Shown here piece by piece: positions 1 to 64,000 of a DNA stretch of 64,000 nt. A program made the position numbers and the translations under genes. Each line of letters begins with the position of its first letter. Positions within the stretch are counted from its first letter, which is position 1. The notes below the pieces were generated by a model, which saw only the letters and a program-made list of their open reading frames with translations, did no database searches and was not told the DNA's origin. The DNA is taken from NCBI RefSeq assembly GCF_003697845.1, contig NZ_RDQE01000001.1, forward strand, positions 62,001-126,000. Direction: 5' to 3'. Source of the stretch: Halobellus captivus (GTDB lineage Archaea; Halobacteriota; Halobacteria; Halobacteriales; Haloferacaceae).

Positions 1-86
1 AACTCGAGCCGGCGGACGGCGGCCTCGACGGCCGCCTCGTCACCCCTGACGGGGAGGTCTTCGAGCGATTCCGGATCGAGCGATAG
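1..86 (+). CDS. C-terminal end of a truncated CDS
   Basis: The third forward frame is open from the first base to a TAG stop at 84-86 and encodes 27 residues with normal haloarchaeal composition, ending VFERFRIER. The acidic, Gly-rich text ahead of it (PADGGLDG) fits the end of a real protein. The start lies upstream of the window and the family cannot be recognised from so little sequence. Confidence 0.5.
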   Translation, partial: LEPADGGLDGRLVTPDGEVFERFRIER

Positions 87-407
87 CGGTGTGAGGACGG
101 ACGAACCGAGCAGAAGAGTACACGCGTCCGTCCCGCGTCTCGACGGAGGGGGATCGGTCGGACGGGTGGGGACGGACGACCGCGACTCCCCGCCTCGACC
201 CGGTCGGACGGGCGGTCGTTGGGGGAACGACCGCCGGCCAGGAGGCGTCGTCCCGGAGACGTCGACCGCTCGGACGACGGGGGATCGTCCGAACGGATGG
301 AGGGCGGACGTGCGCCTCGCTTGCGGGGGGACTCCCGGGTACCACGTCGAGCGGTACTCGGCGGAGGGCCGAAGCGGGGGTCGCACTTGCGTATTGCCCG
401 GGTACCG

Positions 408-414
408 TATTATA
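408..414 (+). promoter_or_regulatory. TATA box candidate for small membrane protein-PiT operon
   Basis: TATTATA is the only good AT-rich box ahead of the gene at 527. It would place the transcription start near 435-440 and leave an untranslated leader of roughly 90 nt. Confidence 0.4.
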
Positions 415-429
415 GGTGTTCGAGGCACA

Positions 430-441
430 AAAACGCGTTTT
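430..441. promoter_or_regulatory. Perfect 12-bp palindrome, possible operator
   Basis: AAAACGCGTTTT is a perfect palindrome about 20 nt downstream of the TATA candidate, near the predicted transcription start. A repressor bound here would block initiation. The binding protein is unknown. Confidence 0.35.
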
Positions 442-526
442 AGTGACGCCGAGGAGAGGTATCTGCGGCCCCTCCGCCTGGTCAGCGGGTCGAAACGCCT
501 AACTCCGTGCCGACGGATCTCCGTGT

Positions 527-655
527 ATGATATCGGTCGAGCCGCTGTTCGTGCTCGTTCTCGTCGGTCTGCTCGGGTTGTTCTTCTTCGGTTTCCTCCT
601 CGTCCGGCGCACCCTGATGGGGCTGCGCGAGGGCTACGAGGACGGGCAGCGATAA
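527..655 (+). CDS. Small single-helix membrane protein
   Basis: A 42-residue protein begins with ATG and ends two bases before the phosphate permease start at 658. After six residues comes one hydrophobic helix of about 20 residues rich in Val, Leu and Phe, followed by a basic stop-transfer element (VRR) and a charged tail ending EGYEDGQR. The tight spacing implies co-transcription and probably translational coupling with the permease. A role as an accessory or regulatory subunit of the transporter is an inference. I do not know a characterised homologue. Confidence 0.7.
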   Translation: MISVEPLFVLVLVGLLGLFFFGFLLVRRTLMGLREGYEDGQR

Positions 656-657
656 CG

Positions 658-1836
658 ATGGTCGTCGTCACGACGCTCACGCTCCTCGTCGCCGGCGCCG
701 CCAGCCTCTTCATGGCGTGGTCCATCGGCGCCGGCTCCTCCGGGTCGACCCCGTTCGCCCCGGCCGTCGGAGCCAACGCCATCTCGGTCATGCGCGCCGG
801 GCTCGTCGTCGGCGTCCTCGGTCTCCTCGGGGCGATCCTCCAGGGAGCGAACGTCACGGAAGCGGTCGGAACCGAGCTGATCGGCGGGGTCACGCTCACC
901 GCCACCGCCGCCATCGTCGCGCTCGTCACCGCCGCGGTACTCGTCGCCATCGGCGTCTTCGCCGGCTACCCGATCGCCACCGCGTTCACCGTCACCGGCG
1001 CGGTCGTCGGCGTCGGCCTCGCGATGGGCGGCGACCCCGCGTGGCCGAAGTACACCGAGATCCTCACGCTGTGGGTGCTTACCCCGTTCGTCGGCGGCGG
1101 GATCGCCTACGGCGTCGCCCGCACGCTGATCGGCGACCGCCTCCCGGAGCGCGCGCTCACGGCGGCGCTGGCCGGCGTAGTCGGCGCGATCGTCGCCAAC
1201 GTCGGATTTGCGCTGCTCGGTCCCGACGGCGATCAGGCGTCGATCGCGGAGGCGGCGGGAGTCGGGCTCGGCGTTCCCGGCTCCGCCGGCGTCCTCGCCG
1301 TGACGGCCGCCGTGGCCGCGGTCGTCACCGCCGCGGTGTACGTCGACGTCGGACGCGACCGCGCGGGCGCACAGCGCCGGTTCCTGCTCGCGATGGGCGG
1401 GCTCGTGGCGTTCTCGGCCGGCGGCTCGCAGGTCGGCCTCGCGATCGGACCGCTCGTCCCGATCTTCTCCGACGTGGGGGTGCCCCTGTGGGCGCTCCTC
1501 GTTGGCGGTGGCGTCGGCCTGCTCGCCGGGTCGTGGACCGGCGCGCCGCGGATGATCAAGGCGATCTCACAGGACTACGCCTCGATGGGACCGAGGCGGT
1601 CGATCTCGGCGCTCATCCCGTCGTTCGCCATCGCCCAGACCGCGGTCGCGTTCGGGATCCCCGTCTCGTTCAACGAGATCATCGTCTCGGCGATCGTCGG
1701 CGCGGGATACGCCGCCGGCGACGCCGGCGTGAGCCGCTCGAAGATGGGGTATACCGTGCTCGCGTGGATCGCGTCGCTCGTCGGGTCGCTCGTGCTCGGT
1801 TTCGGCGTCTACTCGGGCGTGCGGTTCGTGTTGTGA
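658..1836 (+). CDS. pit: Inorganic phosphate transporter, PiT family
   Basis: A 392-residue polytopic membrane protein with about ten hydrophobic segments. It shows the two-fold PiT (PF01384) organisation: an N-terminal repeat with GAGSSGSTPFAPAVGANA near residues 23-42, and a C-terminal repeat with SFNEIIVSAIVGAGYAAG near residues 338-355. The frame is open far upstream, but the ATG at 658 is chosen because it lies two bases after the small membrane gene and opens directly into the first helix. PiT permeases take up phosphate by ion symport; the ion used here cannot be told from sequence. Confidence 0.88.
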   Translation: MVVVTTLTLLVAGAASLFMAWSIGAGSSGSTPFAPAVGANAISVMRAGLVVGVLGLLGAILQGANVTEAVGTELIGGVTLTATAAIVALVTAAVLVAIGVFAGYPIATAFTVTGAVVGVGLAMGGDPAWPKYTEILTLWVLTPFVGGGIAYGVARTLIGDRLPERALTAALAGVVGAIVANVGFALLGPDGDQASIAEAAGVGLGVPGSAGVLAVTAAVAAVVTAAVYVDVGRDRAGAQRRFLLAMGGLVAFSAGGSQVGLAIGPLVPIFSDVGVPLWALLVGGGVGLLAGSWTGAPRMIKAISQDYASMGPRRSISALIPSFAIAQTAVAFGIPVSFNEIIVSAIVGAGYAAGDAGVSRSKMGYTVLAWIASLVGSLVLGFGVYSGVRFVL

Positions 1837-1931
1837 GTCGGCCGAGCGAGCGTGGTCGACGAACGCGATCGAACGGGACGGGGCATGGCTCCCGTGGCCA
1901 TCGTTTCGCCGTTGTTGCCTTCATGACTCCG

Positions 1932-1937
1932 TTTAAT
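1932..1937 (+). promoter_or_regulatory. TATA box of MFS gene
   Basis: TTTAAT is centred about 27 nt upstream of the ATG at 1962, the spacing expected for a leaderless haloarchaeal transcript, so it supports that start. Confidence 0.6.
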
Positions 1938-1961
1938 TGAGGATGGAAACACCGACGTATA

Positions 1962-3251
1962 ATGGCAGTCGAGGCGGTCCGAGATCTGTTCGACGTTACC
2001 AATACTCGCGAGGTAAGCCTCGTTAGTGGCGCTCACGGGGTAAACGAGTTGTTTAGCCTCGCACTCCCGCCGATCCTCCCGCTTCTCATCTCGGAGTTCG
2101 ACCTCTCGTACACTCGCGCTGGACTGCTCGTCACCGTCTTCTTTTCCATGTATGCGACCTTACAACTCCCCGCCGGGGCCGTCGCCGACCGCCTCGGGCA
2201 GACCCGTCTCATCACGGTCGGGATGGCCGTGATGGGCACCGGAATGACGCTTGCGAGTGTCGCCCCGTCCTATCCGGTACTGCTCGGAGGGGTCGCACTC
2301 TCCGGCGCTGGAGGGAGTACCTACCACCCTGCGGGGATGTCCCTTATCAGCGATATCGAAGGGGCCGAAACGGAGGGGAAGGCGATGGGGATCCACGAAC
2401 TCGCGGGGATGTTCGGGAACATGCTTGCACCGGTCCTCATCGGTGGTCTCGCGGTCGTGACCGACTGGCGAATCGCACTGGGCGTCACCGCCGGGGTCGG
2501 CCTCCTGTATGCGGGCGCGTTCGCTCTCCTAATGGAGCCGCTTTCGTCGGTGGATACCCCATCGGCGACGACCACTACATCGCAGTCCGGCTCGGCCGAA
2601 CGGCGGGGTCTCAAACGACTCCTCACCGACGTCTGGGAGGTGACGCGGATCCCACTCGCGTGGTGGGTTCTCGGGCTCTTTCTGGCGAAGTTGCTGTTCA
2701 CCCTCCAGTCCTACGGGGTCCGAACGTATTTCACGTCGTACGTCGTTGCCCGAACCGGTCTGTCGACGGGTATCGCCAACGGAATGTTCTTTCTGTTCCT
2801 CGCCGGAAGTGCGCTTTCGACGGTCGGGTTCGGGGCACTGGCCGACCGGTTCGACCGACTCGACCTGCTGACCGCCACGTTTCTCGGTGCCGGTGGCTTC
2901 ATCGTGGCGACCGCCTTCGTTCCGACGTCGGCCGTGGTGTTGTTCGGGTGGTTCTTCCTGTTAGGGGTGGCCGTCTACGCGTCGTTGCCGGTGGTGAACA
3001 CGTTGGCCTCGGAGTACTCCGAACGGGAGTTCAGCGGGAGTCTGTTCGGCATCGTCCAGACCGCTTCGGGGTTGGGCGGTGCGATCAGCCCGGTGTTGTT
3101 CGGAGCGTTGGCGTCCCGGATCGGGGTTCAGTCCATGTTCCCGTTGATCGCCGTCACGTGCTTCGTCGCTGGCCTCGGATTTCTGGTGACGGGTCGGTGC
3201 CTAGGTGAACCCGTTCAGCGTCGTAAGGAAGAGGACGGGGATGACGGATGA
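1962..3251 (+). CDS. MFS transporter, fosmidomycin-resistance-like branch
   Basis: A 429-residue major facilitator with about 12 membrane helices. Motif A (ADRLGQTR, residues 75-82) sits between helices 2 and 3. A YHPAG motif at 121-125 in helix 4 resembles the FHP motif of Fsr-type exporters. The middle loop (about 200-220) is polar, with Ser/Thr and basic residues. Its codon use is less GC-extreme than the neighbours, so it may be a more recent acquisition. Substrate unknown; export of a small organic compound is the family-based guess. Confidence 0.82.
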   Translation: MAVEAVRDLFDVTNTREVSLVSGAHGVNELFSLALPPILPLLISEFDLSYTRAGLLVTVFFSMYATLQLPAGAVADRLGQTRLITVGMAVMGTGMTLASVAPSYPVLLGGVALSGAGGSTYHPAGMSLISDIEGAETEGKAMGIHELAGMFGNMLAPVLIGGLAVVTDWRIALGVTAGVGLLYAGAFALLMEPLSSVDTPSATTTTSQSGSAERRGLKRLLTDVWEVTRIPLAWWVLGLFLAKLLFTLQSYGVRTYFTSYVVARTGLSTGIANGMFFLFLAGSALSTVGFGALADRFDRLDLLTATFLGAGGFIVATAFVPTSAVVLFGWFFLLGVAVYASLPVVNTLASEYSEREFSGSLFGIVQTASGLGGAISPVLFGALASRIGVQSMFPLIAVTCFVAGLGFLVTGRCLGEPVQRRKEEDGDDG

Positions 3252-3425
3252 GTGAGTCCCGATAACGACCATGAACACGCGGTTCTCACTGCTTCGGTGA
3301 TCCTCGCTACGAACACTGAAACGAACCTCCACGAAAGGGATCTACGTGCTCACGGGGATCACGGCTTCCCCTTCGAGTTCCACCCTCCGCGACCGCAACC
3401 GCGCCTCACGCCTCCCCAGCCTCGT

Positions 3426-3453
3426 CGGCTCGGCGTTTTCAAACGCCGAGCCG
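3426..3453. repeat. Perfect 13-bp inverted repeat
   Basis: Arms CGGCTCGGCGTTT and AAACGCCGAGCCG are separated by two bases, giving a strong stem. It lies in the 281-bp gap between the convergent MFS and YgfZ-like genes, so a bidirectional terminator or a mobile extragenic palindrome are both possible. Confidence 0.6.
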
Positions 3454-3472
3454 GCTCCCTCGCGGTCCGGTC

Positions 3473-3489
3473 GCGGGCCGAAGGCCCGC
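3473..3489. repeat. 7-bp hairpin with GAA loop
   Basis: GCGGGCC-GAA-GGCCCGC forms a GC-only stem 20 bases after the previous inverted repeat and shortly after the convergent coding ends. Transcript-end structure is plausible. No poly-T tract follows. Confidence 0.4.
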
Positions 3490-3532
3490 TCCCGGGCGCG
3501 CCACCGCAACGGCGTCGATCCGATCTCGATAC

Positions 3533-4684
3533 TCACTCCTCCGGATACGTCGGGAGCCGCCCGGAGCGCGCGCTTCCCTCCACGAACGGGAGGTCGGTCC
3601 GGGTCGCCGCGACCTCCTCGCCGTCGACGCGCACGATGACCGCGTCGCGGTCGGCGTCGAAGTCGACGAGCGCGAACGCGATCGGCTCCTCGACCGCGGG
3701 GCCGACCGCGGCACGGGTCACCTCGCCGACGGCCGCGTCGCCCTCGAAGACGGCCGCACCGGGGTCGGGAAGGCGGTCGTCGACGCCCTCGGGGTCCGCG
3801 TCCCCGTCGACGTCGGCGAGGTCGTCGACGAGGCCGTCGAGGGTGAGCCCGACGAGTCGGCGGCTCGGTCGACCCTGGTTCTCGACGCGGGAGACGACCT
3901 CCTGGCCGACGTAACACCCCTTCTCGAAGTCGAGGGCGTTCCGGATCCCGAGGACGTTCGGGATCGTCCCCTCGAGTTCGTGCTCGAAGAGCGGCGTCCC
4001 AGCCTCGAGGCCCAGCGCGTCCCACGTCCGGTAGCCGAACGGGGCGGCGTTGAGCCCGCGGTTGACGAGCGTGTCGAACACGTCGGGGGCGTCCGCGGCC
4101 GCACAGACGACCTCGTAGCCCTCCTCGCCGAGGGGCGAGTCGGACGCGATCACGGTGACGCCGGCGTCGACCATCGACCCGCGGACGAACGTCAGCGGCT
4201 CCTCGGGCGCGCCCGGCCCGCCGAGCACCGAGGCGACCTTCTCGGTCGACTTCGGGCCGTGAACGCCGAACACGCCGAACTCGTCGGAGACGTCCTCGAT
4301 CTCCACGTCCTGGATGAAGACCTTCCCCGACCAGTCCTCGAGGACGGGACCGGCGCGCTCGGGGGGAACGAAGACGAGCAGCCGCTCGTTCGCGTTGTAG
4401 ACGTACATGTCCGTCTCGATGCCGCCCTGCGGGTCACACAACAGCGCGTAGACCCCGCGGCCGTCCTCGGCGGGAACCCGGTTGCTGACCGCGTTGTCGA
4501 CGAACTCCACCCGGTCGTCGCCCGTGACCGAGAGCACGCCGTATCCCATCTCGATCGCGCCGACGACGTTTCTGACCGCCTTCCCGACGCGGGCGGGCTT
4601 GCCGTAGTGGTCGACGACCTGTCTGCCCCCGCGGTCGCGGTAGACCGCACCGTGACCGGCGTGGGCGTCGGAGACGAGCGTCAT
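3533..4684 (-). CDS. ygfZ: YgfZ/GcvT-like folate-binding protein
   Basis: A 383-residue protein of the aminomethyltransferase (GcvT) fold. It carries the exact YgfZ signature KGCYVGQE at residues 255-262, followed by VVSRVENQG, and a C-terminal barrel. YgfZ-family proteins bind tetrahydrofolate and help make or repair certain Fe-S enzymes, including MiaB-type ones; they are not the glycine-cleavage T protein. The ATG at 4684 (MTLVSDAH) is preferred over an ATG nine codons earlier because family members begin close to this point. No gcvH or gcvP is nearby, which supports the YgfZ reading. Confidence 0.82.
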   Translation of the reverse strand: MTLVSDAHAGHGAVYRDRGGRQVVDHYGKPARVGKAVRNVVGAIEMGYGVLSVTGDDRVEFVDNAVSNRVPAEDGRGVYALLCDPQGGIETDMYVYNANERLLVFVPPERAGPVLEDWSGKVFIQDVEIEDVSDEFGVFGVHGPKSTEKVASVLGGPGAPEEPLTFVRGSMVDAGVTVIASDSPLGEEGYEVVCAAADAPDVFDTLVNRGLNAAPFGYRTWDALGLEAGTPLFEHELEGTIPNVLGIRNALDFEKGCYVGQEVVSRVENQGRPSRRLVGLTLDGLVDDLADVDGDADPEGVDDRLPDPGAAVFEGDAAVGEVTRAAVGPAVEEPIAFALVDFDADRDAVIVRVDGEEVAATRTDLPFVEGSARSGRLPTYPEE

Positions 4685-4763
4685 GGCCGTACCGAGTCGC
4701 GGCACGGCCAAAAGGTCGCGGTTCGTGGATCGTCTCTCCTCGAAGCGGAGGCCCGTTTTCGAC

Positions 4764-5063
4764 CTACAACCCGAGCCGCTCTCTGAGGCCCTCGAGGAGC
4801 CCGCCGGTCGGCTCCGCCTCGTTCGGTTCGGCGTCCGGGACGACCCGGTCGTGGGGGTAGACGCGGACGCGGTCCCCGCTCTCGACCGTGATGAGCGAGT
4901 CCTCCTTCAGCGCGGCGAGCGCGTCCTCGACCGCGTCGATGTCGGCGTCGACGGCCGCCCGGAGCTCCAACACCGTCATCCCCTCGTCGCCGCGGTCGAC
5001 CAGCGCGTCGAGCAGCGCGACCTGGACGTCCGGCCGGTCGCGGTACTCCGACTTTGCGGCCAT
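4764..5063 (-). CDS. Winged-helix-like protein, DUF6432 type
   Basis: A 99-residue acidic protein starting MAAKSEYRDRP. Residues 1-60 read as a small winged helix: VALLDALVDRGDEGMTVLEL followed by a helix beginning DIDAVEDALAAL and a short LITVESGDRV hairpin. The C-terminal 30 residues are acidic and probably flexible. It matches the haloarchaeal proteins I remember as DUF6432; the assignment is by recall. A DNA-binding role is inferred from the fold only. The frame is open further upstream, but the ATG at 5063 gives the compact domain. Confidence 0.68.
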   Translation of the reverse strand: MAAKSEYRDRPDVQVALLDALVDRGDEGMTVLELRAAVDADIDAVEDALAALKEDSLITVESGDRVRVYPHDRVVPDAEPNEAEPTGGLLEGLRERLGL

Positions 5064-5176
5064 ACCTCGGATATGGATCGGACGGGGTTTACCTCTACCG
5101 GCGGAATCGACCGGGACGGTCCGTCGTCGATCCACGTTGGATCGGCGGCCGAGCCGGATGACCGGCGACGACCGGC

Positions 5177-5698
5177 TCACCGAACGAGCCGCGAACAGGT
5201 CCCACAGAGGTTCTCCTCTTTCACGTCGACCTCGCGGACCGTGGGTGAAAAGGACATCACGCACTTGCTGTTGTCGCAGTGTTCCAGACCGAGGGTGTGG
5301 CCGATCTCGTGGACGACCTCCTTGCGGACGCGGTCGGCGAACACGTCGATCGCGGGTTTCGTCGACACGCCGCCGTCCGAGGAGGTCCGAAGACGGTGCG
5401 TCGAGATGACGGAGCCGCTGCCGTTGAGGTACGCCAGCCCGAACACGTAGTTCCGCCGCCGGTAGTAGAGGTCACGCGGCGTGATCCCGATGTTCTTCTC
5501 GCCGCCGCCGACGCGGCTGACGACCTCGATGAGGTCCTCCGCCCGGTACTGTCCTCTGCCGTCGTCGTAGGCGGTCTTCGGGACTTCCTGGTCGTCGTGG
5601 ACCGTCACGTCACAGTCGTACACCGACCGAAGCACGGCGGAGGCCTCCCGCTTCACTCGCGGGGAAACCTCCCCGACCGGCACGATGTCCACGAGCAT
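5177..5698 (-). CDS. amzA: Archaemetzincin family zinc metalloprotease
   Basis: A 173-residue protein with the extended metzincin zinc site HEIGHTLGLEHC at residues 130-141 and a following CVM (146-148), plus CGTC at 165-168. These give the catalytic zinc (three His) and the second, four-Cys zinc known in archaemetzincins. Length and motif order match the archaeal AmzA family (PF07998). Substrates are not known. The ATG at 5698 is chosen because a TATA element lies 28 nt upstream; an ATG nine codons earlier would sit within the promoter. Confidence 0.9.
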   Translation of the reverse strand: MLVDIVPVGEVSPRVKREASAVLRSVYDCDVTVHDDQEVPKTAYDDGRGQYRAEDLIEVVSRVGGGEKNIGITPRDLYYRRRNYVFGLAYLNGSGSVISTHRLRTSSDGGVSTKPAIDVFADRVRKEVVHEIGHTLGLEHCDNSKCVMSFSPTVREVDVKEENLCGTCSRLVR

Positions 5699-5720
5699 GG
5701 AACGGCTTTTGCCCGCCGCG

Positions 5721-5730
5721 GTCATAAACC
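5721..5730 (-). promoter_or_regulatory. Promoter of amzA, shared divergent region
   Basis: On the minus strand GGTTTATGAC places a TATA-like element about 28 nt upstream of the amzA start at 5698. The forward UPF0146 gene begins only about 10-40 bases away on the other side, so the two divergent genes share this short control region. Confidence 0.5.
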
Positions 5731-5737
5731 TCCCGCC

Positions 5738-6220
5738 GTGGTATCTCTCTCACGTCGTGCGCTCGTGACCGAACTCGACCGGTTCGACCGACTCCTGGAG
5801 GTCGGTTGCGGCGACCGCCTCGGCGTCGCCGAGGACCTCGCCGACCGCGGTCGTGACGTGCTCGCCATCGACGTCGCGATCGACGGCAGCAGCGGGGGCG
5901 ATCACGTGGCCGGATCGACCGAGGACGCGGATACGGTTCCTCCGGGCTCGCTTCGCGTCCGCCACGGCGACGTGGTCGCGCTCGCGGACGCGCCCTCCCC
6001 GTCGTCCGCGCTCGGCACGAGCGACGGGGTCGACGCGGTGTACGCCCGCCGCCTCCCGGCGGAGCTTCAACGCCCCACCGTCGAGTTGGCGCGCCGGCTC
6101 GACGCCGCCTGCCTGTTCACCACGCTCGGGTTCGAGGAGCCGGTCGTCCCCGTCGAGCGCCGGTCGCTTCCGGATACGACGCTGTACGTCGCGCACTCGG
6201 CGGCGGATCCCTTCCCGTGA
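5738..6220 (+). CDS. UPF0146 family protein
   Basis: About 160 residues with a Rossmann-type opening: [20 protein letters not shown] near residues 19-38, then VLAIDVAID. This is the UPF0146 (PF03686) pattern, a shortened SAM-methyltransferase-like fold of unknown function common in archaea. The second half has [20 protein letters not shown], also typical. The GTG at 5738 gives the usual N-terminal length; GTG at 5765 is a possible alternative and would leave more room for a promoter. Confidence 0.72.
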
Positions 6221-6342
6221 TCCCGACGGCCACCCGTGATCCGTTCCCGTGGACACGACGCCCCTCCGCGGTCAGGACCGCCGTCCGCGGAGCGAACCGC
6301 GGGAACCCGAACGTTCATTTCTCCCCCTGCCGGCCTACGGGT

Positions 6343-7209
6343 ATGCAGGTCGACGCTGTCGTGCTCGATATCGACGGAGTGTTGGTCGACGTCGCGGACT
6401 CCTACCGCCGGGCGATCATCGAGTCGGTCGACCGCGTCTGCGGGAAGACGATCGACCGCGGGGCGATCCAGTCGTTCAAGGACGCCGGCGGGTTCAACAA
6501 CGACTGGGAGCTGACGTACGCCGCCGCGCTCTTCGTGGTGGCCCGCCGCGAGGGGCTCCGGATGGACGTCGAGTCGTTCACGGACCGGATCGCCGCCGAC
6601 GAGGCGGGCGGGCTCGAGGCGGCCAAACGCGTCGTCGCCGACCTCCCCGACGTCGCACAGGCGCGGGTCCGCGACCAGTGGGACACCGATCGCCTCCACG
6701 CCGTGTTCCAGGCGCTGTACCTCGGCGAGGAGCTGTACCGAGAGCTCGAGGGCGGCGACCCGCCGGTGGCGACGACCGGGTACATCCACGACGAGCCCAC
6801 GCTCGTCGAGCCGGCGACGATCGACGCGTTGACCGAGCGGTTCGACGTGGGCGTGTTGACGGGACGACCCGCCGCGGAGGCCGAGATCGCGCTCGACCGC
6901 GTCGGCCTCGACGTCCCCGATCGCCACCGGTTCACCATGGACGACTGGGAGGAGGGGAAGCCGCATCCGCGGGCGCTCGTCGAACTCGCCGAGCGGTTCG
7001 ACGCCGACCGGGTCGCGTTCGCCGGCGACACCCTCGACGACGTGCGGACCGCCCGCAACGCGGACCGCGAGGACGGCGATCGCGTCTACTACGCGATCGG
7101 CGTGCTCACGGGCGGGCTCACGGGCGAGTCGGGACGGGAGAAGTTCGCCGACGCCGGTGCCGACGCGGTGCTCGCGGACGTGAACGAGCTTGTGGAGCTG
7201 TTGGAGTAG
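6343..7209 (+). CDS. HAD superfamily IA phosphatase, TIGR01548-like
   Basis: A 288-residue haloacid-dehalogenase hydrolase. Motif I is LDIDGVLVD (residues 8-16, nucleophile Asp9), motif II LTGRP (172-176), motif III GKPHPR (205-210) and motif [10 protein letters not shown] (226-233). The helical cap (about 20-150) contains the [12 protein letters not shown] stretch that I associate with the TIGR01548 subfamily found in haloarchaea and cyanobacteria. Such enzymes act on phosphorylated small molecules through an aspartyl-phosphate; the substrate here is unknown. Cytosolic, probably a single-gene transcript. Confidence 0.82.
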
Positions 7210-7234
7210 TTCGCGGGAGAACCGGAGCGAGAAG

Positions 7235-7310
7235 TGGGCCTTGCCGGATTCGAACCGGCGATCATTCCGTTATGAGCGGAACGCTTTGAGCCAGACTAAG
7301 CTAAAGGCCC
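7235..7310 (-). tRNA. tRNA with CAT anticodon (Ile2 or elongator Met)
   Basis: A complete cloverleaf: acceptor GGGCCTT/AAGGCCC, D-stem GCTT/AAGC, anticodon stem TTCCG/CGGAA around loop CTCATAA, T-stem GCCGG/CCGGC with loop TTCGAAT, and discriminator A. There is no intron and CCA is not encoded. The anticodon CAT fits elongator Met or the Ile2 tRNA that is modified to read AUA. The GGGCC start is shared with Ile tRNAs, and haloarchaeal elongator tRNA-Met usually carries an intron, so Ile2 is slightly favoured. Confidence 0.93.
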
Positions 7311-7337
7311 TCGTCGGAAGATCGATCCTGTTCCCCT

Positions 7338-7814
7338 TTAGGCTACCGGGTTCGAATCGAGCGACGGGAACACTTCATCGAGCAGGTAGTCCTCATACCA
7401 ATTGACGTGTTTCGTGTTACCGTTTTCAGCCGGAAGGTATCGGATCGTCATCTGCGTCTCACCGACGTCTTCGATCGGCACGAGGTACGCCTCGTCTCGG
7501 ATCGGCGTGTAGACCCCGAAGAGATCTATCTCTCCATCGTATCCTTCCCGTTCGTACCCTGATCGCTTCGTTCGGACGCTCCGCGTCCGAAACCGTATCG
7601 CTCCGTTCGTGGTCGCTTCGAACGCGGTCTTCACCTGGACACGATGAAAGTTTCCGTCGATCTCGATCACGAAATCGTACGGTTCGTTGTCGTACTCGGG
7701 CACGAGAACCGGCACTCCGCGACTCACTAACTCCGCTTTCACGATAGCTTCCGTCGCCTGTCCCCGCTCCTGTGGACCCGCAAGTGCGGTGTACTGTCGT
7801 TCGCGGTCGGACAT
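7338..7814 (-). CDS. PD-(D/E)XK endonuclease, intron-associated type
   Basis: A 158-residue protein with a restriction-enzyme-like core: E22 in the first helix, D47 in EPYDFVIEIDG, and Q60-V-K62 in HRVQVKTAF. A Gln in place of the second acidic residue is the pattern I recall for I-Ssp6803I, the nuclease of a cyanobacterial tRNA group I intron (PF11645-type). It is clearly lower in GC than the flanks and sits between two tRNA genes, one of which has an intron. Recent acquisition is likely. Whether it is a homing enzyme or a domesticated nuclease cannot be told. Confidence 0.72.
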   Translation of the reverse strand: MSDRERQYTALAGPQERGQATEAIVKAELVSRGVPVLVPEYDNEPYDFVIEIDGNFHRVQVKTAFEATTNGAIRFRTRSVRTKRSGYEREGYDGEIDLFGVYTPIRDEAYLVPIEDVGETQMTIRYLPAENGNTKHVNWYEDYLLDEVFPSLDSNPVA

Positions 7815-7884
7815 ACAGGGAGTATTTGGGAGATGAACAAATACGCCAGCCTGCTCGTGAAAGTGAACTTACTGCGGGAGGAAG

Positions 7885-7994
7885 CGCCGAAGCCAGGACT
7901 CGAACCTGGGACCGCCTCGTGACTGTGACGTTCGGGGGAACCGTCCACCGACCGTCGTAACAGCGAGGCGCTCTACCAACTGAGCTACTTCGGC
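7885..7994 (-). tRNA. tRNA-Asn (GTT) with a 37-nt intron
   Basis: Acceptor GCCGAAG/CTTCGGC with discriminator G (as expected for Asn), D-arm GCTC/GAGC, T-stem CCAGG/CCTGG with loop TTCGAGT. The anticodon stem CCTCG/CGAGG flanks an over-long loop. Around the splice sites a canonical bulge-helix-bulge forms: central helix CTGT/ACAG, bulges TAC and TCA, inner helix GACG/CGTC. Cutting after the second base of each bulge gives the 7-base loop CTGTTAA, anticodon GTT. The divergent gene at 8118 encodes the CCA-adding enzyme. Confidence 0.93.
7921..7957 (-). other. Archaeal BHB intron in tRNA-Asn
   Basis: 37 nt inserted after anticodon-loop position 37, the canonical archaeal site. Both 3-nt bulges and the 4-bp central helix are perfect, so it should be removed by the tRNA splicing endonuclease. 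It is too small to encode anything. Confidence 0.88.
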
Positions 7995-8117
7995 TCGACT
8001 CGAAGTACTCGACTGGATTTGATAGGGCTTTCGTTTCCGCCCGACTCGGACCGGTGGCCCCGTCCGCTCTCCCTCGACGACCGACACGCTTTCGGCCGGA
8101 CCGCGAGAAGCCGGCGT

Positions 8118-9482
8118 ATGGCCGACCTCGACGCGGTGCTGTCGCACGTCCGCGCTCGCGTCCTTCCGGACGCGGAGGAACGCGAACGGCTTCGGGAGAC
8201 GGCCGCCGAGCTGACCGAGCGCACCCGGGCGGCGATCGACGACCTCCCGGTCGAGGCCGACGTGGTCCAGGTGGGTTCGACCGCACGCGGGACGTGGGTC
8301 TCCGGCGACCGCGACATCGACCTCTTCGTTCGGTTCCCGGCCGACATCGACCGCGAGCAGCTCGAGGAGTACGGGCTCGCGGTGGGCCACGCGGTCCTTC
8401 CCGACGGCCACGAGGAGTACGCCGAACACCCCTACGTGAAGGGGACGTACGACGGCTTCGACGTCGACCTGGTCCCCTGTCACGACGTCGACGAGGCGAG
8501 CGAGTTGATCTCCGCGGTCGACCGAACCCCCTTCCACGACGCGTACCTCTCGGCGCGGCTCGACGACGACCTCGCCGGCGACGTGGTCCTCGCGAAGGCG
8601 TTCCTGAAGGGGATCGGCGCGTACGGCAGCGACCTCCGGACCGAGGGCTTCTCGGGATACCTCACCGAGCTGCTCGTCGCCGAGCTCGGCGGGTTCCGCC
8701 CGCTCGTCGAGTCCGCCCGGAGCTGGCATCCGCCGATGGAGTTCGATCCGGAGGGCCACGCCGAGCGGACGTTCGACGACCCGCTCGTCGTCGTCGATCC
8801 GACCGACCCGACGCGCAACGTCGCGGCGGTGCTGTCGGCGGCGAACCTGGCACGGTTTCAACACTACGCACGGGATCTGATCGCGAACCCCCGCGAGGGG
8901 CTGTTCGAACCGCGGACGGCCGATCCGCTCGACGCGGGAGGGGTCCGCGACCACCTCGACAGACGCGAGACGACGCCGGTCGCGGTCGTCTTCGACGCCC
9001 CAGACGTCGTCGACGACCAGCTGTGGCCCCAGCTCCGCCGGTCGCTCGACGGGACCGTTCGCGGGCTCGACGAACGCGGGTTCGACGCGCTCCGCTCGCG
9101 GGCGATGGTCGGCGACGACCGGGAACGGGCGGCCCTGTACGTCGAGGTCGAGACGCCGACTCGACCGGCGGTCGAGCGCCACGAGGGCCCGCCGGTCGCC
9201 GTGCGGAAACACGCCGACCGGTTCTACGAGTCGTACGCCGACGACGTCGACCCGGACACGTACGGGCCGTTCATCGAGGGCGACCGATACGTCGTCGAGC
9301 GCGAACGGGAGTTCACGACGGTCCGCGAGTACCTCGAGAGCGACGCCGCCGGCGACATCGCGCTCGGCGCCCGGGTCGAACCGGCGTTCGCGGAGCGAGA
9401 CGTCCTCGTCGGCGACGCCGTGGCGACGCTCGCCGACCGGTTCGGAAGGGGGCTCCGGGAGTTCTACGAACCCCATCCCTGA
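8118..9482 (+). CDS. cca: CCA-adding enzyme (class I tRNA nucleotidyltransferase)
   Basis: A 454-residue enzyme, close to the usual archaeal length. The nucleotidyltransferase head carries GSTARGTW (residues 53-60) and DIDLFV (66-71), the two catalytic carboxylates, with a third in FDVDLVPC near 116-122. The archaeal central, body and tail domains follow. It adds or repairs the 3' CCA end using CTP and ATP, which is needed here because neither local tRNA gene encodes CCA. The ATG at 8118 follows a non-conserved open stretch and starts the family N-terminus. Confidence 0.92.
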   Translation: MADLDAVLSHVRARVLPDAEERERLRETAAELTERTRAAIDDLPVEADVVQVGSTARGTWVSGDRDIDLFVRFPADIDREQLEEYGLAVGHAVLPDGHEEYAEHPYVKGTYDGFDVDLVPCHDVDEASELISAVDRTPFHDAYLSARLDDDLAGDVVLAKAFLKGIGAYGSDLRTEGFSGYLTELLVAELGGFRPLVESARSWHPPMEFDPEGHAERTFDDPLVVVDPTDPTRNVAAVLSAANLARFQHYARDLIANPREGLFEPRTADPLDAGGVRDHLDRRETTPVAVVFDAPDVVDDQLWPQLRRSLDGTVRGLDERGFDALRSRAMVGDDRERAALYVEVETPTRPAVERHEGPPVAVRKHADRFYESYADDVDPDTYGPFIEGDRYVVEREREFTTVREYLESDAAGDIALGARVEPAFAERDVLVGDAVATLADRFGRGLREFYEPHP

Positions 9483-9522
9483 GATCGGGACGGAACCCGA
9501 GTCGACCGCGGGGGAACCCGGG

Positions 9523-9849
9523 TCAATCGAGGACGTGACCTATCAGGTAGTATATGCCGAGCAGGACGAGAACGACGACGACGCCGACGGCCGAAAACAG
9601 CGCGCCGACCCGGGGAAACGCCATCCAGAGCGCGACGTAAAACGAGAACGCGAACGCGAACAGCACCGCGATCACGACGCCCCGCGTCGGGTTCTGGACG
9701 GCCGCGACGAACAGCCGCTGTGGCAGCGACAGGTCCGCGAAGTCGACGTCGGCGACGTCGCTCGGTGCGTCCGTCTCGGTCGGATCGCCGGCCCCGGACT
9801 CGCCGTCCTCCCTCGGAGTCGCCGTCGATCCGTCGGCGTCGTCGTTCAC
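9523..9849 (-). CDS. Haloarchaeal membrane protein with acidic N-terminus
   Basis: A 108-residue protein from a GTG start. Residues 1-45 are acidic and low in complexity. A conserved-looking stretch LPQRLFVAAVQNPTRG (about 42-57) precedes two membrane helices (about 58-80 and 85-106). The N-terminus is probably cytoplasmic. The frame is open for 51 codons further upstream, but with non-haloarchaeal composition, so GTG at 9849 is preferred. Function unknown. Confidence 0.62.
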   Translation of the reverse strand: MNDDADGSTATPREDGESGAGDPTETDAPSDVADVDFADLSLPQRLFVAAVQNPTRGVVIAVLFAFAFSFYVALWMAFPRVGALFSAVGVVVVLVLLGIYYLIGHVLD

Positions 9850-9958
9850 GCCGTCTCGTACGGCTCCGTCCGTCCTGTAACTGTCGCTCCGTTCGGCTCC
9901 CGTCGTGACCACGAGACGCCGTCTTCGGGTGATCGCACGCGATCCGTTCTCCCCCGTT

Positions 9959-10321
9959 CTACGTCCCCGCGAGCACGAGCGTCGATCCGACGAGGACCGC
10001 ACCGATCGATGCGAGAAGGACGCCGATGGCGAACCCGACGGCGACGCCGGTCTCCCCGCTCTCGGCGGCCGTGACCGTCTCGACCGCGAACGACGAGAAC
10101 GTCGTGAACGCGCCGCAGAACCCGACGCCGAGCGAAAGGGCGGTCACGGAGTCGACCGGTGCGGCGAGCACGACACCGAGCGCGAGGCTCCCGAGGGTGT
10201 TCACTATCACGAGCGACCGGCGGCCGGAAACCGCGAGTCCGACCAGGTGACGACACGTCGCGCCCGCCGCGCCGCCGAGGCCGACCGCGAGCGCGCCGAC
10301 GATCGGGTCCACCGGCGTCAT
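9959..10321 (-). CDS. crcB: Fluoride exporter CrcB/Fluc, subunit 2
   Basis: A 120-residue protein with four membrane helices. It keeps the Fluc motifs: GGAAGATCRH near residues 15-24, NTLGSLALG (41-49) and GAFTTFSSF (69-77), the helix break that lines the pore. Fluc channels work as antiparallel dimers. This gene overlaps its paralogue by four bases (ATGA), so the pair probably forms a heterodimer, as in many archaea and Firmicutes with tandem crcB genes. Confidence 0.88.
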   Translation of the reverse strand: MTPVDPIVGALAVGLGGAAGATCRHLVGLAVSGRRSLVIVNTLGSLALGVVLAAPVDSVTALSLGVGFCGAFTTFSSFAVETVTAAESGETGVAVGFAIGVLLASIGAVLVGSTLVLAGT

Positions 10322-10665
10322 CGTCGCCCTCCGACGGCGAGCCCGGCGAGCGCGGCCGCGAACCCGAGCCCGTAGCTGACGGCGACGTAGGTAGTTCCGG
10401 CGACCGTTCCGAGCGCGACCGCGTCGGTCGCGAACGTGCTGTACGTGGTGAAAGAGGAGATCACGCCGGTCCCGACGAGGAGCCGCGTTCGCGGGCCGAC
10501 CGTCCGCGTGACCAGGTATCCGAGGGCGAACGATCCGACGACGTTCACGACGAGCGTGCCGAGTCCGGTCACGTCGCCGGCGGCGACGTCGACGCCGTGC
10601 CGCGCCAGCGCGCCGACGAACCCGCCGAGCGCGACGAGCCCGATCCCGAGGATCGTCCGTTCCAT
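10318..10665 (-). CDS. crcB: Fluoride exporter CrcB/Fluc, subunit 1
   Basis: A 115-residue paralogue of the next gene, with GALARHGVD (18-26), NVVGSFALGY (41-50) and SSFTTYSTF (70-78) and four helices. It exports fluoride passively through the dimer interface. The ATG at 10665 is chosen because it opens directly into helix 1. It lies about 75 bases after the HerA-like gene, so it may share that transcript. I looked for a crcB-type riboswitch in the gap and did not find one. Confidence 0.88.
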   Translation of the reverse strand: MERTILGIGLVALGGFVGALARHGVDVAAGDVTGLGTLVVNVVGSFALGYLVTRTVGPRTRLLVGTGVISSFTTYSTFATDAVALGTVAGTTYVAVSYGLGFAAALAGLAVGGRR

Positions 10666-10741
10666 GTCCGTGTCACCGGGCGGATCGAGTTGGGCGTTGT
10701 GATGTGTATCCGTCACGCCCGCGATCGGTCCGGCGGAGCGT

Positions 10742-11845
10742 TCATCCGGTTCGTCCCGTCCCTTCGGTCCGTGCCGCCTCCGTGTCGCCGGCGCGGGGAT
10801 CTCCGCCGCCGTGTGGCGTTCGCCGCTCCCGCACGCGGACCGTGTGGGCCGTCTCGCTCGCGTCGTCGACGACGAGCGCCTCGCCGGTTCCGGTCGGTAG
10901 TCGGGCGGCGAGGTCGCCGTCGAGGTACGTCGCCTCCGCCGTCGCCAGCGCGTCGACGTCCGGACCCGCCGTGAGCCGGTGTGCCACGAGGAGGTCGGAC
11001 TGTGAGACCGCGACGCCCGGCAGCGCGCTCGGGCGCTGGGTCGCACAGACGAGCGACACGCCGGGCGCACGCCCCCGCGTCAGCAGCGTCCGCAGCGCCG
11101 GATCGGCGACGCCGTCGAAGAACGCGTGGGCCTCGTCGACGAGCAGCCAGGGAAGCCGGTCGACGCTCCCGTCCACCCGCGCGTCGTACAGCCCACGGGC
11201 GACCGCGCGGACGACCGCCCCGGCTGCGGCCTCGGGAACGCCGGACAGATCGAGCACCGTGGGGTCGCCGCTCGCGACGAGGGAGGTAATCGGCGGGGCC
11301 GTCGCGTCGAAGATCCCCCACGACTCGGCCAGTCGGAGGTGGTTCCGGACCGCCCGACGCGTCCGGTCGGGCGCGTCCGTCTCCGAGACCGCCCACCGAA
11401 TCGACTCGATCGACGGGGAGTTCCCGTCGCCTTCCGCCGCTTCGACCGCGTCGGCGACGACCCGCCACAGGAGGCTCCCGGGACCGCCGGCGGGATCGAG
11501 CCCGAGGAGGTCGGGCCAGACCGCGGCCGGGAGCACGGTCGGCCGAACGACCGGATCGAGTACGCGCCCCCCGGCCTCCGTCAGTCCGTCGAACACGCCC
11601 ATCGGGTCGACCACGACGGGAGCCACGCCGGTCGCGTCCGCGAGCCCCTCCGCGAGGACCCCGAGCGTGTACGACTTTCCGGTGCCGCGCTTCCCGAACA
11701 CCACCGCCGCGTGCGGGGAGTCGGCGTCGATCCCGACGGCCGCCCCGTCGCTCCCGTCTCGCGCCAGAAAGGACCCGAGACGGACGGTCGCGGGCGAACG
11801 CGTCTCCGACCCGATCTCCGCGTCGACACGTCCGAGTACGTTCAT
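10742..11845 (-). CDS. HerA-like ATP-binding protein (DUF87 type)
   Basis: A 367-residue ATPase of the HerA/FtsK-like branch. It has Walker A GKRGTGKS (51-58), Walker B LLVDEAHAFF (234-243) and the sensor ATQRPS (268-273), all characteristic of DUF87/HerA proteins. It is shorter than true HerA and has only a brief N-terminal segment before the ATPase core, so it may not form the end-resection helicase with NurA, and no nurA is adjacent. The last 25 residues are polar and probably disordered. A DNA-translocation role is inferred. Confidence 0.75.
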   Translation of the reverse strand: MNVLGRVDAEIGSETRSPATVRLGSFLARDGSDGAAVGIDADSPHAAVVFGKRGTGKSYTLGVLAEGLADATGVAPVVVDPMGVFDGLTEAGGRVLDPVVRPTVLPAAVWPDLLGLDPAGGPGSLLWRVVADAVEAAEGDGNSPSIESIRWAVSETDAPDRTRRAVRNHLRLAESWGIFDATAPPITSLVASGDPTVLDLSGVPEAAAGAVVRAVARGLYDARVDGSVDRLPWLLVDEAHAFFDGVADPALRTLLTRGRAPGVSLVCATQRPSALPGVAVSQSDLLVAHRLTAGPDVDALATAEATYLDGDLAARLPTGTGEALVVDDASETAHTVRVRERRTPHGGGDPRAGDTEAARTEGTGRTG

Positions 11846-11866
11846 GCGGGGGATCGCGCGCTACCG

Positions 11867-11873
11867 ATTATAA
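11867..11873 (-). promoter_or_regulatory. TATA box of HerA-like gene
   Basis: TTATAAT on the minus strand is centred 25 nt upstream of the start at 11845 and fits a leaderless transcript. Confidence 0.6.
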
Positions 11874-11936
11874 GGTGTCGTGTGGCGGTGCGTGCGATGC
11901 GGCTCCCGCGGCGTTCGGTCTCCGCCCCACCGACTC

Positions 11937-11944
11937 TTTATGTA
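11937..11944 (+). promoter_or_regulatory. TATA box of the gene at 11967
   Basis: TTTATGTA is centred 27 nt upstream of the ATG at 11967. It selects that start over two earlier in-frame ATGs that would lie upstream of the transcription start. Confidence 0.6.
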
Positions 11945-11966
11945 CCAATCCGCGGCCACCGGTCAT

Positions 11967-12449
11967 ATGCTCGACTCGAAGTCGGACACGTCGACGCCCG
12001 AGACGCACGCCGGATCGTTTCTCGCCGACCGCCGCGCGATCGAGGGGTTACCGGTCAGACTGGTGATCGCGCTCGTCGTCGGCGTCGCGAGCCTCAGCGT
12101 GATGATGGGGATGATCGGCGACATCGACGGTCTCTCGTCGACGGAGGTGGACGCACAGCCACAGCCGGAGGTGACGTCGCCGGGGTCACAGACGCTCGAC
12201 GTCGCGGTCGTCGACCCGGACGGGAACCGCGTCTCGGACGCGACGGTGATCGTTCGCGGCGGCTCCGCGCGACTGGACGGACTCGCCACCGCGAAGTCCG
12301 GAGAGGACGGGATAGCCAGCGTCGAGGTGTCGCCGGAGCTGGGACCGAACCAGCTCGACGGGACGCTCTCCATCGACGTCAAACCGCCCGCGGGAAGCGA
12401 TTTCGTCGACGAACGCGGTAACACAGAGGTGCTCGTCGTCTCGGAGTAG
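11967..12449 (+). CDS. Membrane-anchored Ig-like surface protein
   Basis: 160 residues. A charged N-terminus containing DRRAIEGLP (about 21-29) is followed by one hydrophobic helix (about 28-50), then an exposed domain from residue 70. That domain has the carboxypeptidase-regulatory/Big-type strand pattern VAVVDPDGNRVSDATVIVRG and a VEVSPELG repeat. The basic-Gly-hydrophobic N-terminus resembles type IV pilin-like class III signals, but a plain signal anchor is equally possible. Exterior location is inferred. Function unknown. Confidence 0.68.
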   Translation: MLDSKSDTSTPETHAGSFLADRRAIEGLPVRLVIALVVGVASLSVMMGMIGDIDGLSSTEVDAQPQPEVTSPGSQTLDVAVVDPDGNRVSDATVIVRGGSARLDGLATAKSGEDGIASVEVSPELGPNQLDGTLSIDVKPPAGSDFVDERGNTEVLVVSE

Positions 12450-12465
12450 GATCGACGCCCGCGAT

Positions 12466-13296
12466 CTAGATCCGGTCGTCCCAGTCGATCCACTCCTGTT
12501 CCCAGCCGGTCTTCGCGAAGTATCCCCGTTCGGCGAACTCGGCGTCCTCACGTCGCGTCCGGTTCCGCTCGACGCCCGCCTGCTCGCCGTCGACGAGCAT
12601 CGGGCGAAGCCGTGCGGGACCCGCCTCCTCGACGGTCGCGAAGCCGTCGGGCGCGGGATCGTCCGTGGTCCGGCGGTCGGTCGGCGTCCCGCGGCCGATC
12701 TCGGCCGTCCCTTCGTCGTCGCCATCGAGCGACACGTCCTCGGCCGGTTCGATGGCGGCGATCGTCTGGTCCGCGGCCCCACGCGGGTACACGATCCGCC
12801 CGTCCGTTCCGAGTTGATCGCGAAGCGCCCGCGGCGGCGTCACGACGGCCGCCTCGACGAGGATCCGGTCGTACGGCGCGTACTCCGGGAACCCGCTCGC
12901 GCCGTCGCGGTGGTCGACGAGGACGGCGCCGTAGCCCGCGTCCGCGAGGTTCGAACGGGCGAGGTGGACGGCCCGTCGGTCGATGTCGATCGCGTGGACG
13001 TGACGTGCCCCGACGATCTCGGCGATCGCGGCGCTCGTGTAGCCGATCCCCGCTCCGACGACGAGGACGTCGTCGCCGTCCTCGGCACCCAGCGCCGTGA
13101 GCATCCGCGCGACGGTCGCGGGGGCGAGCGCTCGCGTTCCCGCCTCCTCGCTCGCGTCGTTCGCGTAGGGCGTGTCGTCCACGAACGCCTCTCGCGGGAC
13201 CGCCTGGAGCGCCGACAGCACCGCCGCCCCGAGGGGCTCGCCGAGCTGGTGTTCGAGCCCCTCGATCATGTCCGCCCGGAGCGCCGCTTCGTCCAT
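12466..13296 (-). CDS. pcm: PCMT-like methyltransferase, divergent paralogue
   Basis: A 276-residue Rossmann methyltransferase with SAM motif I LVVGAGIGYTSA (78-89), post-motif AIDIDRRAV and motif II-like YDRILVEAAVV. The overall order is that of protein-L-isoaspartate O-methyltransferase. However, the active-site segment that reads GQTIS in the next gene reads AGTRALAPATVARM here (about 52-65), so catalysis on isoaspartate is doubtful. A C-terminal extension (about 190-276) is Trp-rich at its very end. It is separated from the second copy by about 50 bases on the same strand. Confidence 0.8.
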   Translation of the reverse strand: MDEAALRADMIEGLEHQLGEPLGAAVLSALQAVPREAFVDDTPYANDASEEAGTRALAPATVARMLTALGAEDGDDVLVVGAGIGYTSAAIAEIVGARHVHAIDIDRRAVHLARSNLADAGYGAVLVDHRDGASGFPEYAPYDRILVEAAVVTPPRALRDQLGTDGRIVYPRGAADQTIAAIEPAEDVSLDGDDEGTAEIGRGTPTDRRTTDDPAPDGFATVEEAGPARLRPMLVDGEQAGVERNRTRREDAEFAERGYFAKTGWEQEWIDWDDRI

Positions 13297-13346
13297 GCCC
13301 GTTCTGGGCGGTCCGTGGTCTAAAACCGCACGCTCCGCTCGGAGGA

Positions 13347-14027
13347 TCACTTCATCGGGACGAACCGCACCGCGCCGTGGTCCTCGCGGTCGACGCCGTC
13401 GTCACGGACGGTCAGGCGGACGAGTCGCTGACTCCCGCCGGATCGGCCTCCGACGGCGCGGCCGAGGAGTCCGTCCGCGCGGGCATCGGGCTCCACCGGG
13501 GCAACGACGCGGCCGCCCTCCCGCACTCGCTCCGCGATCCCGTCGGGGACGTCCTCGGGAGCGGCGCAGGTCAGGTACGCCGCGTCGAACGGCGCGTGGT
13601 CCTCGAACGCGGTCCGGCCGTCCCCGGATCGAACGGTCACGTCGTATCCCAACCGCCGGAGACGCTCATCCGCGGCGTCGGCGAGCTCCGGGACGTACTC
13701 GACGCTGTAGACGTTCCCGTCGCCGACGACCTCGGCGACCACCGCGGCGTGGTAGCCACAGCCCGTACCGACCTCGAACACCCGGTCGCCGCCGGCGACC
13801 TCGAGGAGGTCGGTCATGACCGCCACCATGTGCGGCGCGCTTATCGTCTGGCCGTGACCGATCGGCAGCGGCCGGTCCGCGTACGCGTGTGCGCGGTTCC
13901 GCTCGGGGACGAACTCGTGTCGAGGGACCGCGGCGATCGCCGACAGGGTCCGATCGCTCACGTCGGTCCGCCGCCGGAGGTGCTCGACGAGCCGTCGACG
14001 CTCCGCGTCGTAGTCGGCGTCGTCCAT
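13347..14027 (-). CDS. pcm: Protein-L-isoaspartate O-methyltransferase
   Basis: 226 residues, the usual archaeal length. It keeps the PCMT active-site strand GHGQTISAPHMVA (58-70), SAM motif I VFEVGTGCGYHAA (83-95), VYSVEYVPEL, and the LTCAAPEDVP motif. The enzyme methylates isoaspartyl residues in damaged proteins so that they can revert to aspartate. It is the upstream gene of a tandem pair with the divergent paralogue and probably the functional repair enzyme. Confidence 0.88.
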   Translation of the reverse strand: MDDADYDAERRRLVEHLRRRTDVSDRTLSAIAAVPRHEFVPERNRAHAYADRPLPIGHGQTISAPHMVAVMTDLLEVAGGDRVFEVGTGCGYHAAVVAEVVGDGNVYSVEYVPELADAADERLRRLGYDVTVRSGDGRTAFEDHAPFDAAYLTCAAPEDVPDGIAERVREGGRVVAPVEPDARADGLLGRAVGGRSGGSQRLVRLTVRDDGVDREDHGAVRFVPMK

Positions 14028-14183
14028 GGCATATACTAACGCTCCGGCGGTGGAGAACCTGTCGACGAAAAACGGAGGGAGTTCGGGCGGATCCGGCCCG
14101 TGGCGGGTCCGATCCGTGATACGTCTCCGAAACCCGTCGAACGGTTCGGATCACACGGTTCCGATCGGCGTCGGTACGGCGTT

Positions 14184-14609
14184 CTACCCGATGTCGATCC
14201 GGTGGCCGTCCTCGCCGTCGTCCCGCCTGCTGGGCAGCGTGACGGTGAGGACGCCGTTCCGGTACGTCGCCGCCGCGCCCTCCGGATCCACGCCCCTCGG
14301 GAGGTCGATCGTCCGAGTCACGGACTCGTGACGCCGTTCACGACGGAGGTATCGGTGCTCGGTCTCTCCGTCCTCGGTCTCGCGTTCGGCGTCGCGCTCG
14401 GCACGGATCGTGAGCCGGCCGTCGTCGGCGTGGACGTCGATGTCCTCGCGGTCGTATCCGGGCAGATCCGCCATCACGACGACCTCGTCGTCGTACTCGG
14501 CCACGTCGACGTCCGCGGTTCGAAGCTCCCGTTTCCCCGTCCATTCCTCGCCGAACGGCGTTCGCCCGAAGAACTGCTCTATCTCCTCGAAGGGGTTGGA
14601 TCTGTTCAT
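14184..14609 (-). CDS. hsp20: Hsp20/alpha-crystallin small heat-shock protein
   Basis: 141 residues. The N-terminal NPFEEIEQFFGR segment is followed by the alpha-crystallin domain (about 30-125) with MADLPGYDREDIDV and the C-terminal signature DPEGAAATYRNGVLTVTLP. The tail RIDIG provides the IxI-type assembly motif. It forms oligomers that hold unfolding proteins without ATP. A second, about 40 percent similar paralogue lies directly upstream on the same strand with its own start region. Confidence 0.9.
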   Translation of the reverse strand: MNRSNPFEEIEQFFGRTPFGEEWTGKRELRTADVDVAEYDDEVVVMADLPGYDREDIDVHADDGRLTIRAERDAERETEDGETEHRYLRRERRHESVTRTIDLPRGVDPEGAAATYRNGVLTVTLPSRRDDGEDGHRIDIG

Positions 14610-14640
14610 CGTTGATCGTCTCTAGAGAGGCGCGCTGAGG

Positions 14641-14647
14641 TATTAAA
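14641..14647 (-). promoter_or_regulatory. TATA box of the first Hsp20 gene
   Basis: On the minus strand TTTAATA is centred about 35 nt upstream of the ATG at 14609, so this gene can be transcribed independently of the upstream paralogue with a leader of under 10 nt. Confidence 0.5.
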
Positions 14648-14727
14648 CAGGGATGGACGGTTGCTAGCGCCAGACGTGCTACGTTCCGATCTCGGTCGGA
14701 ACCGGTCGAAATCGGTCGGAACCTCGG

Positions 14728-15168
14728 TCAGCTGACGTCGATACGGTGACCGCTCTCTTCCGACGCGGAACGCTTCGGCAGGGTGACCGTGAGTACGCCG
14801 GCGTCGTACGCGGCGGTCGCGGCGTCCGGATCGACCGCCGCCGGCAACGGGATCCGCCGGGAGACCGGTCCGTGACGTCGCTCGCGGAGGTGGTAGCGCT
14901 CGTCGTCGGCCTCGTCGGCGTCGTCCTCCTCCGCACCGCTCGGCGTCGCCGCGACGGTGAGCGTCTCGTCCCTGAGCTCCACGCTGATCTCGTCGTCGTC
15001 GAACCCCGGGAGGTCGGCGAGCACGGTCAGCTCCTCGTCGCCCTCGATCAGGTCGACGGCGACGTTCGAGGAGGCGGGCACGTCCAGTCCCGCCCCGAGC
15101 TTCCCGAGTTCGCGGTCCATGCGCTCGAACAGCTCCTCGATGTCGCTGAAGGGATCGCGTCGGGTCAT
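14728..15168 (-). CDS. hsp20: Hsp20/alpha-crystallin paralogue
   Basis: 146 residues starting MTRRDPFSDIEELFERMD. The alpha-crystallin domain spans about 40-130 with LADLPGFDDDEISV and DPDATAAYDAGVLTVTLP; the tail RIDVS is a weak IxI-type motif. A short acidic loop (EEDDADEADDE) lies in the middle of the domain, as expected for a high-salt cytoplasm. It is the upstream member of a tandem pair of small heat-shock genes, and different partners or induction conditions are plausible. Confidence 0.9.
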   Translation of the reverse strand: MTRRDPFSDIEELFERMDRELGKLGAGLDVPASSNVAVDLIEGDEELTVLADLPGFDDDEISVELRDETLTVAATPSGAEEDDADEADDERYHLRERRHGPVSRRIPLPAAVDPDAATAAYDAGVLTVTLPKRSASEESGHRIDVS

Positions 15169-15261
15169 ACGGGTCAGGATTCGCGCCCGACCGACTTGAA
15201 CGTGTGGTCGGTCGCCGCGAAACGGAGCGCGCCTCGGACGGAGGAGCGACCGCGGGGCGGT

Positions 15262-16770
15262 CTAGAGGAACGGACGCCAGTAGTACGGGCTGACGAAGCC
15301 CTCGATGAGGGCGGCGACCGCGAGGAGGACGCCGACCCCGACGGTCACCCAGAACGCGTTCTCGACCGCGTCCGCGAACCCGACGCGGCTCAGCCGCCCC
15401 CGGAACGCCCGCCAGGCGACGACGCCCAGCCGGACCCCGAGCGCGCCCGAGACGACGATCGCCGGGATCTCGAGGAGCCCGTGCGGGATCACGAACGCGA
15501 CGAGTGCGGGGAGGTTCCCCTCCAGCGCGGCGACCGCGCCGAGCGCGAGGCCGTTGAACGCAATGGACGAGAGCGCGGGAAGGACGAGCGCGATCCCGCC
15601 GAACGCCGTGGCGATCGTCACCGTCCAGTTGTTCCCGAAGAACTCGAGGGCGGCGGCCGGCGGGAGTCCCCCGAGCCGTGCCTCGATGGAGGTGGGGACG
15701 ACCCCGACGAACGGCCCGGCCAGCATCCAGCCCGCGACGCCGCCCGCGACGCCGACGGCGACGACGAGGAGGTGGGTGCCCGGCGTCCGCCGGACGAAGA
15801 CGCGCGTCTCGGCCATGCCGCGACGGACTCCGCCGGTGAACTGCGTACGGACGCTCGCCTCCGGCGGGTCGACGGGATCGACCGCACCGCGGTGGTCGCC
15901 GTAGAGAACCGTCTTCAGGAGGTCGAGCGCCGGCGCGGCGACGACCGCGCTGGCGAGCGCGACGACCGCGCCGCCGCCGAGGAACGCCAGGGCGGACGCG
16001 GCCGAGGAGATCGCGACGAGGACGCCGACGGCGACGACGAGGTAGGCGATGGCGTCGACCGGGTTCGACCGGACGAACCCGCCCGCGCCCTCGACCGCGC
16101 CGAACACGCCGGCGTCGTCGACGACGATCGCCGCGGGGGCGAACGCGAAGACGATCCGGACGAGCACCAGCGCCGCGCCGCCGACCAGGAGTGCCCCGAG
16201 CCCGACGACGGCCCCGACCAGCGGGCCGCCGACGAGCGCGGCGACGCCGACGGCGACGCTCGCGAGCAGGACCACGCCCAGCCACAACAGGAGTTCCGCG
16301 ACGTACAGTCCGAGGAACGTGAGCCAGCGATCCCGGACGCCGGCGATCCCCGCAGTCAGTCCTCGGTTCCCCCGTAACCGAGCGATCACGGCGCTCATCT
16401 GGCCGGCCGAGACCGCCGCGTACGCGAGAACCGAGATCAGGACGGCGGCGACCATCCCACCGACGACGAGCGCGACCGTGGTCGGCGAGACGAGCGGTTC
16501 GAACACGGGGGCCAGCCCCTCGGCCCACCGCTCTACGGCCTCCGGGTCTTCGAGGTTCGGCGGCGTCAGGTCGGCCCCCGCGAGCGCGTCCCGGACGGCG
16601 TCGATCCCGCCCGTGAGTTCGGCGTGGAGGTACGCTCCCGCGAGCGCGAGGAGGAGGGCGGTACGGGCGATCACGGGGACGGCCGTCCCGAGGAAGTAGA
16701 ACGGGAGGAGGTCCGCCGGTCGCCGTCGGAGGGTCGAAACGGTGGCGGTGACCGCCGTCGACAGGTCCAT
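15262..16770 (-). CDS. SpoIIM-domain polytopic membrane protein
   Basis: A 502-residue protein with about 11-12 membrane helices. The first half (to about 290) resembles the archaeal multi-helix DUF4013/glycerophosphodiester-phosphodiesterase membrane domain, with GQMSAVIARLRG and a NPVDAIAYLV helix. The C-terminal half (about 320-502) is a SpoIIM/DUF95 domain with FGNNWTVTIATAFGGIALVLP, IPHGLLEIPAIV and a final YYWRPFL. These conserved Asn, His and Glu residues in helices suggest transport or lipid work, but no function is established. The ATG at 16770 opens the protein; a start 18 codons earlier is unlikely. Confidence 0.75.
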   Translation of the reverse strand: MDLSTAVTATVSTLRRRPADLLPFYFLGTAVPVIARTALLLALAGAYLHAELTGGIDAVRDALAGADLTPPNLEDPEAVERWAEGLAPVFEPLVSPTTVALVVGGMVAAVLISVLAYAAVSAGQMSAVIARLRGNRGLTAGIAGVRDRWLTFLGLYVAELLLWLGVVLLASVAVGVAALVGGPLVGAVVGLGALLVGGAALVLVRIVFAFAPAAIVVDDAGVFGAVEGAGGFVRSNPVDAIAYLVVAVGVLVAISSAASALAFLGGGAVVALASAVVAAPALDLLKTVLYGDHRGAVDPVDPPEASVRTQFTGGVRRGMAETRVFVRRTPGTHLLVVAVGVAGGVAGWMLAGPFVGVVPTSIEARLGGLPPAAALEFFGNNWTVTIATAFGGIALVLPALSSIAFNGLALGAVAALEGNLPALVAFVIPHGLLEIPAIVVSGALGVRLGVVAWRAFRGRLSRVGFADAVENAFWVTVGVGVLLAVAALIEGFVSPYYWRPFL

Positions 16771-16836
16771 GGCCACCGGTTCGTCCGTGTGACACTTAAG
16801 AACGCGTGTCGGCGAGGAACTCACTCCTCGTGACGG

Positions 16837-17463
16837 TCACTCGTCCGGGTACTTCGGCTCGCGTCGCTCGGCCCGCTCGGTCGCGCGTTCGATCACCTCT
16901 CGGACCGTGTCCGACCCCTCGCTCGCCCGGTAGGGGTCGCCGTGACCCGGGTACATCGCCTCGACCGAGTCGGGGAGCCGGTCGAGCAGCGCGTGGAGGC
17001 TCTCGATCAGGCGCTCGCGCGACTGGCCGGCCATGTCGGTCCGGCCGAACGAGCCGTCCTCGAACGCGCCGTCGTTGTAGACGACCACGTCGCCGGTGTA
17101 GACGCGTTCCTCGCCCACCAGCGAGACGTGGTCGTCGGCGTGTCCGGGCGTCTCCACGACCGTACACGGCTCGCTTCCGACGAGCACCTCGTCGCCGTCG
17201 CGGATCGCCACGTCCCGGCGTGGGTGGTCGGCGGCGGCGAGCAGTCGGGGCTCGAACCGGTCGAGGACGGCGTCGAGCTCGCCCACGTGGTCGTGGTGTT
17301 GGTGCGTGAGCACGACGCGGTCGACCTCGTCGACGTGCTCGGCGATGACGTCGGTGACCCCCGGCATGGTCCCCGCGTCGACGAGGGTGGTCGCCTCCCC
17401 GGGAACCAGGTACGCGTTACAGGTGAACGCCTCGGCGTCGGCGGTGACGGTGATCGGCTCCAT
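16837..17463 (-). CDS. MBL-fold metallo-hydrolase
   Basis: 208 residues. The metallo-beta-lactamase zinc motif is THQHHDHVGE (53-62), followed by a GHADDHVSL segment, YTGDVV and AMYPGHGDP near residues 170-180. This layout fits the glyoxalase-II-like branch; substrate unknown. The ATG at 17463 is preferred to one nine codons earlier because MEPITVTADA starts the first strand. The gene is divergent from DUF5786, which begins about 130 bases away. Confidence 0.83.
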   Translation of the reverse strand: MEPITVTADAEAFTCNAYLVPGEATTLVDAGTMPGVTDVIAEHVDEVDRVVLTHQHHDHVGELDAVLDRFEPRLLAAADHPRRDVAIRDGDEVLVGSEPCTVVETPGHADDHVSLVGEERVYTGDVVVYNDGAFEDGSFGRTDMAGQSRERLIESLHALLDRLPDSVEAMYPGHGDPYRASEGSDTVREVIERATERAERREPKYPDE

Positions 17464-17560
17464 GTACACAGTACCCGTCCCGTCGGACAAAAACGTGTGC
17501 GCCGACGGCGACCGGTGAGCCCCTCCGGATCGATGGCTGGAGACCTGACTCGCCCCGGGA

Positions 17561-17568
17561 TTTATACG
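17561..17568 (+). promoter_or_regulatory. TATA box of DUF5786 gene
   Basis: TTTATACG is centred about 30 nt upstream of the ATG at 17594. Confidence 0.6.
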
Positions 17569-17593
17569 CTACGGTCAAGTACTACCATGTACA

Positions 17594-17776
17594 ATGGGCT
17601 TCGGGAGCTACGACGAATCCGAACAGGAGAATCAGGACCTGGACGCGGACTTCGACGACGACGACGGGGTCCAAGCCGCCCAGGAGACCCACGACGGGTC
17701 CGTCGAGTACGAGCCCGGCGCGTCGAACGACGAGCTGCTCGACCGGCTCAAGGAGATCAAATCCGAGGAGACGTGA
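17594..17776 (+). CDS. DUF5786 family small acidic protein
   Basis: A 60-residue protein starting MGFGSYDESEQENQD, with an acidic middle (ADFDDDDGVQ) and a C-terminal helix SNDELLDRLKEIK. This start and end are near-invariant in the haloarchaeal family I know as DUF5786. No function is established. It has its own promoter and is followed after 18 bases by the DUF99 gene, so the two may be co-transcribed. Confidence 0.85.
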   Translation: MGFGSYDESEQENQDLDADFDDDDGVQAAQETHDGSVEYEPGASNDELLDRLKEIKSEET

Positions 17777-17794
17777 CGGCGAGTCCGCAGCGTC

Positions 17795-18403
17795 GTGAGT
17801 GACCTACCGAGCCGGACGCTCGGCGTCGCCTTCTCCGACGGGGACCGCGTGAGTCGGGTCGCCGGCGCGATTCTCAGGTCCGACGACGCTCTCGACGGAT
17901 TGGCTTACGAAGCGTGTACCGTCGGCGGCAGCGACGCCACCGACGCCATCGTCGACCTCGTCGCCGAGTCGGGTCGCGAGGACGTCCGACATCTCTGTCT
18001 CGCCGGCGTGGCGCCCGCTTGGTTCAACCTCGTCGACCTCTGCCGGCTCCACGAGGAACTCGACCGTCCCGTTTCCGCGGTGAGCTACGAGGCGAGTCCA
18101 GGACTCGAGCCCGCGCTCCGCGGGGCGTTCGACGGCGAGGACCTCGCCGAACGGCTGGCCGTCTATCGGTCGTTGCCGCCCCGGCGGCGGGTCCCGCTCG
18201 ACGACTCCGGCTCGGTGGGTCCGAAATCCGGCTCGGCGGCTCCCCTCTTCGTTCGCGCGATCGGCCTCGCGGACGACCGCGCCGCCGCGATCGTTCGATC
18301 CCTCGTTCGCGAGGGGTTCCGCCGGCCCGAACCCCTCCGGATCGCGTCGATCGCGGCGAGCGCCCACCGGGAGGCGATCCCGGACGACTCGTTACCCCCC
18401 TGA
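17795..18403 (+). CDS. DUF99 family protein (endonuclease dU-like)
   Basis: 202 residues from a GTG start. The opening GVAFSDGDRVSRVAGAILRS, the middle ILxDLVAES-type helix and the strand HLCLAGVAPAWFNLVDLCRLHEEL fit the archaeal DUF99 fold, which is related to endonuclease V and is fused to it in some archaea. Cleavage at deoxyuridine has been ascribed to the family, but I cannot confirm active-site residues here. The 3' end overlaps the convergent molybdoenzyme gene by 12 bases. Confidence 0.78.
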   Translation: MSDLPSRTLGVAFSDGDRVSRVAGAILRSDDALDGLAYEACTVGGSDATDAIVDLVAESGREDVRHLCLAGVAPAWFNLVDLCRLHEELDRPVSAVSYEASPGLEPALRGAFDGEDLAERLAVYRSLPPRRRVPLDDSGSVGPKSGSAAPLFVRAIGLADDRAAAIVRSLVREGFRRPEPLRIASIAASAHREAIPDDSLPP

Positions 18404-20038
18404 GTTCGGTTCGACCTCGACGGTCGTCCGGTGCCACCCCGTCGACCCGCCCGGGCGCGGTCCCGTCCGTTCCTCGGTCTGGACCGTCCCGTCGCGCCGG
18501 ACCGCGCGGACGACGACGTCGAACTCGCTCCGGTCGGGTGCGTCGAACGCGTACCGCCAGCGGCGCCACGCGTGCGGGGCGATCGGCTCCTCCAGTTCGC
18601 CCTCGTTCCACGTCTCCCCGCCGTCGACGGTGACCTCGACGCCCGCCAGTTCCTCGATACCGGTCTCCAAGCCGCCGAACGCGACGCCGCCGACGACGAC
18701 CCTGTCGCCGTCGCGCTCGGCAGCCCGGACGTACGACATCGTGTTCGCGACCGCCTCCTCGTCCCAGCCCCGGTCCTCCCAGTAGGCCTCGTGGTCGACG
18801 CCCGAGACCTCGATCCGCTCTATCCACTTCGTCATCTTCATCCCGTACCGGCCAGGGACGAGCAGTCTAGCCGGGAACCCGTGCTCCGTCTCCAGCGTTC
18901 GCTCGCCCATCCCGTAGACGATCAGGACGTCCTCCCGTTCGACGATATCCATCGGGATCGCCTCGCTGTACCCGTCGGCCGCGTGCGTGACCACGTCGAC
19001 CGCGCCCTCCGCGGGCCCCGCCGCCGCCACGAGGTCGGACAGCTGGACCCCCGTCCAGTGGGCCGTCCCGATCAGGTCGCCGCCGACCTCGTTGGAGATG
19101 CACACCATCGTCGTCGTCTGCTCGAGGCGATCCTCGTGGCCCACCAGGTCGTCGTACGCGAGCGAGTACGGCTCCGCGACCGCGCCGTCGACGTCGAGGC
19201 TCCACGCCTCGGGGTCGAGTATCGGCGGGTTCACGTTGACGTCGACGACGTAGTGCTCGGCCGGCGAGGTGACCGCCGGCGGCATCCCGCCGAAGTCGAA
19301 CGCGGGATCCCCCGTCGGGGGCGAGACCGATCGCTCCAGTGGCGCGCCCACGCGCTCGCTCTCCTCCGGCCCGCCCAGCCGATCGAACAGCAACCGGAGG
19401 CCCGCGAGCGGGACGCCCCCGGCGACCGCCAGCCCGCCGACGCGCCGGAGGAACCCGCGTCGTCCCCGGAGCCGGCCGGTCCGCGGAAGGCCGCGGGCGA
19501 CGAGCGCCGGCGGTGCGACGGCGACGATGACCCCGACGACGAAGCCGCCCGAGGGTGTCGCCCCGGCCGCGAGCAGCAGCGGCACGGTCGCGAGGACGGC
19601 GACCGCCGCGACCGAGGTGCCGGCCCTCGTTCGGAGTCGATCCCCGATCGACGGCTTCCCCGTCCGTTCGACCGCGATCGGGAGGAGGACCCCGCCGGCC
19701 GCGCTCACGGCGACGACGCCGGCGACCAGGCCACCCACGAGCGTCGGCGTCGCGTAGAACCCGAGCAGATCGATCGCGAGCGTCGACAGCCAGCCAGGCG
19801 AGCGGGCGATAACCCCCTCGGCGACGGGCTCGATCCCGAACCCGCCGACGAGCGGCGCGGCGGCGAACAGCCCCGCGATCCACGCCGCGCCGACGACGGC
19901 CCCGCCCACCCCTCGACGGACGACCGTCTCGCGGTCGACCGCGGCGGCTCCGGTTTTGTCGTCTCCGTTCCCGGCGTCGGCGTTCCCGTCTCCAGTGTCG
20001 GCGTTCCCGTTCTCGACCTCGGACGCGTCCGGATCCAT
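18392..20038 (-). CDS. Membrane-anchored sulfite-oxidase-type molybdoenzyme
   Basis: 548 residues. The acidic N-terminus (1-35) is followed by about four membrane helices (about 45-182), an internal twin-arginine motif GRRGFLRR (192-199) with a fifth helix (about 200-216), and then a sulfite-oxidase-type molybdopterin domain. That domain shows TMVCISNEVGGDLIG with the Mo-ligand Cys, TAHWTGVQL, and a C-terminal Mo-co dimerisation domain (VTVDGGETW). The substrate is unknown. The internal Tat motif suggests that the cofactor-loaded domain is exported after folding. The acidic start MDPDASEV at 20038 is preferred over an ATG four codons earlier. Confidence 0.85.
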   Translation of the reverse strand: MDPDASEVENGNADTGDGNADAGNGDDKTGAAAVDRETVVRRGVGGAVVGAAWIAGLFAAAPLVGGFGIEPVAEGVIARSPGWLSTLAIDLLGFYATPTLVGGLVAGVVAVSAAGGVLLPIAVERTGKPSIGDRLRTRAGTSVAAVAVLATVPLLLAAGATPSGGFVVGVIVAVAPPALVARGLPRTGRLRGRRGFLRRVGGLAVAGGVPLAGLRLLFDRLGGPEESERVGAPLERSVSPPTGDPAFDFGGMPPAVTSPAEHYVVDVNVNPPILDPEAWSLDVDGAVAEPYSLAYDDLVGHEDRLEQTTTMVCISNEVGGDLIGTAHWTGVQLSDLVAAAGPAEGAVDVVTHAADGYSEAIPMDIVEREDVLIVYGMGERTLETEHGFPARLLVPGRYGMKMTKWIERIEVSGVDHEAYWEDRGWDEEAVANTMSYVRAAERDGDRVVVGGVAFGGLETGIEELAGVEVTVDGGETWNEGELEEPIAPHAWRRWRYAFDAPDRSEFDVVVRAVRRDGTVQTEERTGPRPGGSTGWHRTTVEVEPNSGG

Positions 20039-20202
20039 GACGGCGATCACCCGCTACCGGCGGCGGATCGGGACGGTTCGACGGGCATCGCTCCGAGGGT
20101 CGTGTGTCGCGTCCGTTGCATCTACTCCTAGTTGGACTGTTAGCACATAACGTGTCGGGTCGATGGGGCGGGTATTTGTCCCCCGCCGTCAACTGACCGA
20201 CC

Positions 20203-21600
20203 ATGAGCGGCATCACCTTCCGCGACCGGGAGCGGATCGCCCGGACACCGACTCACGACGTCGCGCTCGACTGTCTCGCCGCGGGGATCGAGGCCGCGCT
20301 CCCGGCGAACGTCGTCGCCGACGCCGTCTCGGTGACCGGCGGGACCCTCCGCGTTGCCGGCGTCGACGGAACGACCGGCGAGTACGACCTCGACGCGTAC
20401 GAGACGGTCCGGCTCGTCGGGGCGGGCAAGGCGGCCGGCGGGACGGCGGCGGCGCTCGCGGACCGACTCGACGGTCGCCTCGGAGATCGGTTCGCTGGCG
20501 GGGCGGTGGTCACCGACGACCCGGAGGGATCGGGGGAAGGCCGCCCGTTCGACGTCCTCCCCGGCGACCACCCGCTCCCGACAGGGCGCGGCGTCGAGCA
20601 CGCACGGCGCGTCGTCGACGTCGCGGCGGCGGCCGGCCCGGACGACCTCGTCATTGCGGTCGTCACGGGCGGCGCGAGTGCGCTCCTGTCGGTTCCGAGC
20701 GACCCTATCGGGATCGACGACCTCCGCGATCTCACCGACGCGCTGCTCGCCTGCGGCGCGTCGATCGACGAGATCAACGCCGTCAGGAAGCACTGCTCGG
20801 CGGTCAAGGGCGGGCAGCTCGCCCGGACCGCGGCCCCCGCCACCGTCGTGACCCTCGCGATGAGCGACGTGGTCGGCGACGACTCCGCCGTGATCGGCAG
20901 CGGCCCGACCGTCCCCGACCCCTCGACGTACGACGACGCGATCGCGACCCTGGAGCGGTACGGGATCGATCCCCCCGCGACGGTTCGCAGGCACCTCCGA
21001 GCGGGAGCCGCCGGCGAACGCCCCGAGACGCCGGCGGCCGGCGATCCGGCGTTCGATCGTACCCGGACGTTCACCGTCGGGAACGCACGGACCGCGCTCG
21101 ACGCGGCGGCGGACGCCGCGGCCGACCGCGGATACGACGCGGTCGTCGTCGCCGACGACGTGGTCGGCGAGGCGCGCGACGCGGGACGGGAGCACGCCGC
21201 GCTCGCGGAGACGTGCGCCGTCGACGGCCGTCCGGTCGCCCCGCCCGCGGTGTTGCTCACGGGCGGGGAGACCACCGTGACGCTCGCCGACGGAACGGAC
21301 GACGACCGCGTCGGATCCGGCGGGCCGAACGCGGAGTTCGCGGCGAGCGCGGGGATCGAACTCGAGCGTGAGGGGATCGTCGTCGCGAGCGTCGACACCG
21401 ACGGGATCGACGGGGCGAGCGACGCCGCCGGCGGGGTCGTCGACGCCGCGACGCTCCCGACGCCGGCCGCGCGGGACGCGCTCGACCGCCATGACGTGGC
21501 TCCCCTCCTGGACGAGGCCGACTCGCTGCTCCGGACCGGCCCGACCGGGACGAACGTGAACGACCTCCGGGCGGTCGTCGTCACGGATCGGGTGGAGTGA
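20203..21600 (+). CDS. gckA: Glycerate 2-kinase (MOFRL family)
   Basis: 465 residues with the two-domain MOFRL/GckA layout. The N-terminal domain has RLVGAGKAAGGTA, the GDHPLPTGRG segment, VTGGASALLS and EINAVRKHCSAVKGGQLA. The C-terminal domain carries LLTGGETTVTL, GPNAEFAASAG and DTDGIDGASDAAGG, the conserved MOFRL motifs. The enzyme phosphorylates D-glycerate at C2 and feeds it into glycolysis, as in archaeal semi-phosphorylative Entner-Doudoroff metabolism. A TATTT element lies about 28 nt upstream of the ATG. Confidence 0.88.
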   Translation: MSGITFRDRERIARTPTHDVALDCLAAGIEAALPANVVADAVSVTGGTLRVAGVDGTTGEYDLDAYETVRLVGAGKAAGGTAAALADRLDGRLGDRFAGGAVVTDDPEGSGEGRPFDVLPGDHPLPTGRGVEHARRVVDVAAAAGPDDLVIAVVTGGASALLSVPSDPIGIDDLRDLTDALLACGASIDEINAVRKHCSAVKGGQLARTAAPATVVTLAMSDVVGDDSAVIGSGPTVPDPSTYDDAIATLERYGIDPPATVRRHLRAGAAGERPETPAAGDPAFDRTRTFTVGNARTALDAAADAAADRGYDAVVVADDVVGEARDAGREHAALAETCAVDGRPVAPPAVLLTGGETTVTLADGTDDDRVGSGGPNAEFAASAGIELEREGIVVASVDTDGIDGASDAAGGVVDAATLPTPAARDALDRHDVAPLLDEADSLLRTGPTGTNVNDLRAVVVTDRVE

Positions 21601-21650
21601 GGGGGCGGGGTGGGTGGACCGGGTGGCGTACGGTCGTCGACCGTCCGGAC

Positions 21651-21656
21651 TTATGT
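21651..21656 (+). promoter_or_regulatory. TATA box of uracil-DNA glycosylase gene
   Basis: TTATGT is centred about 27-28 nt upstream of ATG 21680. It overlaps an earlier in-frame ATG at 21653, which therefore is not the start. Confidence 0.5.
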
Positions 21657-21679
21657 CTCCGGCACCCGGAGTCGAGGCC

Positions 21680-22339
21680 ATGAGCGAGGACGGAGACGGG
21701 AACGTTGCGGGCGGCGGCGTCGACGCGGACGGCACGCTCGATGCGGACCTGCGTGTGGGAACCTGCCAGCGGTGTCCGGCGCTGGTCGAGTCGCGGAGCC
21801 GGATCGTCGAGGGCGTCGGCCCGACTGACGCCGATCTACTCCTCGTCGGCGAGGGGCCCGGCGCGAACGAGGACGAGCGGGGGGAGCCGTTCGTCGGGCG
21901 CTCCGGCGACGTCCTCGACGGGGCGTTGCGGGACGCGGGGCTCGCGCGCGCCGACGTTCGGATCACGAACTGCGTGCGGTGTCGTCCCCCGGAGAATCGC
22001 GACCCGACGACCGAGGAGTTGGCCAACTGTCACGGCCATCTCGAGGCCGAGATCGCCGGGCTCGATCCCGAACTGATCGTCACGCTGGGAAAGGTGCCGA
22101 GCGAACACCTCCTCGACCGGTCGGTGGGGATCACGTCCGAGTCGGGCGACGTCGTCGACGCGCGGATCGGCGGGGCCTCCCGGCGAGTCCTGCTGTCGGT
22201 CCACCCGGCGGCGACGCTGTACGACCGGAGCCAGCGGGAGGGGTTCTTCGAGACGATCGCCCGGGCGGGCGCGCTGAGCGGGGTCGTCGCGGGCGGCGGC
22301 GACGGTTCCGGCGGCCAGTCCCGGCTCGGCGAGTTCTGA
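21680..22339 (+). CDS. udg: Uracil-DNA glycosylase, Fe-S type (family 4)
   Basis: 219 residues. The 4Fe-4S cluster ligands are supplied by C29 and C32 (TCQRCPAL), C101 (or C98) in TNCVRCRPPENR, and C117. The active-site loop is GEGPGANEDERGEPFVGRSG (57-76), and the C-terminal SVHPAATLY gives the leucine-loop His. The enzyme removes uracil from deaminated DNA in base-excision repair. The first 20 residues are low-complexity. The start is fixed by the TATA box 28 nt upstream. Confidence 0.88.
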   Translation: MSEDGDGNVAGGGVDADGTLDADLRVGTCQRCPALVESRSRIVEGVGPTDADLLLVGEGPGANEDERGEPFVGRSGDVLDGALRDAGLARADVRITNCVRCRPPENRDPTTEELANCHGHLEAEIAGLDPELIVTLGKVPSEHLLDRSVGITSESGDVVDARIGGASRRVLLSVHPAATLYDRSQREGFFETIARAGALSGVVAGGGDGSGGQSRLGEF

Positions 22340-22446
22340 CGGTCCGTCGGTCGATCGGATCGAATCCGTGTGAGTATGGTTTTCAGGGTCGATATCGGTG
22401 GAAAACATAGAAAACGATTAGTCACGAGAGCGAAACACCCGCCTGT

Positions 22447-23619
22447 ATGTCCGACAACAGGTGGTCGGCGAACCGGCGGACGTTTGTCAAAACGGCGGGG
22501 GCGACCGGAGTCGTCGGTCTCGCTGGGTGTACCGGCGACGGCGGGTCCGGCGATGACGGGTCCGGCGACGACGGCTCAGGAGACGACGGGTCCGGCGACG
22601 ACGGCTCCGGAGACGGCGAGACCGCGGGGAGCTCGGACGACTCCACGACGGAGGTCACGTGGGTCATGAACCCGGCCCAGGAGGAGATCGACATCCAGGT
22701 CCAGTACCAGCCCCTCTTCGAGTACCTCGAGTCCGAGGCCGACGTGGAGATCATCGAGCAGCCGACCGCGAGCTACTCGGGGACCGCTCAGGAGCTCCGA
22801 CGCGCCGCCGAGGGCGACCGCGTCTTCGCGGACACCTCTCCCGGTGCCGTCGCACAGATCCCCGAGGAGATCGACGTGACGGGGATGCGGGTGGCCTACG
22901 GCGCGGAGCAGTACTTCTCGCTCATCACGACCCGGGCCGACAGCGACATCGAGTCGCTGGCGGACCTCGAGGGCGAGGTCGTCGCGTCCGCCGCGCCGAC
23001 CTCCGTCTCCGGGACGCTGTTCCCGCTTCTGATGCTCCGGCAGGCGGGTCTCGACATCGGCAACGCCCCCGGCGGATCGCCGGAGGACTTCGAGCTCCGA
23101 ACCTCGGACCACACGACGGCCCGCGAGCAGCTCATTGGGGACGACCGGATCGCCGCGGCCGGGACGGGCGCGTTCTCGACGGCCGCACACGTTCCCCAGG
23201 AGCAGTTCGACGAGATGTCACAGGACTTCGTCGACGTCTCCGCGGAGTACGACGGTGCGGGCGAGCGCGACCCCGAGCTCCGACTGCTCGCGGTCTCCGA
23301 CCCGATCCCGCGCGCGCCCATCGTGAGCAACGCCGCGTGGGAGGAGTCGCTCAAGGACGACCTCCGACAGCTGATGATCGACGCCCCACAGGAGGCGTTC
23401 GAACACGACTCGGAGGCCGACATCGCCGAGGCACTCAACGTCGACCCCGCGCTCTTAGAGATGGACGAGGAGGAGCTCTCCGAGAGCGAACTGGAGGAGG
23501 TAGAGCTGGTAGCCGACCACTCGCTCTGGTTCAGCGGTATCGTCGAGGCGACGGTCGAGGACTTCGACCCGGTCGCCGAGCTCGGCCAGGAGCTCGGGCT
23601 CGACTGGGGCGACCTCTGA
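22447..23619 (+). CDS. phnD: Phosphate/phosphonate ABC substrate-binding lipoprotein
   Basis: 390 residues. A Tat lipoprotein signal RRTFVKTAGATGVVGLAGC is followed by a Gly-Asp-Ser linker made of a repeated SGDDG unit (about 33-60) and then a PhnD-type periplasmic-binding domain from about 68 (TWVMNPAQEEIDIQ, YQPLFEYLE). It should be a diacyl-lipid-anchored surface receptor delivering phosphonate, phosphate or a similar oxyanion to PhnE. First gene of phnD-phnC-phnE. A weak TATA element (GATTAG) lies about 29 nt upstream. Confidence 0.88.
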   Translation: MSDNRWSANRRTFVKTAGATGVVGLAGCTGDGGSGDDGSGDDGSGDDGSGDDGSGDGETAGSSDDSTTEVTWVMNPAQEEIDIQVQYQPLFEYLESEADVEIIEQPTASYSGTAQELRRAAEGDRVFADTSPGAVAQIPEEIDVTGMRVAYGAEQYFSLITTRADSDIESLADLEGEVVASAAPTSVSGTLFPLLMLRQAGLDIGNAPGGSPEDFELRTSDHTTAREQLIGDDRIAAAGTGAFSTAAHVPQEQFDEMSQDFVDVSAEYDGAGERDPELRLLAVSDPIPRAPIVSNAAWEESLKDDLRQLMIDAPQEAFEHDSEADIAEALNVDPALLEMDEEELSESELEEVELVADHSLWFSGIVEATVEDFDPVAELGQELGLDWGDL

Positions 23620-23645
23620 ACGGCGGTTCAACCCCTCTCTCGATC

Positions 23646-24431
23646 ATGACTTACATCGACGTAGACGGTCTCACGAAACGGTTCGGCGACACGGTCGCGC
23701 TCGACGACGTGTCCTTCGAGGTCCCCGACGGGGAGTTCGTCATCGTGCTCGGCGTCTCCGGCTCCGGCAAGTCCACCCTGCTGCGGACGCTGAGCGGACT
23801 GCTCTCGCCGACGGAGGGCGACATTACGATCGCCGGCGAGCCGGTGGTCGATCCCCGCCCCGAGGTCGCGATGATCTTCCAACAGCACAACATCATCGGG
23901 GACATGACGGCGTACTCGAACTCCCTCTCAGGCGGCGTCCACCGCTCCGGGCTACTCTCCAGCGTGTTACAGCTCCAGGACGACGAGGAGAAGCACCGCG
24001 CGCTCGACGCGCTCGACACCGTCGGCCTGCTCGACGAGGCCGAACAGAAGGCGCGCAGCATGAGCGGCGGGCAACAGCAGCGGGTCGGCATCGCCCGCGC
24101 GCTCGTCCAGCAGCCGGAGGTCCTCCTCGCGGACGAGCCGGTAGCGAGCCTCGATCCGGGGAGCGCTCAGAGCGTGATGGGCTACCTTCGGACCGCCTCC
24201 GAGGACCGCGGTCTGACGACCTTCTGTAGCCTCCACCAGGTCAACATCGCGCGGAAGTTCGGCCACCGGTTCATCGGTCTCAGGGAGGGGAAGAAAGTGT
24301 TCGACGGGTATCGAGACGAGCTGACGATCGACGTCATCGACGACCTCTACGGCGACATCGATACCGAGGGGATGTTCGTGAGCGACGACGGAGACGCCGA
24401 CGCCGCGGTCGACGGCGTCGCCTCGACGTGA
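23646..24431 (+). CDS. phnC: Phosphonate-type ABC transporter ATPase
   Basis: 261 residues with Walker A GVSGSGKST (36-44), Q-loop FQQ (78-80), signature SMSGGQQQR (138-146), Walker B VLLADEPVASLDP (159-171) and switch His in SLHQVNIA. It couples ATP hydrolysis to import by PhnE and sits 26 bases downstream of phnD. The frame is open upstream through phnD, but the ATG at 23646 starts the ABC domain. The C-terminal 25 residues are acidic and probably flexible. Confidence 0.92.
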   Translation: MTYIDVDGLTKRFGDTVALDDVSFEVPDGEFVIVLGVSGSGKSTLLRTLSGLLSPTEGDITIAGEPVVDPRPEVAMIFQQHNIIGDMTAYSNSLSGGVHRSGLLSSVLQLQDDEEKHRALDALDTVGLLDEAEQKARSMSGGQQQRVGIARALVQQPEVLLADEPVASLDPGSAQSVMGYLRTASEDRGLTTFCSLHQVNIARKFGHRFIGLREGKKVFDGYRDELTIDVIDDLYGDIDTEGMFVSDDGDADAAVDGVAST

Positions 24432-24453
24432 CGAGAACGGAGCTGATCCACGA

Positions 24454-25524
24454 GTGACCACAGATACATCGGACACCGAAGGGACGTTCGGATCGGACGA
24501 CGCCGTCCCGAGCCGCATCGCCGACCAGTTCGAGAACATCAAGCGGACGCGGCGTCGCCGGGCGGTCGGCTGGGTCGCACTGTTCGCGTTCCTCGCGTTC
24601 ACGACCCTCCAGGCGTTCGCCGCGACGGAGCTCCTCAACCCGGACGCGCGGCTGGAGACCTTCAGGGAGTCGCTGACCGGGTTCTTCCCGATCACCGACT
24701 ACTTCGGCGTGGTCCCGTTCCTCGACGTCGGACGATACCTCGAGTTCATCGTTCAGGGGAACCTGCTGTACGACCCGGAGATCGGCGGCCTGCTGTTCCA
24801 GTTCCCGCCGAACCCCGCCGACGTCTACGCGTTCTTCTTCCAGGAGCTCGGGATCTTCCAGATCTTCGGGGAGGCCGGCATCACGCTCGCCATGGGGTTC
24901 GTCGGAACGATCCTCGGGTTCCCGGTCGCGTTGGTGTTCGGGACGCTCGGCTCCGAGCGCGTCACCCCGTTTCCCTTTAACTTCATCTTCCGGGGCACCA
25001 TGTCGTTCATCCGCGCGGTCCCGGCGATCGTCTGGACGCTGATCTTCATCCCGTTCCTCGGGCTCGGTCCCTCCTCCGCCGCGATCGCGATCGCGTTCGA
25101 CACGATCGGGAACCTCGGCCGGCTGTTCGTCGACGAGCTCGAGGAGATCGAGGACGGCCCGATCGAGGCGATGCGGACGACCGGCGCGAGCAAGCCGCAA
25201 GTCGTCTTCTTCGGCATGTTGAGTCAGGTTCGGACGGCGTTCATCGCGTGGACGCTGTACATCTTCGAGATCAACGTCCGCATCGGCGTCACCGTCGGCG
25301 TCATCGGCGCGGGGGGGCTCGGGTACGTCCTCGCCTCCCAGCAGAACCTGCTGCGGTTCACCAACATGATGGCGACGCTGCTGGCGATCTTCCTCCTCAT
25401 CATCTCCGTCGAGCTGTTCAGCCAGCGGCTCCGGTCGCGGCTCCGCTCCGACGACGTCGAGATGAGCATCTGGGAGCTCATCACCGGGTTCCCGAACCGG
25501 ATGGCGGAGTCGATGCTGAAGTAA
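24454..25524 (+). CDS. phnE: Phosphonate-type ABC transporter permease
   Basis: 356 residues from GTG 24454. A charged N-terminus (to about 48) precedes one helix, an external or loop region (about 65-145) and the BPD-transport core with about five helices. The EAA loop reads EAMRTTGASKPQVVFF near residues 237-252, the contact point for PhnC. The final helix is followed by an amphipathic tail. No C-P lyase or phosphonatase gene follows, so uptake of phosphate, phosphite or another oxyanion remains open. Confidence 0.9.
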   Translation: MTTDTSDTEGTFGSDDAVPSRIADQFENIKRTRRRRAVGWVALFAFLAFTTLQAFAATELLNPDARLETFRESLTGFFPITDYFGVVPFLDVGRYLEFIVQGNLLYDPEIGGLLFQFPPNPADVYAFFFQELGIFQIFGEAGITLAMGFVGTILGFPVALVFGTLGSERVTPFPFNFIFRGTMSFIRAVPAIVWTLIFIPFLGLGPSSAAIAIAFDTIGNLGRLFVDELEEIEDGPIEAMRTTGASKPQVVFFGMLSQVRTAFIAWTLYIFEINVRIGVTVGVIGAGGLGYVLASQQNLLRFTNMMATLLAIFLLIISVELFSQRLRSRLRSDDVEMSIWELITGFPNRMAESMLK

Positions 25525-25582
25525 CCCCCCGTCACCGAGTCACAAGGGAAACCGACTTTTCCGTCCCCCTCCGAGGGATGGT

Positions 25583-26242
25583 ATGAGCACCTTCGAACCG
25601 CCGGCGGAGACGCTGGCGGACGTCGTCCTCGTCGACTACGGCCTCGGGAACCTCCGATCCGCGACCCGCGGGCTCGAGCGCGCCGGCGCGTCGGTCGAGA
25701 TCACCGACGACCCCGAGGCGTTCGCCGCGGCCGACGGCGTCGTCCTCCCCGGCGTCGGGGCGTTTCGCGAGGGAATGGAGAACGCCGGCCCGCTGCGGGA
25801 GGCGTTGACCGACCACGCCGACGCCGGCCGGCCGCTCTTCGGGATCTGTCTCGGGATGCAGATGCTCCTCACCTCGAGCGAGGAGGCCGACCACGAGGGC
25901 GAAGGCGAGGTGACGGGCCTCGATCTGGTCCCCGGGACCAACGTCCGGTTCGACGTGGACCGCAAGGTCCCGCACATGGGCTGGAACGAGCTGTCGGTCG
26001 AACGCGACCACCCGGTCGTCGAGGGCGTCGACGGCGAGTACGCCTACTTCGTCCACTCCTACTACGCCGAGCCCGACGACCCGAACGCCGTGGTCGCGAC
26101 CGCCGACTACGGCGTCGACTTCCCGGCGGTCGTCGCCAACGAGGCGGGGAACGTCTTCGGCACGCAGTTCCACCCCGAAAAGAGCGGGGAGACCGGGCTC
26201 CGGATCCTCCGGAACTTCGTCGAGTACTGCGCGGAACGGTAG
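25583..26242 (+). CDS. hisH: Imidazole glycerol phosphate synthase, glutaminase subunit
   Basis: 219 residues of the class I glutamine amidotransferase fold. The nucleophile is Cys89 in FGICLGMQ (86-93); the oxyanion strand is VVLPGVGAFREG; the catalytic His-Glu pair is in GTQFHPEKSG near residue 198. VPHMGWNEL and YFVHSYYAEP are HisH-specific. It supplies ammonia to HisF in histidine biosynthesis. HisF is not in the window, as is common for the scattered his genes of haloarchaea. Confidence 0.94.
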   Translation: MSTFEPPAETLADVVLVDYGLGNLRSATRGLERAGASVEITDDPEAFAAADGVVLPGVGAFREGMENAGPLREALTDHADAGRPLFGICLGMQMLLTSSEEADHEGEGEVTGLDLVPGTNVRFDVDRKVPHMGWNELSVERDHPVVEGVDGEYAYFVHSYYAEPDDPNAVVATADYGVDFPAVVANEAGNVFGTQFHPEKSGETGLRILRNFVEYCAER

Positions 26243-26485
26243 TTCGACGGTCCGCTTTTCCCTAATTCCGAGGGAGGCATGGAACGCTTCACGAGCTATT
26301 GTTTTCACCCCGTACTATCCGAGTCATCTGGTAGATCGATAGTGCGTATCGACTGCCGAGATTCCTACCAACTGTAAAGGATGTTCTCAGCGACGTGCAT
26401 GATACAGGGCGCGAATCGGGTACGAGTGAGTCGTGTCGGTCAAGCCTTTATCACCGAGTCACCGCAAACATCCGTTGATTGGAAT
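26243..26485. other. AT-richer gap upstream of a membrane protein gene
   Basis: 243 bases of visibly lower GC than the flanks with no convincing gene. It contains a dyad TCGATA-GTGCG-TATCGA at 26336-26352 and a TATA-like CTTTAT at 26446-26451, about 37 nt ahead of the ATG at 26486. It is the left part of an AT-richer island that extends to about 27245. Confidence 0.5.
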
Positions 26486-26995
26486 ATGACCGACTATCTA
26501 GGGGTGTCCCGGCGAGATGTCGGGGCGGGCCTCGCGGGCGGCGGCTCGGCCCTCCTTGGTGCCGTCCTGATCAATCTCTGGAACTTCTTCCAGACGTTCA
26601 GGGCCCGCGGATTCGACTCCGCGAGCATAGCGGAGTACCGACGAGGAAGTGAGATCATCTTCCTCGGGAGTATTTTTGCACCGATTATCGCTGTGTTCGT
26701 CGGGACCGCCGTCTGGCGCGTGATGATGCCGGATGAGCCGAACCCACGCTACGGGGCCGTCGCAGGCGTCGTTTCAGCGTTCGGTACGCTGTTCGTATTC
26801 GCGGCTTCGATAGGTCTAGTTATGACTCTGAGTCAGGTTTCCGCTGGCGCACTCGTGGGTGCGGTCTTCGAGTTCCTGTTTCTCACTGCTCTAATCGCTG
26901 TATTCGGGGGCATCATTACCGCCCCCGTCGTTGTCCCACTCGGTGCACTCGTGGGATACGGCTATGAGTGGTACATCACAGAAGACCAGAGGTAG
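26486..26995 (+). CDS. Polytopic membrane protein of unknown function
   Basis: 169 residues with about four membrane helices. A basic N-terminus (SRRDVGAG) precedes a helix at about 12-32, and others lie near 60-80, 90-118 and 130-160. A polar loop (FRARGFDSASIAEYRRGSE) separates helices 1 and 2. Codon use is clearly less GC-biased than that of hisH or the reductase on either side, which suggests transfer. The ATG at 26486 gives the compact protein; an ATG 35 codons earlier adds a non-conserved stretch ahead of the promoter-like CTTTAT. Not recognised. Confidence 0.62.
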   Translation: MTDYLGVSRRDVGAGLAGGGSALLGAVLINLWNFFQTFRARGFDSASIAEYRRGSEIIFLGSIFAPIIAVFVGTAVWRVMMPDEPNPRYGAVAGVVSAFGTLFVFAASIGLVMTLSQVSAGALVGAVFEFLFLTALIAVFGGIITAPVVVPLGALVGYGYEWYITEDQR

Positions 26996-27245
26996 TCACT
27001 CGGTTGTAGCTTCTCCGTCGTTCCTCTTCCCTCATTGTGTACGTAGCCAAACGACCCTACCAGTATGTAGTCGATCACTGAATCTATGCTCTCTATCTTG
27101 CACGGCACTTCTGGTACATTTCCGATAGGTGATGAACCACGTCGGTCACCACACCGACTGTAGTGAGCGAATCGGAGGACGGAAGAACGGGTATGTGAGC
27201 CGTTGTGTGAATCTTCCAGTCCGTTAACCGTTCTAAGGCGCTCTG
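26996..27245. other. AT-richer gene-free stretch
   Basis: 250 bases of lower GC between the membrane protein and the convergent aldo/keto reductase. Open frames on the minus strand here are short and change character when they enter the reductase gene, so I see no gene. It may be the remnant of an inserted segment. Confidence 0.45.
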
Positions 27246-28259
27246 CTACAGCCCCTCGTAGGGGCTCGCCTTCGCGTCCGTGAGCCGGTCGACCTGCTCG
27301 TCCGAGAGGTCGATCTCGGCGGCCGCCAGGTTCTCCTCGAGCTGGTCGACGGTTCGTGCGCCCACGATCGGGGCGGTGACGCCGTCGCGGTGGGCGAGCC
27401 ACGCGAGCGCGACCTGCGCGGGCGAGGCGTCGACCTCGTCGGCCACGGCATCGAGCTCGTCGTGGACGTCGAAGTTCTCCGCGGTGAGATACGACTCACG
27501 GAACCGGCTCGAGGACGCCACCTTCGAGTCCTCCGGGAGGTCCTCCTCGCGGTCGTACTTGCCCGTCAGGAAGCCCTGTCCGAGCGGGCTCCACGGGCAG
27601 ACCGCGAGCCCCTGCTGGCGGGCGAACTCGAGGTAGTCCCCCTCGACCTCACGGTCGACGAGGTTGTACCGCGGCTGGAGCACGGTGAACGGCTCCCACC
27701 CCTCGGCGCGGGCGATCTCGTTCGCGCGGGCGACCTTCCAGGCGTTGGGTCGATGCGTCGACGCGCCGAGGTAGTGGACCTTCCCGGACTCGACGAACCC
27801 GTTCAGCGTCTTCATGGTTTCGCGGGCGTCGGTCGCGTCGTCCCAGCGATGGATGTAGAGCACGTCGACGTAGTCGGTTCCGAGCCGGTCGAGCAGCGCG
27901 TCGAGGCGGTGGCGGAGGTTCTTGCGGTTCGTCCCGCGGCTGTTGGGGTCGTCGTCGCGGATCTGCCAGTAGATCTTGGAGGCGACCGTGTAGCGCTCGC
28001 GGTCACGCTCCCCGAGCCAGTCGCCGATCCATTCCTCGCAGGTGCCGCCGCCGTAGACGTCGGCGGTGTCGATGTAGCGTCCGCCGGCGTCGGCGTACGC
28101 GTCGAGGAGTTCGTGGGCCCGCTCCTCGCCGATCTCTATCTCGCCCGCCTCGTTCTCCTTGCCGAACCGCCAGGTGCCGAACTGGAGTTCGCTGGTGTAC
28201 AGGCCGGTGCCGTCGAGCTTCACGAACTCGAGGTCTATGTCGTCGAGCGTGGACGTCAT
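27246..28259 (-). CDS. Aldo/keto reductase
   Basis: 337 residues forming the (beta/alpha)8 barrel. The catalytic tetrad is visible: D64 and Y69 in YIDTADVYGGG, K95 in ASKIY, and H137 in YIHRWD. The C-terminal PIVGARTVDQLEENL binds the NADP phosphate and adenine. The family reduces aldehydes and ketones or oxidises alcohols with NADP(H); the substrate is not predictable. The closest subgroup by motif is the YghZ/general-stress-protein-69-like one. It probably has its own promoter. Confidence 0.9.
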   Translation of the reverse strand: MTSTLDDIDLEFVKLDGTGLYTSELQFGTWRFGKENEAGEIEIGEERAHELLDAYADAGGRYIDTADVYGGGTCEEWIGDWLGERDRERYTVASKIYWQIRDDDPNSRGTNRKNLRHRLDALLDRLGTDYVDVLYIHRWDDATDARETMKTLNGFVESGKVHYLGASTHRPNAWKVARANEIARAEGWEPFTVLQPRYNLVDREVEGDYLEFARQQGLAVCPWSPLGQGFLTGKYDREEDLPEDSKVASSSRFRESYLTAENFDVHDELDAVADEVDASPAQVALAWLAHRDGVTAPIVGARTVDQLEENLAAAEIDLSDEQVDRLTDAKASPYEGL

Positions 28260-28338
28260 CGGTTCGCCGTTCGGGTTCTCGAGCCAAAAGCCCGGAGGAA
28301 GCGGCGATGGAAGTTCTCGAGGTCCGGAAGCTCCGCGT

Positions 28339-29310
28339 CTAGAGGATCCCCGCGAGCACCGTGTTGAAGCTCACGCCGACGACGACGCCGATCGTGACGA
28401 CCGTCGTCGCGTAGATGACCAACAGCCGGCGCTTGAACAGCTTGTTCAACAGGATCAGGTTCGGGATACTGATCCCCGCGCCGCCGATGACGAACGCGAT
28501 CACCGTCCCGATCGGGATCCCCGCCTCGGTGAGCGAGTGGGCGATCGGCAGCATGCCGCTCAGGCTCACGTAGATCGGCGCGCCCGCGAGCGCCGCGAGC
28601 GGCGTCGCGAGCGGGTTCCCCGGTCCCGCGACCCGCTGGAGCGCCTCCGCGGGGACCGCCCCGTGGATCAATGCCCCGATGGTCATCCCCAGGAGGAGGT
28701 ACGGGAGCGTGTCGCGGAAGAACGACAGCGCCCCGCGGCCGGCCGCCGAGACCCGCTCGCCGTGGGTCCGGGAGGCGGCGGTCGCTCCGCCGCAGCCGCA
28801 GCCGGACGTCGCCGTCCCGCCGTCGGTCGCCACCTCCCGGCCGCCGGCCGTGATCCGGACGTCCTTGACGTAGCGGTCGAGGTCGAGCGTGCCGACGATC
28901 AGTCCGCCGGCGATCGCACACGCGAGCGCCGCGACGACGTACGCGACCGTCACCGCGGGGCCGAAGAGCCCGAAGAGCAGCACGACCGCGATCCAGTTGA
29001 CGATGGGCGAGGCCAGAAGGAAGGAGAAGGACATGCCGACGGGCGCGCCCGCACCCAACAGCCCCGCGAGCACCGGGACGGTCGAACACGAACAGAAGGG
29101 GGTCACCGCCCCCAACCCCGCCGCGAGCACGTTCCCGCTGCCGTGGTCCCGCGAGCGGAGCAGCGTCTCGACGCGCTCCGGGGGGAGGTACTCCTGCGCG
29201 AGCCCGACGAGGAAGGAAGCCCCGAGGAAGAGCGGCGTGAGGACCACCGCGAGGTGGACGAAGTACTCCCAGGAGTCGGCGATCGCCGCCTCGGTGCCCG
29301 GCGGGATCAC
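28339..29310 (-). CDS. Permease of the DUF318/ArsP type
   Basis: 323 residues from GTG 29310, which overlaps the arsR stop by four bases (GTGA). About eight helices form two halves separated by a cytoplasmic loop. The first half has TPFCSCSTVPV (71-80) with paired Cys, the loop has GCGCGG (170-175), and the second half has LSGMLPIAHSLTEAG. Paired CxC motifs are typical of ArsP/DUF318 (PF03773) permeases, some of which export trivalent organoarsenicals. Coupling to an ArsR-type repressor supports metal(loid) efflux; the exact substrate is inferred. Confidence 0.85.
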   Translation of the reverse strand: MIPPGTEAAIADSWEYFVHLAVVLTPLFLGASFLVGLAQEYLPPERVETLLRSRDHGSGNVLAAGLGAVTPFCSCSTVPVLAGLLGAGAPVGMSFSFLLASPIVNWIAVVLLFGLFGPAVTVAYVVAALACAIAGGLIVGTLDLDRYVKDVRITAGGREVATDGGTATSGCGCGGATAASRTHGERVSAAGRGALSFFRDTLPYLLLGMTIGALIHGAVPAEALQRVAGPGNPLATPLAALAGAPIYVSLSGMLPIAHSLTEAGIPIGTVIAFVIGGAGISIPNLILLNKLFKRRLLVIYATTVVTIGVVVGVSFNTVLAGIL

Positions 29311-29702
29311 CGTTCCTCCCCCAGCGCGGCGGCCAGGTCGATCAGCTGGAGGCTCGCGGTGTCGGCGATGCGGTAGTGGGTCCACTTGCCGTCCTTGCGC
29401 GTCCGGACGATCCCCGCGTCGCGGAGCTTCCGGAGGTGGGTGGCCACCGTCGACTGCGGCGCGTCGAGGACGGCCTCCAGGTCGCAGGCGCAGAGCTCGC
29501 CGTCACGGAGCGCGTGGACGACCGCGAGCCGTTTCTCGTTCGCGAGCGCCTTGAACACCGCCTCCTCGTTCGCGACCGTCTCCGGATCAGCTCGACGATC
29601 GTCGATTACCGATCCCTCACAACAGGCCTCCTCCTCGAGCCGTCCGAGCGTCGCGCTCGCCGATCCGGTTCCGTCGCGTTCGCCGTCAGATTGATTGGAC
29701 AT
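29307..29702 (-). CDS. arsR: ArsR/SmtB-family metalloregulator
   Basis: 131 residues from ATG 29702, or 143 from GTG 29738, which would overlap the upstream small gene by four bases. The winged helix includes ALANEKRLAVVHAL, the metal-site motif ELCACDLEAVL on helix 3 (matching the ArsR ELCVCDL pattern), and the recognition helix QSTVATHLRKLRDAGIV. An N-terminal ACCEG pair may add ligands. It should repress the operon until As(III), Sb(III) or a soft metal binds. Expressed with the small Cys-pair protein and the permease. Confidence 0.88.
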   Translation of the reverse strand: MSNQSDGERDGTGSASATLGRLEEEACCEGSVIDDRRADPETVANEEAVFKALANEKRLAVVHALRDGELCACDLEAVLDAPQSTVATHLRKLRDAGIVRTRKDGKWTHYRIADTASLQLIDLAAALGEER

Positions 29703-29734
29703 GTTCGATGAGTTCTCTCGAGTTGTTCGTTCCG

Positions 29735-29839
29735 TCACGCCTCGTCCTCGTCAGAGTCGGGTTCTATCTCCTCGATACGAACGTCACAGCAGCTTTCGTC
29801 CGTTCCATCGTCGCCGAACAGCCGGTTGAGTATCGACAT
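29735..29839 (-). CDS. 34-residue acidic protein with Cys-Cys pair
   Basis: A short frame starting ATG 29839 and ending TGA at 29735. It encodes MSILNRLFGDDGTDESCCD followed by VRIEEIEPDSDEDEA. An amphipathic N-terminal helix, a central vicinal Cys pair and an acidic tail are visible. Its stop overlaps the GTG candidate start of arsR, so the two are coupled. Codon choice is normal for the organism. A role in metal(loid) handling is inferred from the Cys pair and the arsR-permease context. I recall similar tiny Cys-pair proteins next to haloarchaeal metalloregulators but cannot name a family. Confidence 0.6.
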   Translation of the reverse strand: MSILNRLFGDDGTDESCCDVRIEEIEPDSDEDEA

Positions 29840-29851
29840 ATACATTGATAT
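29838..29851. promoter_or_regulatory. ATAT-N6-ATAT dyad, possible ArsR operator
   Basis: ATATACATTGATAT is a dyad of two ATAT arms separated by six bases in a strongly AT-rich stretch. It overlaps the start of the 34-aa gene that heads the arsR operon. The spacing and AT content resemble SmtB/ArsR operators. Which protein binds here is untested. Confidence 0.4.
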
Positions 29852-29862
29852 AACTCGATTTG

Positions 29863-30100
29863 ACTTTAGTGTTGTGGTCGTCGCTCTCTCGGGAGTCGGT
29901 TCGTTAGCGGTCTCGGCCTTATCCGTTCATACCTGCTGTACACTACATCGAACATTCTCGATAAGTCGTATTCGGAGGATCACTCTCGAAGGGCCGTTCT
30001 CGAAGGATCGCTTCGGTCGGCCGTTTCGGCGAACCGTCCGCGGTGAGTCGTCGCGATCGGCTCCCGGCGATCCGTGGTCGGTTCTCCCCTCCGACGGCGA
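29863..30100. other. Gene-free stretch with short direct repeats
   Basis: About 240 bases between the arsR operon head and the thioesterase stop. No frame here looks like a protein. A repeated GTTCTCGAAGGATCGCTTCGG-like unit occurs around 29975-30020 in two imperfect copies. Lower GC at the left end belongs to the operon promoter. Confidence 0.4.
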
Positions 30101-30547
30101 CTACTCCTCGTCGGGCTCCGCCGCGAGCGCGTCGTCGCGCAGCCTTCGGCAGCGCTCCCCGTCGACGGTGAGTTCGGGGACGGGCGTCGGCGACCCGTCC
30201 GCGTCGACGGCGACGAAGACGAAGTAGGAGTCCGTCGTCAGCTCCCGCTCGCCGGTTCGGGGCGACTCGCGGAACGCCCGGAGTCGAACGCGCACGCTGG
30301 TCCGCCCGGCGGCGTACGCGTACGACTCGATCACGCAGGTGTCCCCCTGCGGGATCGGGCGCTTGAAGTCGAGCTCGCTGATCTTCGCGGTGACGCACGT
30401 CTCGCCGGCGTGGCGCATCGCCGACATCGCGCCGACCTCGTCCATCCACTTGACGACGTTGCCGCCGTGCGCGGACGCGTAGTTGTTGGTGTGGGTCGGC
30501 TGGACGCGCTGGCGGTTCTCTATGTAGGTGTCGCTGACGCTCGGCAT
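30101..30547 (-). CDS. Acyl-CoA thioesterase, hotdog fold
   Basis: 148 residues. The 4HBT/BACH-type hotdog signature is HTNNYASAHGGNVVKWMDEVG (in two parts, about 19-39), where the helix Asp/Glu is catalytic, followed by ELDFKRPIPQGDTCVIESYAY. The C-terminal strand TDSYFVFVAVD completes the fold. It hydrolyses acyl-CoA thioesters; chain length is unknown. A TAAAAA element on the opposite strand reads as TTTTTA about 27 nt upstream of the start. Confidence 0.88.
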   Translation of the reverse strand: MPSVSDTYIENRQRVQPTHTNNYASAHGGNVVKWMDEVGAMSAMRHAGETCVTAKISELDFKRPIPQGDTCVIESYAYAAGRTSVRVRLRAFRESPRTGERELTTDSYFVFVAVDADGSPTPVPELTVDGERCRRLRDDALAAEPDEE

Positions 30548-30597
30548 ACCGCGGGGTGGTTCGGTGCACGTAAAAAGGCCATCCGAGTTTCGACCGG

Positions 30598-32034
30598 TCA
30601 GCGCTTTCCGAGCGCCTCCTCGAAGACCCGCCGTGCGCGCTCGTATGCCGCGTCGCGGTCGACGATCGGGTCGGGGTAGTCGGGAGCCAACTCCTCGCGC
30701 TCCGCGGCCGAAAGCGTCGGCCAGTCGACGACCGCCCCGGCCGGCACGTCCCGTAGCTCGGGAACGTATTCGCGGACGAACGTCCCGTCCGGGTCGTACT
30801 TGGCGGCCTGGCTCACCGGATCGAAGATCCGCACGTCGACGCTATCGGTGCCGGTCGAGGCGATCCACTGCCACATGCCGTGGTTCGACGCGTGGTCGCC
30901 GTCGACCAGCCGCTGCATGAACCAGCGCGCCCCGCGCCGCCAGTCGACGAGGAGGTGTTTGGTGAGGAAGCTCGCGACCACCTGTCTGGGGCGGTTGTGG
31001 ACGTACCCCTCCGCCTCCAGTTGGCGCATCCCGGCGTCGACCAGCGGATATCCCGTCTCGCCGCGTTTCCACGCCTCGAACCCCTCGTCGTCCTCGCGCC
31101 ACGCGATGGGGTTCGGGAACCATACGTAGTTCGCCTCCGCCAGGTCGGCGTTGTAGTACAACAGGTGGTACATCTCCTCGCGCCAGGCGAGCTCGTCCCG
31201 ATACTTCTCGACGTTTCGGCGGGCGGCGTCGTCGCTCGCGGCGTCGCGAGCTCCGGTCGCGGCCGCCCACACCTCCCGGATCCCGATCGCACCCGCCGCG
31301 AGATACGGCGACAGCCGGGAGACGGCGTGGGTCGGTGCCTCGACCGCCCGCGCGAGATCGTCGCGGGTGTCGGCGTAGGTGTCGATCCCGTCCGCGAGGA
31401 AGTCGTCGAGCCGCTTGCGGGCGCCCCGATAGCCGGCCGGCGGGAGGTCGACGTCGGTTCGGAGGGGATCGGTATCGACGAAGGCGTCACCGGTAACTTC
31501 CCGGACGGACCGCTCGCCCCCCACGTCCGCCAGCGTCCCCGGTTTCGGCTCCGGATACGGGTCCGGTTTCGGGACCGCCCGCCAGTCGTCGTGAAACCCT
31601 CCGTGGTTCGGATACGACTCGGCCAGCCGTCCGGGATCGACCAACACGAGGTCGGTCCGCGTCACCGTCCCGACGCCGGCGTCCGCGAGTCTCGACTCGA
31701 CCGCACGCGCGCGCTCCCGCCGCGCCGGACGGTAGTGCTCGTTGTAGGTGACCCGGTCGGCGTCGTGCTCCGCCGCGAGATCCGAAACCACCGACGCGGG
31801 GTCGCCCGCGCGGACGACGAGGTCGCTCCCGAGTTCGCGGTAGCGACGCCGGAGGCGCTCCACGTTCCGGAGGAGGAACGCCCGCCGTCGTGCGCCCATC
31901 GTTCCCAGGAGTTCCGTGTCGTACACGAAGACGGGGACGATCGTCTCGTCGCGATCGCCTGCGGTCGCCGCGGCTGCCGCCAGCCCTACGTTGTCGCGGA
32001 GCCGCGGGTCCCGCCGGTGCCAGAACAGGTCCAT
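30598..32034 (-). CDS. phr: Deoxyribodipyrimidine photolyase
   Basis: 478 residues of the cryptochrome/photolyase family. The N-terminal antenna domain (1-130) starts MDLFWHRRDPRLRDN. The FAD-binding helical domain includes ETGYPLVDAGMRQLEAEGY, HNRPRQVVASFLTKHLL, DWRRGARWFMQ and the conserved ASNHGMWQWIASTGTD with the FAD-contacting Asn/Asp and Trp. Length and motifs fit class I CPD photolyases: light-driven repair of cyclobutane dimers, expected in sun-exposed brines. The start MDLFWHRR is fixed by the family N-terminus. Confidence 0.92.
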   Translation of the reverse strand: MDLFWHRRDPRLRDNVGLAAAAATAGDRDETIVPVFVYDTELLGTMGARRRAFLLRNVERLRRRYRELGSDLVVRAGDPASVVSDLAAEHDADRVTYNEHYRPARRERARAVESRLADAGVGTVTRTDLVLVDPGRLAESYPNHGGFHDDWRAVPKPDPYPEPKPGTLADVGGERSVREVTGDAFVDTDPLRTDVDLPPAGYRGARKRLDDFLADGIDTYADTRDDLARAVEAPTHAVSRLSPYLAAGAIGIREVWAAATGARDAASDDAARRNVEKYRDELAWREEMYHLLYYNADLAEANYVWFPNPIAWREDDEGFEAWKRGETGYPLVDAGMRQLEAEGYVHNRPRQVVASFLTKHLLVDWRRGARWFMQRLVDGDHASNHGMWQWIASTGTDSVDVRIFDPVSQAAKYDPDGTFVREYVPELRDVPAGAVVDWPTLSAAEREELAPDYPDPIVDRDAAYERARRVFEEALGKR

Positions 32035-32128
32035 ACGGACGGTAGGGGGGCCCACGGATAGTGTCCTTCGTCGCCGGAGACCCGCCGGCTCCCCGAGATC
32101 GTCCCCCTGGGGGTGGGAGGACGACCGG

Positions 32129-35100
32129 TCAATCGTCGCCGGCGACGGTCGCGTTCGCCGACCCGGTCACCGCCTCGGCGACCTTCTCGATCGGGTGTGG
32201 CGGGGTCGACTCCCCGTCGCGGTCTCCGAGTTGCGAGCGACAGGACGCGCCCGGCGCGGTGGTCGTCTCCCCGGGGCTCTCCGCCACCTGGTCGAACAGG
32301 ACCCGGCCGATCGCCTTCGAGAGGTCGTAGTGCTCGGACTCGTAGCCGAACGAGCCGGCCATCCCGCAACACGAGGAGTCGAGCGGGTCCACCTCGTAGC
32401 CGGCGCGTCTGAGCACGCCCACCGCGTGGTGGTCCTTGTCCGTCGCCTTCTGGTTACAGTGGCCGTGATAGGTCAGCGACTCGGCCGGCGCGTCGAACGC
32501 CAACCGATCGTCGACCCGGCCGGCGTCGAGGTACTCCAGGACGCCGTAGGCGGCCGCCGAGACCGCCCGGACGGCCTCGCCGTCGAGCAAGTCGAGGTAC
32601 TCGTCCTGGAACATCACCGCGTCGGAGGGTTCGACGAAGAGGACGGACGCCCCCTCCCGGACACGGGGGGCGAGCGCCGCGACGTTCGCCTCGGCGCGCT
32701 CGCGGGCGACGTCGAGAAAGCCGGTCGAGAAGGCGGCCCGCCCCGACGGCACGAGGTCGTCGGCGACCTCGACGCGCACCCCCGCCGCCTCCAACACCGC
32801 GACGGCGTCCTTCCCGGCGGCCGGGTAGCTGTAGTTCGTGTAGGTGTCCGGAAAGAGCACGACCGTGTCGGTCGCGTCCGCGGGGTCGACCGTCGAGCCG
32901 CCCCGCGAAGCGAACCACTCCTCGAAGCTCTCGGAGCGGAACGTCGGCAGCTCGCGATCGGGCGCGATCCCCGCGACGGCGTCCATGAGCCGTCGGCTCC
33001 CGGGGAGCTTCGTCGCCGCGTTCGACAGCGGCGCGAGCGCGCTCCCGATCGCCGAGAGGCGATCGATGTCGCGGAAGAGTCGCTCGCGGAGCCCGGCCCC
33101 CTCCGCCTCGTGGTGTTCGTGTTTCACCTCCGCCTTCAGTTTCGCGAGGTCGACGCCGGTCGGACAGTCGCTCTGACACCCCTTACACCCCACGCAGAGG
33201 TCGAGCACCTCCCCCTGGAAGCGGTCGGAATGGATCTCGTCGTCGTCGAGGTCGCCGCTGATCGCCGCCCGGAGCATGTTGGCGCGCCCCCGCGTCGTCT
33301 GGATCTCCTCGCCGGAGGCGCGATAGGTCGGACACATCACGCCCGAGTCGGTCTCCCGGCAGGTGCCACAGCCGTTACACAGCTCCACCAGGTGGGAGAA
33401 CCCGCCCTCGTCGTCGAAGTCCAGCGTCGTTTGCGGCTCGATCGACTGGTACTCGGCCCCGTAGCGGAGGTGTTCGCGCATGTCCGTGTCGGCGGCGGTC
33501 TCCGGATAGCCACGCTCGCTCGCGGTCTCGTCGTCGACGTAGACGACCTTCCCGGGGTTCAGCCGCCACTCGGGGTCGAACGTCGACTTGAGCTCCTGGA
33601 ACGCGCCCCAGAGCCGCTCGCCGTACATCTTCGGGTTGAACTCGGTGCGCGCGAGCCCGTCGCCGTGCTCGCCCGAGAACGCACCGTGGTGCTCCAACAC
33701 GAGGTCGGTGACGTCCTCCGAGATGGAGTGCATCCTCTCGATGCCCTCCTCCTCCTTCAGCGAGAGGATCGGCCGGATGTGGAGGGTGCCGCTCCCGGCG
33801 TGTGCGAAGTACGCCGCCGAGGTGTCGTGCGCGTCGAGCACGTCCTCGAACTCGCCGACGTACTCCGCGAGCTCCTCGGGCGGAACCGACGCGTCCTCGA
33901 TGAACGGGTACGGCTTCGGGTCGCCCTCCATGCTCATCAGGAGCGGGATGGCCGCCTTCCGCAGGTTCCAGAGATCCGCCTGGTCGCTCTCGGTGTACGC
34001 CTCGAGGACGTCGAAGGCGTCGCCCCCCTCGAGGAAGCGTGCGTTCGTGTCGGCGATCGCCGCCTCGAAGTCGTCGACCAGCTCGGAGTCCCACTCGAGC
34101 ATCAGCGCCGCCGCGGCGCGGTCGGGGATCGGTTCGGCGTACTCCGCGAACTGCGGGGAGCCGGCCGCGAGTCCGAACACCTCGTCGTCCATCAGCTCGA
34201 CCGCGCTCACCGGGAACCCGAGCGCCTCCGGAACGGCCCGCATCGCGGCCGTAAGCGAGTCGAAGGTGTACAGCGCCAGCGCGGTCTCCTCGGGGCGGGT
34301 GACGAGCGACACCTCCGCCTCGACGACGACGCCGAGGGTCCCCTCGGCGCCGACGAACAGCTTCGAGAGGTTGATTACCTCCTCGCCGGCGTCGTTCTCG
34401 TATATCACCTTGTGGAGGTTGTACCCCGAGACCGACCGCTTGAGCGTCGGATACCGCTCGTCGATCTCGGCCTCGTTCTCCTCGACGAGCCGGCGAACCG
34501 TCTCGTACAGTGCCGCCTCGCGCTCGCCTCCCTCCTCGCCAGCGACGATCGCCTCGTACTCCGGCGAGTCGAGGACGACCTCCCGGGTGTGGACGAGCGA
34601 ACCGTCCGCGAGCACCACCTTCAGCTCCTCGGTGTAGGCGTCGGTGATCCCGTACCGGACCGAGTGTGCTCCCGTGGAGTTGTTGCCGATCCCGCCGCCG
34701 ACCGTCGCTCGCGCCGAGGAGGCGGGATCGGGCGCGAACTTCAACCCGTCCTCGGCGAGGCGGTCGTCGAGGCGGTCCTGGACGACGCCCGGCTCGACCA
34801 CGGCACGGCGGTCGTCGGGGCGGACCTCGAGGATCCCGCCCATGTATCGGGAGAAGTCGAGCACGACACATCCCGGTCCGACCGTCTGGCCGGCGAGCGA
34901 GGAGCCCGCGCCGCGCGCGAGCACGGGGACGCCGTGGTCGGCGGCGACCCGCATCGTCTCGCGGACGTCCCCGACCGACCGCGGCGAGACGACGCCCGCG
35001 GGGCGCGCGCCGTAGATGCTGCCGTCGGTCGCGTACAGCACCTGTGCGTACTCGTCGAACTGGACCTCGCCGTCGACGCGCTCGCGGAGGGCCGACGCGA

Positions 35101-35197
35101 GCGCCCGGTAGGCGGGCACGTCCGGCCGGTCGTGGCCGAGCGCTGCCGCCGACGTGTCGAACGCGGATCCCTCCCCCTGCGCCGGATCGGTCGCCAT
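32129..35197 (-). CDS. dld: FAD-linked oxidase fused to Fe-S reductase (D-lactate/glycolate type)
   Basis: 1022 residues in three parts. First, an FAD-binding PCMH domain (about 45-270; GVPVLARGAGSSLAGQ, ATVGGGIGNNSTGAHS). Second, the GlcD-type C-terminal domain with HAGSGTLHIRP and SGEHGDGLARTEF. Third, from about 640 a GlcF-like part with two 4Fe-4S motifs (CNGCGTCRETDSGVMCP and CVGCKGCQSDCP) and two CCG domains (HGHCNQKAT, SSCCGMAGSFGY). Such fusions oxidise D-lactate, glycolate or a related 2-hydroxy acid and pass electrons to the membrane. In Haloferax a similar protein serves D-lactate. The first Fe-S motif has an eight-residue gap before its last Cys. Confidence 0.9.
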   Translation of the reverse strand: MATDPAQGEGSAFDTSAAALGHDRPDVPAYRALASALRERVDGEVQFDEYAQVLYATDGSIYGARPAGVVSPRSVGDVRETMRVAADHGVPVLARGAGSSLAGQTVGPGCVVLDFSRYMGGILEVRPDDRRAVVEPGVVQDRLDDRLAEDGLKFAPDPASSARATVGGGIGNNSTGAHSVRYGITDAYTEELKVVLADGSLVHTREVVLDSPEYEAIVAGEEGGEREAALYETVRRLVEENEAEIDERYPTLKRSVSGYNLHKVIYENDAGEEVINLSKLFVGAEGTLGVVVEAEVSLVTRPEETALALYTFDSLTAAMRAVPEALGFPVSAVELMDDEVFGLAAGSPQFAEYAEPIPDRAAAALMLEWDSELVDDFEAAIADTNARFLEGGDAFDVLEAYTESDQADLWNLRKAAIPLLMSMEGDPKPYPFIEDASVPPEELAEYVGEFEDVLDAHDTSAAYFAHAGSGTLHIRPILSLKEEEGIERMHSISEDVTDLVLEHHGAFSGEHGDGLARTEFNPKMYGERLWGAFQELKSTFDPEWRLNPGKVVYVDDETASERGYPETAADTDMREHLRYGAEYQSIEPQTTLDFDDEGGFSHLVELCNGCGTCRETDSGVMCPTYRASGEEIQTTRGRANMLRAAISGDLDDDEIHSDRFQGEVLDLCVGCKGCQSDCPTGVDLAKLKAEVKHEHHEAEGAGLRERLFRDIDRLSAIGSALAPLSNAATKLPGSRRLMDAVAGIAPDRELPTFRSESFEEWFASRGGSTVDPADATDTVVLFPDTYTNYSYPAAGKDAVAVLEAAGVRVEVADDLVPSGRAAFSTGFLDVARERAEANVAALAPRVREGASVLFVEPSDAVMFQDEYLDLLDGEAVRAVSAAAYGVLEYLDAGRVDDRLAFDAPAESLTYHGHCNQKATDKDHHAVGVLRRAGYEVDPLDSSCCGMAGSFGYESEHYDLSKAIGRVLFDQVAESPGETTTAPGASCRSQLGDRDGESTPPHPIEKVAEAVTGSANATVAGDD

Positions 35198-35222
35198 ACC
35201 CTACCTGGGCGTCGACCGACGA

Positions 35223-35230
35223 ATAAAACA
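35223..35230 (-). promoter_or_regulatory. TATA box of the FAD/Fe-S dehydrogenase gene
   Basis: GTTTTATT on the minus strand is centred about 29 nt upstream of the start at 35197. Confidence 0.55.
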
Positions 35231-35317
35231 TTCGTTCATGAGGGTTGTCGGCGACGCTGGAACCCCGGGATCCGTCCCTCGGCGGTCGTCGATCGCCGGA
35301 CGACCCGGGCGTCGGGC

Positions 35318-36214
35318 TTACCCCCGACGGACCGCGACCCCGGAGTAGCCGCAGCCGTCACACGAGAGCGTCTCGCGCGCGCCGAACGCGTACGTCGACA
35401 GCGGGGTCCCACAGCGCGGACAAGGGTCGCCGCCGGCGAGCGGCGGGGCGTACTCGACGTCCGCGACGACGACCCGGACGCCGATCTCGTCCTCGACGGA
35501 CTCGTCGACTGCGCCGCCCCAGATCACGTTCGCGTCCGCGTCGATCCGCTCGCGAACCGCCGCGATCGCGTCGGTCGCGGCGGCGATGCTAGTCTCCGGG
35601 TCGACCACCACGTCGACGAGCGCGGCGCTCGCGTCCGCGGGGTCGACGCCCTCCGGCAACCGATCGAACGCCTCGTCGACCGCGAGCGCGGGCGCGTCGC
35701 GGTCGGCGATCGAGGACCCGTCGGTTCCCGCCGTTCCGGTCCCCACCGCGGCGATGCCGATCGAGAGGGCGGTCCGGGCGTCGGCCAGGTCCAGGTTGAC
35801 GAAGCCGGGGCGTTGAACCGCCTCGAGGAACGTCCGGATCGCCTCCGCGGCGCCCCCCTCACCGGCGAGTAGCGTCGCGTCGACCCGTCGGCGTGCCGCC
35901 GCCAGTGACTCGGGAGCGACGCCCGACGGGGCGACTGCGACGATGAACGCGTCGAGCGCGCCGAGATCGTCGAGTGCGTCGAGCGCCCCAGGTGTCCGAC
36001 CCGCCTCAAGCGTCGGGCCCACGACGACCAGCACGGCGGCGACGTCGTCGCGGTCGGGATCATCGTCGTTCTCGGCGACGAGCTCCGCGATCGTCGCGAC
36101 GCGAGCCCCGGGAAACGCCCCGGCGGGAACGAGCGCGTCGCCGTCGACCCCGCAGACGACCACGGAGCCGTCGAGCGCGGCGGCCCGCCTCCCGAGTTCC
36201 TCGTCCGAGACCAT
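35318..36214 (-). CDS. FtsZ-derived pseudo-GTPase with C-terminal zinc ribbon
   Basis: 298 residues. Residues 58-96 align with the FtsZ T4 region, but GGGTGTG is replaced by GPTLEAGRT. Residues 134-148 (QRPGFVNLDLADART) match the T7 catalytic loop and keep both Asp. Residues 185-256 match the FtsZ C-terminal domain (GVDPADASAALVDV, DADANVIWGGAVDESVEDE). The N-terminus starts near FtsZ T3 (VVVCGVDGDAL), so the T1 GTP loop is missing. A zinc ribbon (CPRC 265-268, CDGC 285-288) is appended. It cannot bind GTP by itself in the usual way but could act on a partner FtsZ. Function unknown; divergent from a pilus-type ATPase gene. Confidence 0.75.
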   Translation of the reverse strand: MVSDEELGRRAAALDGSVVVCGVDGDALVPAGAFPGARVATIAELVAENDDDPDRDDVAAVLVVVGPTLEAGRTPGALDALDDLGALDAFIVAVAPSGVAPESLAAARRRVDATLLAGEGGAAEAIRTFLEAVQRPGFVNLDLADARTALSIGIAAVGTGTAGTDGSSIADRDAPALAVDEAFDRLPEGVDPADASAALVDVVVDPETSIAAATDAIAAVRERIDADANVIWGGAVDESVEDEIGVRVVVADVEYAPPLAGGDPCPRCGTPLSTYAFGARETLSCDGCGYSGVAVRRG

Positions 36215-36282
36215 CTACCGCGCCGATTCCGCTCCCGACGACAAACCTCTTCGGGCTCGGTTCGCCCCACCTCGCGGTTCGC

Positions 36283-36300
36283 GTTTCAGCGGCCTGAAAC
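36283..36300. promoter_or_regulatory. Inverted repeat just upstream of secretion ATPase start
   Basis: GTTTCAG-CGGC-CTGAAAC is a perfect 7-bp inverted repeat with a 4-base centre. It ends three bases before the ATG at 36304, in the 89-bp gap shared with the divergent FtsZ-like gene. It could be an operator or an mRNA 5' hairpin. Confidence 0.45.
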
Positions 36301-36303
36301 TAC

Positions 36304-38793
36304 ATGTCAGGAAAGGAGAATAGTTATGTCGGATCGTCGGACTCGAGTCGATCAGACGAGCGTAGAGACGTGACGAGTCCCACCCTGCGGATCGGCGGCG
36401 GCTCCGAGGACGACGACGCCTCGGTTCCGGCGCCGGTCCCGCCCGACGACCCCGAAGCCTGGTACGCCCCGGACGTCCGCGCGCAGTACGAGTCCGCGCC
36501 CGGCGTCGTCGCGACGATCCGCGAACGCGACGGCGGCCGGTTCGGCTACGACGTCCGCGAACCGCCCCTCTCGCCGGCCGACGAGCGCGCGCTCCGGACC
36601 GTCCGTGACCACTTCTCGGCGGTCCGCGGGCGTCGGCCGCTCACCCGCGCCGGCGCGGTCGAGCGCGCGGACGCGGGGTTCGAGCCGAAGTACGAGCGGG
36701 TGCTCGATCGCCTGCTCTCGGCGACCGCGGCCGCCCGCCGCCGGATCGACCACCACGCGCTGTGTGAGCTCCGGCTGTTCGGCGACCTCACGCCGGTCGC
36801 GCTCGACGGCCGGATCGAGGTCGCCGACGTCGGCGACGACCGCGAGCTCGTCGTCCACACGGACGCGTTCGCCCCGCTCGAGACGGGGATCGACGCCGAC
36901 GCCGAGTACGTCGAGCGCGTCGCCGGCGAGCGGCTCGCGCGGTACGCCGTCGAGTTCGCCGGCTACCCCGTGGACGTGGTGATCTACCGCGAGCGGCTGC
37001 TCGGCTCCGACGCCTTCGAGACCAAGTACGCCGCGCTCGAACCCGACCTCCTCCCCGGCGACGAGACGCTGATCCGCGACTGCGAGCGCCGGATCTGGGA
37101 GACCCCCGTGGATCGGCTGATAGACGACCGGACCGAGTTCGTCGCCGAGCACGCCCGTCGGTACCTCTCGCGCCGGCTCGCGGGCGGTTCCTCTCCACGA
37201 GGCTGGATCGCGACCGCCCGCGCTCGCGTCCGGCGCGCTCTCGCCGACCGGGACCTGGTCGCACCGAGCGTCGATCCGACGTACGCCGACGACCGACTCG
37301 ACGACCTCGTGTACTACGTGCTCCGCGACTTCGTCGGCGAGGGAGTCCTCACCGTCCCGATCCGTGACCCGCACCTGGAGGACGTCGAGGCCAACCGCGT
37401 CGGCGAGCGCGTGAAGGTCGTTCCCCGGCCCGCGGTGCTGTCGAGGGCGGCGAGCGGGAGTGACGACGGGGACGAGGAAGCCCCCCGCGGTGGCGAGGTC
37501 GGTGACGCGGCCGCGGACGACCGCCGCGGGCTCGATCCGCTCGCCGGGGGCGGTCGGATCCCGACGAACCTCGCGTTCACGGACGAGTCGCGGTTCGTCG
37601 ACGTCGTGACGCGGCTGGCGGCCCGCGACGGCGTGGAGCTGAACGCCTCGACGCCCTCCGCGAAGGTCAACCTCGACGTCCCCGACGTCCCGGAGACCGT
37701 CCGGTGTGCGGTCGCGCTGCCGGTCATCTCCGCTGACGGCCCACACGTCTCGATCCGGAAGCAGGCCGCCGACCCGCTGACGCCCGTCGACCTGATCGCC
37801 CGCGACGCGCTCTCGACGGAGCTCGTCACCCTGCTGTGGCTGTTGTACGAACACCGCGGCGTCGTCCTCTTCGCGGGACCGACGGGGGCGGGCAAGACGA
37901 CGCTAATGAACGCCCACATGCCCTTCATCCCCTTCGACGACCGCCCGATCTCCATCGACGAGGGCTCCCGCGAGGTGCGACTCCCCCACGAGACCGGCGT
38001 GGCGCTGACGACCCGCGATCACGAGAACGACTACAAGGCGGTGAGCATGGCGACGCTGATGACTGAGGCCAACTACCTGAACCCCGACGTCGAGGTGATA
38101 GCCGAGATCAACACGCCCGCCAGCTTCGAGACGTTCGCCGAGACGGTGAATACGGGCCACGGCGTCGTGGGCACCACGCACGCCGCGGACGTGGAGACGC
38201 TCGTCAACCGCGCGATAGAGCGCGGACTCCCACCGTACCTGCTCCGGGAGGTCGACCTCGTGGTGTTCCCGCGACAGGTCGGCGGGGACCGGTACGTCGC
38301 CCAGGCGGTCGAGCCGCTCTCGCCCGCCGAGTACGACGCGCTCGATCCGGCCGCGACCCGGAGCCGGACCGGCGACCCGAAACACGGCGGGGCCGGAGTC
38401 GTCGAGCGCGACGACACGGCCGTCCACTACAACACGGTCGCGTGGCGCGACCCCGCGGGCGGGTTCCGGATGGACGGCGCGCCGACCGCGGACGCCGCCG
38501 GCTCGTATTCCGACGGCGGCAGGCGGCTCCACGCGCTCGCGCGCCTCGCCGAGCGGACCGACCGCGACCTCGACGCGGTCGAAACCGAGTTCGCCGCCAA
38601 ACGCCGTTACGTGGAGTACCTCGTCCGCGACGGTCTCACGGACTTCGACGAGCTGTTCGAGTTCCTCGCCGACCTCCGGGCCGACGAGGCCGCGACCGTC
38701 GAACGCGCCGCGCGATCGATGCGACACGCGAGCGATCCCGGCGGGTCGGCCGAGGGGGACGACGGCGACGCCCGACCCGGAGGCGCGCCGTGA
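36304..38793 (+). CDS. Type IV pilus-like secretion ATPase (PilB/TadA family)
   Basis: 829 residues. An acidic N-terminus is followed by a long archaeal N-terminal region, then the GspE/VirB11-type ATPase core from about 440. It has SIRKQAADPLTPVDLI, Walker A GPTGAGKTT near residue 525, the Asp box SIDEGSREV, Walker B VEVIAEIN and the His box NTGHGVVGTTHA. A low-complexity acidic insertion (about 380-420) precedes the core. The last 60 residues contain the helical YVEYLVRDGLTDFDELFEFL. It powers assembly or secretion with the membrane protein encoded next, whose GTG start overlaps its stop. No pilin gene is adjacent. Confidence 0.88.
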   Translation: MSGKENSYVGSSDSSRSDERRDVTSPTLRIGGGSEDDDASVPAPVPPDDPEAWYAPDVRAQYESAPGVVATIRERDGGRFGYDVREPPLSPADERALRTVRDHFSAVRGRRPLTRAGAVERADAGFEPKYERVLDRLLSATAAARRRIDHHALCELRLFGDLTPVALDGRIEVADVGDDRELVVHTDAFAPLETGIDADAEYVERVAGERLARYAVEFAGYPVDVVIYRERLLGSDAFETKYAALEPDLLPGDETLIRDCERRIWETPVDRLIDDRTEFVAEHARRYLSRRLAGGSSPRGWIATARARVRRALADRDLVAPSVDPTYADDRLDDLVYYVLRDFVGEGVLTVPIRDPHLEDVEANRVGERVKVVPRPAVLSRAASGSDDGDEEAPRGGEVGDAAADDRRGLDPLAGGGRIPTNLAFTDESRFVDVVTRLAARDGVELNASTPSAKVNLDVPDVPETVRCAVALPVISADGPHVSIRKQAADPLTPVDLIARDALSTELVTLLWLLYEHRGVVLFAGPTGAGKTTLMNAHMPFIPFDDRPISIDEGSREVRLPHETGVALTTRDHENDYKAVSMATLMTEANYLNPDVEVIAEINTPASFETFAETVNTGHGVVGTTHAADVETLVNRAIERGLPPYLLREVDLVVFPRQVGGDRYVAQAVEPLSPAEYDALDPAATRSRTGDPKHGGAGVVERDDTAVHYNTVAWRDPAGGFRMDGAPTADAAGSYSDGGRRLHALARLAERTDRDLDAVETEFAAKRRYVEYLVRDGLTDFDELFEFLADLRADEAATVERAARSMRHASDPGGSAEGDDGDARPGGAP

Positions 38794-40790
38794 GCGGCGA
38801 CACGCGACGGTCCGCTCGCGTCGAACGGGAGACCCGAACCGGAGCCGGCGACGCGCGATCCTCCGGATCCGCCGGGCTCGAGGGATTCGCCGGATTCGAT
38901 CGGGTCCTCCACGCGCTGTTCGCCCGGCACGCCGACGACCGTCGCCACGACGTCGATAGACAGCGCTACCGCGGGGCGGACCCGTCGACGGACTTCGAGA
39001 CGTACCTCGCGCGGACGTACGCGCTCTCCTGGGTCGTGGGTCTCGCGGCGGCCATCCCGGTCGTTCTCCTCGCGAGCGCGGTCGCTCCCGAGGTCTCGAC
39101 CGCGCTCGCGGACGGCCTCGGTACGCGCGTGTCGTTCGCGGTTCCCACGCCACCCCCGGTCGCGCTCGCGGTCAGTCTGTCGGCGGTCGCGGGCCTCCTC
39201 GCCAAACGGGCGACGGTCCACGCCGGCGGGCTCTACCTCCGGTGGTTGGTCTCCGCGCGCCGGGCGCGGATCGAGCGGACGCTCCCCGGTGCGGTCCGAT
39301 ACCTCGACGCGCTCTCCTCGGGGAGCGACGACGCCCGGACGCTCGTGGCGAAGGTCGCCGAGAACGACGCCTACGGCGGCGCGTCCGTGTCGTTTCGGAA
39401 GGCCCTCAACGCCGCACGGCTCACGGGAAGTCTCGACGCCGGGCTCCGCCGCGTCGCCCGCGACACGCCCTCGCGGGACCTCCTCGCGCCGTTCCTCCTG
39501 AAGTTCCGTCAGCACGTCTCGGCGGGCGACGAGGCGCTCGCGGAGTTCCTCCGCACCGAGAGCCGCCTCCTGGCGCATCGACAGGAACACGCTCGGACGC
39601 GGGCCCGGCGGTACCTGAAGCCGATCGCGGAGCTGTTCGTGTTCGTGCTCGTGTTGCCCGCGCTGCTCGTCGTCGCCGTCACGGTGACGAGCGTGTTCGC
39701 CCCCGACCTCTCGCGGCTGGTCGACACGCCGGTCGGTACCGTCTCGCCGCGAGCGGTCGCCGTCTACGCGTCCGTCGGATTCCTGCTCGCGGTCGGGCTC
39801 GTCGGCATCGCCGCCACCGGCGCGCTCCGCCCCGTCGACTCGCGCACGAGTTACCGCCGTCCGGAGGGCCTCCGCGGAGTGCTCGCGTCCGCGCCGTCGA
39901 ACCCGGCCAGCGCGTCGATCGTCGCGGTCATCCCCGCGGCGACCGTGGCCGTGGCTCTCGCGTACGCCGGATACCCGCTCGTGAACGTCTCGCTTCTGGC
40001 GTACGTCGCGTTCGCGCTCCCGGTCGGGTCGGTCGCCGCCCGGCGCGGACGGATCGACGACGCCAAGGACCGCCGGATCGCCGACTTCGTCTACGCGGTC
40101 TCCGCGCACGCCTCGGTCGGCCGCCCGTTCCCGGAGGCCGTCGCGACCGCGGCTCGCGAGACCGACCTCGGCGTGTTGCGCGGCGACGTCGCCGACCTCG
40201 CGTTCAACCTCTCGCTGACGACCGCCACGGAGGGCGCACCCGACGCGGACGACGCCGACCCGACCGTCGCCGCTCGTGACGCTTCCGCCGCCGGTAGCGA
40301 CGTGCGCGTCGTGGCGCTCGACCGGTTCGTCGACCGCGTCGGGACGCCCCTCGCCGTCCGGACGATCGGACTGGTCGCCGGGGCGTTGAACGCCGGGAGC
40401 ACCGTCGACGAGGTGTTCGAGACGCTACAGGCCGAGGTCGACCGACTGACCCACGAGAAGCGCGCGCTCCGCGAGGCGATGCGCCGGTACGTCGTGATCG
40501 GGTGGGTCGCGGCCCTGTCGGTCGGCGCCGCCGTCGTCGCGATCAACGCCGGCGTGATGCGGACGGACCGTCTGCTCGCGCTCGCTGCCGCGCTCGACGC
40601 GCCGTTCGATCCGGAGGTCGTCCACCCCGAACTGGAGCGGTTCCGCCTCTACGTGGTCGCGCAGGCGACGATGCTCGCGTCGGGCTGGTTCGCGGGGGCC
40701 GCCGCGCGCGGCAGGTACGGGGCGCTCCTGCACTCCGGGGTGCTGGTGGCAGCCTGTTACGTCGGCTTCGTCGCCGTCGGACAGATCTGA
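38790..40790 (+). CDS. Type IV pilus-like membrane platform (TadC/PilC, T2SSF)
   Basis: 666 residues from GTG 38790, which overlaps the ATPase stop (GTGA). It has about eight helices and two T2SSF (PF00482) modules: one near 165-290 (RTLPGAVRYLDALSSGSD-type start, SLDAGLRRVARDTPSRDLL) and one near 420-570 (RIADFVYAVSAHASVGRPF, GTPLAVRTIGLVAGALNAGS). Residues 1-60 are a charged cytoplasmic tail. It is the inner-membrane platform for the cognate ATPase. The pair resembles haloarchaeal PilB-PilC modules, but pilins, if any, are encoded elsewhere. Confidence 0.87.
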   Translation: MSGDTRRSARVERETRTGAGDARSSGSAGLEGFAGFDRVLHALFARHADDRRHDVDRQRYRGADPSTDFETYLARTYALSWVVGLAAAIPVVLLASAVAPEVSTALADGLGTRVSFAVPTPPPVALAVSLSAVAGLLAKRATVHAGGLYLRWLVSARRARIERTLPGAVRYLDALSSGSDDARTLVAKVAENDAYGGASVSFRKALNAARLTGSLDAGLRRVARDTPSRDLLAPFLLKFRQHVSAGDEALAEFLRTESRLLAHRQEHARTRARRYLKPIAELFVFVLVLPALLVVAVTVTSVFAPDLSRLVDTPVGTVSPRAVAVYASVGFLLAVGLVGIAATGALRPVDSRTSYRRPEGLRGVLASAPSNPASASIVAVIPAATVAVALAYAGYPLVNVSLLAYVAFALPVGSVAARRGRIDDAKDRRIADFVYAVSAHASVGRPFPEAVATAARETDLGVLRGDVADLAFNLSLTTATEGAPDADDADPTVAARDASAAGSDVRVVALDRFVDRVGTPLAVRTIGLVAGALNAGSTVDEVFETLQAEVDRLTHEKRALREAMRRYVVIGWVAALSVGAAVVAINAGVMRTDRLLALAAALDAPFDPEVVHPELERFRLYVVAQATMLASGWFAGAAARGRYGALLHSGVLVAACYVGFVAVGQI

Positions 40791-40835
40791 GCGCCCGAGC
40801 GGCCAGGTCGACTGTCGACTCGGACGCCCCCGTCC

Positions 40836-41288
40836 TCACGGGTCCATCGGCCGCTCGACGCGGGTCGTGATCCGGTCGGGATCGAGCCGGTAGAACGCGA
40901 AGGTCACCTCGCTCGTGGGCTCGCCGAAGACGTCGACGATCGGTATCCTGCCGGTTCGCTCGAGCCCCTGGATGGTCTCCTCGGCCACGGATTCGTCCGT
41001 CGTCGACACCAGACGGCCGCTCGCGACGACGCTTCGCCATCGGCCGTCGTCCTCGCCGTAGGTCACGAACGTGGCCTCGCGGTCGTCGAGTTCGCCCTTC
41101 GTCCGGTCCGGGCCGACGGAGAGTCGGAAGTAGAGGACGGACTCCATCGGGTCGTATCCGTAGGAGACCGGGACGCTGTGTGGCGGCTCGTCCCCGGCCG
41201 TCGCGAGCGAGATGACGCCGGTTCCGGACCGTCCGAGGAACTCGTCACGCTCGTCGTCGTCCATGCGGACCGCGTCGATGTCGCCCAT
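40836..41288 (-). CDS. Pyridoxamine 5'-phosphate oxidase-like FMN protein
   Basis: 150 residues. It has the split-barrel fold of PPOX-like proteins: MDDDERDEFLGRSGTGVISL at the start, then PHSVPVSYGYDP, YFRLSVGPDRTKGEL and WRSVVASGRL, which line the flavin site in this family. It may bind FMN, F420 or heme and is not the biosynthetic PdxH. The TATA element GGTATATGG is centred about 27 nt upstream of ATG 41288, so the earlier in-frame ATG is excluded. Confidence 0.78.
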   Translation of the reverse strand: MGDIDAVRMDDDERDEFLGRSGTGVISLATAGDEPPHSVPVSYGYDPMESVLYFRLSVGPDRTKGELDDREATFVTYGEDDGRWRSVVASGRLVSTTDESVAEETIQGLERTGRIPIVDVFGEPTSEVTFAFYRLDPDRITTRVERPMDP

Positions 41289-41310
41289 ACCTCGTCTACG
41301 GCGCGTATCA

Positions 41311-41319
41311 CCATATACC
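41311..41319 (-). promoter_or_regulatory. TATA box of PPOX-like gene
   Basis: GGTATATGG on the minus strand is centred 27 nt upstream of the start at 41288. It is back-to-back with the thioredoxin promoter. Confidence 0.6.
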
Positions 41320-41348
41320 TCCGCCACGCGAATCCCGCCGACCGCAAC

Positions 41349-41356
41349 CTATATTG
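41349..41356 (+). promoter_or_regulatory. TATA box of thioredoxin gene
   Basis: CTATATTG is centred 28 nt upstream of ATG 41380. About 30 bases separate it from the divergent TATA box. Confidence 0.6.
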
Positions 41357-41379
41357 TTTAGAACACACAAGATCGATGC

Positions 41380-41853
41380 ATGAGCGAATCCGATCGGGGC
41401 GAATCCGAGCCGAGCGAGCGCGAGCGGATCCGCGAGCGAAAGCGTCGGGAGCTTCGCCAACGGCTCGAGGCCGAGGAGAACGAGGGACGCGGCGGCGACG
41501 GTGCCGACGAGGTCGACGTCGGGATCGAAACGCCGAGCGATCCGGTCGAGATCGGAAGCGCCGAGGAGTTCCAGCGGCTCGTCGGCGAGCACGAGGTCGT
41601 GCTCGTGGACTGCTATGCCGACTGGTGTGGTCCGTGTCAGATGATGGAGCCGACCGTCGAGTCGCTCGCGGACGAGACCGACGCGGTCGTCGCGAAGGTC
41701 GACGTCGACGGCTTGCCCGGGCTGGCCCAGCGACTCGGCGCTCGGGGCGTGCCGACGTTCCTCGTGTACGCGAACGGCGAGCCGGTCGACCGGTTCGTCG
41801 GCGCACAGGACCGAACCACGCTCGAGACGGCGATCGCGAGCAACGCGGCCTGA
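41380..41853 (+). CDS. trxA: Thioredoxin with charged N-terminal extension
   Basis: 157 residues. The thioredoxin domain (about 55-157) has the active site YADWCGPCQMMEP near residue 83 and the cis-Pro segment GVPTFLVYANGEPVDRFVG. About 50 extra residues precede it, rich in Arg, Glu and Ser (ESEPSERERIRERKRRELRQ), probably a flexible or coiled helix absent from standard thioredoxins. It is a general disulfide reductant. The start is fixed by the TATA box 28 nt upstream. Confidence 0.88.
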   Translation: MSESDRGESEPSERERIRERKRRELRQRLEAEENEGRGGDGADEVDVGIETPSDPVEIGSAEEFQRLVGEHEVVLVDCYADWCGPCQMMEPTVESLADETDAVVAKVDVDGLPGLAQRLGARGVPTFLVYANGEPVDRFVGAQDRTTLETAIASNAA

Positions 41854-41924
41854 CGCTTCGGGTTCCAACACCCGCTTGCGGTTCGCGACCATCGTCGACG
41901 AGGTGGTCGAGGGGTCGGCCCGCG

Positions 41925-43223
41925 TTACCCGACGTAGTCGAACGCCACGGCAAGCTCGTCCGCGCCGAAGAAGACGAACCGGTACCGCCCGGGTTCGAGG
42001 TCCGGACACACCCGGAGGTCGCCGTTCGGATGGTCGGCCACCAACCCCTCCTCGTCCATCGCAAACGACCACTCGAAGACGTCGCCCGGCGGCGTCGAGA
42101 GCAGTTCGTCGGTGTACTCGAACCGGCCGTCGTCGCTCCCGCGCACGTCGGTCCACCCGTCCTCGGCCTCCACCTCGAGGGTGTACTTGGCGTGGTTGCC
42201 GACGCCGATCGGTCGCGCGGAGACGTTCGTCATCTCGACGCGGAACGGGTCACTCCGCTCGAACCGCAGGTATTCGTCCGGGCCACTCGCGGTCTCGAAG
42301 TCGTTCGGGTCGTCGGAGTCGTCCGTCCCGTCGGAGTCGTCCGTCCCGTCGGAGTCGTCCGTCCCGTCCGCCTCCTCGTACTCGGGATTCACGACCCGGA
42401 GTTCGAGCCCCGAGTCGCCGTCGACGCCGCCGCCCGACCCCCAGTTCACGTCCCCGTCGTAGGGGATGGGATGTCGCTCGAAGGCGTCGTCCGGACAGTC
42501 GAGCGGCGCGGGGACGTTCGCCGGGTCGCCGTCGGGCCGCACGGATCCGCGGAGCGCCGCCGGGTCGCGGACGCCGTCCTCGCCGGTCAGTTCGGCGGTC
42601 TCGCCCCGTCCGTCCGTCACGGCGATCCGAGCCGTCTCCGGCAGCGGGTCGGCCGTGACTCGGAGGAACGCCCCGGAGTGGGTGATCGCCTCGCCGCACG
42701 CGGTGTCCTCGTCGGCGGTGTCGACCACCGTCGCGTCCGCGGTCAGGGTCTCCCCGTCGACGGCGACGTCCGCGAACTCGAGGAGTCGTTCGCAGGTGTT
42801 CCGGCCGACCGACTCGACGTATGCGAGAACCGACTCCTCGAAGTCGGTCCCCTCGACGAAATCGAGCGTCTCGGGACGCGCGTCCCCGAGGAGCCACTCG
42901 ACCGCGGTGCGGTCGGTGAACAGGGTCACGAACCCCGGCCGCTCCGTCCGCCGCCACGCCGGCCCGGAGAGCGCGCCGCCGACCCGATGGACCGTCGTCT
43001 CCGGGTCGGCGTCGCTTCCGCCGTTCCCGTCGTCGGTGCCGGTTCCGTCATCGGTGCCGGTTCCGTCATCGGTGCCGGTTCCGTCGTCGGTGCCGGTTCC
43101 GTCGTCGGACCCGGGGGGCGACCCGCCGAGACAGCCCGCGAACCCGACGATTCCGACGGTTCCGACGGTCACGGTCGTCGTCCCGATGCCGCGGAGCGTC
43201 GATCGTCGAGTGGCCCGTTTCAT
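41925..43223 (-). CDS. Tat-exported lipoprotein with Asp-Gly repeats
   Basis: 432 residues. The signal RRSTLRGIGTTTVTVGTVG ends in the lipobox FAGC. A mature linker of repeated GTDDG units (about 38-65) and a second repeat of DGTDDS units (about 290-310) break up a beta-rich exported protein. The last 130 residues read as a beta sandwich with LEVEAEDGWTDV and PGRYRFVFFGADELAVAF, like surface domains near bacterial immunoglobulin-like folds. Cys residues at about 155 and 205 may form a disulfide. A minus-strand CTTATCC box is centred about 26 nt upstream of ATG 43223. Function unknown. Confidence 0.75.
   Translation of the reverse strand: MKRATRRSTLRGIGTTTVTVGTVGIVGFAGCLGGSPPGSDDGTGTDDGTGTDDGTGTDDGTGTDDGNGGSDADPETTVHRVGGALSGPAWRRTERPGFVTLFTDRTAVEWLLGDARPETLDFVEGTDFEESVLAYVESVGRNTCERLLEFADVAVDGETLTADATVVDTADEDTACGEAITHSGAFLRVTADPLPETARIAVTDGRGETAELTGEDGVRDPAALRGSVRPDGDPANVPAPLDCPDDAFERHPIPYDGDVNWGSGGGVDGDSGLELRVVNPEYEEADGTDDSDGTDDSDGTDDSDDPNDFETASGPDEYLRFERSDPFRVEMTNVSARPIGVGNHAKYTLEVEAEDGWTDVRGSDDGRFEYTDELLSTPPGDVFEWSFAMDEEGLVADHPNGDLRVCPDLEPGRYRFVFFGADELAVAFDYVG
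42317..42370 (-). repeat. 18-bp tandem repeat in lipoprotein gene
   Basis: Three near-identical copies of an 18-base unit (GGAGTCGTCCGTCCCGTC as written on the plus strand) encode the DGTDDS repeat. The period is a multiple of three, so copy-number change would keep the frame. Confidence 0.7.
43033..43106 (-). repeat. 18-bp tandem repeat in lipoprotein linker
   Basis: Four copies of a GTCGGTGCCGGTTCCGTC-type unit encode the GTDDG linker after the lipobox. The frame is preserved on expansion or contraction. Confidence 0.7.
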
Positions 43224-43348
43224 GCCCGCCGATACGACGGTGCCGGATAAGGGCTTCGTGGAGGCACAAACGGCTCTCTGTGCTACCCGCGTCGCCCGCG
43301 GCGGCGCGCCATGCCGATCGGGCGATCCGCTGTGGATCCGGCGATCCG

Positions 43349-44401
43349 CTACGACCGGCCGAAGACCCGCGGGAGGTCCTCCCGCCCGACGCCGGCGGCC
43401 AGCCCGAGCGCCAGCCCGACGCGGGCCTTCGCCGCCGGGAGGTTTCCGGCGAAGACGACGCCGTGGTCCGCGAGCGTGACCGCCCCGCCCGGCGTCCCGT
43501 ACACCGGCTCGGTCGGCCCGGCGGGCCGGCCGGCGACGACGACGGGCACTTCCTCGACCGCCTCCGCGACGGCGTCGCCGATCGCGGCCGTGGCGTTGCC
43601 GAGGCCCGTTCCCTCGATCACGATCCCGCCCACGTCGGCCGCGAGCGCGCGCTCGATCCCCGCCGCGGTGGCCCCCGTCCCCGAATGGACCACGGGGACC
43701 TCGGGAACCCGGTCGGCCGCCGCGGTCGGGTCCGAGGGATCGATCGGCCCCTCGGGTCCACAGAGCGGGTCGACCATGACCCTTCGACGCGGCTCGCGGA
43801 CGAGGTCGGACGCGGCACGGGTGAACGTCGCGACCGGAGCCGACGCCGGCGAGGTCATCGTCGAGAGCGCGTTGCTGTGGCCCTTCACGACGTCGCGGCC
43901 GGCGTGAAGCTCGTCGTCGAACGCGACGTGGACGCCGCGCGCGAACCGGTCGTCGGCCGCCGCCCGGACCGCGAGCGTCAGGTTCGCCGGCACGTCGCTC
44001 GAGGGCTCGTCGAGGCGACGCTGTGCGCCCGTCACCACGACCGGTGCGGGCAGGTCGGTCAACACGTCGAGCGCGTAGGCGGTGTCCGCGAGCGTGTCGG
44101 TCCCGTGGGTGACGACGATCCCGTCCGCGCCCTCCTCGACCGCCTCCCGCGCCGCGGCCGCGGTCGCGAACACGTCGCGCCACCGCACGTCGAACCCCGG
44201 CTGTGAACAGACCTCCCGGGCCGACACCGTCGCGTACGTCTCGACGCCCGGCACCGCCGACACGAGGTCCGCTCCCGTCTTGGCCGGGGCGGCACCGTCG
44301 TCTCCCGGCTCCGACGCGATCGTTCCGCCGCAGGCGACGACGCACACGTGTGGTCGCTGGTTTCCGGGCTCTCCGCCCCCGCTGGTCTCGTCGCTTCCCA
44401 T
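43349..44401 (-). CDS. ansA: L-asparaginase (type I/II family)
   Basis: 350 residues. The two catalytic Thr motifs are GGTIAS (25-30) and THGTDTL (98-104), with the conserved Lys in VVKGHSNALST near 172. The C-terminal domain has GIVIEGTGLGNA. It has no signal peptide, so it is cytosolic hydrolysis of asparagine to aspartate and ammonia. It carries no amidotransferase-type extension, which argues against GatD. No operon partner. Confidence 0.9.
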   Translation of the reverse strand: MGSDETSGGGEPGNQRPHVCVVACGGTIASEPGDDGAAPAKTGADLVSAVPGVETYATVSAREVCSQPGFDVRWRDVFATAAAAREAVEEGADGIVVTHGTDTLADTAYALDVLTDLPAPVVVTGAQRRLDEPSSDVPANLTLAVRAAADDRFARGVHVAFDDELHAGRDVVKGHSNALSTMTSPASAPVATFTRAASDLVREPRRRVMVDPLCGPEGPIDPSDPTAAADRVPEVPVVHSGTGATAAGIERALAADVGGIVIEGTGLGNATAAIGDAVAEAVEEVPVVVAGRPAGPTEPVYGTPGGAVTLADHGVVFAGNLPAAKARVGLALGLAAGVGREDLPRVFGRS

Positions 44402-44694
44402 GGCCGACGGTGGCCGCGGCAGGGGTAAATCGCTTCGCCCCTCGGCAGGCGGGGCTCCAGTCCGCCGATCGACGGTCGGCCCCCGTTGCGCCCTCGAGGA
44501 CCCTCGTTCGGGCCGAGTTTTCCGGGATGTGGAATCGGACTACGAAACACTGAAAGAAAGTCCAGATGGGTTGATAAACTTTTTACTGTCTTTTGAACCG
44601 GTTTTGAAACCTCGCGAAACACGGTACAAGGTGTGAATTACGCCGAACCCTCGGCGGGCTATATGTGGGTACCACCCGTTGGGGGAAACGTCAG
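44402..44694. other. Gap with an AT-rich island
   Basis: 293 bases without a confident gene. Bases about 44530-44640 are strikingly AT-rich for this chromosome. A 35-codon frame (GTG 44529 to TGA 44636, VESDYETLKESPDGL...) uses AT-rich codons unlike any neighbour and is not called as a gene. The right end carries the promoter of the next gene. Confidence 0.4.
44659..44666 (+). promoter_or_regulatory. TATA box of small membrane protein gene
   Basis: CTATATGT is centred about 32 nt upstream of ATG 44695 and excludes the in-frame ATG at 44665 as the start. Confidence 0.55.
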
Positions 44695-45012
44695 ATGTCC
44701 ACCCGTGTCCCCCTCGAACGGATCCCCCTCACGTTCCCCCTCGCGGAGCGGATGAGCCGTACCGTCAGAGCCGTGGCGTTCTGGGCGGCGATCGTCATCC
44801 CGGTCGGCTACCCGTTCCTGCTGTACGCCGGACTCGACCGAACGAACGCTCTGCTCTTCGTTGGGCTGTTGGCCGCGAACGCGGTCGCGCTCGCGGTCGG
44901 CCACGACTACCACCCTAGCTCGAGCCGCGATCACGGCGTTCCGGCCTCCTCAGACGTGCGGAACCCGTCGTCGACGTCGAACGGCGGCCGTGCCGACGAG
45001 ACCGACGCCTGA
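44695..45012 (+). CDS. Small two-helix membrane protein
   Basis: 105 residues. An N-terminal amphipathic stretch (PLERIPLTFPLAERMSRTV) precedes helix 1 (about 29-46) and helix 2 (about 53-68). The GHDYHP element follows, then a polar tail rich in Ser and Asp. Both termini probably face the same side. Not recognised; function unknown. Confidence 0.65.
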   Translation: MSTRVPLERIPLTFPLAERMSRTVRAVAFWAAIVIPVGYPFLLYAGLDRTNALLFVGLLAANAVALAVGHDYHPSSSRDHGVPASSDVRNPSSTSNGGRADETDA

Positions 45013-45046
45013 CGCCGAGGCCGGGGACCGCCGCCTCTCACCCTCC

Positions 45047-45080
45047 GCCGCACCGTCCCTCCGCCGCACCGTCCCTCCGC
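45047..45080. repeat. Tandem duplication of about 17 bp
   Basis: CCGCCGCACCGTCCCT occurs twice in direct succession in the gap before the DUF255 gene. It looks like replication slippage. Confidence 0.55.
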
Positions 45081-45158
45081 CGAATTCGGCTCTCCACCCC
45101 TTCCTCCACGACGCGCCGTCTCGAAGCGCTTACCCACCCGCCCACCCGAGCGTGACCC

Positions 45159-46835
45159 ATGACCGACGCGACGCGGGTCGAGTGGCGCGAGTGGGGCCGC
45201 GAGGCGTTCGCCGAGGCCGACGAGTGGGACCTGCCGGTCCTCCTCTCGCTTTCCGCCACCTGGTGTGAGGGCTGTCACGAGATGGACGCGACCACCTACG
45301 CCGAGCCGCGGGTGGCCGCCAACGTGAACGAGTGGTTCGTCCCGGTCCGGGTCGACGTCGACCGCCGCCCGCGCGTCCGCGAGCGGTACAACATGGGCGG
45401 GTTCCCCACGACCGCCTTCCTCACGCCCGACGGCGAACTGCTCACCGGCGCGGGGTACCTCGGCGTCGACGGGATGCGCCAGGTGCTCGAGTCCGTCCAA
45501 CGGATGTGGGACGAGGAGGGTCGCGAGGCCGGTCGGATCCCGCGCGCGCTGAACGGCGACCGACCGCCGGCCGGCGAGCTCTCCGAGGCGGTCGAGAGCC
45601 ACCTCGCCGGACAACTCGAGAACAAGTACGACGAGGAGTACGCGGGATGGGGAACCGACGCGAAGTTCCCGCTTCCCCGCACCGTGGAGTTCGCGTTGAA
45701 ACGCGACCGCGACCGTGGCCTGCGCACCCTCGACGCGGTCCGCGACCACCTCGCGGACGACGTCGCCGGCGGCTTCTTCAGGTTCGCCGGGACCCGCGAC
45801 TGGAGCGACGTGGCCTACGAGAAGCCGGCGGACACGAACGCGGCGGTGACGCGGGCGTTCGCGAACGCCTACCTCTACACCGGCGAGGAGGCGTACCGCG
45901 AGCCCGCCGCGGCGGCCGTCGACTTCCTCACCGACGACCTCTGGACCGGCTACGGCGTCGGCGGGAGCCTCGGCCCGGGGCTCGGGCGGGCCTACTACGC
46001 CGCCTCCGCCGAGGACCGCGCGGACCTCGACTCGCCCCGTCGCGACCTCACCGTCCTCGCCGGCGCCAACGCGCTCGCGGCGGACGCGCTCCTGGCGTTC
46101 GCGGCGTACACCGACGACGACCGCGCCCGCGAGTACGCCGAGCGGACCCTCGACGGTCTCGAGCGCGACCTGATCGACCTCGACACCGGCCTCGTGACCC
46201 ACTACCGGTCCACGGACGGCGACGACGGGACCGACGACCTCGCCCCGAGCGACCTCCTCGAGGACGTCTCGCGGGTCGTGGGCGCGTACGTCCGCGCCGC
46301 CGGGGTGCTCGGCGAGGGTGCCGACGTCGCCCGCGCGGTCGCCGACCGAGCGATCGAGGAGCTCCACGTCGACGGCTCGTTCGTCGACGGGGCACGCTCG
46401 GGTGCCGGACTGCTCGACCGCCCCTTCAGGCCGCTCGACGGCAACGTGGAGCTCTCGTCCGCGCTCGTCGACCTCGCGGCGCTCACCGGCGAGGACCGCT
46501 ACCGGGCGGTCGCCCGCGAGACCGCCGAGTCGTTCGCGGGCGCGACCGACCGGCTCGGGGTACAGGTCGCCGGATACGGGAGCCTCGTCGGGCGGCTGCT
46601 CCGCGGGACGACCGTCATCGCCGTCGGCACCGAGCCCGGAAGCGACCTCCACCGGGCGGCCTGGCGGGTCGCCGACCACGAGAAGGTCGTCGTTCCGAAC
46701 GCCCACCGCGAGGACGCGTCCGCGCCGCGAACCGTTCCCGAGGGATCGGCCGTCGTGACCGCCGGCGACGCCGTCTCCGACCCCGCGACAACGCCGGACG
46801 AGTTGATGACCCGCGTCGCGGAGACGGTCGAGTGA
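45159..46835 (+). CDS. DUF255 (YyaL/SSP411-like) thioredoxin-fold protein
   Basis: 558 residues. The N-terminal thioredoxin-like domain (1-120) has LSATWCEGCHEMDATTY with C36 and C39 and a FPTTAFLTPDG cis-Pro region. The rest is an alpha/alpha barrel with GWGTDAKFPLPRTVEF, GGFFRFAGTRDWSDVAYEKPADTNA and a C-terminal VIAVGTEPGSDLH. This is the DUF255/spermatogenesis-associated 20 family; it is widespread, but its reaction is unknown. It is somewhat shorter than bacterial members (about 650-700). Confidence 0.85.
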   Translation: MTDATRVEWREWGREAFAEADEWDLPVLLSLSATWCEGCHEMDATTYAEPRVAANVNEWFVPVRVDVDRRPRVRERYNMGGFPTTAFLTPDGELLTGAGYLGVDGMRQVLESVQRMWDEEGREAGRIPRALNGDRPPAGELSEAVESHLAGQLENKYDEEYAGWGTDAKFPLPRTVEFALKRDRDRGLRTLDAVRDHLADDVAGGFFRFAGTRDWSDVAYEKPADTNAAVTRAFANAYLYTGEEAYREPAAAAVDFLTDDLWTGYGVGGSLGPGLGRAYYAASAEDRADLDSPRRDLTVLAGANALAADALLAFAAYTDDDRAREYAERTLDGLERDLIDLDTGLVTHYRSTDGDDGTDDLAPSDLLEDVSRVVGAYVRAAGVLGEGADVARAVADRAIEELHVDGSFVDGARSGAGLLDRPFRPLDGNVELSSALVDLAALTGEDRYRAVARETAESFAGATDRLGVQVAGYGSLVGRLLRGTTVIAVGTEPGSDLHRAAWRVADHEKVVVPNAHREDASAPRTVPEGSAVVTAGDAVSDPATTPDELMTRVAETVE

Positions 46836-46925
46836 TAGGCGCCGTCGAGCGTCGGTCCGTGCTCGATCGGCGCCGACGTCTCGTCGGGCCGTCCCTCCGC
46901 TGAAACGAGCGTAAACGTCCGACGT

Positions 46926-46933
46926 GTTTATGC
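46926..46933 (+). promoter_or_regulatory. TATA box of TrmB-like regulator gene
   Basis: GTTTATGC is centred about 27 nt upstream of ATG 46956. Confidence 0.55.
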
Positions 46934-46955
46934 CGGCACCGGGACACGTTGGGGT

Positions 46956-47762
46956 ATGGCATCCCTTCGTGATCTCGGTCTGTCGGAGTACGAGGCCCGT
47001 GCGTACCGCGCCCTGCTACGGACCGGGCCGACGACGGCGAAGGACCTCTCGCGGGCCAGCGAGGTCCCGATGGGTCGTATCTACGACGTGCTCAACAGCC
47101 TCGAGGGCCACGACCTCGTCCGGAGCCAGGCGGCGAGCCGCCCGAAGAAGTACGTCGGCGTCGAGCCCGACGCCGCCCTGGATCGATTGCTCGAGGAGAA
47201 ACGACGCGAGCTCGACGCACGGGCCGAGCAGTACGCGACGGTCGTCGAGGAGCTCTCGAGCGAGCTCGACGCCACCGACCCCGTCGACGGCGAGTTCTGG
47301 ACGGCCGCGGTCGGCGCTGAGGACGCCACGGACCTCCTGTTGGAACGGATCGCGGCCGCGGAGCGTCGGATGGTCGTCGTCGCCGGCGCGCCCGCGACCG
47401 GCTTCGACCTGGGCACGGTCGGCGAGCGCGTGACCGCGGAGCTGGAGGCGGCGCTCGACCGGGGCGTCGAGGTCAGGGTGTTGTTGTCGCCGGAGACGGT
47501 CGACGCGCTCCCGCGAAGCGTCGGCCGCCGATACAGCGCCGAACTCGTCGACAACGAGGGGTTCTCGGTTCGGACGACGCCGGGCGTCGACGGGACGTTC
47601 AACGTCTTCGACGGGCTCGAGGTGTGTATCGAGGTGCCGCATCCGCTCTCGGGCGAGGAGCCCTTCGCGATGATCGACGTCAAGGACGCCGAGTTCGCCG
47701 CCAGCGTGAGCGAGGAGTTCGAGCCACGATGGACGGAGGCGGAAGCGCTCTCGTTCGGCTGA
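46956..47762 (+). CDS. TrmB-family transcriptional regulator
   Basis: 268 residues. The N-terminal winged helix (1-80) starts LRDLGLSEYEARAYRALLRTG and has GRIYDVLNSLEGHDLV, the TrmB recognition helix. A coiled coil (about 75-105; LEEKRRELDARAEQYATVVEEL) leads to a phospholipase-D-like C-terminal ligand domain (about 120-268), as in TrmB proteins of Haloferax that bind sugars. The target genes are not indicated by the context. The gene to the right is convergent. Confidence 0.88.
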   Translation: MASLRDLGLSEYEARAYRALLRTGPTTAKDLSRASEVPMGRIYDVLNSLEGHDLVRSQAASRPKKYVGVEPDAALDRLLEEKRRELDARAEQYATVVEELSSELDATDPVDGEFWTAAVGAEDATDLLLERIAAAERRMVVVAGAPATGFDLGTVGERVTAELEAALDRGVEVRVLLSPETVDALPRSVGRRYSAELVDNEGFSVRTTPGVDGTFNVFDGLEVCIEVPHPLSGEEPFAMIDVKDAEFAASVSEEFEPRWTEAEALSFG

Positions 47763-47799
47763 GCGACAGAACCCGCAGCCGCGATCGACGACGCCGACC

Positions 47800-48045
47800 T
47801 CACCGGTCGGGTACGTCCGGGTCGATGAGCGGCGAATCGGAGTCGGCACACGTCGGGCGGCCGCACACGCCGGCGTCCTCACCCGCACGCTCGACGCCCG
47901 GCGCGAGCGACTCGATCCGCCAGTCGACGGCGTGACCCGTCTCGGCCTCGTGGTCCGCGAGGGTCTCTCGAGCCGTCCGGAGCCGGTCGTGTGTCGCCTC
48001 GAACCGACACTCCGCACAGCGGACGACGACGCGCGTTCGGTCCAT
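47800..48045 (-). CDS. Small zinc-binding protein, DUF7542 type
   Basis: 81 residues. CAEC (10-13) followed about 20-28 residues later by HEAETGH gives a C2H2-like metal site typical of small haloarchaeal zinc proteins; CGRPTC near residues 61-66 is additional. The body FEATHDRLRTARETLADHEAETGHAV is helical. I recall a similar family as DUF7542, but the number is from memory. Convergent with the TrmB gene. Confidence 0.68.
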   Translation of the reverse strand: MDRTRVVVRCAECRFEATHDRLRTARETLADHEAETGHAVDWRIESLAPGVERAGEDAGVCGRPTCADSDSPLIDPDVPDR

Positions 48046-48141
48046 ACCGGACCGACGGGAGAGATCGGCAAAACCGCTCCGGTCGCTCGACCGCTCGATC
48101 CCGGACGTGGCAGAACCGTTCGGCCTCGCCGCGTCGCCGGG

Positions 48142-48187
48142 CCTCGTCGGGTCAGCCGGCCTCGTCGGGTCAGCCGGCCTCGTCGGG
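48142..48187. repeat. 18-bp tandem repeat across the cbaC stop
   Basis: Two full copies and part of a third of CCTCGTCGGGTCAGCCGG run through the 3' end of the cbaC gene. The stop codon is inside a repeat copy, so a change in repeat number would not lengthen the protein. Confidence 0.6.
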
Positions 48188-48379
48188 ACCGGTCCGCCAG
48201 CCGCCGGAGAGCACCACGAGCCAGACCGCGAGCCCGGCGAGGACGAACACGCCGGCCATGTACGGGACGATCGGGAGGCTGAGTCCGAGGGCGTCGAGCA
48301 CCGTCCGGAGTTCGTAGACGATGACCCCGAAGACCGCGAGCCCGACGAGCAACCCGCCGCGGGTGACGTCGACGTTCAC
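48170..48379 (-). CDS. cbaC: Small ba3-oxidase membrane subunit (CbaC-like)
   Basis: 69 residues from GTG 48379, which overlaps the cbaA stop by four bases. Two helices (about 7-27 and 37-58) are joined by DALGLSLPIVPY. The opening VTRGGLLVGLAVFGVIVYELRT (two parts) matches proteins I recall as CbaC in haloarchaeal ba3 operons; in Natronomonas the gene at this place was named cbaE. It is likely a small structural subunit of the oxidase. Confidence 0.75.
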   Translation of the reverse strand: MNVDVTRGGLLVGLAVFGVIVYELRTVLDALGLSLPIVPYMAGVFVLAGLAVWLVVLSGGWRTGPDEAG

Positions 48380-50196
48380 GCGACCACCCCCGAGGTGGCC
48401 GCATCGAGGAGGCGAGCACCGAGGAACGCGAGCGCGTCGACGAGCGCCCACGCCGCCGGCACGGCGACCTCCGCGAGCGCGCCGACCGTCGCGTCGATCC
48501 ACACGGGATACGTCCCGACGCCGGGACCGAGCAGCCCGCCGTCGTTGATGATCGCCGCGAGCGGGAGCGCGTACGCGAGCACGACGAGGGTCACGGCGAT
48601 CCCGACCCAGATCCGGAGGTCATCGAGCACCTCGGGGGCGTCGTCGGGCCCGGACAGCGCCGGCCGGATCGTCTCCGCGAGCCCGGAGACGCGCGGGTTA
48701 CCCATCGTGAGCACGAGGTTCCCGATGAACAGGACGGTCGAGAGGAACAGCAGCGTTCCGCCGATGGCGATCTGGACGTTCAGCTCCTCGAAGCCGCCGA
48801 ACGCGACCGGGTAGTCGAAGCCGGAGTACTCCGGCTCGGCGGTCCGTCGGGGAACGCCGAGTAACCCCTGCGCGTGCATCGCGTTCGACATGAGCGCCAT
48901 CCCGATGAACCAGAGGACGACCTGGAACAGCCCGATCTGTCGGCTGTAGACCGGCTTGTTGGTGATCTGCGGCCAGAGCCAGTAGGTCGCGGCCATGAAC
49001 GTGAGCGCGACCGCGGTCCCCACGGTGAGGTGGAAGTGGCCGGGGACCCAGATCGTGTTGTGGATCATGTAGTTGATGTTCATTCCGGCGTTGACCATCC
49101 CCGAGAACCCGCCGGCCGCGAACATCAGTCCCGCCAGCATCATCCCGGTGAACGCCGGGTCCCGCCAGGGGAGCGACCGGAGCCAGCCGAAGATCCCCGT
49201 CCCGCCGCGCTGGCGTGCGCCGTACTCGACGCTCGCGACGACGGTGAACGCCGTGAGCAGGCTCGGCAGCAGGAGGAACATCGTGTTCGTCATCGAGATG
49301 AACTTGAATCCCTCGGCGATCCCCGGATCGAGGTACTGGTGGTGGATGCCGACCGGGGTCGACAAGAGCAGGAACAGGACGAAGACGACCCGCGCGAGGG
49401 GGTCGCTGAACAGCCGACCGCCGGCGATGGACGGAAGCACGGTGTACCACAGCAGGTACGCGGGCATCAGCCAGAAGTAGACCACCGGGTGGCCGAAGAA
49501 CCAGAACAGCGTCCGGGTGAGCGTCGGGTTCACCGACTCGATCAGCCCGAGCGACCAGGGAAGGAGGAAGATCAGCACCGACGCGGCGACCGCCGAGGAG
49601 GCGATGTACCACATGATCATGGTGGTCAACACCATGAACGTCTGGAGCGGGATCCGCTCGTCGGGGTTGTCCTCGCGCCACGCGAGCCACGTGCGGAACC
49701 AGTCCGCGCCGGCGAGCCACGATCCGACGATGAACACGGCGAGCCCCGTATAGAACAGGGGATGTGCCTGAAGCGGCGCGTAGAACGTGTACAGAACGTC
49801 CGCGCTCATGTCGATCGCGTCCGTGAAGCCGGCGAGGATGGAGATCCCGGTCATCGTCATTCCGCCGGCCATGAGCACGTACCACGTCCACGTGATCCTG
49901 ATGTCCACGAGCGGCCGGTCGAGGCTCCGAACGACCGCCCAGGTGAACAGGCCGACGAGGAAGAAGACGGTGAAGCTGATCACCAGGAACACGCCGTGTG
50001 CGGTGAGAACCGTGTAGTAGTCGGTGGAGTCGATGAGTCCACGGAAGAGTCCGGTCCGGTGGAGCGTCTGGATGATCCCGAAGATCGCTCCCAGCGTGAG
50101 CGCCAGGAAGGACCCGAGGAACGCCGACCGAACGACCTTGGCCTCCTCCGGGAACCTATCGAGGAACGTCTCCTCCGCCTCGAGCGCGTCGCTCAT
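48376..50196 (-). CDS. cbaA: Cytochrome ba3 oxidase subunit I
   Basis: 606 residues with about 13-14 helices. Heme-copper ligands are recognisable: LTAHGVFL (low-spin heme His), GHPVVYFWLMPAYLLWY (CuB His with the Tyr in helix VI), TPVGIHHQYLDPG (CuB His pair) and VPGHFHLTVGTAVA (heme a3 and b His). The short, divergent sequence without the bacterial A-family K and D channel motifs marks it as a B-type oxidase. It reduces oxygen to water and pumps protons. The start overlaps the cbaB stop (ATGA). Confidence 0.94.
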   Translation of the reverse strand: MSDALEAEETFLDRFPEEAKVVRSAFLGSFLALTLGAIFGIIQTLHRTGLFRGLIDSTDYYTVLTAHGVFLVISFTVFFLVGLFTWAVVRSLDRPLVDIRITWTWYVLMAGGMTMTGISILAGFTDAIDMSADVLYTFYAPLQAHPLFYTGLAVFIVGSWLAGADWFRTWLAWREDNPDERIPLQTFMVLTTMIMWYIASSAVAASVLIFLLPWSLGLIESVNPTLTRTLFWFFGHPVVYFWLMPAYLLWYTVLPSIAGGRLFSDPLARVVFVLFLLLSTPVGIHHQYLDPGIAEGFKFISMTNTMFLLLPSLLTAFTVVASVEYGARQRGGTGIFGWLRSLPWRDPAFTGMMLAGLMFAAGGFSGMVNAGMNINYMIHNTIWVPGHFHLTVGTAVALTFMAATYWLWPQITNKPVYSRQIGLFQVVLWFIGMALMSNAMHAQGLLGVPRRTAEPEYSGFDYPVAFGGFEELNVQIAIGGTLLFLSTVLFIGNLVLTMGNPRVSGLAETIRPALSGPDDAPEVLDDLRIWVGIAVTLVVLAYALPLAAIINDGGLLGPGVGTYPVWIDATVGALAEVAVPAAWALVDALAFLGARLLDAATSGVVA

Positions 50197-50708
50197 TCGT
50201 TTTCACCTCCCTCGTTCATCTCCGCGAACTCCTCTTCGGATACGACGTGAAGTTTCCCCTCCATGGCGTGGTGGCCGGCCCCACAGTACTCGTTACAGAC
50301 GATCCCGTACTCCCGGGGTTCGCTCACCTCGACGGTTATCTCCGCGACCTCGCCCGGAACGGCCATCGTGTTGGCGTTCGTCCCGGCCACCTCGAACCCG
50401 TGGATCACGTCGCGGGAGGTGATCTGGAACGTGACGGTGCTGTTTTCGGGGACCACGATCGGGCTCGGTTCGAACCCGAACTGGTAGGCGACGACGTACG
50501 CCTCGTACTCGTTCTCGCCGACCTGCTCGACGCGAGGTTCGGCGAATCGGTCGTCCTCGTCGAGCGCGTTCGCGTCGATCTGGGCCTCGCTGTCGGCGAC
50601 CATCGCCACGCCGGGACCGACCGCGCCGTAGGTGACGGACCCGAGGAGCAACAGGATCAACACGATGGCGAACGCGAGCCAGATCTTCTCGTAGGCGTGA
50701 ATGTGCAT
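50193..50708 (-). CDS. cbaB: Cytochrome ba3 oxidase subunit II (CuA)
   Basis: 171 residues. One N-terminal helix (about 9-29) anchors an external cupredoxin domain. The CuA ligands are H103 (VIHGFEV), C138 and C142 (VCNEYCGAGHHAM), H146 and M149. It accepts electrons from a blue-copper halocyanin or cytochrome; no halocyanin gene is adjacent. It lies six bases downstream of cbaD and overlaps cbaA. Confidence 0.94.
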   Translation of the reverse strand: MHIHAYEKIWLAFAIVLILLLLGSVTYGAVGPGVAMVADSEAQIDANALDEDDRFAEPRVEQVGENEYEAYVVAYQFGFEPSPIVVPENSTVTFQITSRDVIHGFEVAGTNANTMAVPGEVAEITVEVSEPREYGIVCNEYCGAGHHAMEGKLHVVSEEEFAEMNEGGENE

Positions 50709-50714
50709 CCCGTT

Positions 50715-50888
50715 TCACCCCACCACGACGAGGTCACGGCCGAGGAACTCGATGTAGTAGATGTACACCCATGCGATCACGAGGATCGCGAAGTACACCG
50801 CGATGAGCGCGAGCGTGCCGACGGGATCGAACTCCTCGTCGCCGCCCGCGTCGTCCGCCGGCGCGCCTGCCGTCTCGGTTCGGCTCAT
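50715..50888 (-). CDS. cbaD: Small ba3-oxidase membrane subunit (CbaD-like)
   Basis: 57 residues, first gene of the oxidase operon. An acidic, Ala/Gly-rich N-terminus (1-22) precedes one helix (about 25-45) starting TLALIAVYFAILVIAWVYIY and a C-terminal EFLGRDLVVVG. The position before the CuA subunit and the single helix match cbaD of Natronomonas ba3 oxidase. It ends six bases before cbaB. Confidence 0.8.
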   Translation of the reverse strand: MSRTETAGAPADDAGGDEEFDPVGTLALIAVYFAILVIAWVYIYYIEFLGRDLVVVG

Positions 50889-50910
50889 AGGTCGGATTAC
50901 GGACAGCCAA

Positions 50911-50920
50911 CCATATAATA
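50911..50920 (-). promoter_or_regulatory. TATA box of the cbaDBAC operon
   Basis: TATTATATGG on the minus strand is centred about 28 nt upstream of the cbaD start at 50888, fitting a leaderless operon transcript. Confidence 0.65.
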
Positions 50921-50954
50921 TCCATCCGTTCTCGGGGTATGAAAATCCGCTTGG

Positions 50955-50962
50955 GTTATATG
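50955..50962 (+). promoter_or_regulatory. TATA box of the divergent small gene
   Basis: GTTATATG is centred about 28 nt upstream of ATG 50986. It lies about 40 bases from the cba promoter, so both may be co-regulated. Confidence 0.6.
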
Positions 50963-50985
50963 CCGACGGCCGTACACGTGTTCGT

Positions 50986-51198
50986 ATGGAATTCTCGCTC
51001 CAGCACGCGGTGTTCCTGGTGCTCGGCGGGGTGCTCCCGGCGGCGGCCTACATCGCCTCGCGCGCGGAGTACGTCGTCGCCGTCACGTTCGTCAACGTGG
51101 TGCTCATCTGGGCGAGCCTCCGGATCGCCACCGGCGGCAGCCTTCGCCCTGGCGGGGACGACACCAGGCTCGAGCCGAGCGACATCGAGGACGCGTAG
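50986..51198 (+). CDS. Small membrane protein divergent from the ba3 operon
   Basis: 70 residues with two helices (about 6-24 and 27-46) and a polar C-terminus with TRLEPSDIED. It starts MEFSLQHAVFLVLGG. The ATG is fixed by the TATA box 28 nt upstream; a longer frame exists but runs through the cba promoter. Its position between the oxidase operon and the copper ATPase suggests a role in oxidase assembly, but I do not recognise it. Confidence 0.7.
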   Translation: MEFSLQHAVFLVLGGVLPAAAYIASRAEYVVAVTFVNVVLIWASLRIATGGSLRPGGDDTRLEPSDIEDA

Positions 51199-51227
51199 GC
51201 GTCGACATTCGCGGCAATTCGGGTGAT

Positions 51228-51335
51228 ACCGGCGGTCCGCGTCGACGACCCGGCGGTTTGCCCCGACGGTTCGGGCGGTTCGCGCCGACGACCCGGCGGT
51301 TTGCCCCGACGGTTCGGGCGGTTCGCGCCGACGGG
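51228..51335. repeat. Array of 21-22 bp repeats; 43-bp perfect tandem duplication
   Basis: A 43-base unit occurs twice without mismatch at 51243-51285 and 51286-51328. Each unit is itself two similar half-units ending in CCGACG, and a degenerate half-unit precedes the array, so about five units recur every 21-22 bases. It lies upstream of the copper ATPase start. The 43-base period is not a multiple of three, which argues that it is not coding. Confidence 0.75.
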
Positions 51336-51411
51336 TCGTCTCGCCCGCACCGCCCTCGACGGGCCGTACCGACTCCGACCGCCCGCGGCCGACGAACCGG
51401 ACGCCACCACC

Positions 51412-53931
51412 ATGTCGAACTGTACCCTCTGTGACCTGCCGACGGGATCGGACCCGCACACCGACCCGGCCGTCGAGGGTGAGTACTGTTGTCAGGGGTG
51501 TCTCGCCGTGGCGCGCTCGCTCGACGACGTGGCGGACGCCGAGGACCTCGAGGAGCGGACGCCGGAGGCGGAGCCGCCGGACGACTTCGACGGCGAGACG
51601 GCGTTCCTCCACGTCGACGGCATGCACTGTGCGACCTGCGAGTCCTTCCTCGAGTTGACCGCCGCCGAACGCGAGGGCGTCGCGGCCGCGGAGGCGAGCT
51701 ACGCCACCGACACGATCCGCGTCGAGTACGACCCCGACCGGGTGACCGCCGCCGACCTGCCGGAGGCGCTCTCCGTCGCCGGCTACACCGCGAGCGACCG
51801 GGCCGATCCCGAGCCCGAGGGCGACGACGTCGACGTGGTTCGCTTCCTCATCGGCGGCGGCTTCTTCGGGATGATGGCGATGCTGTGGTACGTCCTCTTT
51901 CTATATCCGACCTACTTCGGCTACGACCCGCTCCTCGACTTGGGCGGCGTGGGCGGGCTCTACCTGTTCACGCAGATCTGGCTTTTCACCTCCGTCGTGC
52001 TGTTCTACACGGGCTATCCGATCCTCCGCGGCGCGTACGTGAGCCTGCGGGCGGGTCGCCCCAACATGGATCTGCTGGTGTCGCTCGCGGCCGTCAGCTC
52101 CTACGCGTACAGCACGCTCGCGATGCTCGTCGGCCGGACCGACCTCTACTTCGACGTGACGATCGCCGTGATCCTCGTCGTCACCGCGGGCCACGGGTAC
52201 GAGTCGCGGATCAAGTCCCGCGCGACCGGGATGCTCTCGGAGCTGACGACCGCGGCCGAGAGCGAGGCCCGGCGGGAGTCGGGCGAATCGGTCCCGACGG
52301 AGGCGGTCGAGCCGGGCGACCGGCTGCTCGTCCGGCCCGGCGAGCGCGTCCCGTTCGACGGCACGGTCGCGGAGGGGACCGCCGCCGTCGACGAGGCGCT
52401 CGTGACCGGCGAGTCGCTCCCGGCGACGAAACGTCCCGGCGACGCGGTCCGCGGCGGGACCGTCGTCACGGACTCGCCGGTCGTGATCGAGGTGGGCGAG
52501 GACGCGACGAGCACGCTCGACACCCTCGTTCGACTGCTCTGGGACATCCAGAGCTCGCGGTCGGGGATCCAGCGGCTCGTCGACCGGCTGGCGACCGTGT
52601 TCGTCCCGCTCGTGGTCGCGGTCGCGGTCGTCGCCGGCGCGGGGACGTTGGCGCTCGGCGGCACCCCGACCGACGCGGCGCTCGTCGCGCTCACGGTGCT
52701 CATCGTCTCGTGTCCGTGCGCGCTCGGACTGGCGACGCCGCTCGCGATCGCGGCGGGGATACGCGACGCCGCCCGCCGGGGGATCGTGATCGTCTCCGAC
52801 GCCGTCTTCGAGGACGGCGCCGGGATCGACGCGGTCGTGCTCGACAAGACCGGGACCCTCACCGACGGGGAGATGCGGCTGCTCGAGACGGCCGCGGAGG
52901 ACGACGAGGAGAGAGGGTCGGACGACGAGCGAGTTCTCGACCGGGCGGCGGCGCTCGAACACGCCTCCGCCCACCCGATCGCGCGAGCGATCGCGGACGC
53001 GGTCGACGCGGACCGGGCAGGGGTCGACGCGGACCGGGCGGGAAACGATCCCTCGGACCCCACGGCCGTCGTCGACGGCGGGACGGAACCCGCAAGCGAT
53101 CCTGCGGGGGATCCGCCCGCCGCTGGGGGGACGACCGACTCGACCGATCCGGCGAGCCGCGTCGACGATCCGGACGAGTCCGTCGACGTCAACGTCGCCG
53201 ACGTCACCGTCACGGACCGCGGCGTCGAGGGGCGGATCGACGGCGACCGCGTCGTCGTCGGCCACCGATCCCTCCTCGAGGAGCGCGAGTGGACCCTCCC
53301 CGACCGGATCCGCGAGGCGGGTAAGCGCGCGACGGCGGACGGCAACGTCCCCGTCTTCGTCGGCTGGGAGGGGCGGGTCCGGGGCGTCCTCGTCGTCGGC
53401 GACGGGGTCCGTGAGGGGTGGGAGGCGGTCGTGACCGACCTCGACGACCGTGGGAAGCGCGTCGTCGTGCTCACCGGCGACTCGGCCGCCGCGGCGCGCC
53501 GCTTCGAGGAGCATCCCGCGATCAACGAGGTGTTCGCGGGGGTGCCGCCGGAGGCGAAAGCCGAGACGGTCCGCCGGATCGGCGCGGAAGAGCGGGTGGC
53601 GATGGTCGGCGACGGCAGCAACGACGCGCCGGCGCTCGCGGCCGCCGACCTCGGGGTCTCCGTCGCGAGCGGCACCGACCTGGCCGCGGACGCCGCCGAC
53701 GCCGTCCTCCTGGAGGACCGGCTCGCCGCGATCCCTGAGCTGTTCGACGTCACGAGCGGGACGAACCGGCGGATCCGGGAGAACCTCGGGTGGGCGTTCG
53801 CCTACAACGCGATCGCGATCCCGCTCGCGGTCTCCGGGGCCCTCAACCCGCTCCTGGCGGCGCTCGCGATGGGGACGAGCAGCCTGCTCGTCGTGGGCAA
53901 CTCGGCACGGTCGGTCGTCGACGAGGAGTGA
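51412..53931 (+). CDS. copA: Copper-transporting P1B-ATPase, CcoI/FixI-like
   Basis: 839 residues. The N-terminal metal domain has C4xxC7 and YCCQGC (25-30), the pattern of the zinc-ribbon-like domain in CcoI/FixI ATPases (PF12156). It is followed by an HMA domain with MHCATC (71-76). The core has eight helices, the transport motif CPC at 434-436 (VSCPCALGLATPLA), the phosphorylation site DKTGT at 478-482, the SEHP-equivalent SAHPIA and GDGSND. FixI/CcoI ATPases deliver Cu to cytochrome oxidase, which fits the cba operon next door. An acidic low-complexity insertion (about 540-600) interrupts the nucleotide domain. Confidence 0.88.
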   Translation: MSNCTLCDLPTGSDPHTDPAVEGEYCCQGCLAVARSLDDVADAEDLEERTPEAEPPDDFDGETAFLHVDGMHCATCESFLELTAAEREGVAAAEASYATDTIRVEYDPDRVTAADLPEALSVAGYTASDRADPEPEGDDVDVVRFLIGGGFFGMMAMLWYVLFLYPTYFGYDPLLDLGGVGGLYLFTQIWLFTSVVLFYTGYPILRGAYVSLRAGRPNMDLLVSLAAVSSYAYSTLAMLVGRTDLYFDVTIAVILVVTAGHGYESRIKSRATGMLSELTTAAESEARRESGESVPTEAVEPGDRLLVRPGERVPFDGTVAEGTAAVDEALVTGESLPATKRPGDAVRGGTVVTDSPVVIEVGEDATSTLDTLVRLLWDIQSSRSGIQRLVDRLATVFVPLVVAVAVVAGAGTLALGGTPTDAALVALTVLIVSCPCALGLATPLAIAAGIRDAARRGIVIVSDAVFEDGAGIDAVVLDKTGTLTDGEMRLLETAAEDDEERGSDDERVLDRAAALEHASAHPIARAIADAVDADRAGVDADRAGNDPSDPTAVVDGGTEPASDPAGDPPAAGGTTDSTDPASRVDDPDESVDVNVADVTVTDRGVEGRIDGDRVVVGHRSLLEEREWTLPDRIREAGKRATADGNVPVFVGWEGRVRGVLVVGDGVREGWEAVVTDLDDRGKRVVVLTGDSAAAARRFEEHPAINEVFAGVPPEAKAETVRRIGAEERVAMVGDGSNDAPALAAADLGVSVASGTDLAADAADAVLLEDRLAAIPELFDVTSGTNRRIRENLGWAFAYNAIAIPLAVSGALNPLLAALAMGTSSLLVVGNSARSVVDEE

Positions 53932-53940
53932 TCGGCCGGC

Positions 53941-54660
53941 TCACTCCGCGGTTCGGGCGTCCTCACGCTCCGGGACGGTTCGGTCGTCGTTCCCGTCGTC
54001 GGTTCCGTCATCGCCGCCGTCGTCGCCACCGTCGTTCTTGCCTTCGCTCCCGTCGGAACCCCGTTCGATATCGTCACCCGGCAACAGTCGCCGCGCTAAC
54101 GCCCCGAGCCGTTTGTACGCGAGGTTGACGTAGATCCCGGCGAGAAAGACCGCACCGAGTACGAGGGTGTCGTCGGCCGCGGCCTCGCCGAGGACGACGT
54201 CCGAGAGCAGGAAGATCCCGACGCCGAGCGGTAGCGCGGCCGGTAGCCGGAAGTTGTACCGCAACAGGTCGCCGACGCTGGCGTCGAAGTCGTCGATGAG
54301 CGCCGTGAAGACGAACCCCAGCGCGCCGAGCAGGCTGAACACGAGCACCGCGGGGGCGACGATCCGGCCCGACCCGGCGGTGACGTCGATCCCGGGGGTG
54401 ACGCTCGTCCAGGCGAGGATCGCGGTCGCGAGGAGGTCGACCGCGACGATCACGAGCCCGAGTTTCGACCGGTACCACGTCCGGTCCCTCCACTCGACTC
54501 TGGCGTCATCGTCCGACCCGTCGCCGTCAGCCGGTCCGTCGCCTGTCGCGGACGTCGCGTCGGGGACGGACGTCGATCCGGATCCGTCGCCGTCGTCGAC
54601 GCGCCCCTCGTCGACGGTGCGTCCCTCCCCACCGGATCGTGTATCCGTCCGCTCCGCCAT
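53941..54660 (-). CDS. Four-helix membrane protein with acidic ends
   Basis: 239 residues. An acidic, Gly/Asp-rich N-terminus (1-60) precedes WRDRTWYRSKLGLVI and four helices (about 67-86, 100-122, 145-165, 170-190). A positively charged loop (AYKRLGALARRLLPGDD) and a Gly-Asp-rich tail follow. The sequence resembles haloarchaeal polytopic proteins of no known function. The ATG at 54660 is used in place of one nine codons earlier. Convergent with the copper ATPase, 9 bases from its stop. Confidence 0.68.
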   Translation of the reverse strand: MAERTDTRSGGEGRTVDEGRVDDGDGSGSTSVPDATSATGDGPADGDGSDDDARVEWRDRTWYRSKLGLVIVAVDLLATAILAWTSVTPGIDVTAGSGRIVAPAVLVFSLLGALGFVFTALIDDFDASVGDLLRYNFRLPAALPLGVGIFLLSDVVLGEAAADDTLVLGAVFLAGIYVNLAYKRLGALARRLLPGDDIERGSDGSEGKNDGGDDGGDDGTDDGNDDRTVPEREDARTAE

Positions 54661-54795
54661 GGCTCGACGTTTGTTAGCAAGCAACAATTACTTTCCGCCC
54701 GGCACGGTCCGCGCCCCCTCCCGTGGCGACGGCGGGATCGCGCCCCACCTCGACGGACCCGACCCGATCGGCTGTCTACCGGGGGACGACCCGAG

Positions 54796-55038
54796 TCACG
54801 CGGTCGCGCCGACGTGCGGTTTCACCGCCCGAACGATCGCGTCGACGTCGTAGCCGTCCTCGTCCTTGTCGAAGACGGCCTCCCCGTCGACGCGGACGAC
54901 GAATATTCCATGGTCGCCGGTGACGAGCGCGACCTCGTCGAGTTCCTCCCCGAACTGTTCGAGAACCGCCCGTGAGACGTCCTGTGCCCGATCCAGCATG
55001 CCACACGGCACGCAGTACTCGATCTCGACTCGTGTCAT
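54796..55038 (-). CDS. Rdx/SelW-family redox protein
   Basis: 80 residues. The thioredoxin-like Rdx fold begins VEIEYCVPCGMLDRA with the redox motif C9VPC12. The C-terminal part has GIFVVRVDGEAVFDKDE, the conserved strand-turn of SelW/SelT/SelH/Rdx12 proteins. Cys replaces the selenocysteine of the animal proteins. A thiol redox or metal-handling role is inferred; it is next to the heme O synthase gene on the same strand (56-base gap). Confidence 0.85.
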   Translation of the reverse strand: MTRVEIEYCVPCGMLDRAQDVSRAVLEQFGEELDEVALVTGDHGIFVVRVDGEAVFDKDEDGYDVDAIVRAVKPHVGATA

Positions 55039-55093
55039 ACGCGCTCGAATAGGCCCCCAAACGTGATAAAACAGCGCCCCGCCGATCCCCGGT

Positions 55094-56518
55094 TCAGACC
55101 ACGAGCGCGTCGAACACGACCGCGAACAACAGGAGTCCGAGGTAGGCGTTCGAGGCGTGGAACGCGCGGAACGCCGCGGACTCGTTCCGTTCGTAGTGGA
55201 GTCGAACGACGGTCCACAGGAAGACCGCGCCGAGGGCGACGCCCACGGTCGCGTACAGCGCGCCGAGCGGATCGGCGACGGCCGCGAGCGCGACGGCGGC
55301 GACCAGCGTCGCCCCGAGGTACCAGACGATGTGCCGCCGGGTGGCGGTCTCGCCGCGAACGACGGGCATCATCGGGAACCCGCCGCGCTCGTAGTCGTCC
55401 TTGTACGCCAGCGCGAGGTTGTAGAAGTGCGCGGGCGTCCACAGGAAGATCACGGCCGCGAGCAGCAGTCCGCCCCCGCCGACCTCCCCGGTGACCGCCG
55501 CCCAGCCGATGAGCGCCGGGAGCGCCCCCGCCGCCCCGCCGATGACCGTGTTCTGGACCGTGTTCGGTTTCAGAACCAGCGTGTACACGACGCTGTAGAA
55601 CACGATCGCGACCAGCCCGAGCGCGGCGGTCAGGGGGTTCACGGTCCAGAACAGCCCGAGGGAGACGGCCGTCAACAGCCCGCCGAACGCGAGCGCGTGC
55701 GGGACCGGAACGAGGTCGGTCGCAAGCGGGCGGTCGTTGGTCCGCTGCATCCGCCTGTCGACGTCCCGTTCGAACACGTGGTTGAACGTCCCCGACGCGC
55801 CGATGGAGAGCGCCCCGCCTACGAGCGTCGCGGCGACGGTGTACGGCGTGAACCTCGGACCGCCGGAAAGCGCCATCGCGGCGGCGGCGACGAGACAGAG
55901 CAGCCACATCAGCCGCGGCTTCATCAGCCGGAAGTACGCGGCGGCGGTCGCGCGCAGCCGCGGCACCGTCGCCGTCGGAATCGACGGTGCGGGGGCGTCC
56001 TCGACCGGGGGCAGGTGGTCGGTCCCCGGCTCGAAGTCGGTCGGCGCGTCGTCGGCGTCGCCGGTCGCCGCCTCGAGCCACCACGCCAGCGCGGCGAGGA
56101 CGCTCGCGAAGATCGTCACCCCGAGGACGAGGTGGACGAGCCCGAGCGGGATCGTCCCGCCGGGCATCGAAAGCGACGCGTCGCCGAGGGCGACGGCCGC
56201 GCCGATCCCGGCCTGTGCCGGGAACAACGCGAGCGCGAGGAGGAGCGCGCCGCGGACGCGGCGGCTCGCGCCGTCGCGCCACGCCAGGACCGCGGAGGCG
56301 ACGACCGACGCGCCGACGGCGGCCGCCAGCACGCGGTGGCCGAGCGCGATCCAGGCCGCTGGCTCCGCGGGGAGCGCGTAGCCGCCCCCGCAGGCGGGCC
56401 AGCCGCCGCAGGCCGCCGCGGCGTCGGTCAGCGAGGTCGTCGCCCCGACGACGACGAGGAGGTACACGCCCATCGCCGCCGCGGCGAGGACCGCGGGGAA
56501 CCGGTCGGGTATCGTCAC
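55094..56518 (-). CDS. ctaB: Heme O synthase fused to a CtaA-like half domain
   Basis: 474 residues from GTG 56518. Residues 1-155 form four helices like one half of heme A synthase: paired Cys in ACGGWPACGG, a heme-type His in LGHRVLAAAVG and another in GLVHLVLGVTIFA. After a linker (155-190) the UbiA-type prenyltransferase starts: FRLMKPRLMWLL, the Asp-rich NHVFERDVDRRMQRTNDRPL, and DDYERGGFPMMP. It farnesylates heme B to heme O; the fused half might oxidise it to heme A. Heme for the nearby ba3 oxidase is the likely use. Confidence 0.88.
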   Translation of the reverse strand: MTIPDRFPAVLAAAAMGVYLLVVVGATTSLTDAAAACGGWPACGGGYALPAEPAAWIALGHRVLAAAVGASVVASAVLAWRDGASRRVRGALLLALALFPAQAGIGAAVALGDASLSMPGGTIPLGLVHLVLGVTIFASVLAALAWWLEAATGDADDAPTDFEPGTDHLPPVEDAPAPSIPTATVPRLRATAAAYFRLMKPRLMWLLCLVAAAAMALSGGPRFTPYTVAATLVGGALSIGASGTFNHVFERDVDRRMQRTNDRPLATDLVPVPHALAFGGLLTAVSLGLFWTVNPLTAALGLVAIVFYSVVYTLVLKPNTVQNTVIGGAAGALPALIGWAAVTGEVGGGGLLLAAVIFLWTPAHFYNLALAYKDDYERGGFPMMPVVRGETATRRHIVWYLGATLVAAVALAAVADPLGALYATVGVALGAVFLWTVVRLHYERNESAAFRAFHASNAYLGLLLFAVVFDALVV

Positions 56519-56541
56519 GTGGATCGGCTTGGGCGTCGGTC

Positions 56542-56549
56542 CATATATG
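56542..56549 (-). promoter_or_regulatory. TATA box of ctaB
   Basis: CATATATG on the minus strand is centred about 27 nt upstream of the GTG at 56518 and supports that start. Confidence 0.65.
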
Positions 56550-56627
56550 TCCCGCGCTTCCGCGGGTCGGATCGGCCGTCCGGTGACTCACCCGCGTCGC
56601 TCGACGCCGTCACCCCGCTCGACGCCG

Positions 56628-57056
56628 TCATCCGCGCCGCTCGAGCACCCGGTCGATGATGTCGCCGGTCGAGAGCAGCTCGTCGTCGTGACGGGGCTCA
56701 CGACTGGAGGCACGCTCGACTCGACAGTCGATCCCCCGGTCCGCGAGCGCGGCCTCGATCGCGGCCTCGTCGTGGTGCTGGTCGAACCCGAGCACGATGA
56801 CGTCGGGATCGATCGTCTCGATCGGCACGAAGATGTCCTCTCTGTGGCCGAGATGGGCCTCGTCGACGGCGGCGAGCGCGGCGACCATGTCTCGCCGCTG
56901 CCGGTCCGAGAGGATCGGCTTCGCCTTGTGGGTGACGTTCGACCCCCGGGCGACGATGGCGTGAAGCTCGTCGCCGTACGTCGCGGCGTCCTCGAGGTAG
57001 TGGACGTGGCCGGGATGGAGCAGATCGAAGGTCCCCTGCGCGACGACCCGCGTCAT
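56628..57056 (-). CDS. ribL: FAD synthase (archaeal RibL)
   Basis: 142 residues. The nucleotidyltransferase opening is [14 protein letters not shown] (8-21) with the HxGH motif. [21 protein letters not shown] follows in two pieces, then [12 protein letters not shown]. This matches archaeal RibL, which transfers AMP (or CMP) to FMN to make FAD. The start ATG at 57056 overlaps the stop of the JAMM gene (ATGA), so the two are translationally coupled. Confidence 0.87.
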
Positions 57057-57574
57057 CGCAGCCACGAGAGGAACCCGCCCCGATCGTCGTTCGCGTCGCC
57101 TAGCTCGCGGTCGATGTCCTCCTGGGTGAAATCGAAGAAGTGCTCGTCGGGCATCTCGACGTCGAGCACCTCGAGGGTGCGCTGGTTCCCCTCGTTGTCG
57201 AACGCCTTCCAGTCGCCCCAGCCGTAGGGTGCGCCGACGATGATGTGGACCTCGCCCTGGCCGAACGTCGCGAGATCGGCGTCGCTCGGCCGGAGCACGC
57301 CGTTCGGGTGCGAGTGAACCGACCCGACCGAGCGCATGTCGTTCGGCTTCATGTGCGAGCGGACCGACGCGCTCGTCGGGTTCGACTCCGTGCCGGGAAT
57401 GACGAGCACGTCCGTGATGACCTGTCCGTCCCGGTCGATGTCGAGGGCGGCCGTGTCGTCGGCGCGGAGGAACCCCATGTACTCGTTGGGGTGGGTCTCC
57501 TCGCTGGCCTCGAGGACGAACTCCATCGTCTCCCGGGCGATCCCGAGGAGGTCGTCCGACCGGAACAGTCGCAT
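57053..57574 (-). CDS. JAMM/MPN+ metallopeptidase
   Basis: 173 residues. The JAMM zinc motif is [14 protein letters not shown] (87-100) with H87, H89 and D100; E31 in HPNEYMGFL supplies the catalytic Glu. All residues needed for isopeptidase activity are present. The C-terminal 50 residues add [16 protein letters not shown]. Haloarchaeal JAMM proteins can remove ubiquitin-like SAMPs, and this gene is in the context I associate with the second Haloferax JAMM protein. Activity on SAMPs is inferred. A TATA element lies about 26 nt upstream. Confidence 0.87.
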
Positions 57575-57596
57575 GTCCCGAAACACTCGCCGTCGA

Positions 57597-57604
57597 TTGA
57601 TATG
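57597..57604 (-). promoter_or_regulatory. TATA box of the JAMM-ribL operon
   Basis: CATATCAA on the minus strand is centred about 26 nt upstream of ATG 57574. It rules out the longer frame start at 57682. Confidence 0.5.
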
Positions 57605-57723
57605 GGTTCCGGACCGACGGGCCACCCCCGGATCGCGTCCTGACGGCCCTGACGGCCCTGACGGTCTTCGCCCCGCGAGCACGAGATAACAAGCTTAACA
57701 CCCTCCGATCCCGAACGGCGTGT

Positions 57724-59694
57724 ATGAGCGAACACACCGCCGGGGATTCCGGCATGCGGGACGATTCGAGTCCCGAACCCGACGCCGTGAGGGCGGAGGG
57801 GAAACCCGATAATCGAGACGCCGAGCCCGATAACCGCGACGTCGTCCATGACCTCGCGCCCGACTGTACCCTGGAGGACGTCCACACCGACGCGTTGTAT
57901 CACGCCGCCGTCAACGGCGTCGTCGAGTACGGGATCTTCGTCGACGTCTCCGACGCCGTGAGCGGACTCGTCCACGAGTCGAACCTCGAGGGCGAGTACG
58001 CGGTCGGCGACCGGCTGATCGTCCGGCTGGTCGAGGTGAAGGAGAACGGCGACGTCGCCTTCGAGGAGGCGTCCCCGGGCGGCTACACGACCGAGACAGT
58101 CGAGCACGAACCGACGATCTCCCGGGTTCGCGGGCTCGTCCCCGGCGACGAGGTGACCGTCGAGGGCGAGGTCGTCCAGACGAAACAGACGGGCGGCCCG
58201 ACGATCTTCGGCGTCGCCGACGCCTCGGGCGTCGTCTCGTGTGCCGCCTTCGAGGAGGCGGGCGTCCGCGCGTACCCCGCCGTCGAGGTGGGCGACATGG
58301 TCCACGTCTCGGGGACGGTCGAGACGCGGGAGGGCGGGCTCCAGCTCGAGGTCGACTCGTTGACCGCGCTCTCCGGCGACCGTGCCGAGGAGGCCCGGAC
58401 GGCGTTCGAGGCGGCGCTCGACGAACGGGCCGAGCCGGCCGACGTGGACCCGCTCGTGGAGTGGGAGGCGTTCGAGTCGATCCACGACGACCTCCGCGAT
58501 CTGGCCCGGCTGCTCCGCCGAACCGTGCTCGCCGGACGGCCGATCCGGGTCCGCCACCACGCCGACGGCGACGGGATGTGCGCGGCGATCCCGGTTCAGC
58601 TGGCGCTCGAACGGCTCGTCCGGGACGTTCACGAGGACCCGGACGCCTCACAACACCTGTTCAAGCGGCTCCCGAGCAAGGCCCCGTACTACGAGATGGA
58701 GGACGTCACTCGCGACCTCAACTTCGCGCTCGAGGGACGCGCCCGCCACGGCCGGAAGCTCCCCCTGCTTCTCATGCTCGACAACGGGTCCACCGAGGAG
58801 GACGTCCCCGCCTACGAGAACCTCACGCACTACGACATCCCCATCGCGGTCGTCGATCACCACCACCCCGACCCGGAGGCTGTCGCGCCGCTTCTCGACG
58901 CCCACGTCAACCCGTACCTCCACGATGAGGACTACCGGGTCACCACCGGCATGATGTGCGTCGAGCTCGCGCGGCTGATCGACCCGTCGCTCTCCGAGGA
59001 GCTCGAACACGTGCCCGCGGTCGCCGGCCTCTCCGACCGGTCGAAGGCGGAGGCGATGGACGACTACGTCGAACTCGCCGCGGACGCCGGCTACGGGAAG
59101 GACGACCTCCTCGACATCGGCGAGGCGCTCGATTACGCCGCCCACTGGCTGCGCTACTCCGAGGGGAAGACGCTCGTCAACGACGCCCTCAACGTCGGCT
59201 GTGACGACCCAGCGCGCCACGAGGAGCTGGTCGAGTTCCTCTCCGAGCGCGCCGAACGGGACGTGGATCGACAGCTCGAGGCGGTCGACGAGCACGTCGA
59301 ACACGAGCGGCTCGCCTCCGGCGCACACCTCTACCGGATCGACGTCGACGAGTACGCCCACCGCTTCACGTACCCCGCGCCGGGGAAGACGACGGGCGAA
59401 CTCCACGACACGCGGGTCCGGGAGACGGGCGACCCCGTCATCACGATCGGCTACGGCCCGGATTTCGCGGTCCTGCGATCGGACGGCGTCAGACTCGACA
59501 TCCCGACGATGGTGACCGAGCTGAACGAGGAGCTCCCCGAGGCGGGCGTCTCCGGCGGCGGCCACCTCGTCGTCGGCTCGATCAAGTTCGTGAAGGGCCG
59601 CCGCGAGGCCGTCATCGACGCGCTCGTCGGGAAGATGGCCGAGGCGGAGATCGACGAGACGCTCTCGTCGACCGCCGTCATCGACGACGACTGA
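57724..59694 (+). CDS. RecJ-like DHH-family exonuclease with S1 and OB domains
   Basis: 656 residues. A polar N-terminus (1-45) precedes an S1-type RNA-binding domain (about 50-118), a second OB fold (about 135-220; [13 protein letters not shown]), then the DHH core. DHH motif I is [14 protein letters not shown] near 276-289, motif [11 protein letters not shown] near 346, and motif [14 protein letters not shown] near 377. A DHHA1-like domain ends with [15 protein letters not shown]. Members act as 5' to 3' ssDNA or RNA exonucleases. The protein resembles archaeal RecJ-like or GAN-related proteins; the S1 domain suggests RNA binding. Confidence 0.87.
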
Positions 59695-59717
59695 GCACGC
59701 TCCGGACTCCATCGAAC

Positions 59718-61502
59718 TCAGACGAACTCGATCTCGCGACGCGCGACGACTCCGGCGGCGGCTACCGTTCCGGCCAGCCCCCCGACGATCCCGACCGGCA
59801 GGTGAACCCCGCCGCCGCGCCAGTCGGCTGCGTACGCCCGAGCGTAGAAGTCGGCGACGCCCGCGTTCTCGACGGCGAGGAGGACCTCGCGGTTCTCCGT
59901 CCTCGCCCCCTCGTTCCAGTTGAGGCTCCCCACGATCGCGGCGTCGTCTATCACGATCCCTTTGGCGTGGACCTTGCCGTACCGGCCGCGCGGCTCCGCG
60001 ACGGCGACCTCGATCGGCTCGTCCGCGAGCGCGTCGACCAGCTCCCGGTTCGCCTCGCGGTCGTACCACGCGTTCGACACCAGGAGGTGAACGTCGACGC
60101 CGCGCTCGGCCGCCCGACGGGCCGCCCGGACGAGACGTCCGTCCGGGCCGCCGGTTCGCGGGACGATCGCGAGGACCCGGTCGTCGGCGGCGTCGATCCG
60201 CTCGACGAGTCGGTCGCCGGCGTTGCCCGGCGCGGTGAGCAGCTCCACGTCCGCGGGCGCGGGGGTCGGCGGATCGAACCGCGAGGGGTACGCCCGCTCC
60301 GTCGCGTCCGCGAAGCCGTCGGCGTCGTCCGTGTCGCCGTCGATATCCCCGTCCGTCGGCGGTCCGTGAAACGTCGTCTCCTCGCGAAACGCGTCCCACG
60401 AGCGGGTATCGGGGCCGGTCGCGTCGTTCTCGAAGAGCGCCGCGAGGTCGGCGGCGGCTTCCGGGTCGTCGGCGATCACGCCCCAGCCGCGACTCGACTC
60501 GCCGCCCGTCCCCGACTCCTTCCAGTTCTCGGTGAGCACGACGGCACGATCGTCGGCGACCGCGTACTTCGCGTGGTGGAACCGGAACCGGTTCGGATCG
60601 CCGTCGAGGACGCGCACCTCGACGCCGGCGGCGACGAGCCGATCGGCGACGCGTGCGCCCCGTCGCGGAAATCCGCCGACCGGCGATCCCTCCACGAGGA
60701 CGCGCACGTCGGCTCCCCGATCGGCGGCGTCGACGAGATGGTCCGCGACGCGGTCGGACTCGACCGTGTAGCCGGCGAGGAGGACCCGCTCGTCCGCGGT
60801 CGCGAGCGGCTCGACGGGCGTCTCCGGGCTGTCCGGGAGGACGAACGGCGTCACCGCCGCTCCGGCGACGCGCTCGGGCACGCGCGGCGCGTACCCGTTC
60901 GGTCGCCACTCGTCCCACGTCACCCGCCAGCGGTATCCCTCGCGAACGCGGTCGTACTCGACGACGTCGACCGGATCCCCGTCGCGGCGCAACGCGATCC
61001 GGTCCCCGCTCGCCGAGAGCGGGAAGTATCCATCGAGCGTCCGGACGGGGATCTCGCGGTCGCCGAGGAGCTCCCGCGTGCGGTTCGGTTCCATCGAGAG
61101 AACGACGGAACCGGTCGCGTTCGACGGGATCGACGCGACGTGGTACCCGTCCGAGAGCGACCAGTTTCCGGACTCCGGGAGCCGAACGACGAGATACTCG
61201 CCGCGGTTCCCCTCGGCGACCGGGTTCGGGTAGAGTTCGACGATCCGCGGATCGGAGGCGTTCGTCGCGTCGGCCGTGGCTGCCCCCTCGGCGGACGGAG
61301 TCGCGGCGACGGTAGATGGATCCACCGCGGCGGCGGACGGACTCGCGGCGCCGACGACGCCCGGGGCAGACGCGACCGTCGCGAGCAGGACCGCGACCGC
61401 GACGGCGATCCGGACGGCGGGTCCGATCCGGGCGACGGACTCGGATCGAACGGCGGACTCCCCCCGGACGAATCGGCGGTATCGGTCGATCGGCGGACGC
61501 AT
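59718..61502 (-). CDS. Exported phospholipase-D-like protein with membrane anchor
   Basis: 594 residues. A Sec-type signal helix (about 23-48) precedes a beta-rich lamin-tail-like domain (about 80-190; IVELYPNPVAEGNRGEYLVV). Two PLD domains follow with HKD motifs HHAKYAVADDRAVVLTEN and VHAKGIVIDDAAIVGSLNW. A C-terminal helix (about 565-585) anchors it. The active site should face outside, acting on a phosphodiester such as lipid or DNA. The ATG at 61502 is fixed by a TATA box 28 nt upstream; the longer frame start at 61571 is rejected. Confidence 0.86.
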   Translation of the reverse strand: MRPPIDRYRRFVRGESAVRSESVARIGPAVRIAVAVAVLLATVASAPGVVGAASPSAAAVDPSTVAATPSAEGAATADATNASDPRIVELYPNPVAEGNRGEYLVVRLPESGNWSLSDGYHVASIPSNATGSVVLSMEPNRTRELLGDREIPVRTLDGYFPLSASGDRIALRRDGDPVDVVEYDRVREGYRWRVTWDEWRPNGYAPRVPERVAGAAVTPFVLPDSPETPVEPLATADERVLLAGYTVESDRVADHLVDAADRGADVRVLVEGSPVGGFPRRGARVADRLVAAGVEVRVLDGDPNRFRFHHAKYAVADDRAVVLTENWKESGTGGESSRGWGVIADDPEAAADLAALFENDATGPDTRSWDAFREETTFHGPPTDGDIDGDTDDADGFADATERAYPSRFDPPTPAPADVELLTAPGNAGDRLVERIDAADDRVLAIVPRTGGPDGRLVRAARRAAERGVDVHLLVSNAWYDREANRELVDALADEPIEVAVAEPRGRYGKVHAKGIVIDDAAIVGSLNWNEGARTENREVLLAVENAGVADFYARAYAADWRGGGVHLPVGIVGGLAGTVAAAGVVARREIEFV

Positions 61503-61526
61503 GCGTGCTCTGGTCGCGGTATCCGG

Positions 61527-61534
61527 GATAAACG
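61527..61534 (-). promoter_or_regulatory. TATA box of PLD-like gene
   Basis: GTTTATCC on the minus strand is centred about 28 nt upstream of the start at 61502. Confidence 0.55.
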
Positions 61535-61573
61535 GTCGGACGGCCCCCTCGTGGTACCACGACCCTCGCAAGG

Positions 61574-61579
61574 GTTATC
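61574..61579 (+). promoter_or_regulatory. TATA-like box of cspA
   Basis: TTATCC is centred about 30 nt upstream of ATG 61607, in the 104-bp gap shared with the divergent PLD-like gene. Confidence 0.45.
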
Positions 61580-61606
61580 CCCGGATCGCCCGTACGTCTG
61601 TTTGCA

Positions 61607-61801
61607 ATGGCAAACGGAAAGGTTGATTTCTTCAACGACACTGGCGGCTACGGTTTCATTTCGACTGAGGACGAGGACGATGACGTGTTCTTCCACATGG
61701 AGGACGTCGGCGGCCCGGACCTCGAAGAGGGACAGGAGTTAGAGTTCGACATCGAGTCGTCGCCGAAAGGCCCCCGCGCGACGAACGTCGTCCGCAACTA
61801 A
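61607..61801 (+). CDS. cspA: Cold-shock domain protein CspA
   Basis: 64 residues with the five-stranded OB fold of cold-shock proteins. RNP1-like KVDFFNDTGGYGFI (5-18) and RNP2-like DDVFFHMEDV (25-34) carry the aromatic residues that stack on single-stranded nucleic acid. It binds RNA or ssDNA. The acidic loop (STEDEDDD) is a haloarchaeal feature. Confidence 0.93.
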   Translation: MANGKVDFFNDTGGYGFISTEDEDDDVFFHMEDVGGPDLEEGQELEFDIESSPKGPRATNVVRN

Positions 61802-62028
61802 GCTCCGTCGGGCGATCGACGCCCTGGATCCCACACGACGACTATCGGGCCCGACCCACCTTCACGGGCGGACACCGGACGCGACCCCGTTTCTCACGCA
61901 TATCGAACACTGAGCCACCGCCGTATCCCGGGAGCGTTACCGCTGTATTTCGCGAGCGCTGTGACGTCGGCTCGGAAGTGACGATCGGAATCGGAAACGA
62001 TGAGAACGATCGAACCGGAACCGACCGA
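61802..62028. other. Gene-free gap between convergent genes
   Basis: 227 bases between cspA and the convergent HEAT-repeat gene. No frame looks coding and no clear hairpin with a T-tract was seen. Confidence 0.4.
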
Positions 62029-63504
62029 CTACGCCGGCGTCGCCGCGGCGTCGAGGGCGGCCCGCGCCTTCTCGGCTTCCGTCTGGACGACGAAGGAGCG
62101 CTCGTCGGCGTACTCGGCGACCGCCTCGAGCGCCTCCCGCGTGCCTATCTGTCGGAGCGCCCAGCCGGCGGCCGCGCGGACGTCGTCGGAGTCGTCCTCC
62201 GCGATCGCGTCGGCGAGCGGGTCGATCGCCCGGGTGTCGCCGATGAGTCCGAGCGCGCGCGCGGCGAGCGGCCGGACGTGGTCGTTCTCCATCGCCAGCT
62301 TCTCCGCGAGCGGGCCGACCGCGTCGCCGTCGCCGATCTCGCCGAGCGCCTTGAACGTCGCCTTCTGGAGCTGCGGGTTCGAGTCCTCGTCGACGTACTC
62401 GAGGAGCGTCTCGACCGCCTCCTCGGCCGCCATCTTTCCGAGGATGCGGATCGCGAACCGGTCGCGCTTGCCCGCTCGCCCGAGCAGTTCCTCGAGCGAC
62501 GCCTCGGTCTTTCCGCGCTTGCCCATCCGTTCGAACGCCTCGAGACAGTGGCGTTCCATGAAGTCCGACTGGAGCGAGTCGAGCGCGAGCAGGATCATGT
62601 CGACGTTGCCCTGCGCCTCGTGTTCCTTCAGCGCGGCCCACTCGACCGGGTAGTCCTTGTAGTGGCCGAGCACGTCGTAGTAGCCCTGCGCGCGCAGCTG
62701 CTCGTGGGTCTCGAGGTCGTCCCACTCCTCGGCGTCCTCCAGGCCCTCCTCGAGCGCGTCGGTCGCCGCCAGGAGATCCGCGAGGGTCTCCGCGTCCTCG
62801 TCGGGATCGAGTTCCGCGTCCGCGATCCCCGCCGCGACGGCGTCGAGGGCGGCGACGAGAACCGCGACTCCGTCGTCGTCGGTCCCTGCTTCGTCGTCCG
62901 CCCCTGCCCCGCCGTCGGCTCCACCTTCGTCGTCCGTGTCACCGGCGTCCGTGTCGTCGTCGTCCACGTTCTCACCGTCCGCGGCGTCCGGATCCGTCTC
63001 GATCGCGTCCGCGTCGACGCCGTCGTCGACCGCCTCCGCGGCCGCGTCGACGAAGGCTTCGACCGCGTCGGCCGCGTCCTCGTGCCCCTCGGCGGTCCAC
63101 TCGGTGTCCTCGAGCGTCGAGACCGACGCCTCGATCGCCTCGACGACGTCCTCGGCGTAGGGGCCGCGGGCGTCCTCGAGTCCCTCGCGGAGCTCCGCGA
63201 TCCGGTCCTCGAGGTCGCCGCGCGGGTCGTCGGCGTCCTCGTCGTCCTCGTCGGGTTCGGGGAGGTCGGCACCCGCCAGGGCGTCCTCGGCGTCGTCGAG
63301 CAGCGCCTCGACGTCGTCGAGGGCCGCCTCGGTCCCGGCGTCCTCGAGTGCCGTCTCGATCTCGTCGAGGTACTCGGTCAGGGACTCCTCGGTCGCCTCG
63401 TCGGGGAGCGTCGGGGTGGTCGCCTCGGGCTCGTCCGTGTCCGCCTGGTCGGCGGCGTCGGCCTCCTCGGCGGCCTCCGCCGGCTCGTCGTCGCCGTTGC
63501 TCAT
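62029..63504 (-). CDS. HEAT-repeat protein with acidic low-complexity region
   Basis: 491 residues. The N-terminal half is very acidic and helical, with a low-complexity stretch (about 175-220; DDDDTDAGDTDDEGGADGG) that is probably disordered. The C-terminal half (about 285-480) has tandem helical HEAT/PBS-lyase-like repeats, for example ATFKALGEIGDGDAVGPL, ARALGLIGDTRAIDPL and AGWALRQIGTREALEAV. It should be a protein-interaction scaffold. The ATG at 63504 is chosen because a CTTAAT box lies 28 nt upstream; two earlier ATGs overlap the box. Confidence 0.8.
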   Translation of the reverse strand: MSNGDDEPAEAAEEADAADQADTDEPEATTPTLPDEATEESLTEYLDEIETALEDAGTEAALDDVEALLDDAEDALAGADLPEPDEDDEDADDPRGDLEDRIAELREGLEDARGPYAEDVVEAIEASVSTLEDTEWTAEGHEDAADAVEAFVDAAAEAVDDGVDADAIETDPDAADGENVDDDDTDAGDTDDEGGADGGAGADDEAGTDDDGVAVLVAALDAVAAGIADAELDPDEDAETLADLLAATDALEEGLEDAEEWDDLETHEQLRAQGYYDVLGHYKDYPVEWAALKEHEAQGNVDMILLALDSLQSDFMERHCLEAFERMGKRGKTEASLEELLGRAGKRDRFAIRILGKMAAEEAVETLLEYVDEDSNPQLQKATFKALGEIGDGDAVGPLAEKLAMENDHVRPLAARALGLIGDTRAIDPLADAIAEDDSDDVRAAAGWALRQIGTREALEAVAEYADERSFVVQTEAEKARAALDAAATPA

Positions 63505-63528
63505 ATACCGGAGAATGCGCGCGTAGTC

Positions 63529-63535
63529 CATTAAG
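63529..63535 (-). promoter_or_regulatory. TATA box of HEAT-repeat gene
   Basis: CTTAATG on the minus strand is centred about 28 nt upstream of ATG 63504. Confidence 0.5.
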
Positions 63536-63655
63536 ACGTTTCCCTTCGCGGCGGGGGCCGTCCCCGACTCCGTCGTGGTCGGCACACGGTTCGCTCTCGC
63601 GACGCCGCCGTCGACTGCGACGGTCGGAATACCTCGTCACCTGTCGATGCCGGTT

Positions 63656-64000
63656 CTAGTGATCTTCACCCGGCGGAGCGGTCGCGCTTCCCTCGCGAGT
63701 CGCGTCAGTGGCCTCGACGAGCAACCGTGCCAGCGCAGCAGTCCATATCGCGGAGGCTGCGTAGCCGACCACGACGGCGACGTGCGAGCCGATCGCCAGC
63801 GGGGCGAGAAACAGGAGCGGGACACCGAATGGAACGACGGCGAAAGCGAGGAGCGTAACGAGCGGTTCGGGGCCGATCCCGCCGATCCGGACGACCGCCC
63901 ACAGGGCGACGACGCCGACGAACCCGAGGTACGCCCGGAGCGTCCGCCAGTCGGGAAGCAGGACCCGCCAGAGGAACGGGTCGTCCGGGTGAGCGACGGT
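63656..64000 (-). CDS. C-terminal part of a membrane protein (runs off window)
   Basis: The minus-strand frame is open from the window edge to TAG at 63656-63658 and encodes 114 residues. Three hydrophobic helices are visible (about 24-40, 46-70, 75-96), preceded by HPDDPFLWRVLLPDWRTL and ended by a polar tail EGSATAPPGEDH. The start is outside the window. Not recognised. Confidence 0.65.
   Translation of the reverse strand, partial: TVAHPDDPFLWRVLLPDWRTLRAYLGFVGVVALWAVVRIGGIGPEPLVTLLAFAVVPFGVPLLFLAPLAIGSHVAVVVGYAASAIWTAALARLLVEATDATREGSATAPPGEDH

Follow-up and report, generated by a model that had tools for sequence, protein, structure and literature searches.

A free-standing PD-(D/E)XK nuclease gene between two altered tRNA genes suggests a selfish driver of archaeal tRNA introns

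Why does a nuclease gene lie between two tRNA genes of a haloarchaeon, one of them interrupted by an intron? The window analysed here, a stretch of 64,000 nucleotides from Halobellus captivus, contains a HAD-family phosphatase gene, a tRNA(CAT) gene, the nuclease gene, an intron-bearing tRNA-Asn(GTT) gene and the cca gene, in this order (Table 1). A sequence-only reading of the window had described the nuclease as an I-Ssp6803I-like PD-(D/E)XK enzyme with active-site residues E22, D47, Q60 and K62, and had taken it for a former homing or mobile nuclease that targets tRNA loci. In relatives, the gene has persisted nearly exclusively at sites where the tRNA genes on both sides are altered, and the results presented below suggest that it is a selfish gene, which cuts tRNA genes and thereby drives archaeal tRNA introns.

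Table 1. Features of the nuclease locus (window positions)
Feature	Position	Strand	Basis or remark
HAD-family phosphatase gene	6343..7209	plus	Flank, conserved synteny marker
tRNA(CAT)	7235..7310	minus	Rfam tRNA 69.1 bits; proposed second target
tRNA(CAT) anticodon arm, putatively protected form TTCCG-CTCATAA-CGGAA, pair 28-42 T-A	7265..7281	minus	
PF11645 PD-(D/E)XK nuclease gene, I-Ssp6803I-like	7338..7814	minus	158 aa
tRNA-Asn(GTT) with intron	7885..7994	minus	Rfam tRNA 61.0 bits, anticodon-loop insert; proposed main target when without the intron
Archaeal intron, 37 nt, between tRNA positions 37 and 38	7921..7957	minus	Comparison with intronless relatives
CCA-adding enzyme gene (cca)	8118..9482	plus	Flank, conserved synteny marker; control tree built from cca

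The assignment of the nuclease was borne out by family, residues and fold. Pfam placed the product in PF11645 (PDDEXK_5) with 120.7 bits (cut-off 26.1, E 5.9e-35). The four residues are at the positions claimed and were unchanged in all 41 aligned relatives, and D47, Q60 and K62 match the same residues of I-Ssp6803I (2OST) in the alignment. Numbered without the start Met, the invariant positions among the 41 relatives are G17, E21, Y45, D46, Q59, K61 and R124. When an AlphaFold2 model of the nuclease (mean pLDDT 85.0) was submitted to Foldseek, the top four PDB matches were the four chains of 2OST (best E 2.3e-9, TM 0.57-0.70), which was also the sole PDB match of a profile built from the 41 relatives (E 4.2e-15). 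The lower GC content of the gene was likewise confirmed, with 0.56-0.58 across the gene versus about 0.70 in its surroundings. The five closest named matches are all from Halorubrum (64-80% identity), and no second PF11645 member besides the window nuclease was found in its own genome. A T-arm-like sequence at the end of the gene, GGGTTCGAATC (about 7338-7362), was considered as an att remnant and dropped, as it falls in SNPV codons.

The intron-bearing tRNA-Asn gene escaped a default ARAGORN run, and was called as tRNA-Asn(GTT) with a 37-nt intron when introns were allowed, in agreement with Rfam and with the sequence-only reading. In the predicted fold of the pre-tRNA, a 4-bp helix flanked by two 3-nt bulges (bulge-helix-bulge, BHB) lies at the exon-intron joints, and judged by this fold the insert is an archaeal BHB intron. 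The other neighbour, labelled 'Met' by ARAGORN, is presumably a tRNA-Ile2, judged from its sequence. A further ARAGORN tRNA call in the window, at 13370-13463, has no clear identity and is perhaps spurious. The nuclease gene lies 70 bp from the tRNA-Asn gene, outside an intron of just 37 nt, and is therefore not intron-encoded. Such an anatomy, with a free-standing gene beside its putative target and an intron there that has no ORF of its own, fits intronless or collaborative homing.

To relate the intron to the nuclease, we searched 52 genomes of the Halorubrum group; loci and genomes are given below by our own L and G numbers. We located cca in 51 genomes and read the orthologous locus in each of them; G395, in which no cca was found, was left out of the locus counts and included in the 52-genome count of core sites. 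A nuclease match (E ≤ 0.001) was present in 31 of the 52 genomes, some of these matches being other paralogues. The tRNA-Asn gene was scorable at 50 loci; L068 has Ns at this gene and was left out of the intron counts, and L090, where no CAT tRNA was available to score, was left out of the stem counts. Between the two intact tRNA genes, the nuclease has no other long ORF beside it. The spacer measures 558-593 bp where the gene is present, 66-151 bp at the empty sites that the sequence-only reading had proposed to compare, and 326 and 455 bp at two remnant-bearing loci. The 23 intron-bearing loci held an intact nuclease in 20 cases, a broken one in none and no nuclease in 3, versus 3 intact, 5 broken or remnant and 19 absent at the 27 intronless loci. 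Intact nuclease and intron thus occurred together at 20 loci, each without the other at 3, and both were missing from 24 (Fisher p 6.6e-8). Among loci with any nuclease sequence, the gene was broken in 0 of 20 with the intron versus 5 of 8 without it (p 5.7e-4).

This correlation was also followed on the cca tree, which may itself be partly co-converted because cca lies about 0.1 kb from the tRNA gene. The tree requires at least 15 changes of the intron and at least 13 of the intact-nuclease state, and independent pairs on its supported branches agreed with the association 5 to 0 (median sign-test p 0.06). A two-trait likelihood test of intron versus intact nuclease gave a ratio of 32.4 (4 df), which we take as qualitative because some rates were at their bounds and a single tree was used; the tree-aware ratios for the associations were 32.4, 30.2 and 28.9. 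The three loci with an intron and no nuclease (L083 in G343, L088 in G391 and L108 in G206) are exceptions to the association and possibly carry immune remnants left after nuclease loss. A class-wide pattern for the intronless tRNA-Asn matched 29 of 391 genomes; it describes the form of this genus and a few others and is therefore uninformative for other genera.

The tRNA(CAT) gene, to which the sequence-only reading had assigned no role, looks like a second target that is protected in a different way. Its anticodon arm reads ACTCG-CTCATAA-CGAGT, with a C-G pair at 28-42, in 22 of 50 loci; the remaining loci have T-A at this pair, and their stem is fully paired except in L102. The intronless tRNA-Asn arm is CCTCG-CTGTTAA-CGAGG and has the core CTCG-CTNNTAA-CGAG (CTCGCTNNTAACGAG) in common with the ACTCG form of tRNA(CAT). 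The T-A pair was found at 21 of 23 loci with an intact nuclease versus 7 of 27 others, the latter comprising 0 of 5 with a broken or remnant gene and 7 of 22 without one. Intron and T-A stem were combined at 20 of 23 loci with an intact nuclease and at 1 of 26 others (p 1.2e-9, uncorrected for kinship). The core CTCGCTNNTAACGAG was missing from 19 of the 23 intact-nuclease genomes and found in 27 of the 29 others, and 49 of its 51 occurrences in the 52 genomes lie within tRNA(CAT) or tRNA-Asn genes. Because these very loci supplied the core, this count is not independent of the intron and stem tests; what it adds is that most carrier genomes have no further unprotected copy. Exceptions are L064 (G008) and L085 (G177), with an intact-looking nuclease and both arms unprotected, L082 (G354), with an intact-looking nuclease and an intronless tRNA-Asn, and G103, where an intact nuclease accompanies one core site outside the two tRNA genes.

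One locus pair suggests that the region is mobile. In the part of cca compared, L085 (G177) and L086 (G006) are 1.6% apart, and their flanks are 88-100% identical over 0.5 kb on the left and 92-100% over the first 1.5 kb on the right. Between tRNA(CAT) and tRNA-Asn, 60-base windows are just 55-90% identical, and the nucleases differ by 29% in protein sequence with a dS of 0.80. The cassette has been swapped between strains inside conserved flanks. Across 253 pairs of intact copies, nuclease and cca distances were uncorrelated (Spearman 0.09, p 0.14), as expected where a cassette moves on its own. The reading frame is open in all 23 intact copies, and their median dN/dS of 0.17 (194 of the 253 pairs had a computable dS) indicates purifying selection. 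The description as a "former" nuclease finds no support here: intact copies are under selection and are kept where the tRNA genes are protected. Gain, decay and loss of the nuclease have recurred in the group.

We consider it probable that the nuclease is a free-standing homing endonuclease of palindromic tRNA anticodon arms, against which a tRNA gene would become immune by gaining an intron or by swapping a stem base pair in a compensatory way. The anticodon arm is palindromic in DNA and hence usable as a site by a symmetric nuclease. As a homodimer or tetramer, the enzyme would bind this palindrome at the core CTCGCTNNTAACGAG and cut unprotected tRNA-Asn and tRNA(CAT) genes in incoming or mating-partner DNA. 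Recombinational repair would then copy the donor cassette, consisting of protected tRNA(CAT), nuclease and intron-bearing tRNA-Asn. The donor would be immune because the intron at 37/38 splits the tRNA-Asn palindrome and the 28-42 swap alters both half-sites of tRNA(CAT); splicing of the BHB intron by the host and the compensatory nature of the swap would keep both tRNAs functional. The intron would spread with the nuclease and be maintained by it. The cassette would replace unprotected alleles and decay once targets run out, and after the death of the nuclease its marks may be lost. Sister clades would act likewise on tRNA-Lys and tRNA-Arg, with introns as protection, and on tRNA-Asp and tRNA-Pro, with stem alleles.

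Several known systems resemble parts of this scheme. I-Ssp6803I shares with the window nuclease the PF11645 family, the fold, the D and Q-x-K residues and, according to PMC1995217, the link to a tRNA gene with an anticodon-region intron, and the title of Bonocora & Shub (2001), as cited there, names the tRNA anticodon region as its target. The gene of I-Ssp6803I, however, resides in a tRNA-fMet group I intron that splices itself, whereas the window nuclease gene stands alone, next to a short BHB intron without an ORF, and a base-pair swap would protect a second tRNA. A free-standing nuclease beside its target is also a feature of intronless homing by SegB, SegF, SegG and MobE. SegB lies between the T4 tRNA-Arg and tRNA-Ile genes, and without it the tRNA region is not preferentially inherited, as a passage of PMC2988022 states. 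These enzymes are GIY-YIG or HNH nucleases of lytic phages; here, a PD-(D/E)XK enzyme with a putative anticodon-arm site resides on archaeal chromosomes. Collaborative homing, outlined in parts of PMC3984707 and PMC2988022, likewise involves an ORF-less intron, which interrupts the site presumably cut by a free-standing nuclease encoded nearby, but the known cases are group I introns of phages and not archaeal BHB tRNA introns.

The association with tRNA genes extends far beyond one genus. PF11645 was detected in 192 of 391 halobacterial genomes, and the 159 loci that we examined, mostly the better-scoring ones, span 45 genera in 8 families, with 27 of them being copies of the Halorubrum tRNA-Asn locus. 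The nearest tRNA gene lay within 847 bp in 156 and within 600 bp in 154 of the 159 loci (median 163 bp); no nearby tRNA was called at the other three (L061, L112 and L170). With about 50 tRNA genes per genome, such proximity is estimated to arise by chance in 2-3% of cases. Twenty loci fetched after the pattern had been noticed all had an adjacent tRNA gene. The sequence-only reading had named relatives far from tRNA genes and a lack of intron/nuclease correlation as the results that would count against it. As neither was found, tRNA loci as target of the nuclease, possibly tied to the spread of the tRNA intron, are the best reading.

The neighbouring genes encode tRNA-Asp, Asn, Pro, Lys, Arg, Ser and Gly, and the nuclease tree (158 rows, one short domain being omitted) follows the tRNA neighbour with 20 label changes versus 85-94 in 50 shuffles. 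All nine nuclease loci linked to tRNA-Lys and all three linked to tRNA-Arg(TCT) have an intron in the tRNA. In five genera with 35 genomes, tRNA-Lys was intronless in 18, interrupted in 10 by pattern and 2 by locus, and unscored in 5; none of the 18 intronless genomes has a known nuclease at tRNA-Lys. Two genomes, G172 and G190, carry the tRNA-Lys intron with no nuclease in the surrounding stretch read, and in G262 the intron-bearing gene is at a contig end. Outside the genus, the tRNA-Asn intron recurs at L210 and L229 (Salinibaculum) and at L230 (Haloferax profundi), where the nuclease is on the opposite strand. At L211, the intron is in the CAT tRNA and the tRNA-Asn stem is changed. Two ARAGORN labels were rejected here: the 'Thr' beside L211 is this CAT tRNA with its intron, and the 'Gly(ccc)' beside L197 has the anticodon of tRNA-Arg(TCT).

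The nuclease-linked tRNA-Asp genes have no intron and occur with two covarying alleles of pair 28-42, A-T and G-C. In the 12 genera that have both types, nucleases of clade A accompany A-T and those of clades B and C accompany G-C at 56 of 57 loci, and the sole exception, L018, has a stop codon within the nuclease match. Outside these genera, L189, L194 and L151 combine clade A with a tRNA-Asp other than the A-T allele, the nuclease of L189 being intact and its tRNA-Asp having the other of the two alleles. The A-T allele is found in 114 of 391 genomes and therefore also occurs without the nuclease; 13 of 14 nuclease-free A-T loci read had no nuclease remnant, and L240 gave one weak match (E 6e-4). 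L239, L244 and L246 have three or four tRNA-Asp copies with the A-T stem and no nuclease found adjacent. At L017, L019, L030, L122, L130, L163, L174 and L214, the nuclease lies between copies of one tRNA gene, tRNA-Asp in archaea and tRNA-Ile in a viral contig, and tandem tRNA-Asp duplications are many.

Viruses carry the gene as well. Among 12 viral contigs with PF11645, the gene lies within a tRNA array in 5, and the stretch read contains no tRNA in 7. Of 27 records of named phages, five were read, and the gene is beside or overlaps tRNA genes in three (Synechococcus phage Sf-FR1, Salmonella phage SM5 and Pectobacterium phage My1). For Enterococcus phage EFP01, ARAGORN places a single tRNA no more than 0.2 kb from the nuclease gene, and in Haloarcula tailed virus 2 the stretch read contains none near it. 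In two phages, at L253 (1897-1917, 21 bases) and L255 (1887-1893, 7 bases), the nuclease gene runs at its 3' end into the tRNA gene that follows. We lean slightly towards a wider reading, in which one nuclease family forms a set of tRNA-gene drives in Halobacteria and phage tRNA arrays, each clade with its own anticodon arm, and intron and stem alleles are footprints of an arms race. Host lineages would survive thanks to a spliced intron or a compensatory swap, the latter often at pair 28-42.

The main rival is defence against incoming DNA, which would leave similar tracks. The nuclease would attack unprotected tRNA genes on virus or plasmid DNA in a restriction-like manner, with intron and stem swaps as marks of self, and the same tie of intact gene to protected tRNAs is predicted. 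Some archaeal tailed viruses have many tRNA genes, and PF11645 domains occur in phage-defence proteins, as noted in parts of PMC8651126 and PMC10952713, respectively. The best PADLOC match of the nuclease, however, is a homing endonuclease model (1.8e-6), the match to PDC-S01 being weak (4.9e-4), and single-site cassette exchange, decay in place and relatives in phage tRNA arrays come more naturally to a selfish gene. We regard defence as unlikely. Still less credit is due to hitch-hiking, by which intron, nuclease and stem variant would be a linked haplotype spread by ordinary recombination with no functional tie. All three do lie within 0.8 kb and are exchanged jointly, and the simple tables are uncorrected for linkage; but broken nucleases were confined to the intronless allele, and the tie recurs with other tRNAs in other clades (for tRNA-Asp across the 12 genera) and in opposite orientation in L230.

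An integrase-type element, in which the gene would be cargo of a virus or plasmid that had inserted itself at a tRNA gene while the intron would block re-integration, appears very improbable. tRNA genes are common integration sites, and Randau and Soll proposed that introns shield them from mobile elements (according to parts of PMC3293823 and PMC4090602). Their idea resembles ours in the role of the intron, but the agent here would be the next-door nuclease and not an integrase: the Halorubrum loci hold no other long ORF between intact tRNA genes, the spacers are short where the gene is absent, and paired 28-42 swaps are not predicted by an integrase. A housekeeping role in tRNA-gene repair or processing, with proximity serving co-expression, could account for the tRNA lying upstream of the nuclease in 149 of 156 tRNA-linked loci, but hardly for patchy presence, decay in place and the match of nuclease clade to stem allele, and is the least credible of these.

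A tRNA-cutting homing endonuclease would matter beyond this locus. According to a review (PMC4090602), it is not known how tRNA introns of archaea move, and we found no description of the association between this nuclease and tRNA genes in the titles and abstract openings of literature on PF11645, I-Ssp6803I, archaeal tRNA introns, those of Halorubrum included, and haloarchaeal homing endonucleases. If correct, our reading would provide a concrete and testable mechanism for the movement of tRNA introns, which together with paired stem changes would be immunity marks of a nuclease cassette. It would account for covarying allele switches in some archaeal tRNA stems that leave function unchanged, and extend free-standing homing to archaeal chromosomes. 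If the family does form tRNA-gene drives, the way in which rare tRNA introns and stem alleles arise, spread and disappear in these archaea would record an arms race with selfish nucleases and offer a mechanism of intron gain. Genome sequence would also suffice to identify the natural targets of the family, namely the anticodon arms of particular tRNAs.

The tRNA-Pro genes follow the stem-allele pattern. An arm of the CGCTGC type was found in 16 of 52 genomes of the genus, including all 8 with a tRNA-Pro-linked nuclease. Loci near tRNA-Pro are L022, L023, L031, L125, L128, L159, L173, L183, L058, L059 and L188. The nucleases linked to this tRNA are often single ORFs of about 276-450 aa with two tandem PF11645 domains, as if a dimer had been fused for a less symmetric site.

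Follow-up and report, generated by a model that had tools for sequence, protein, structure and literature searches.

A haloarchaeal FtsZ relative that has lost its GTP site, keeps its T7 loop and carries a zinc ribbon

The gene and its domains

What can an FtsZ relative still do when its GTP-binding loops are lost and its catalytic T7 loop is intact? The question is raised by a gene in a 64,000-nucleotide stretch of haloarchaeal DNA, referred to here as the window. Its minus strand contains an open reading frame at 35318–36214, running from an ATG at 36214 to a stop codon at 35318–35320, which encodes a protein of 298 residues (P0001). The frame is a real gene, with coding statistics typical of haloarchaea (GC by codon position of 0.80/0.54/0.89 and a pI of 4.05 for the product) and with domain matches. 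An assembly or frame artefact is ruled out, as the identical architecture recurs in 28 sequences. On the plus strand, a 1318-residue open frame at 31916–35872 lies antisense to real genes and has an arginine-rich translation; it is most likely a high-GC artefact and no gene.

The C-terminal FtsZ domain, predicted from the sequence to be well kept, matches Pfam family PF12327 (FtsZ_C) over residues 153–253 (35456–35758, minus strand) with an E-value of 3.4e-10 and a score of 40.5 bits, above the curated cut-off of 27. PF00091 (Tubulin/FtsZ GTPase) does not match the 298-residue protein, and a genome-wide PF00091 search also missed the gene. The TIGR00065 FtsZ equivalog profile scores 55.6 bits, far below its cut-off of 295.2, and matches only from residue 124 on. 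The best sequence matches in the PDB are FtsZs. Profile alignment (hhalign) with FtsZ1 of the same genome covers residues 3–256 at an E-value of 2.8e-26, compared with 2.1e-13 for FtsZ2, so that FtsZ1 is the closer of the two.

AlphaFold2 models were obtained for the window protein (alignment of 18 family members, pLDDT 83.6) and for a distant family member (23 sequences, pLDDT 88.5). Superposition on Methanocaldococcus jannaschii FtsZ (Protein Data Bank code 2vap) gives a Z-score of 20.7 and an rmsd of 3.5 Å over 237 residues for the window protein, and 22.9 and 4.0 Å over 243 residues for the distant member. Both models match the solved FtsZ along the entire chain as far as the ribbon, which places the protein in the FtsZ/tubulin superfamily by its fold over both domains. 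In the distant member the elements appear, with names assigned by alignment, in the order S1-H1-S4-S5-H5-S6-H7-T7-H8-S7-H9-S8-H10-S9-S10-ribbon, which reads as a minimal FtsZ. A different fold for the C-terminal half, the outcome that the original prediction had named as fatal to it, is excluded by the FtsZ_C match and the fold searches, which return FtsZ. In a viral structure library, only distant phage FtsZ-like proteins were matched.

The GTP-binding loops T2–T3, T4 and T6–H6 are lost or collapsed, and helix H7 is shortened. The gaps in the alignment with FtsZ1 fall in T2/H2/T3 and in T6/H6. Strand S4 and the lost T4 loop occupy residues 59–74 (AAVLVVVGPTLEAGRT; 35993–36040, minus strand), where GPTLEAGRT at residues 66–74 stands at the position of the FtsZ motif GGGTGTG, as had been read from the sequence. 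Together with the unmatched GTPase profile and the FtsZ fold, this bears out the predicted loss of the GTP site. The N terminus is less reduced than was thought: it had been described as starting near T3, with T1 gone, whereas the alignment opens at residue 3, with an N-terminal stretch (SDEELGRRAAALDGSVVVCGVDG) matching the start of FtsZ1, and residues 1–28 align with the FtsZ1 N terminus through S1 and T1. Strand S1 (residues 18–22 in the model) and a T1 loop that is degenerate yet present lie at residues 17–28 (SVVVCGVDGDAL; 36131–36166, minus strand).

The FtsZ linker and conserved tail peptide are absent. In place of the tail there is a zinc ribbon, residues 262–290 (35345–35431, minus strand), which starts about 10 residues past the last strand. 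It contains two CxxC pairs at ribbon spacing, CPRC at 265–268 and CDGC at 285–288, and PF06827 matches residues 262–288 with an E-value of 3.5e-5 and 24.0 bits, above the cut-off of 21.3. Eight ribbon positions are invariant in the 28 members (Cys-265, Pro-266, Arg-267, Cys-268, Tyr-275, Cys-285, Cys-288 and Gly-289), so the appended ribbon noticed in the sequence is real by both profile and conservation, and its cysteines are as fixed in the family as T7. Elsewhere in the same genome (L007:1500–1690), a small protein of about 63 residues has a zinc ribbon that shares 50% identity with the ribbon of the window protein. This small protein is a possible source of the appended ribbon.

By descent, then, the protein is a member of the FtsZ/tubulin superfamily. 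It is not an FtsZ proper, having no GTPase domain, a score under the equivalog cut-off and no tail, and it does not qualify as a CetZ either, which would need a GTPase domain with GGGTGSG.

Family, distribution and descent

A profile search across haloarchaea, which had been suggested as a check, identified a family and not a lone decayed copy. The searches recovered 28 intact members, from six or more haloarchaeal genera and with identities to the window protein down to about 32%, and at E ≤ 1e-40 members are found in 27 of 391 genomes of the class, in six genera. In the first sample, 11 of the 35 genomes read as Halorubrum (the genus of the window, going by the record titles of L038–L042) contain an intact member. 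One more of these genomes contains a broken copy (L023/L100, G205:C51), which is N-terminally truncated to residues 104–297, is interrupted by in-frame stop codons and is flanked by GlcD-like and PilB genes, as the window gene is. This copy is a loss in progress. A further member comes from a Haloarculaceae MAG (L043). Among 393 genomes from the phylum, no member was seen outside Halobacteria: the remaining matches listed resemble ordinary FtsZs and stop short of the ribbon. Carriage by viruses or plasmids was rejected, as no relative was found in viral contigs or in plasmids, and a PADLOC search gave no match, so a reading as a defence-system protein was rejected as well.

In a tree with 28 FtsZs, the members form one side of a single branch with support of 100/99 and long branches. 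We infer descent from FtsZ1 on the basis of the profile E-values given above, a point that the tree itself leaves unsettled; judged by sequence, the family is a fast-evolving clade nearest FtsZ1. The most divergent members (L126–L128, genus code g27) are without the N-terminal helix sequence and have extra residues between the last FtsZ strand and the ribbon. Their T7 loop still reads NLDxAD.

Conserved residues and selective constraint

The T7 loop was predicted to be intact, and it is. It reads NLDLAD at residues 140–145 (35780–35797, minus strand), fits the FtsZ pattern NxDxxD, and its Asn and two Asp residues are invariant in the 28 members. Strand S9 contributes the motif IWG at residues 231–233 (35516–35524, minus strand), which is invariant in both the family and the 28 FtsZs. 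Apart from the ribbon residues, the positions invariant in all members are Val-20; Asn-140, Asp-142, Asp-145 and Thr-148; and Ile-231, Trp-232 and Gly-233, to which the start methionine can be added if first codons are read as Met. The most conserved nine-residue windows of the family alignment are those of T7, the ribbon and S9. T4 is absent in every member; orthologues that retain GGGTGTG, which by the original prediction would have marked this copy as a decayed paralogue, were not found. T1 reads GxGxxG in several distant members and is eroded in Halorubrum.

The two halves of the protein differ in what they keep of FtsZ. Of the columns that are fixed in the 28 FtsZs, 67 lie before T7; the family retains 20% of these on average, and a single one in every member. 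From T7 on there are 36 such columns, of which it retains 48%, six of them in every member. These six are the N, D and D of T7 and the I, W and G of S9, and both T7 and S9 are elements of the lower contact face of the FtsZ filament. The probability that all six fall by chance in T7, S9 or H10-loop columns is about 0.0015; the set of columns was chosen after the cited papers, and adjacent columns are not independent of one another. On this contact face, the H10 loop (GGxD) is poorly kept, at 17–43%, and the loss of its glycines and Asp argues against a complete copy of that face.

In Staphylococcus aureus FtsZ, residues Asn-208, Asp-210 and Asp-213 of the upper T7 loop are needed for assembly or hydrolysis; they hold the catalytic water, and waters join the nucleotide to T7 and S9 (PMC8936486). 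FtsZs with a replaced T7 or with D210N were crystallised (3wgk, 3wgl and 7oja, among the structure-search matches), which indicates that T7 is dispensable for folding.

The gene is under purifying but loose selection. Its pN/pS is 0.53, compared with 0.22–0.26 for two neighbouring genes in the same genomes, so it evolves at about twice their rate; pN/pS is below 1 in all regions of the gene and lowest in the ribbon. Fast evolution, patchy presence and the one decayed Halorubrum copy indicate that the gene is dispensable.

Proposed function and alternatives

The original prediction suggested that such a protein could add to an FtsZ or CetZ filament, cap it or stimulate GTP hydrolysis. The window protein has a dismantled nucleotide-binding face (T1–T6) and has kept its opposite face, with the catalytic T7 and S9. 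GTP binding in the manner of FtsZ is therefore not expected, and no further subunit should be accepted at the dismantled face. The protein may dock, T7 face first, on an FtsZ1 subunit whose nucleotide face is exposed, which would complete the active site of that neighbour and end the filament. A T7 face without a nucleotide face could enter a filament only by meeting an exposed nucleotide face. Filaments have been argued to grow at the T7-exposing end (PMC8936486), which would place a one-faced protein on free subunits or at the opposite end, where filaments shrink. The outcome would be either capping of the top (nucleotide-exposing, shrinking) end or the triggering of GTP hydrolysis in free subunits. 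As the T7 acids are intact, hydrolysis is predicted to be triggered there, and not blocking alone. FtsZ1 is most likely the partner, judging by descent; FtsZ2 or CetZ would be less likely.

The membrane tether of FtsZ in archaea runs through SepF. Loss of linker and tail would remove this usual tether, and the ribbon that replaces them may offer another attachment, bringing in a partner or limiting where the protein acts. Docking of the T7 face on a nucleotide face, in the role of an end cap or a GTPase trigger, gains from the fact that the retained invariant residues belong to the lower contact face, and we consider it about evenly balanced between true and false. The poorly kept H10 loop, the fast evolution and patchy presence of the gene, and its neighbourhood, in which division genes do not recur, count against it. 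The fuller proposal, in which a GTP-less subunit with only a T7 face acts at the nucleotide-exposing end of archaeal division (or CetZ) filaments, ending or firing them and linking that end to a zinc-ribbon partner, is tentative, and we lean slightly against it.

The haloarchaeal cytoplasm is rich in K+, and this bears on a rather unlikely alternative in which the FtsZ scaffold was repurposed and makes no contact with FtsZ. The remnant would carry the ribbon, and T7 and S9 would serve a function of its own, for instance by holding a cation, forming a self-dimer or binding a new partner. T7 of FtsZ does hold a K+ ion (PMC8936486), the ribbon is as invariant as T7, the H10 loop of the contact face is poorly kept and there is no link to division genes, all of which would fit. 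However, every FtsZ residue that is invariantly kept from T7 on belongs to the intersubunit contact, and a purely structural need for them is unlikely given that T7-altered FtsZs fold.

Alternatively, the protein could be a sequestering inhibitor that binds free GTP-loaded FtsZ by its nucleotide face, triggers hydrolysis and lowers the pool. This would resemble SulA or MciZ, except that the protein would work by mimicry and use the opposite face. It draws on the same sequence evidence as the end cap and trigger, and the patchy spread fits an accessory regulator; that evidence equally describes end capping, and no toxin-like or inducible context was seen, so we regard it as improbable. A decaying FtsZ paralogue without function, to which fast evolution, patchy presence and one pseudogene might point, is largely refuted and very improbable: 28 members are intact and spread over several genera, their T7 and zinc sites are invariant, and pN/pS is below 1 in all regions, with its minimum in the ribbon.

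Genomic neighbourhood

By locus comparison, the gene is flanked by a divergent pilus or secretion pair at 36304–40790 on the plus strand, consisting of a PilB-type secretion/pilus ATPase (36304–38793) and a PilC-type membrane protein (38790–40790). Downstream on the minus strand lies an FAD-linked oxidase/Fe-S protein resembling GlcD (32129–35197). A PilB-type gene adjoins the family member in one Halorubrum clade and in L043, and is absent around members in other kinds of neighbourhood. A functional link to PilB/PilC was accordingly treated as uninformative. In the compared loci, division genes share no conserved neighbourhood with family members.

Relation to known FtsZ and tubulin proteins

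Archaeal FtsZ1 shares with the window protein whole-length homology, the NxDxxD T7 loop, the C-terminal domain, the N-terminal helix and S1. It differs in having the T2–T4 and T6 GTP loops, a linker and tail, and a longer H7, and in having no ribbon. CetZ is likewise a haloarchaeal protein of the tubulin superfamily, and cetZ2 is also found beside pilB2/C2 in pili-associated regions (PMC9856176). The genome of the window encodes FtsZ1 and FtsZ2 of the regular kind alongside several CetZ-like proteins; the latter keep GGGTGSG, whereas the window protein has no GTP site and a T7 loop of the FtsZ type.

MciZ, SulA and engineered FtsZ interface mutants resemble the proposed subunit in that they occupy a single face of a subunit or filament end. 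For MciZ this is the bottom (T7) face, which it binds and caps (PMC8936486), whereas here a natural protein of FtsZ fold would itself offer the T7 face and meet the opposite end. Within the tubulin superfamily, capping or template subunits of the gamma-tubulin type are likewise specialised for one end of the filament. Gamma-tubulin binds GTP, in contrast to the window family, which has lost the site.

To our knowledge, this would be the first dedicated end subunit in prokaryotes built from FtsZ itself, and beyond SepF and the CdrS regulator we know of almost nothing on how archaeal Z-ring filaments end, are oriented or are regulated. With one FtsZ contact face kept and the other discarded, such a natural protein offers a ready means of probing filament polarity and the importance of each end. 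Binding would show that FtsZ, like tubulin, has produced a specialised end subunit. Should it not bind, a T7 triad that stays fixed while GTP binding is lost would still mean that T7 can have a use beyond hydrolysis in a self-polymer.

A search of openly accessible papers returned no FtsZ with a zinc ribbon or finger from haloarchaea or Halorubrum, nor did the family papers that were checked describe one. A CetZ survey mentions unspecified "non-canonical" proteins. So far as found in the searched literature, this haloarchaeal FtsZ-family branch with a zinc ribbon has no earlier description. The non-canonical archaeal FtsZ relatives FtsZl1 and FtsZl2 (Makarova and Koonin 2010, PMC2875224) are akin to the family, but in FtsZl1 the GTP-binding part is retained and no FtsZ C-terminal half can be recognised, the reverse of the window protein. 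An architecture resembling that of FtsZl1 (Makarova and Koonin 2010) is seen in another protein, L135 (G000:C2, minus strand, at least 736 residues), in which an FtsZ-like part with GGGSGSG is followed by a long, charged and probably coiled-coil part.
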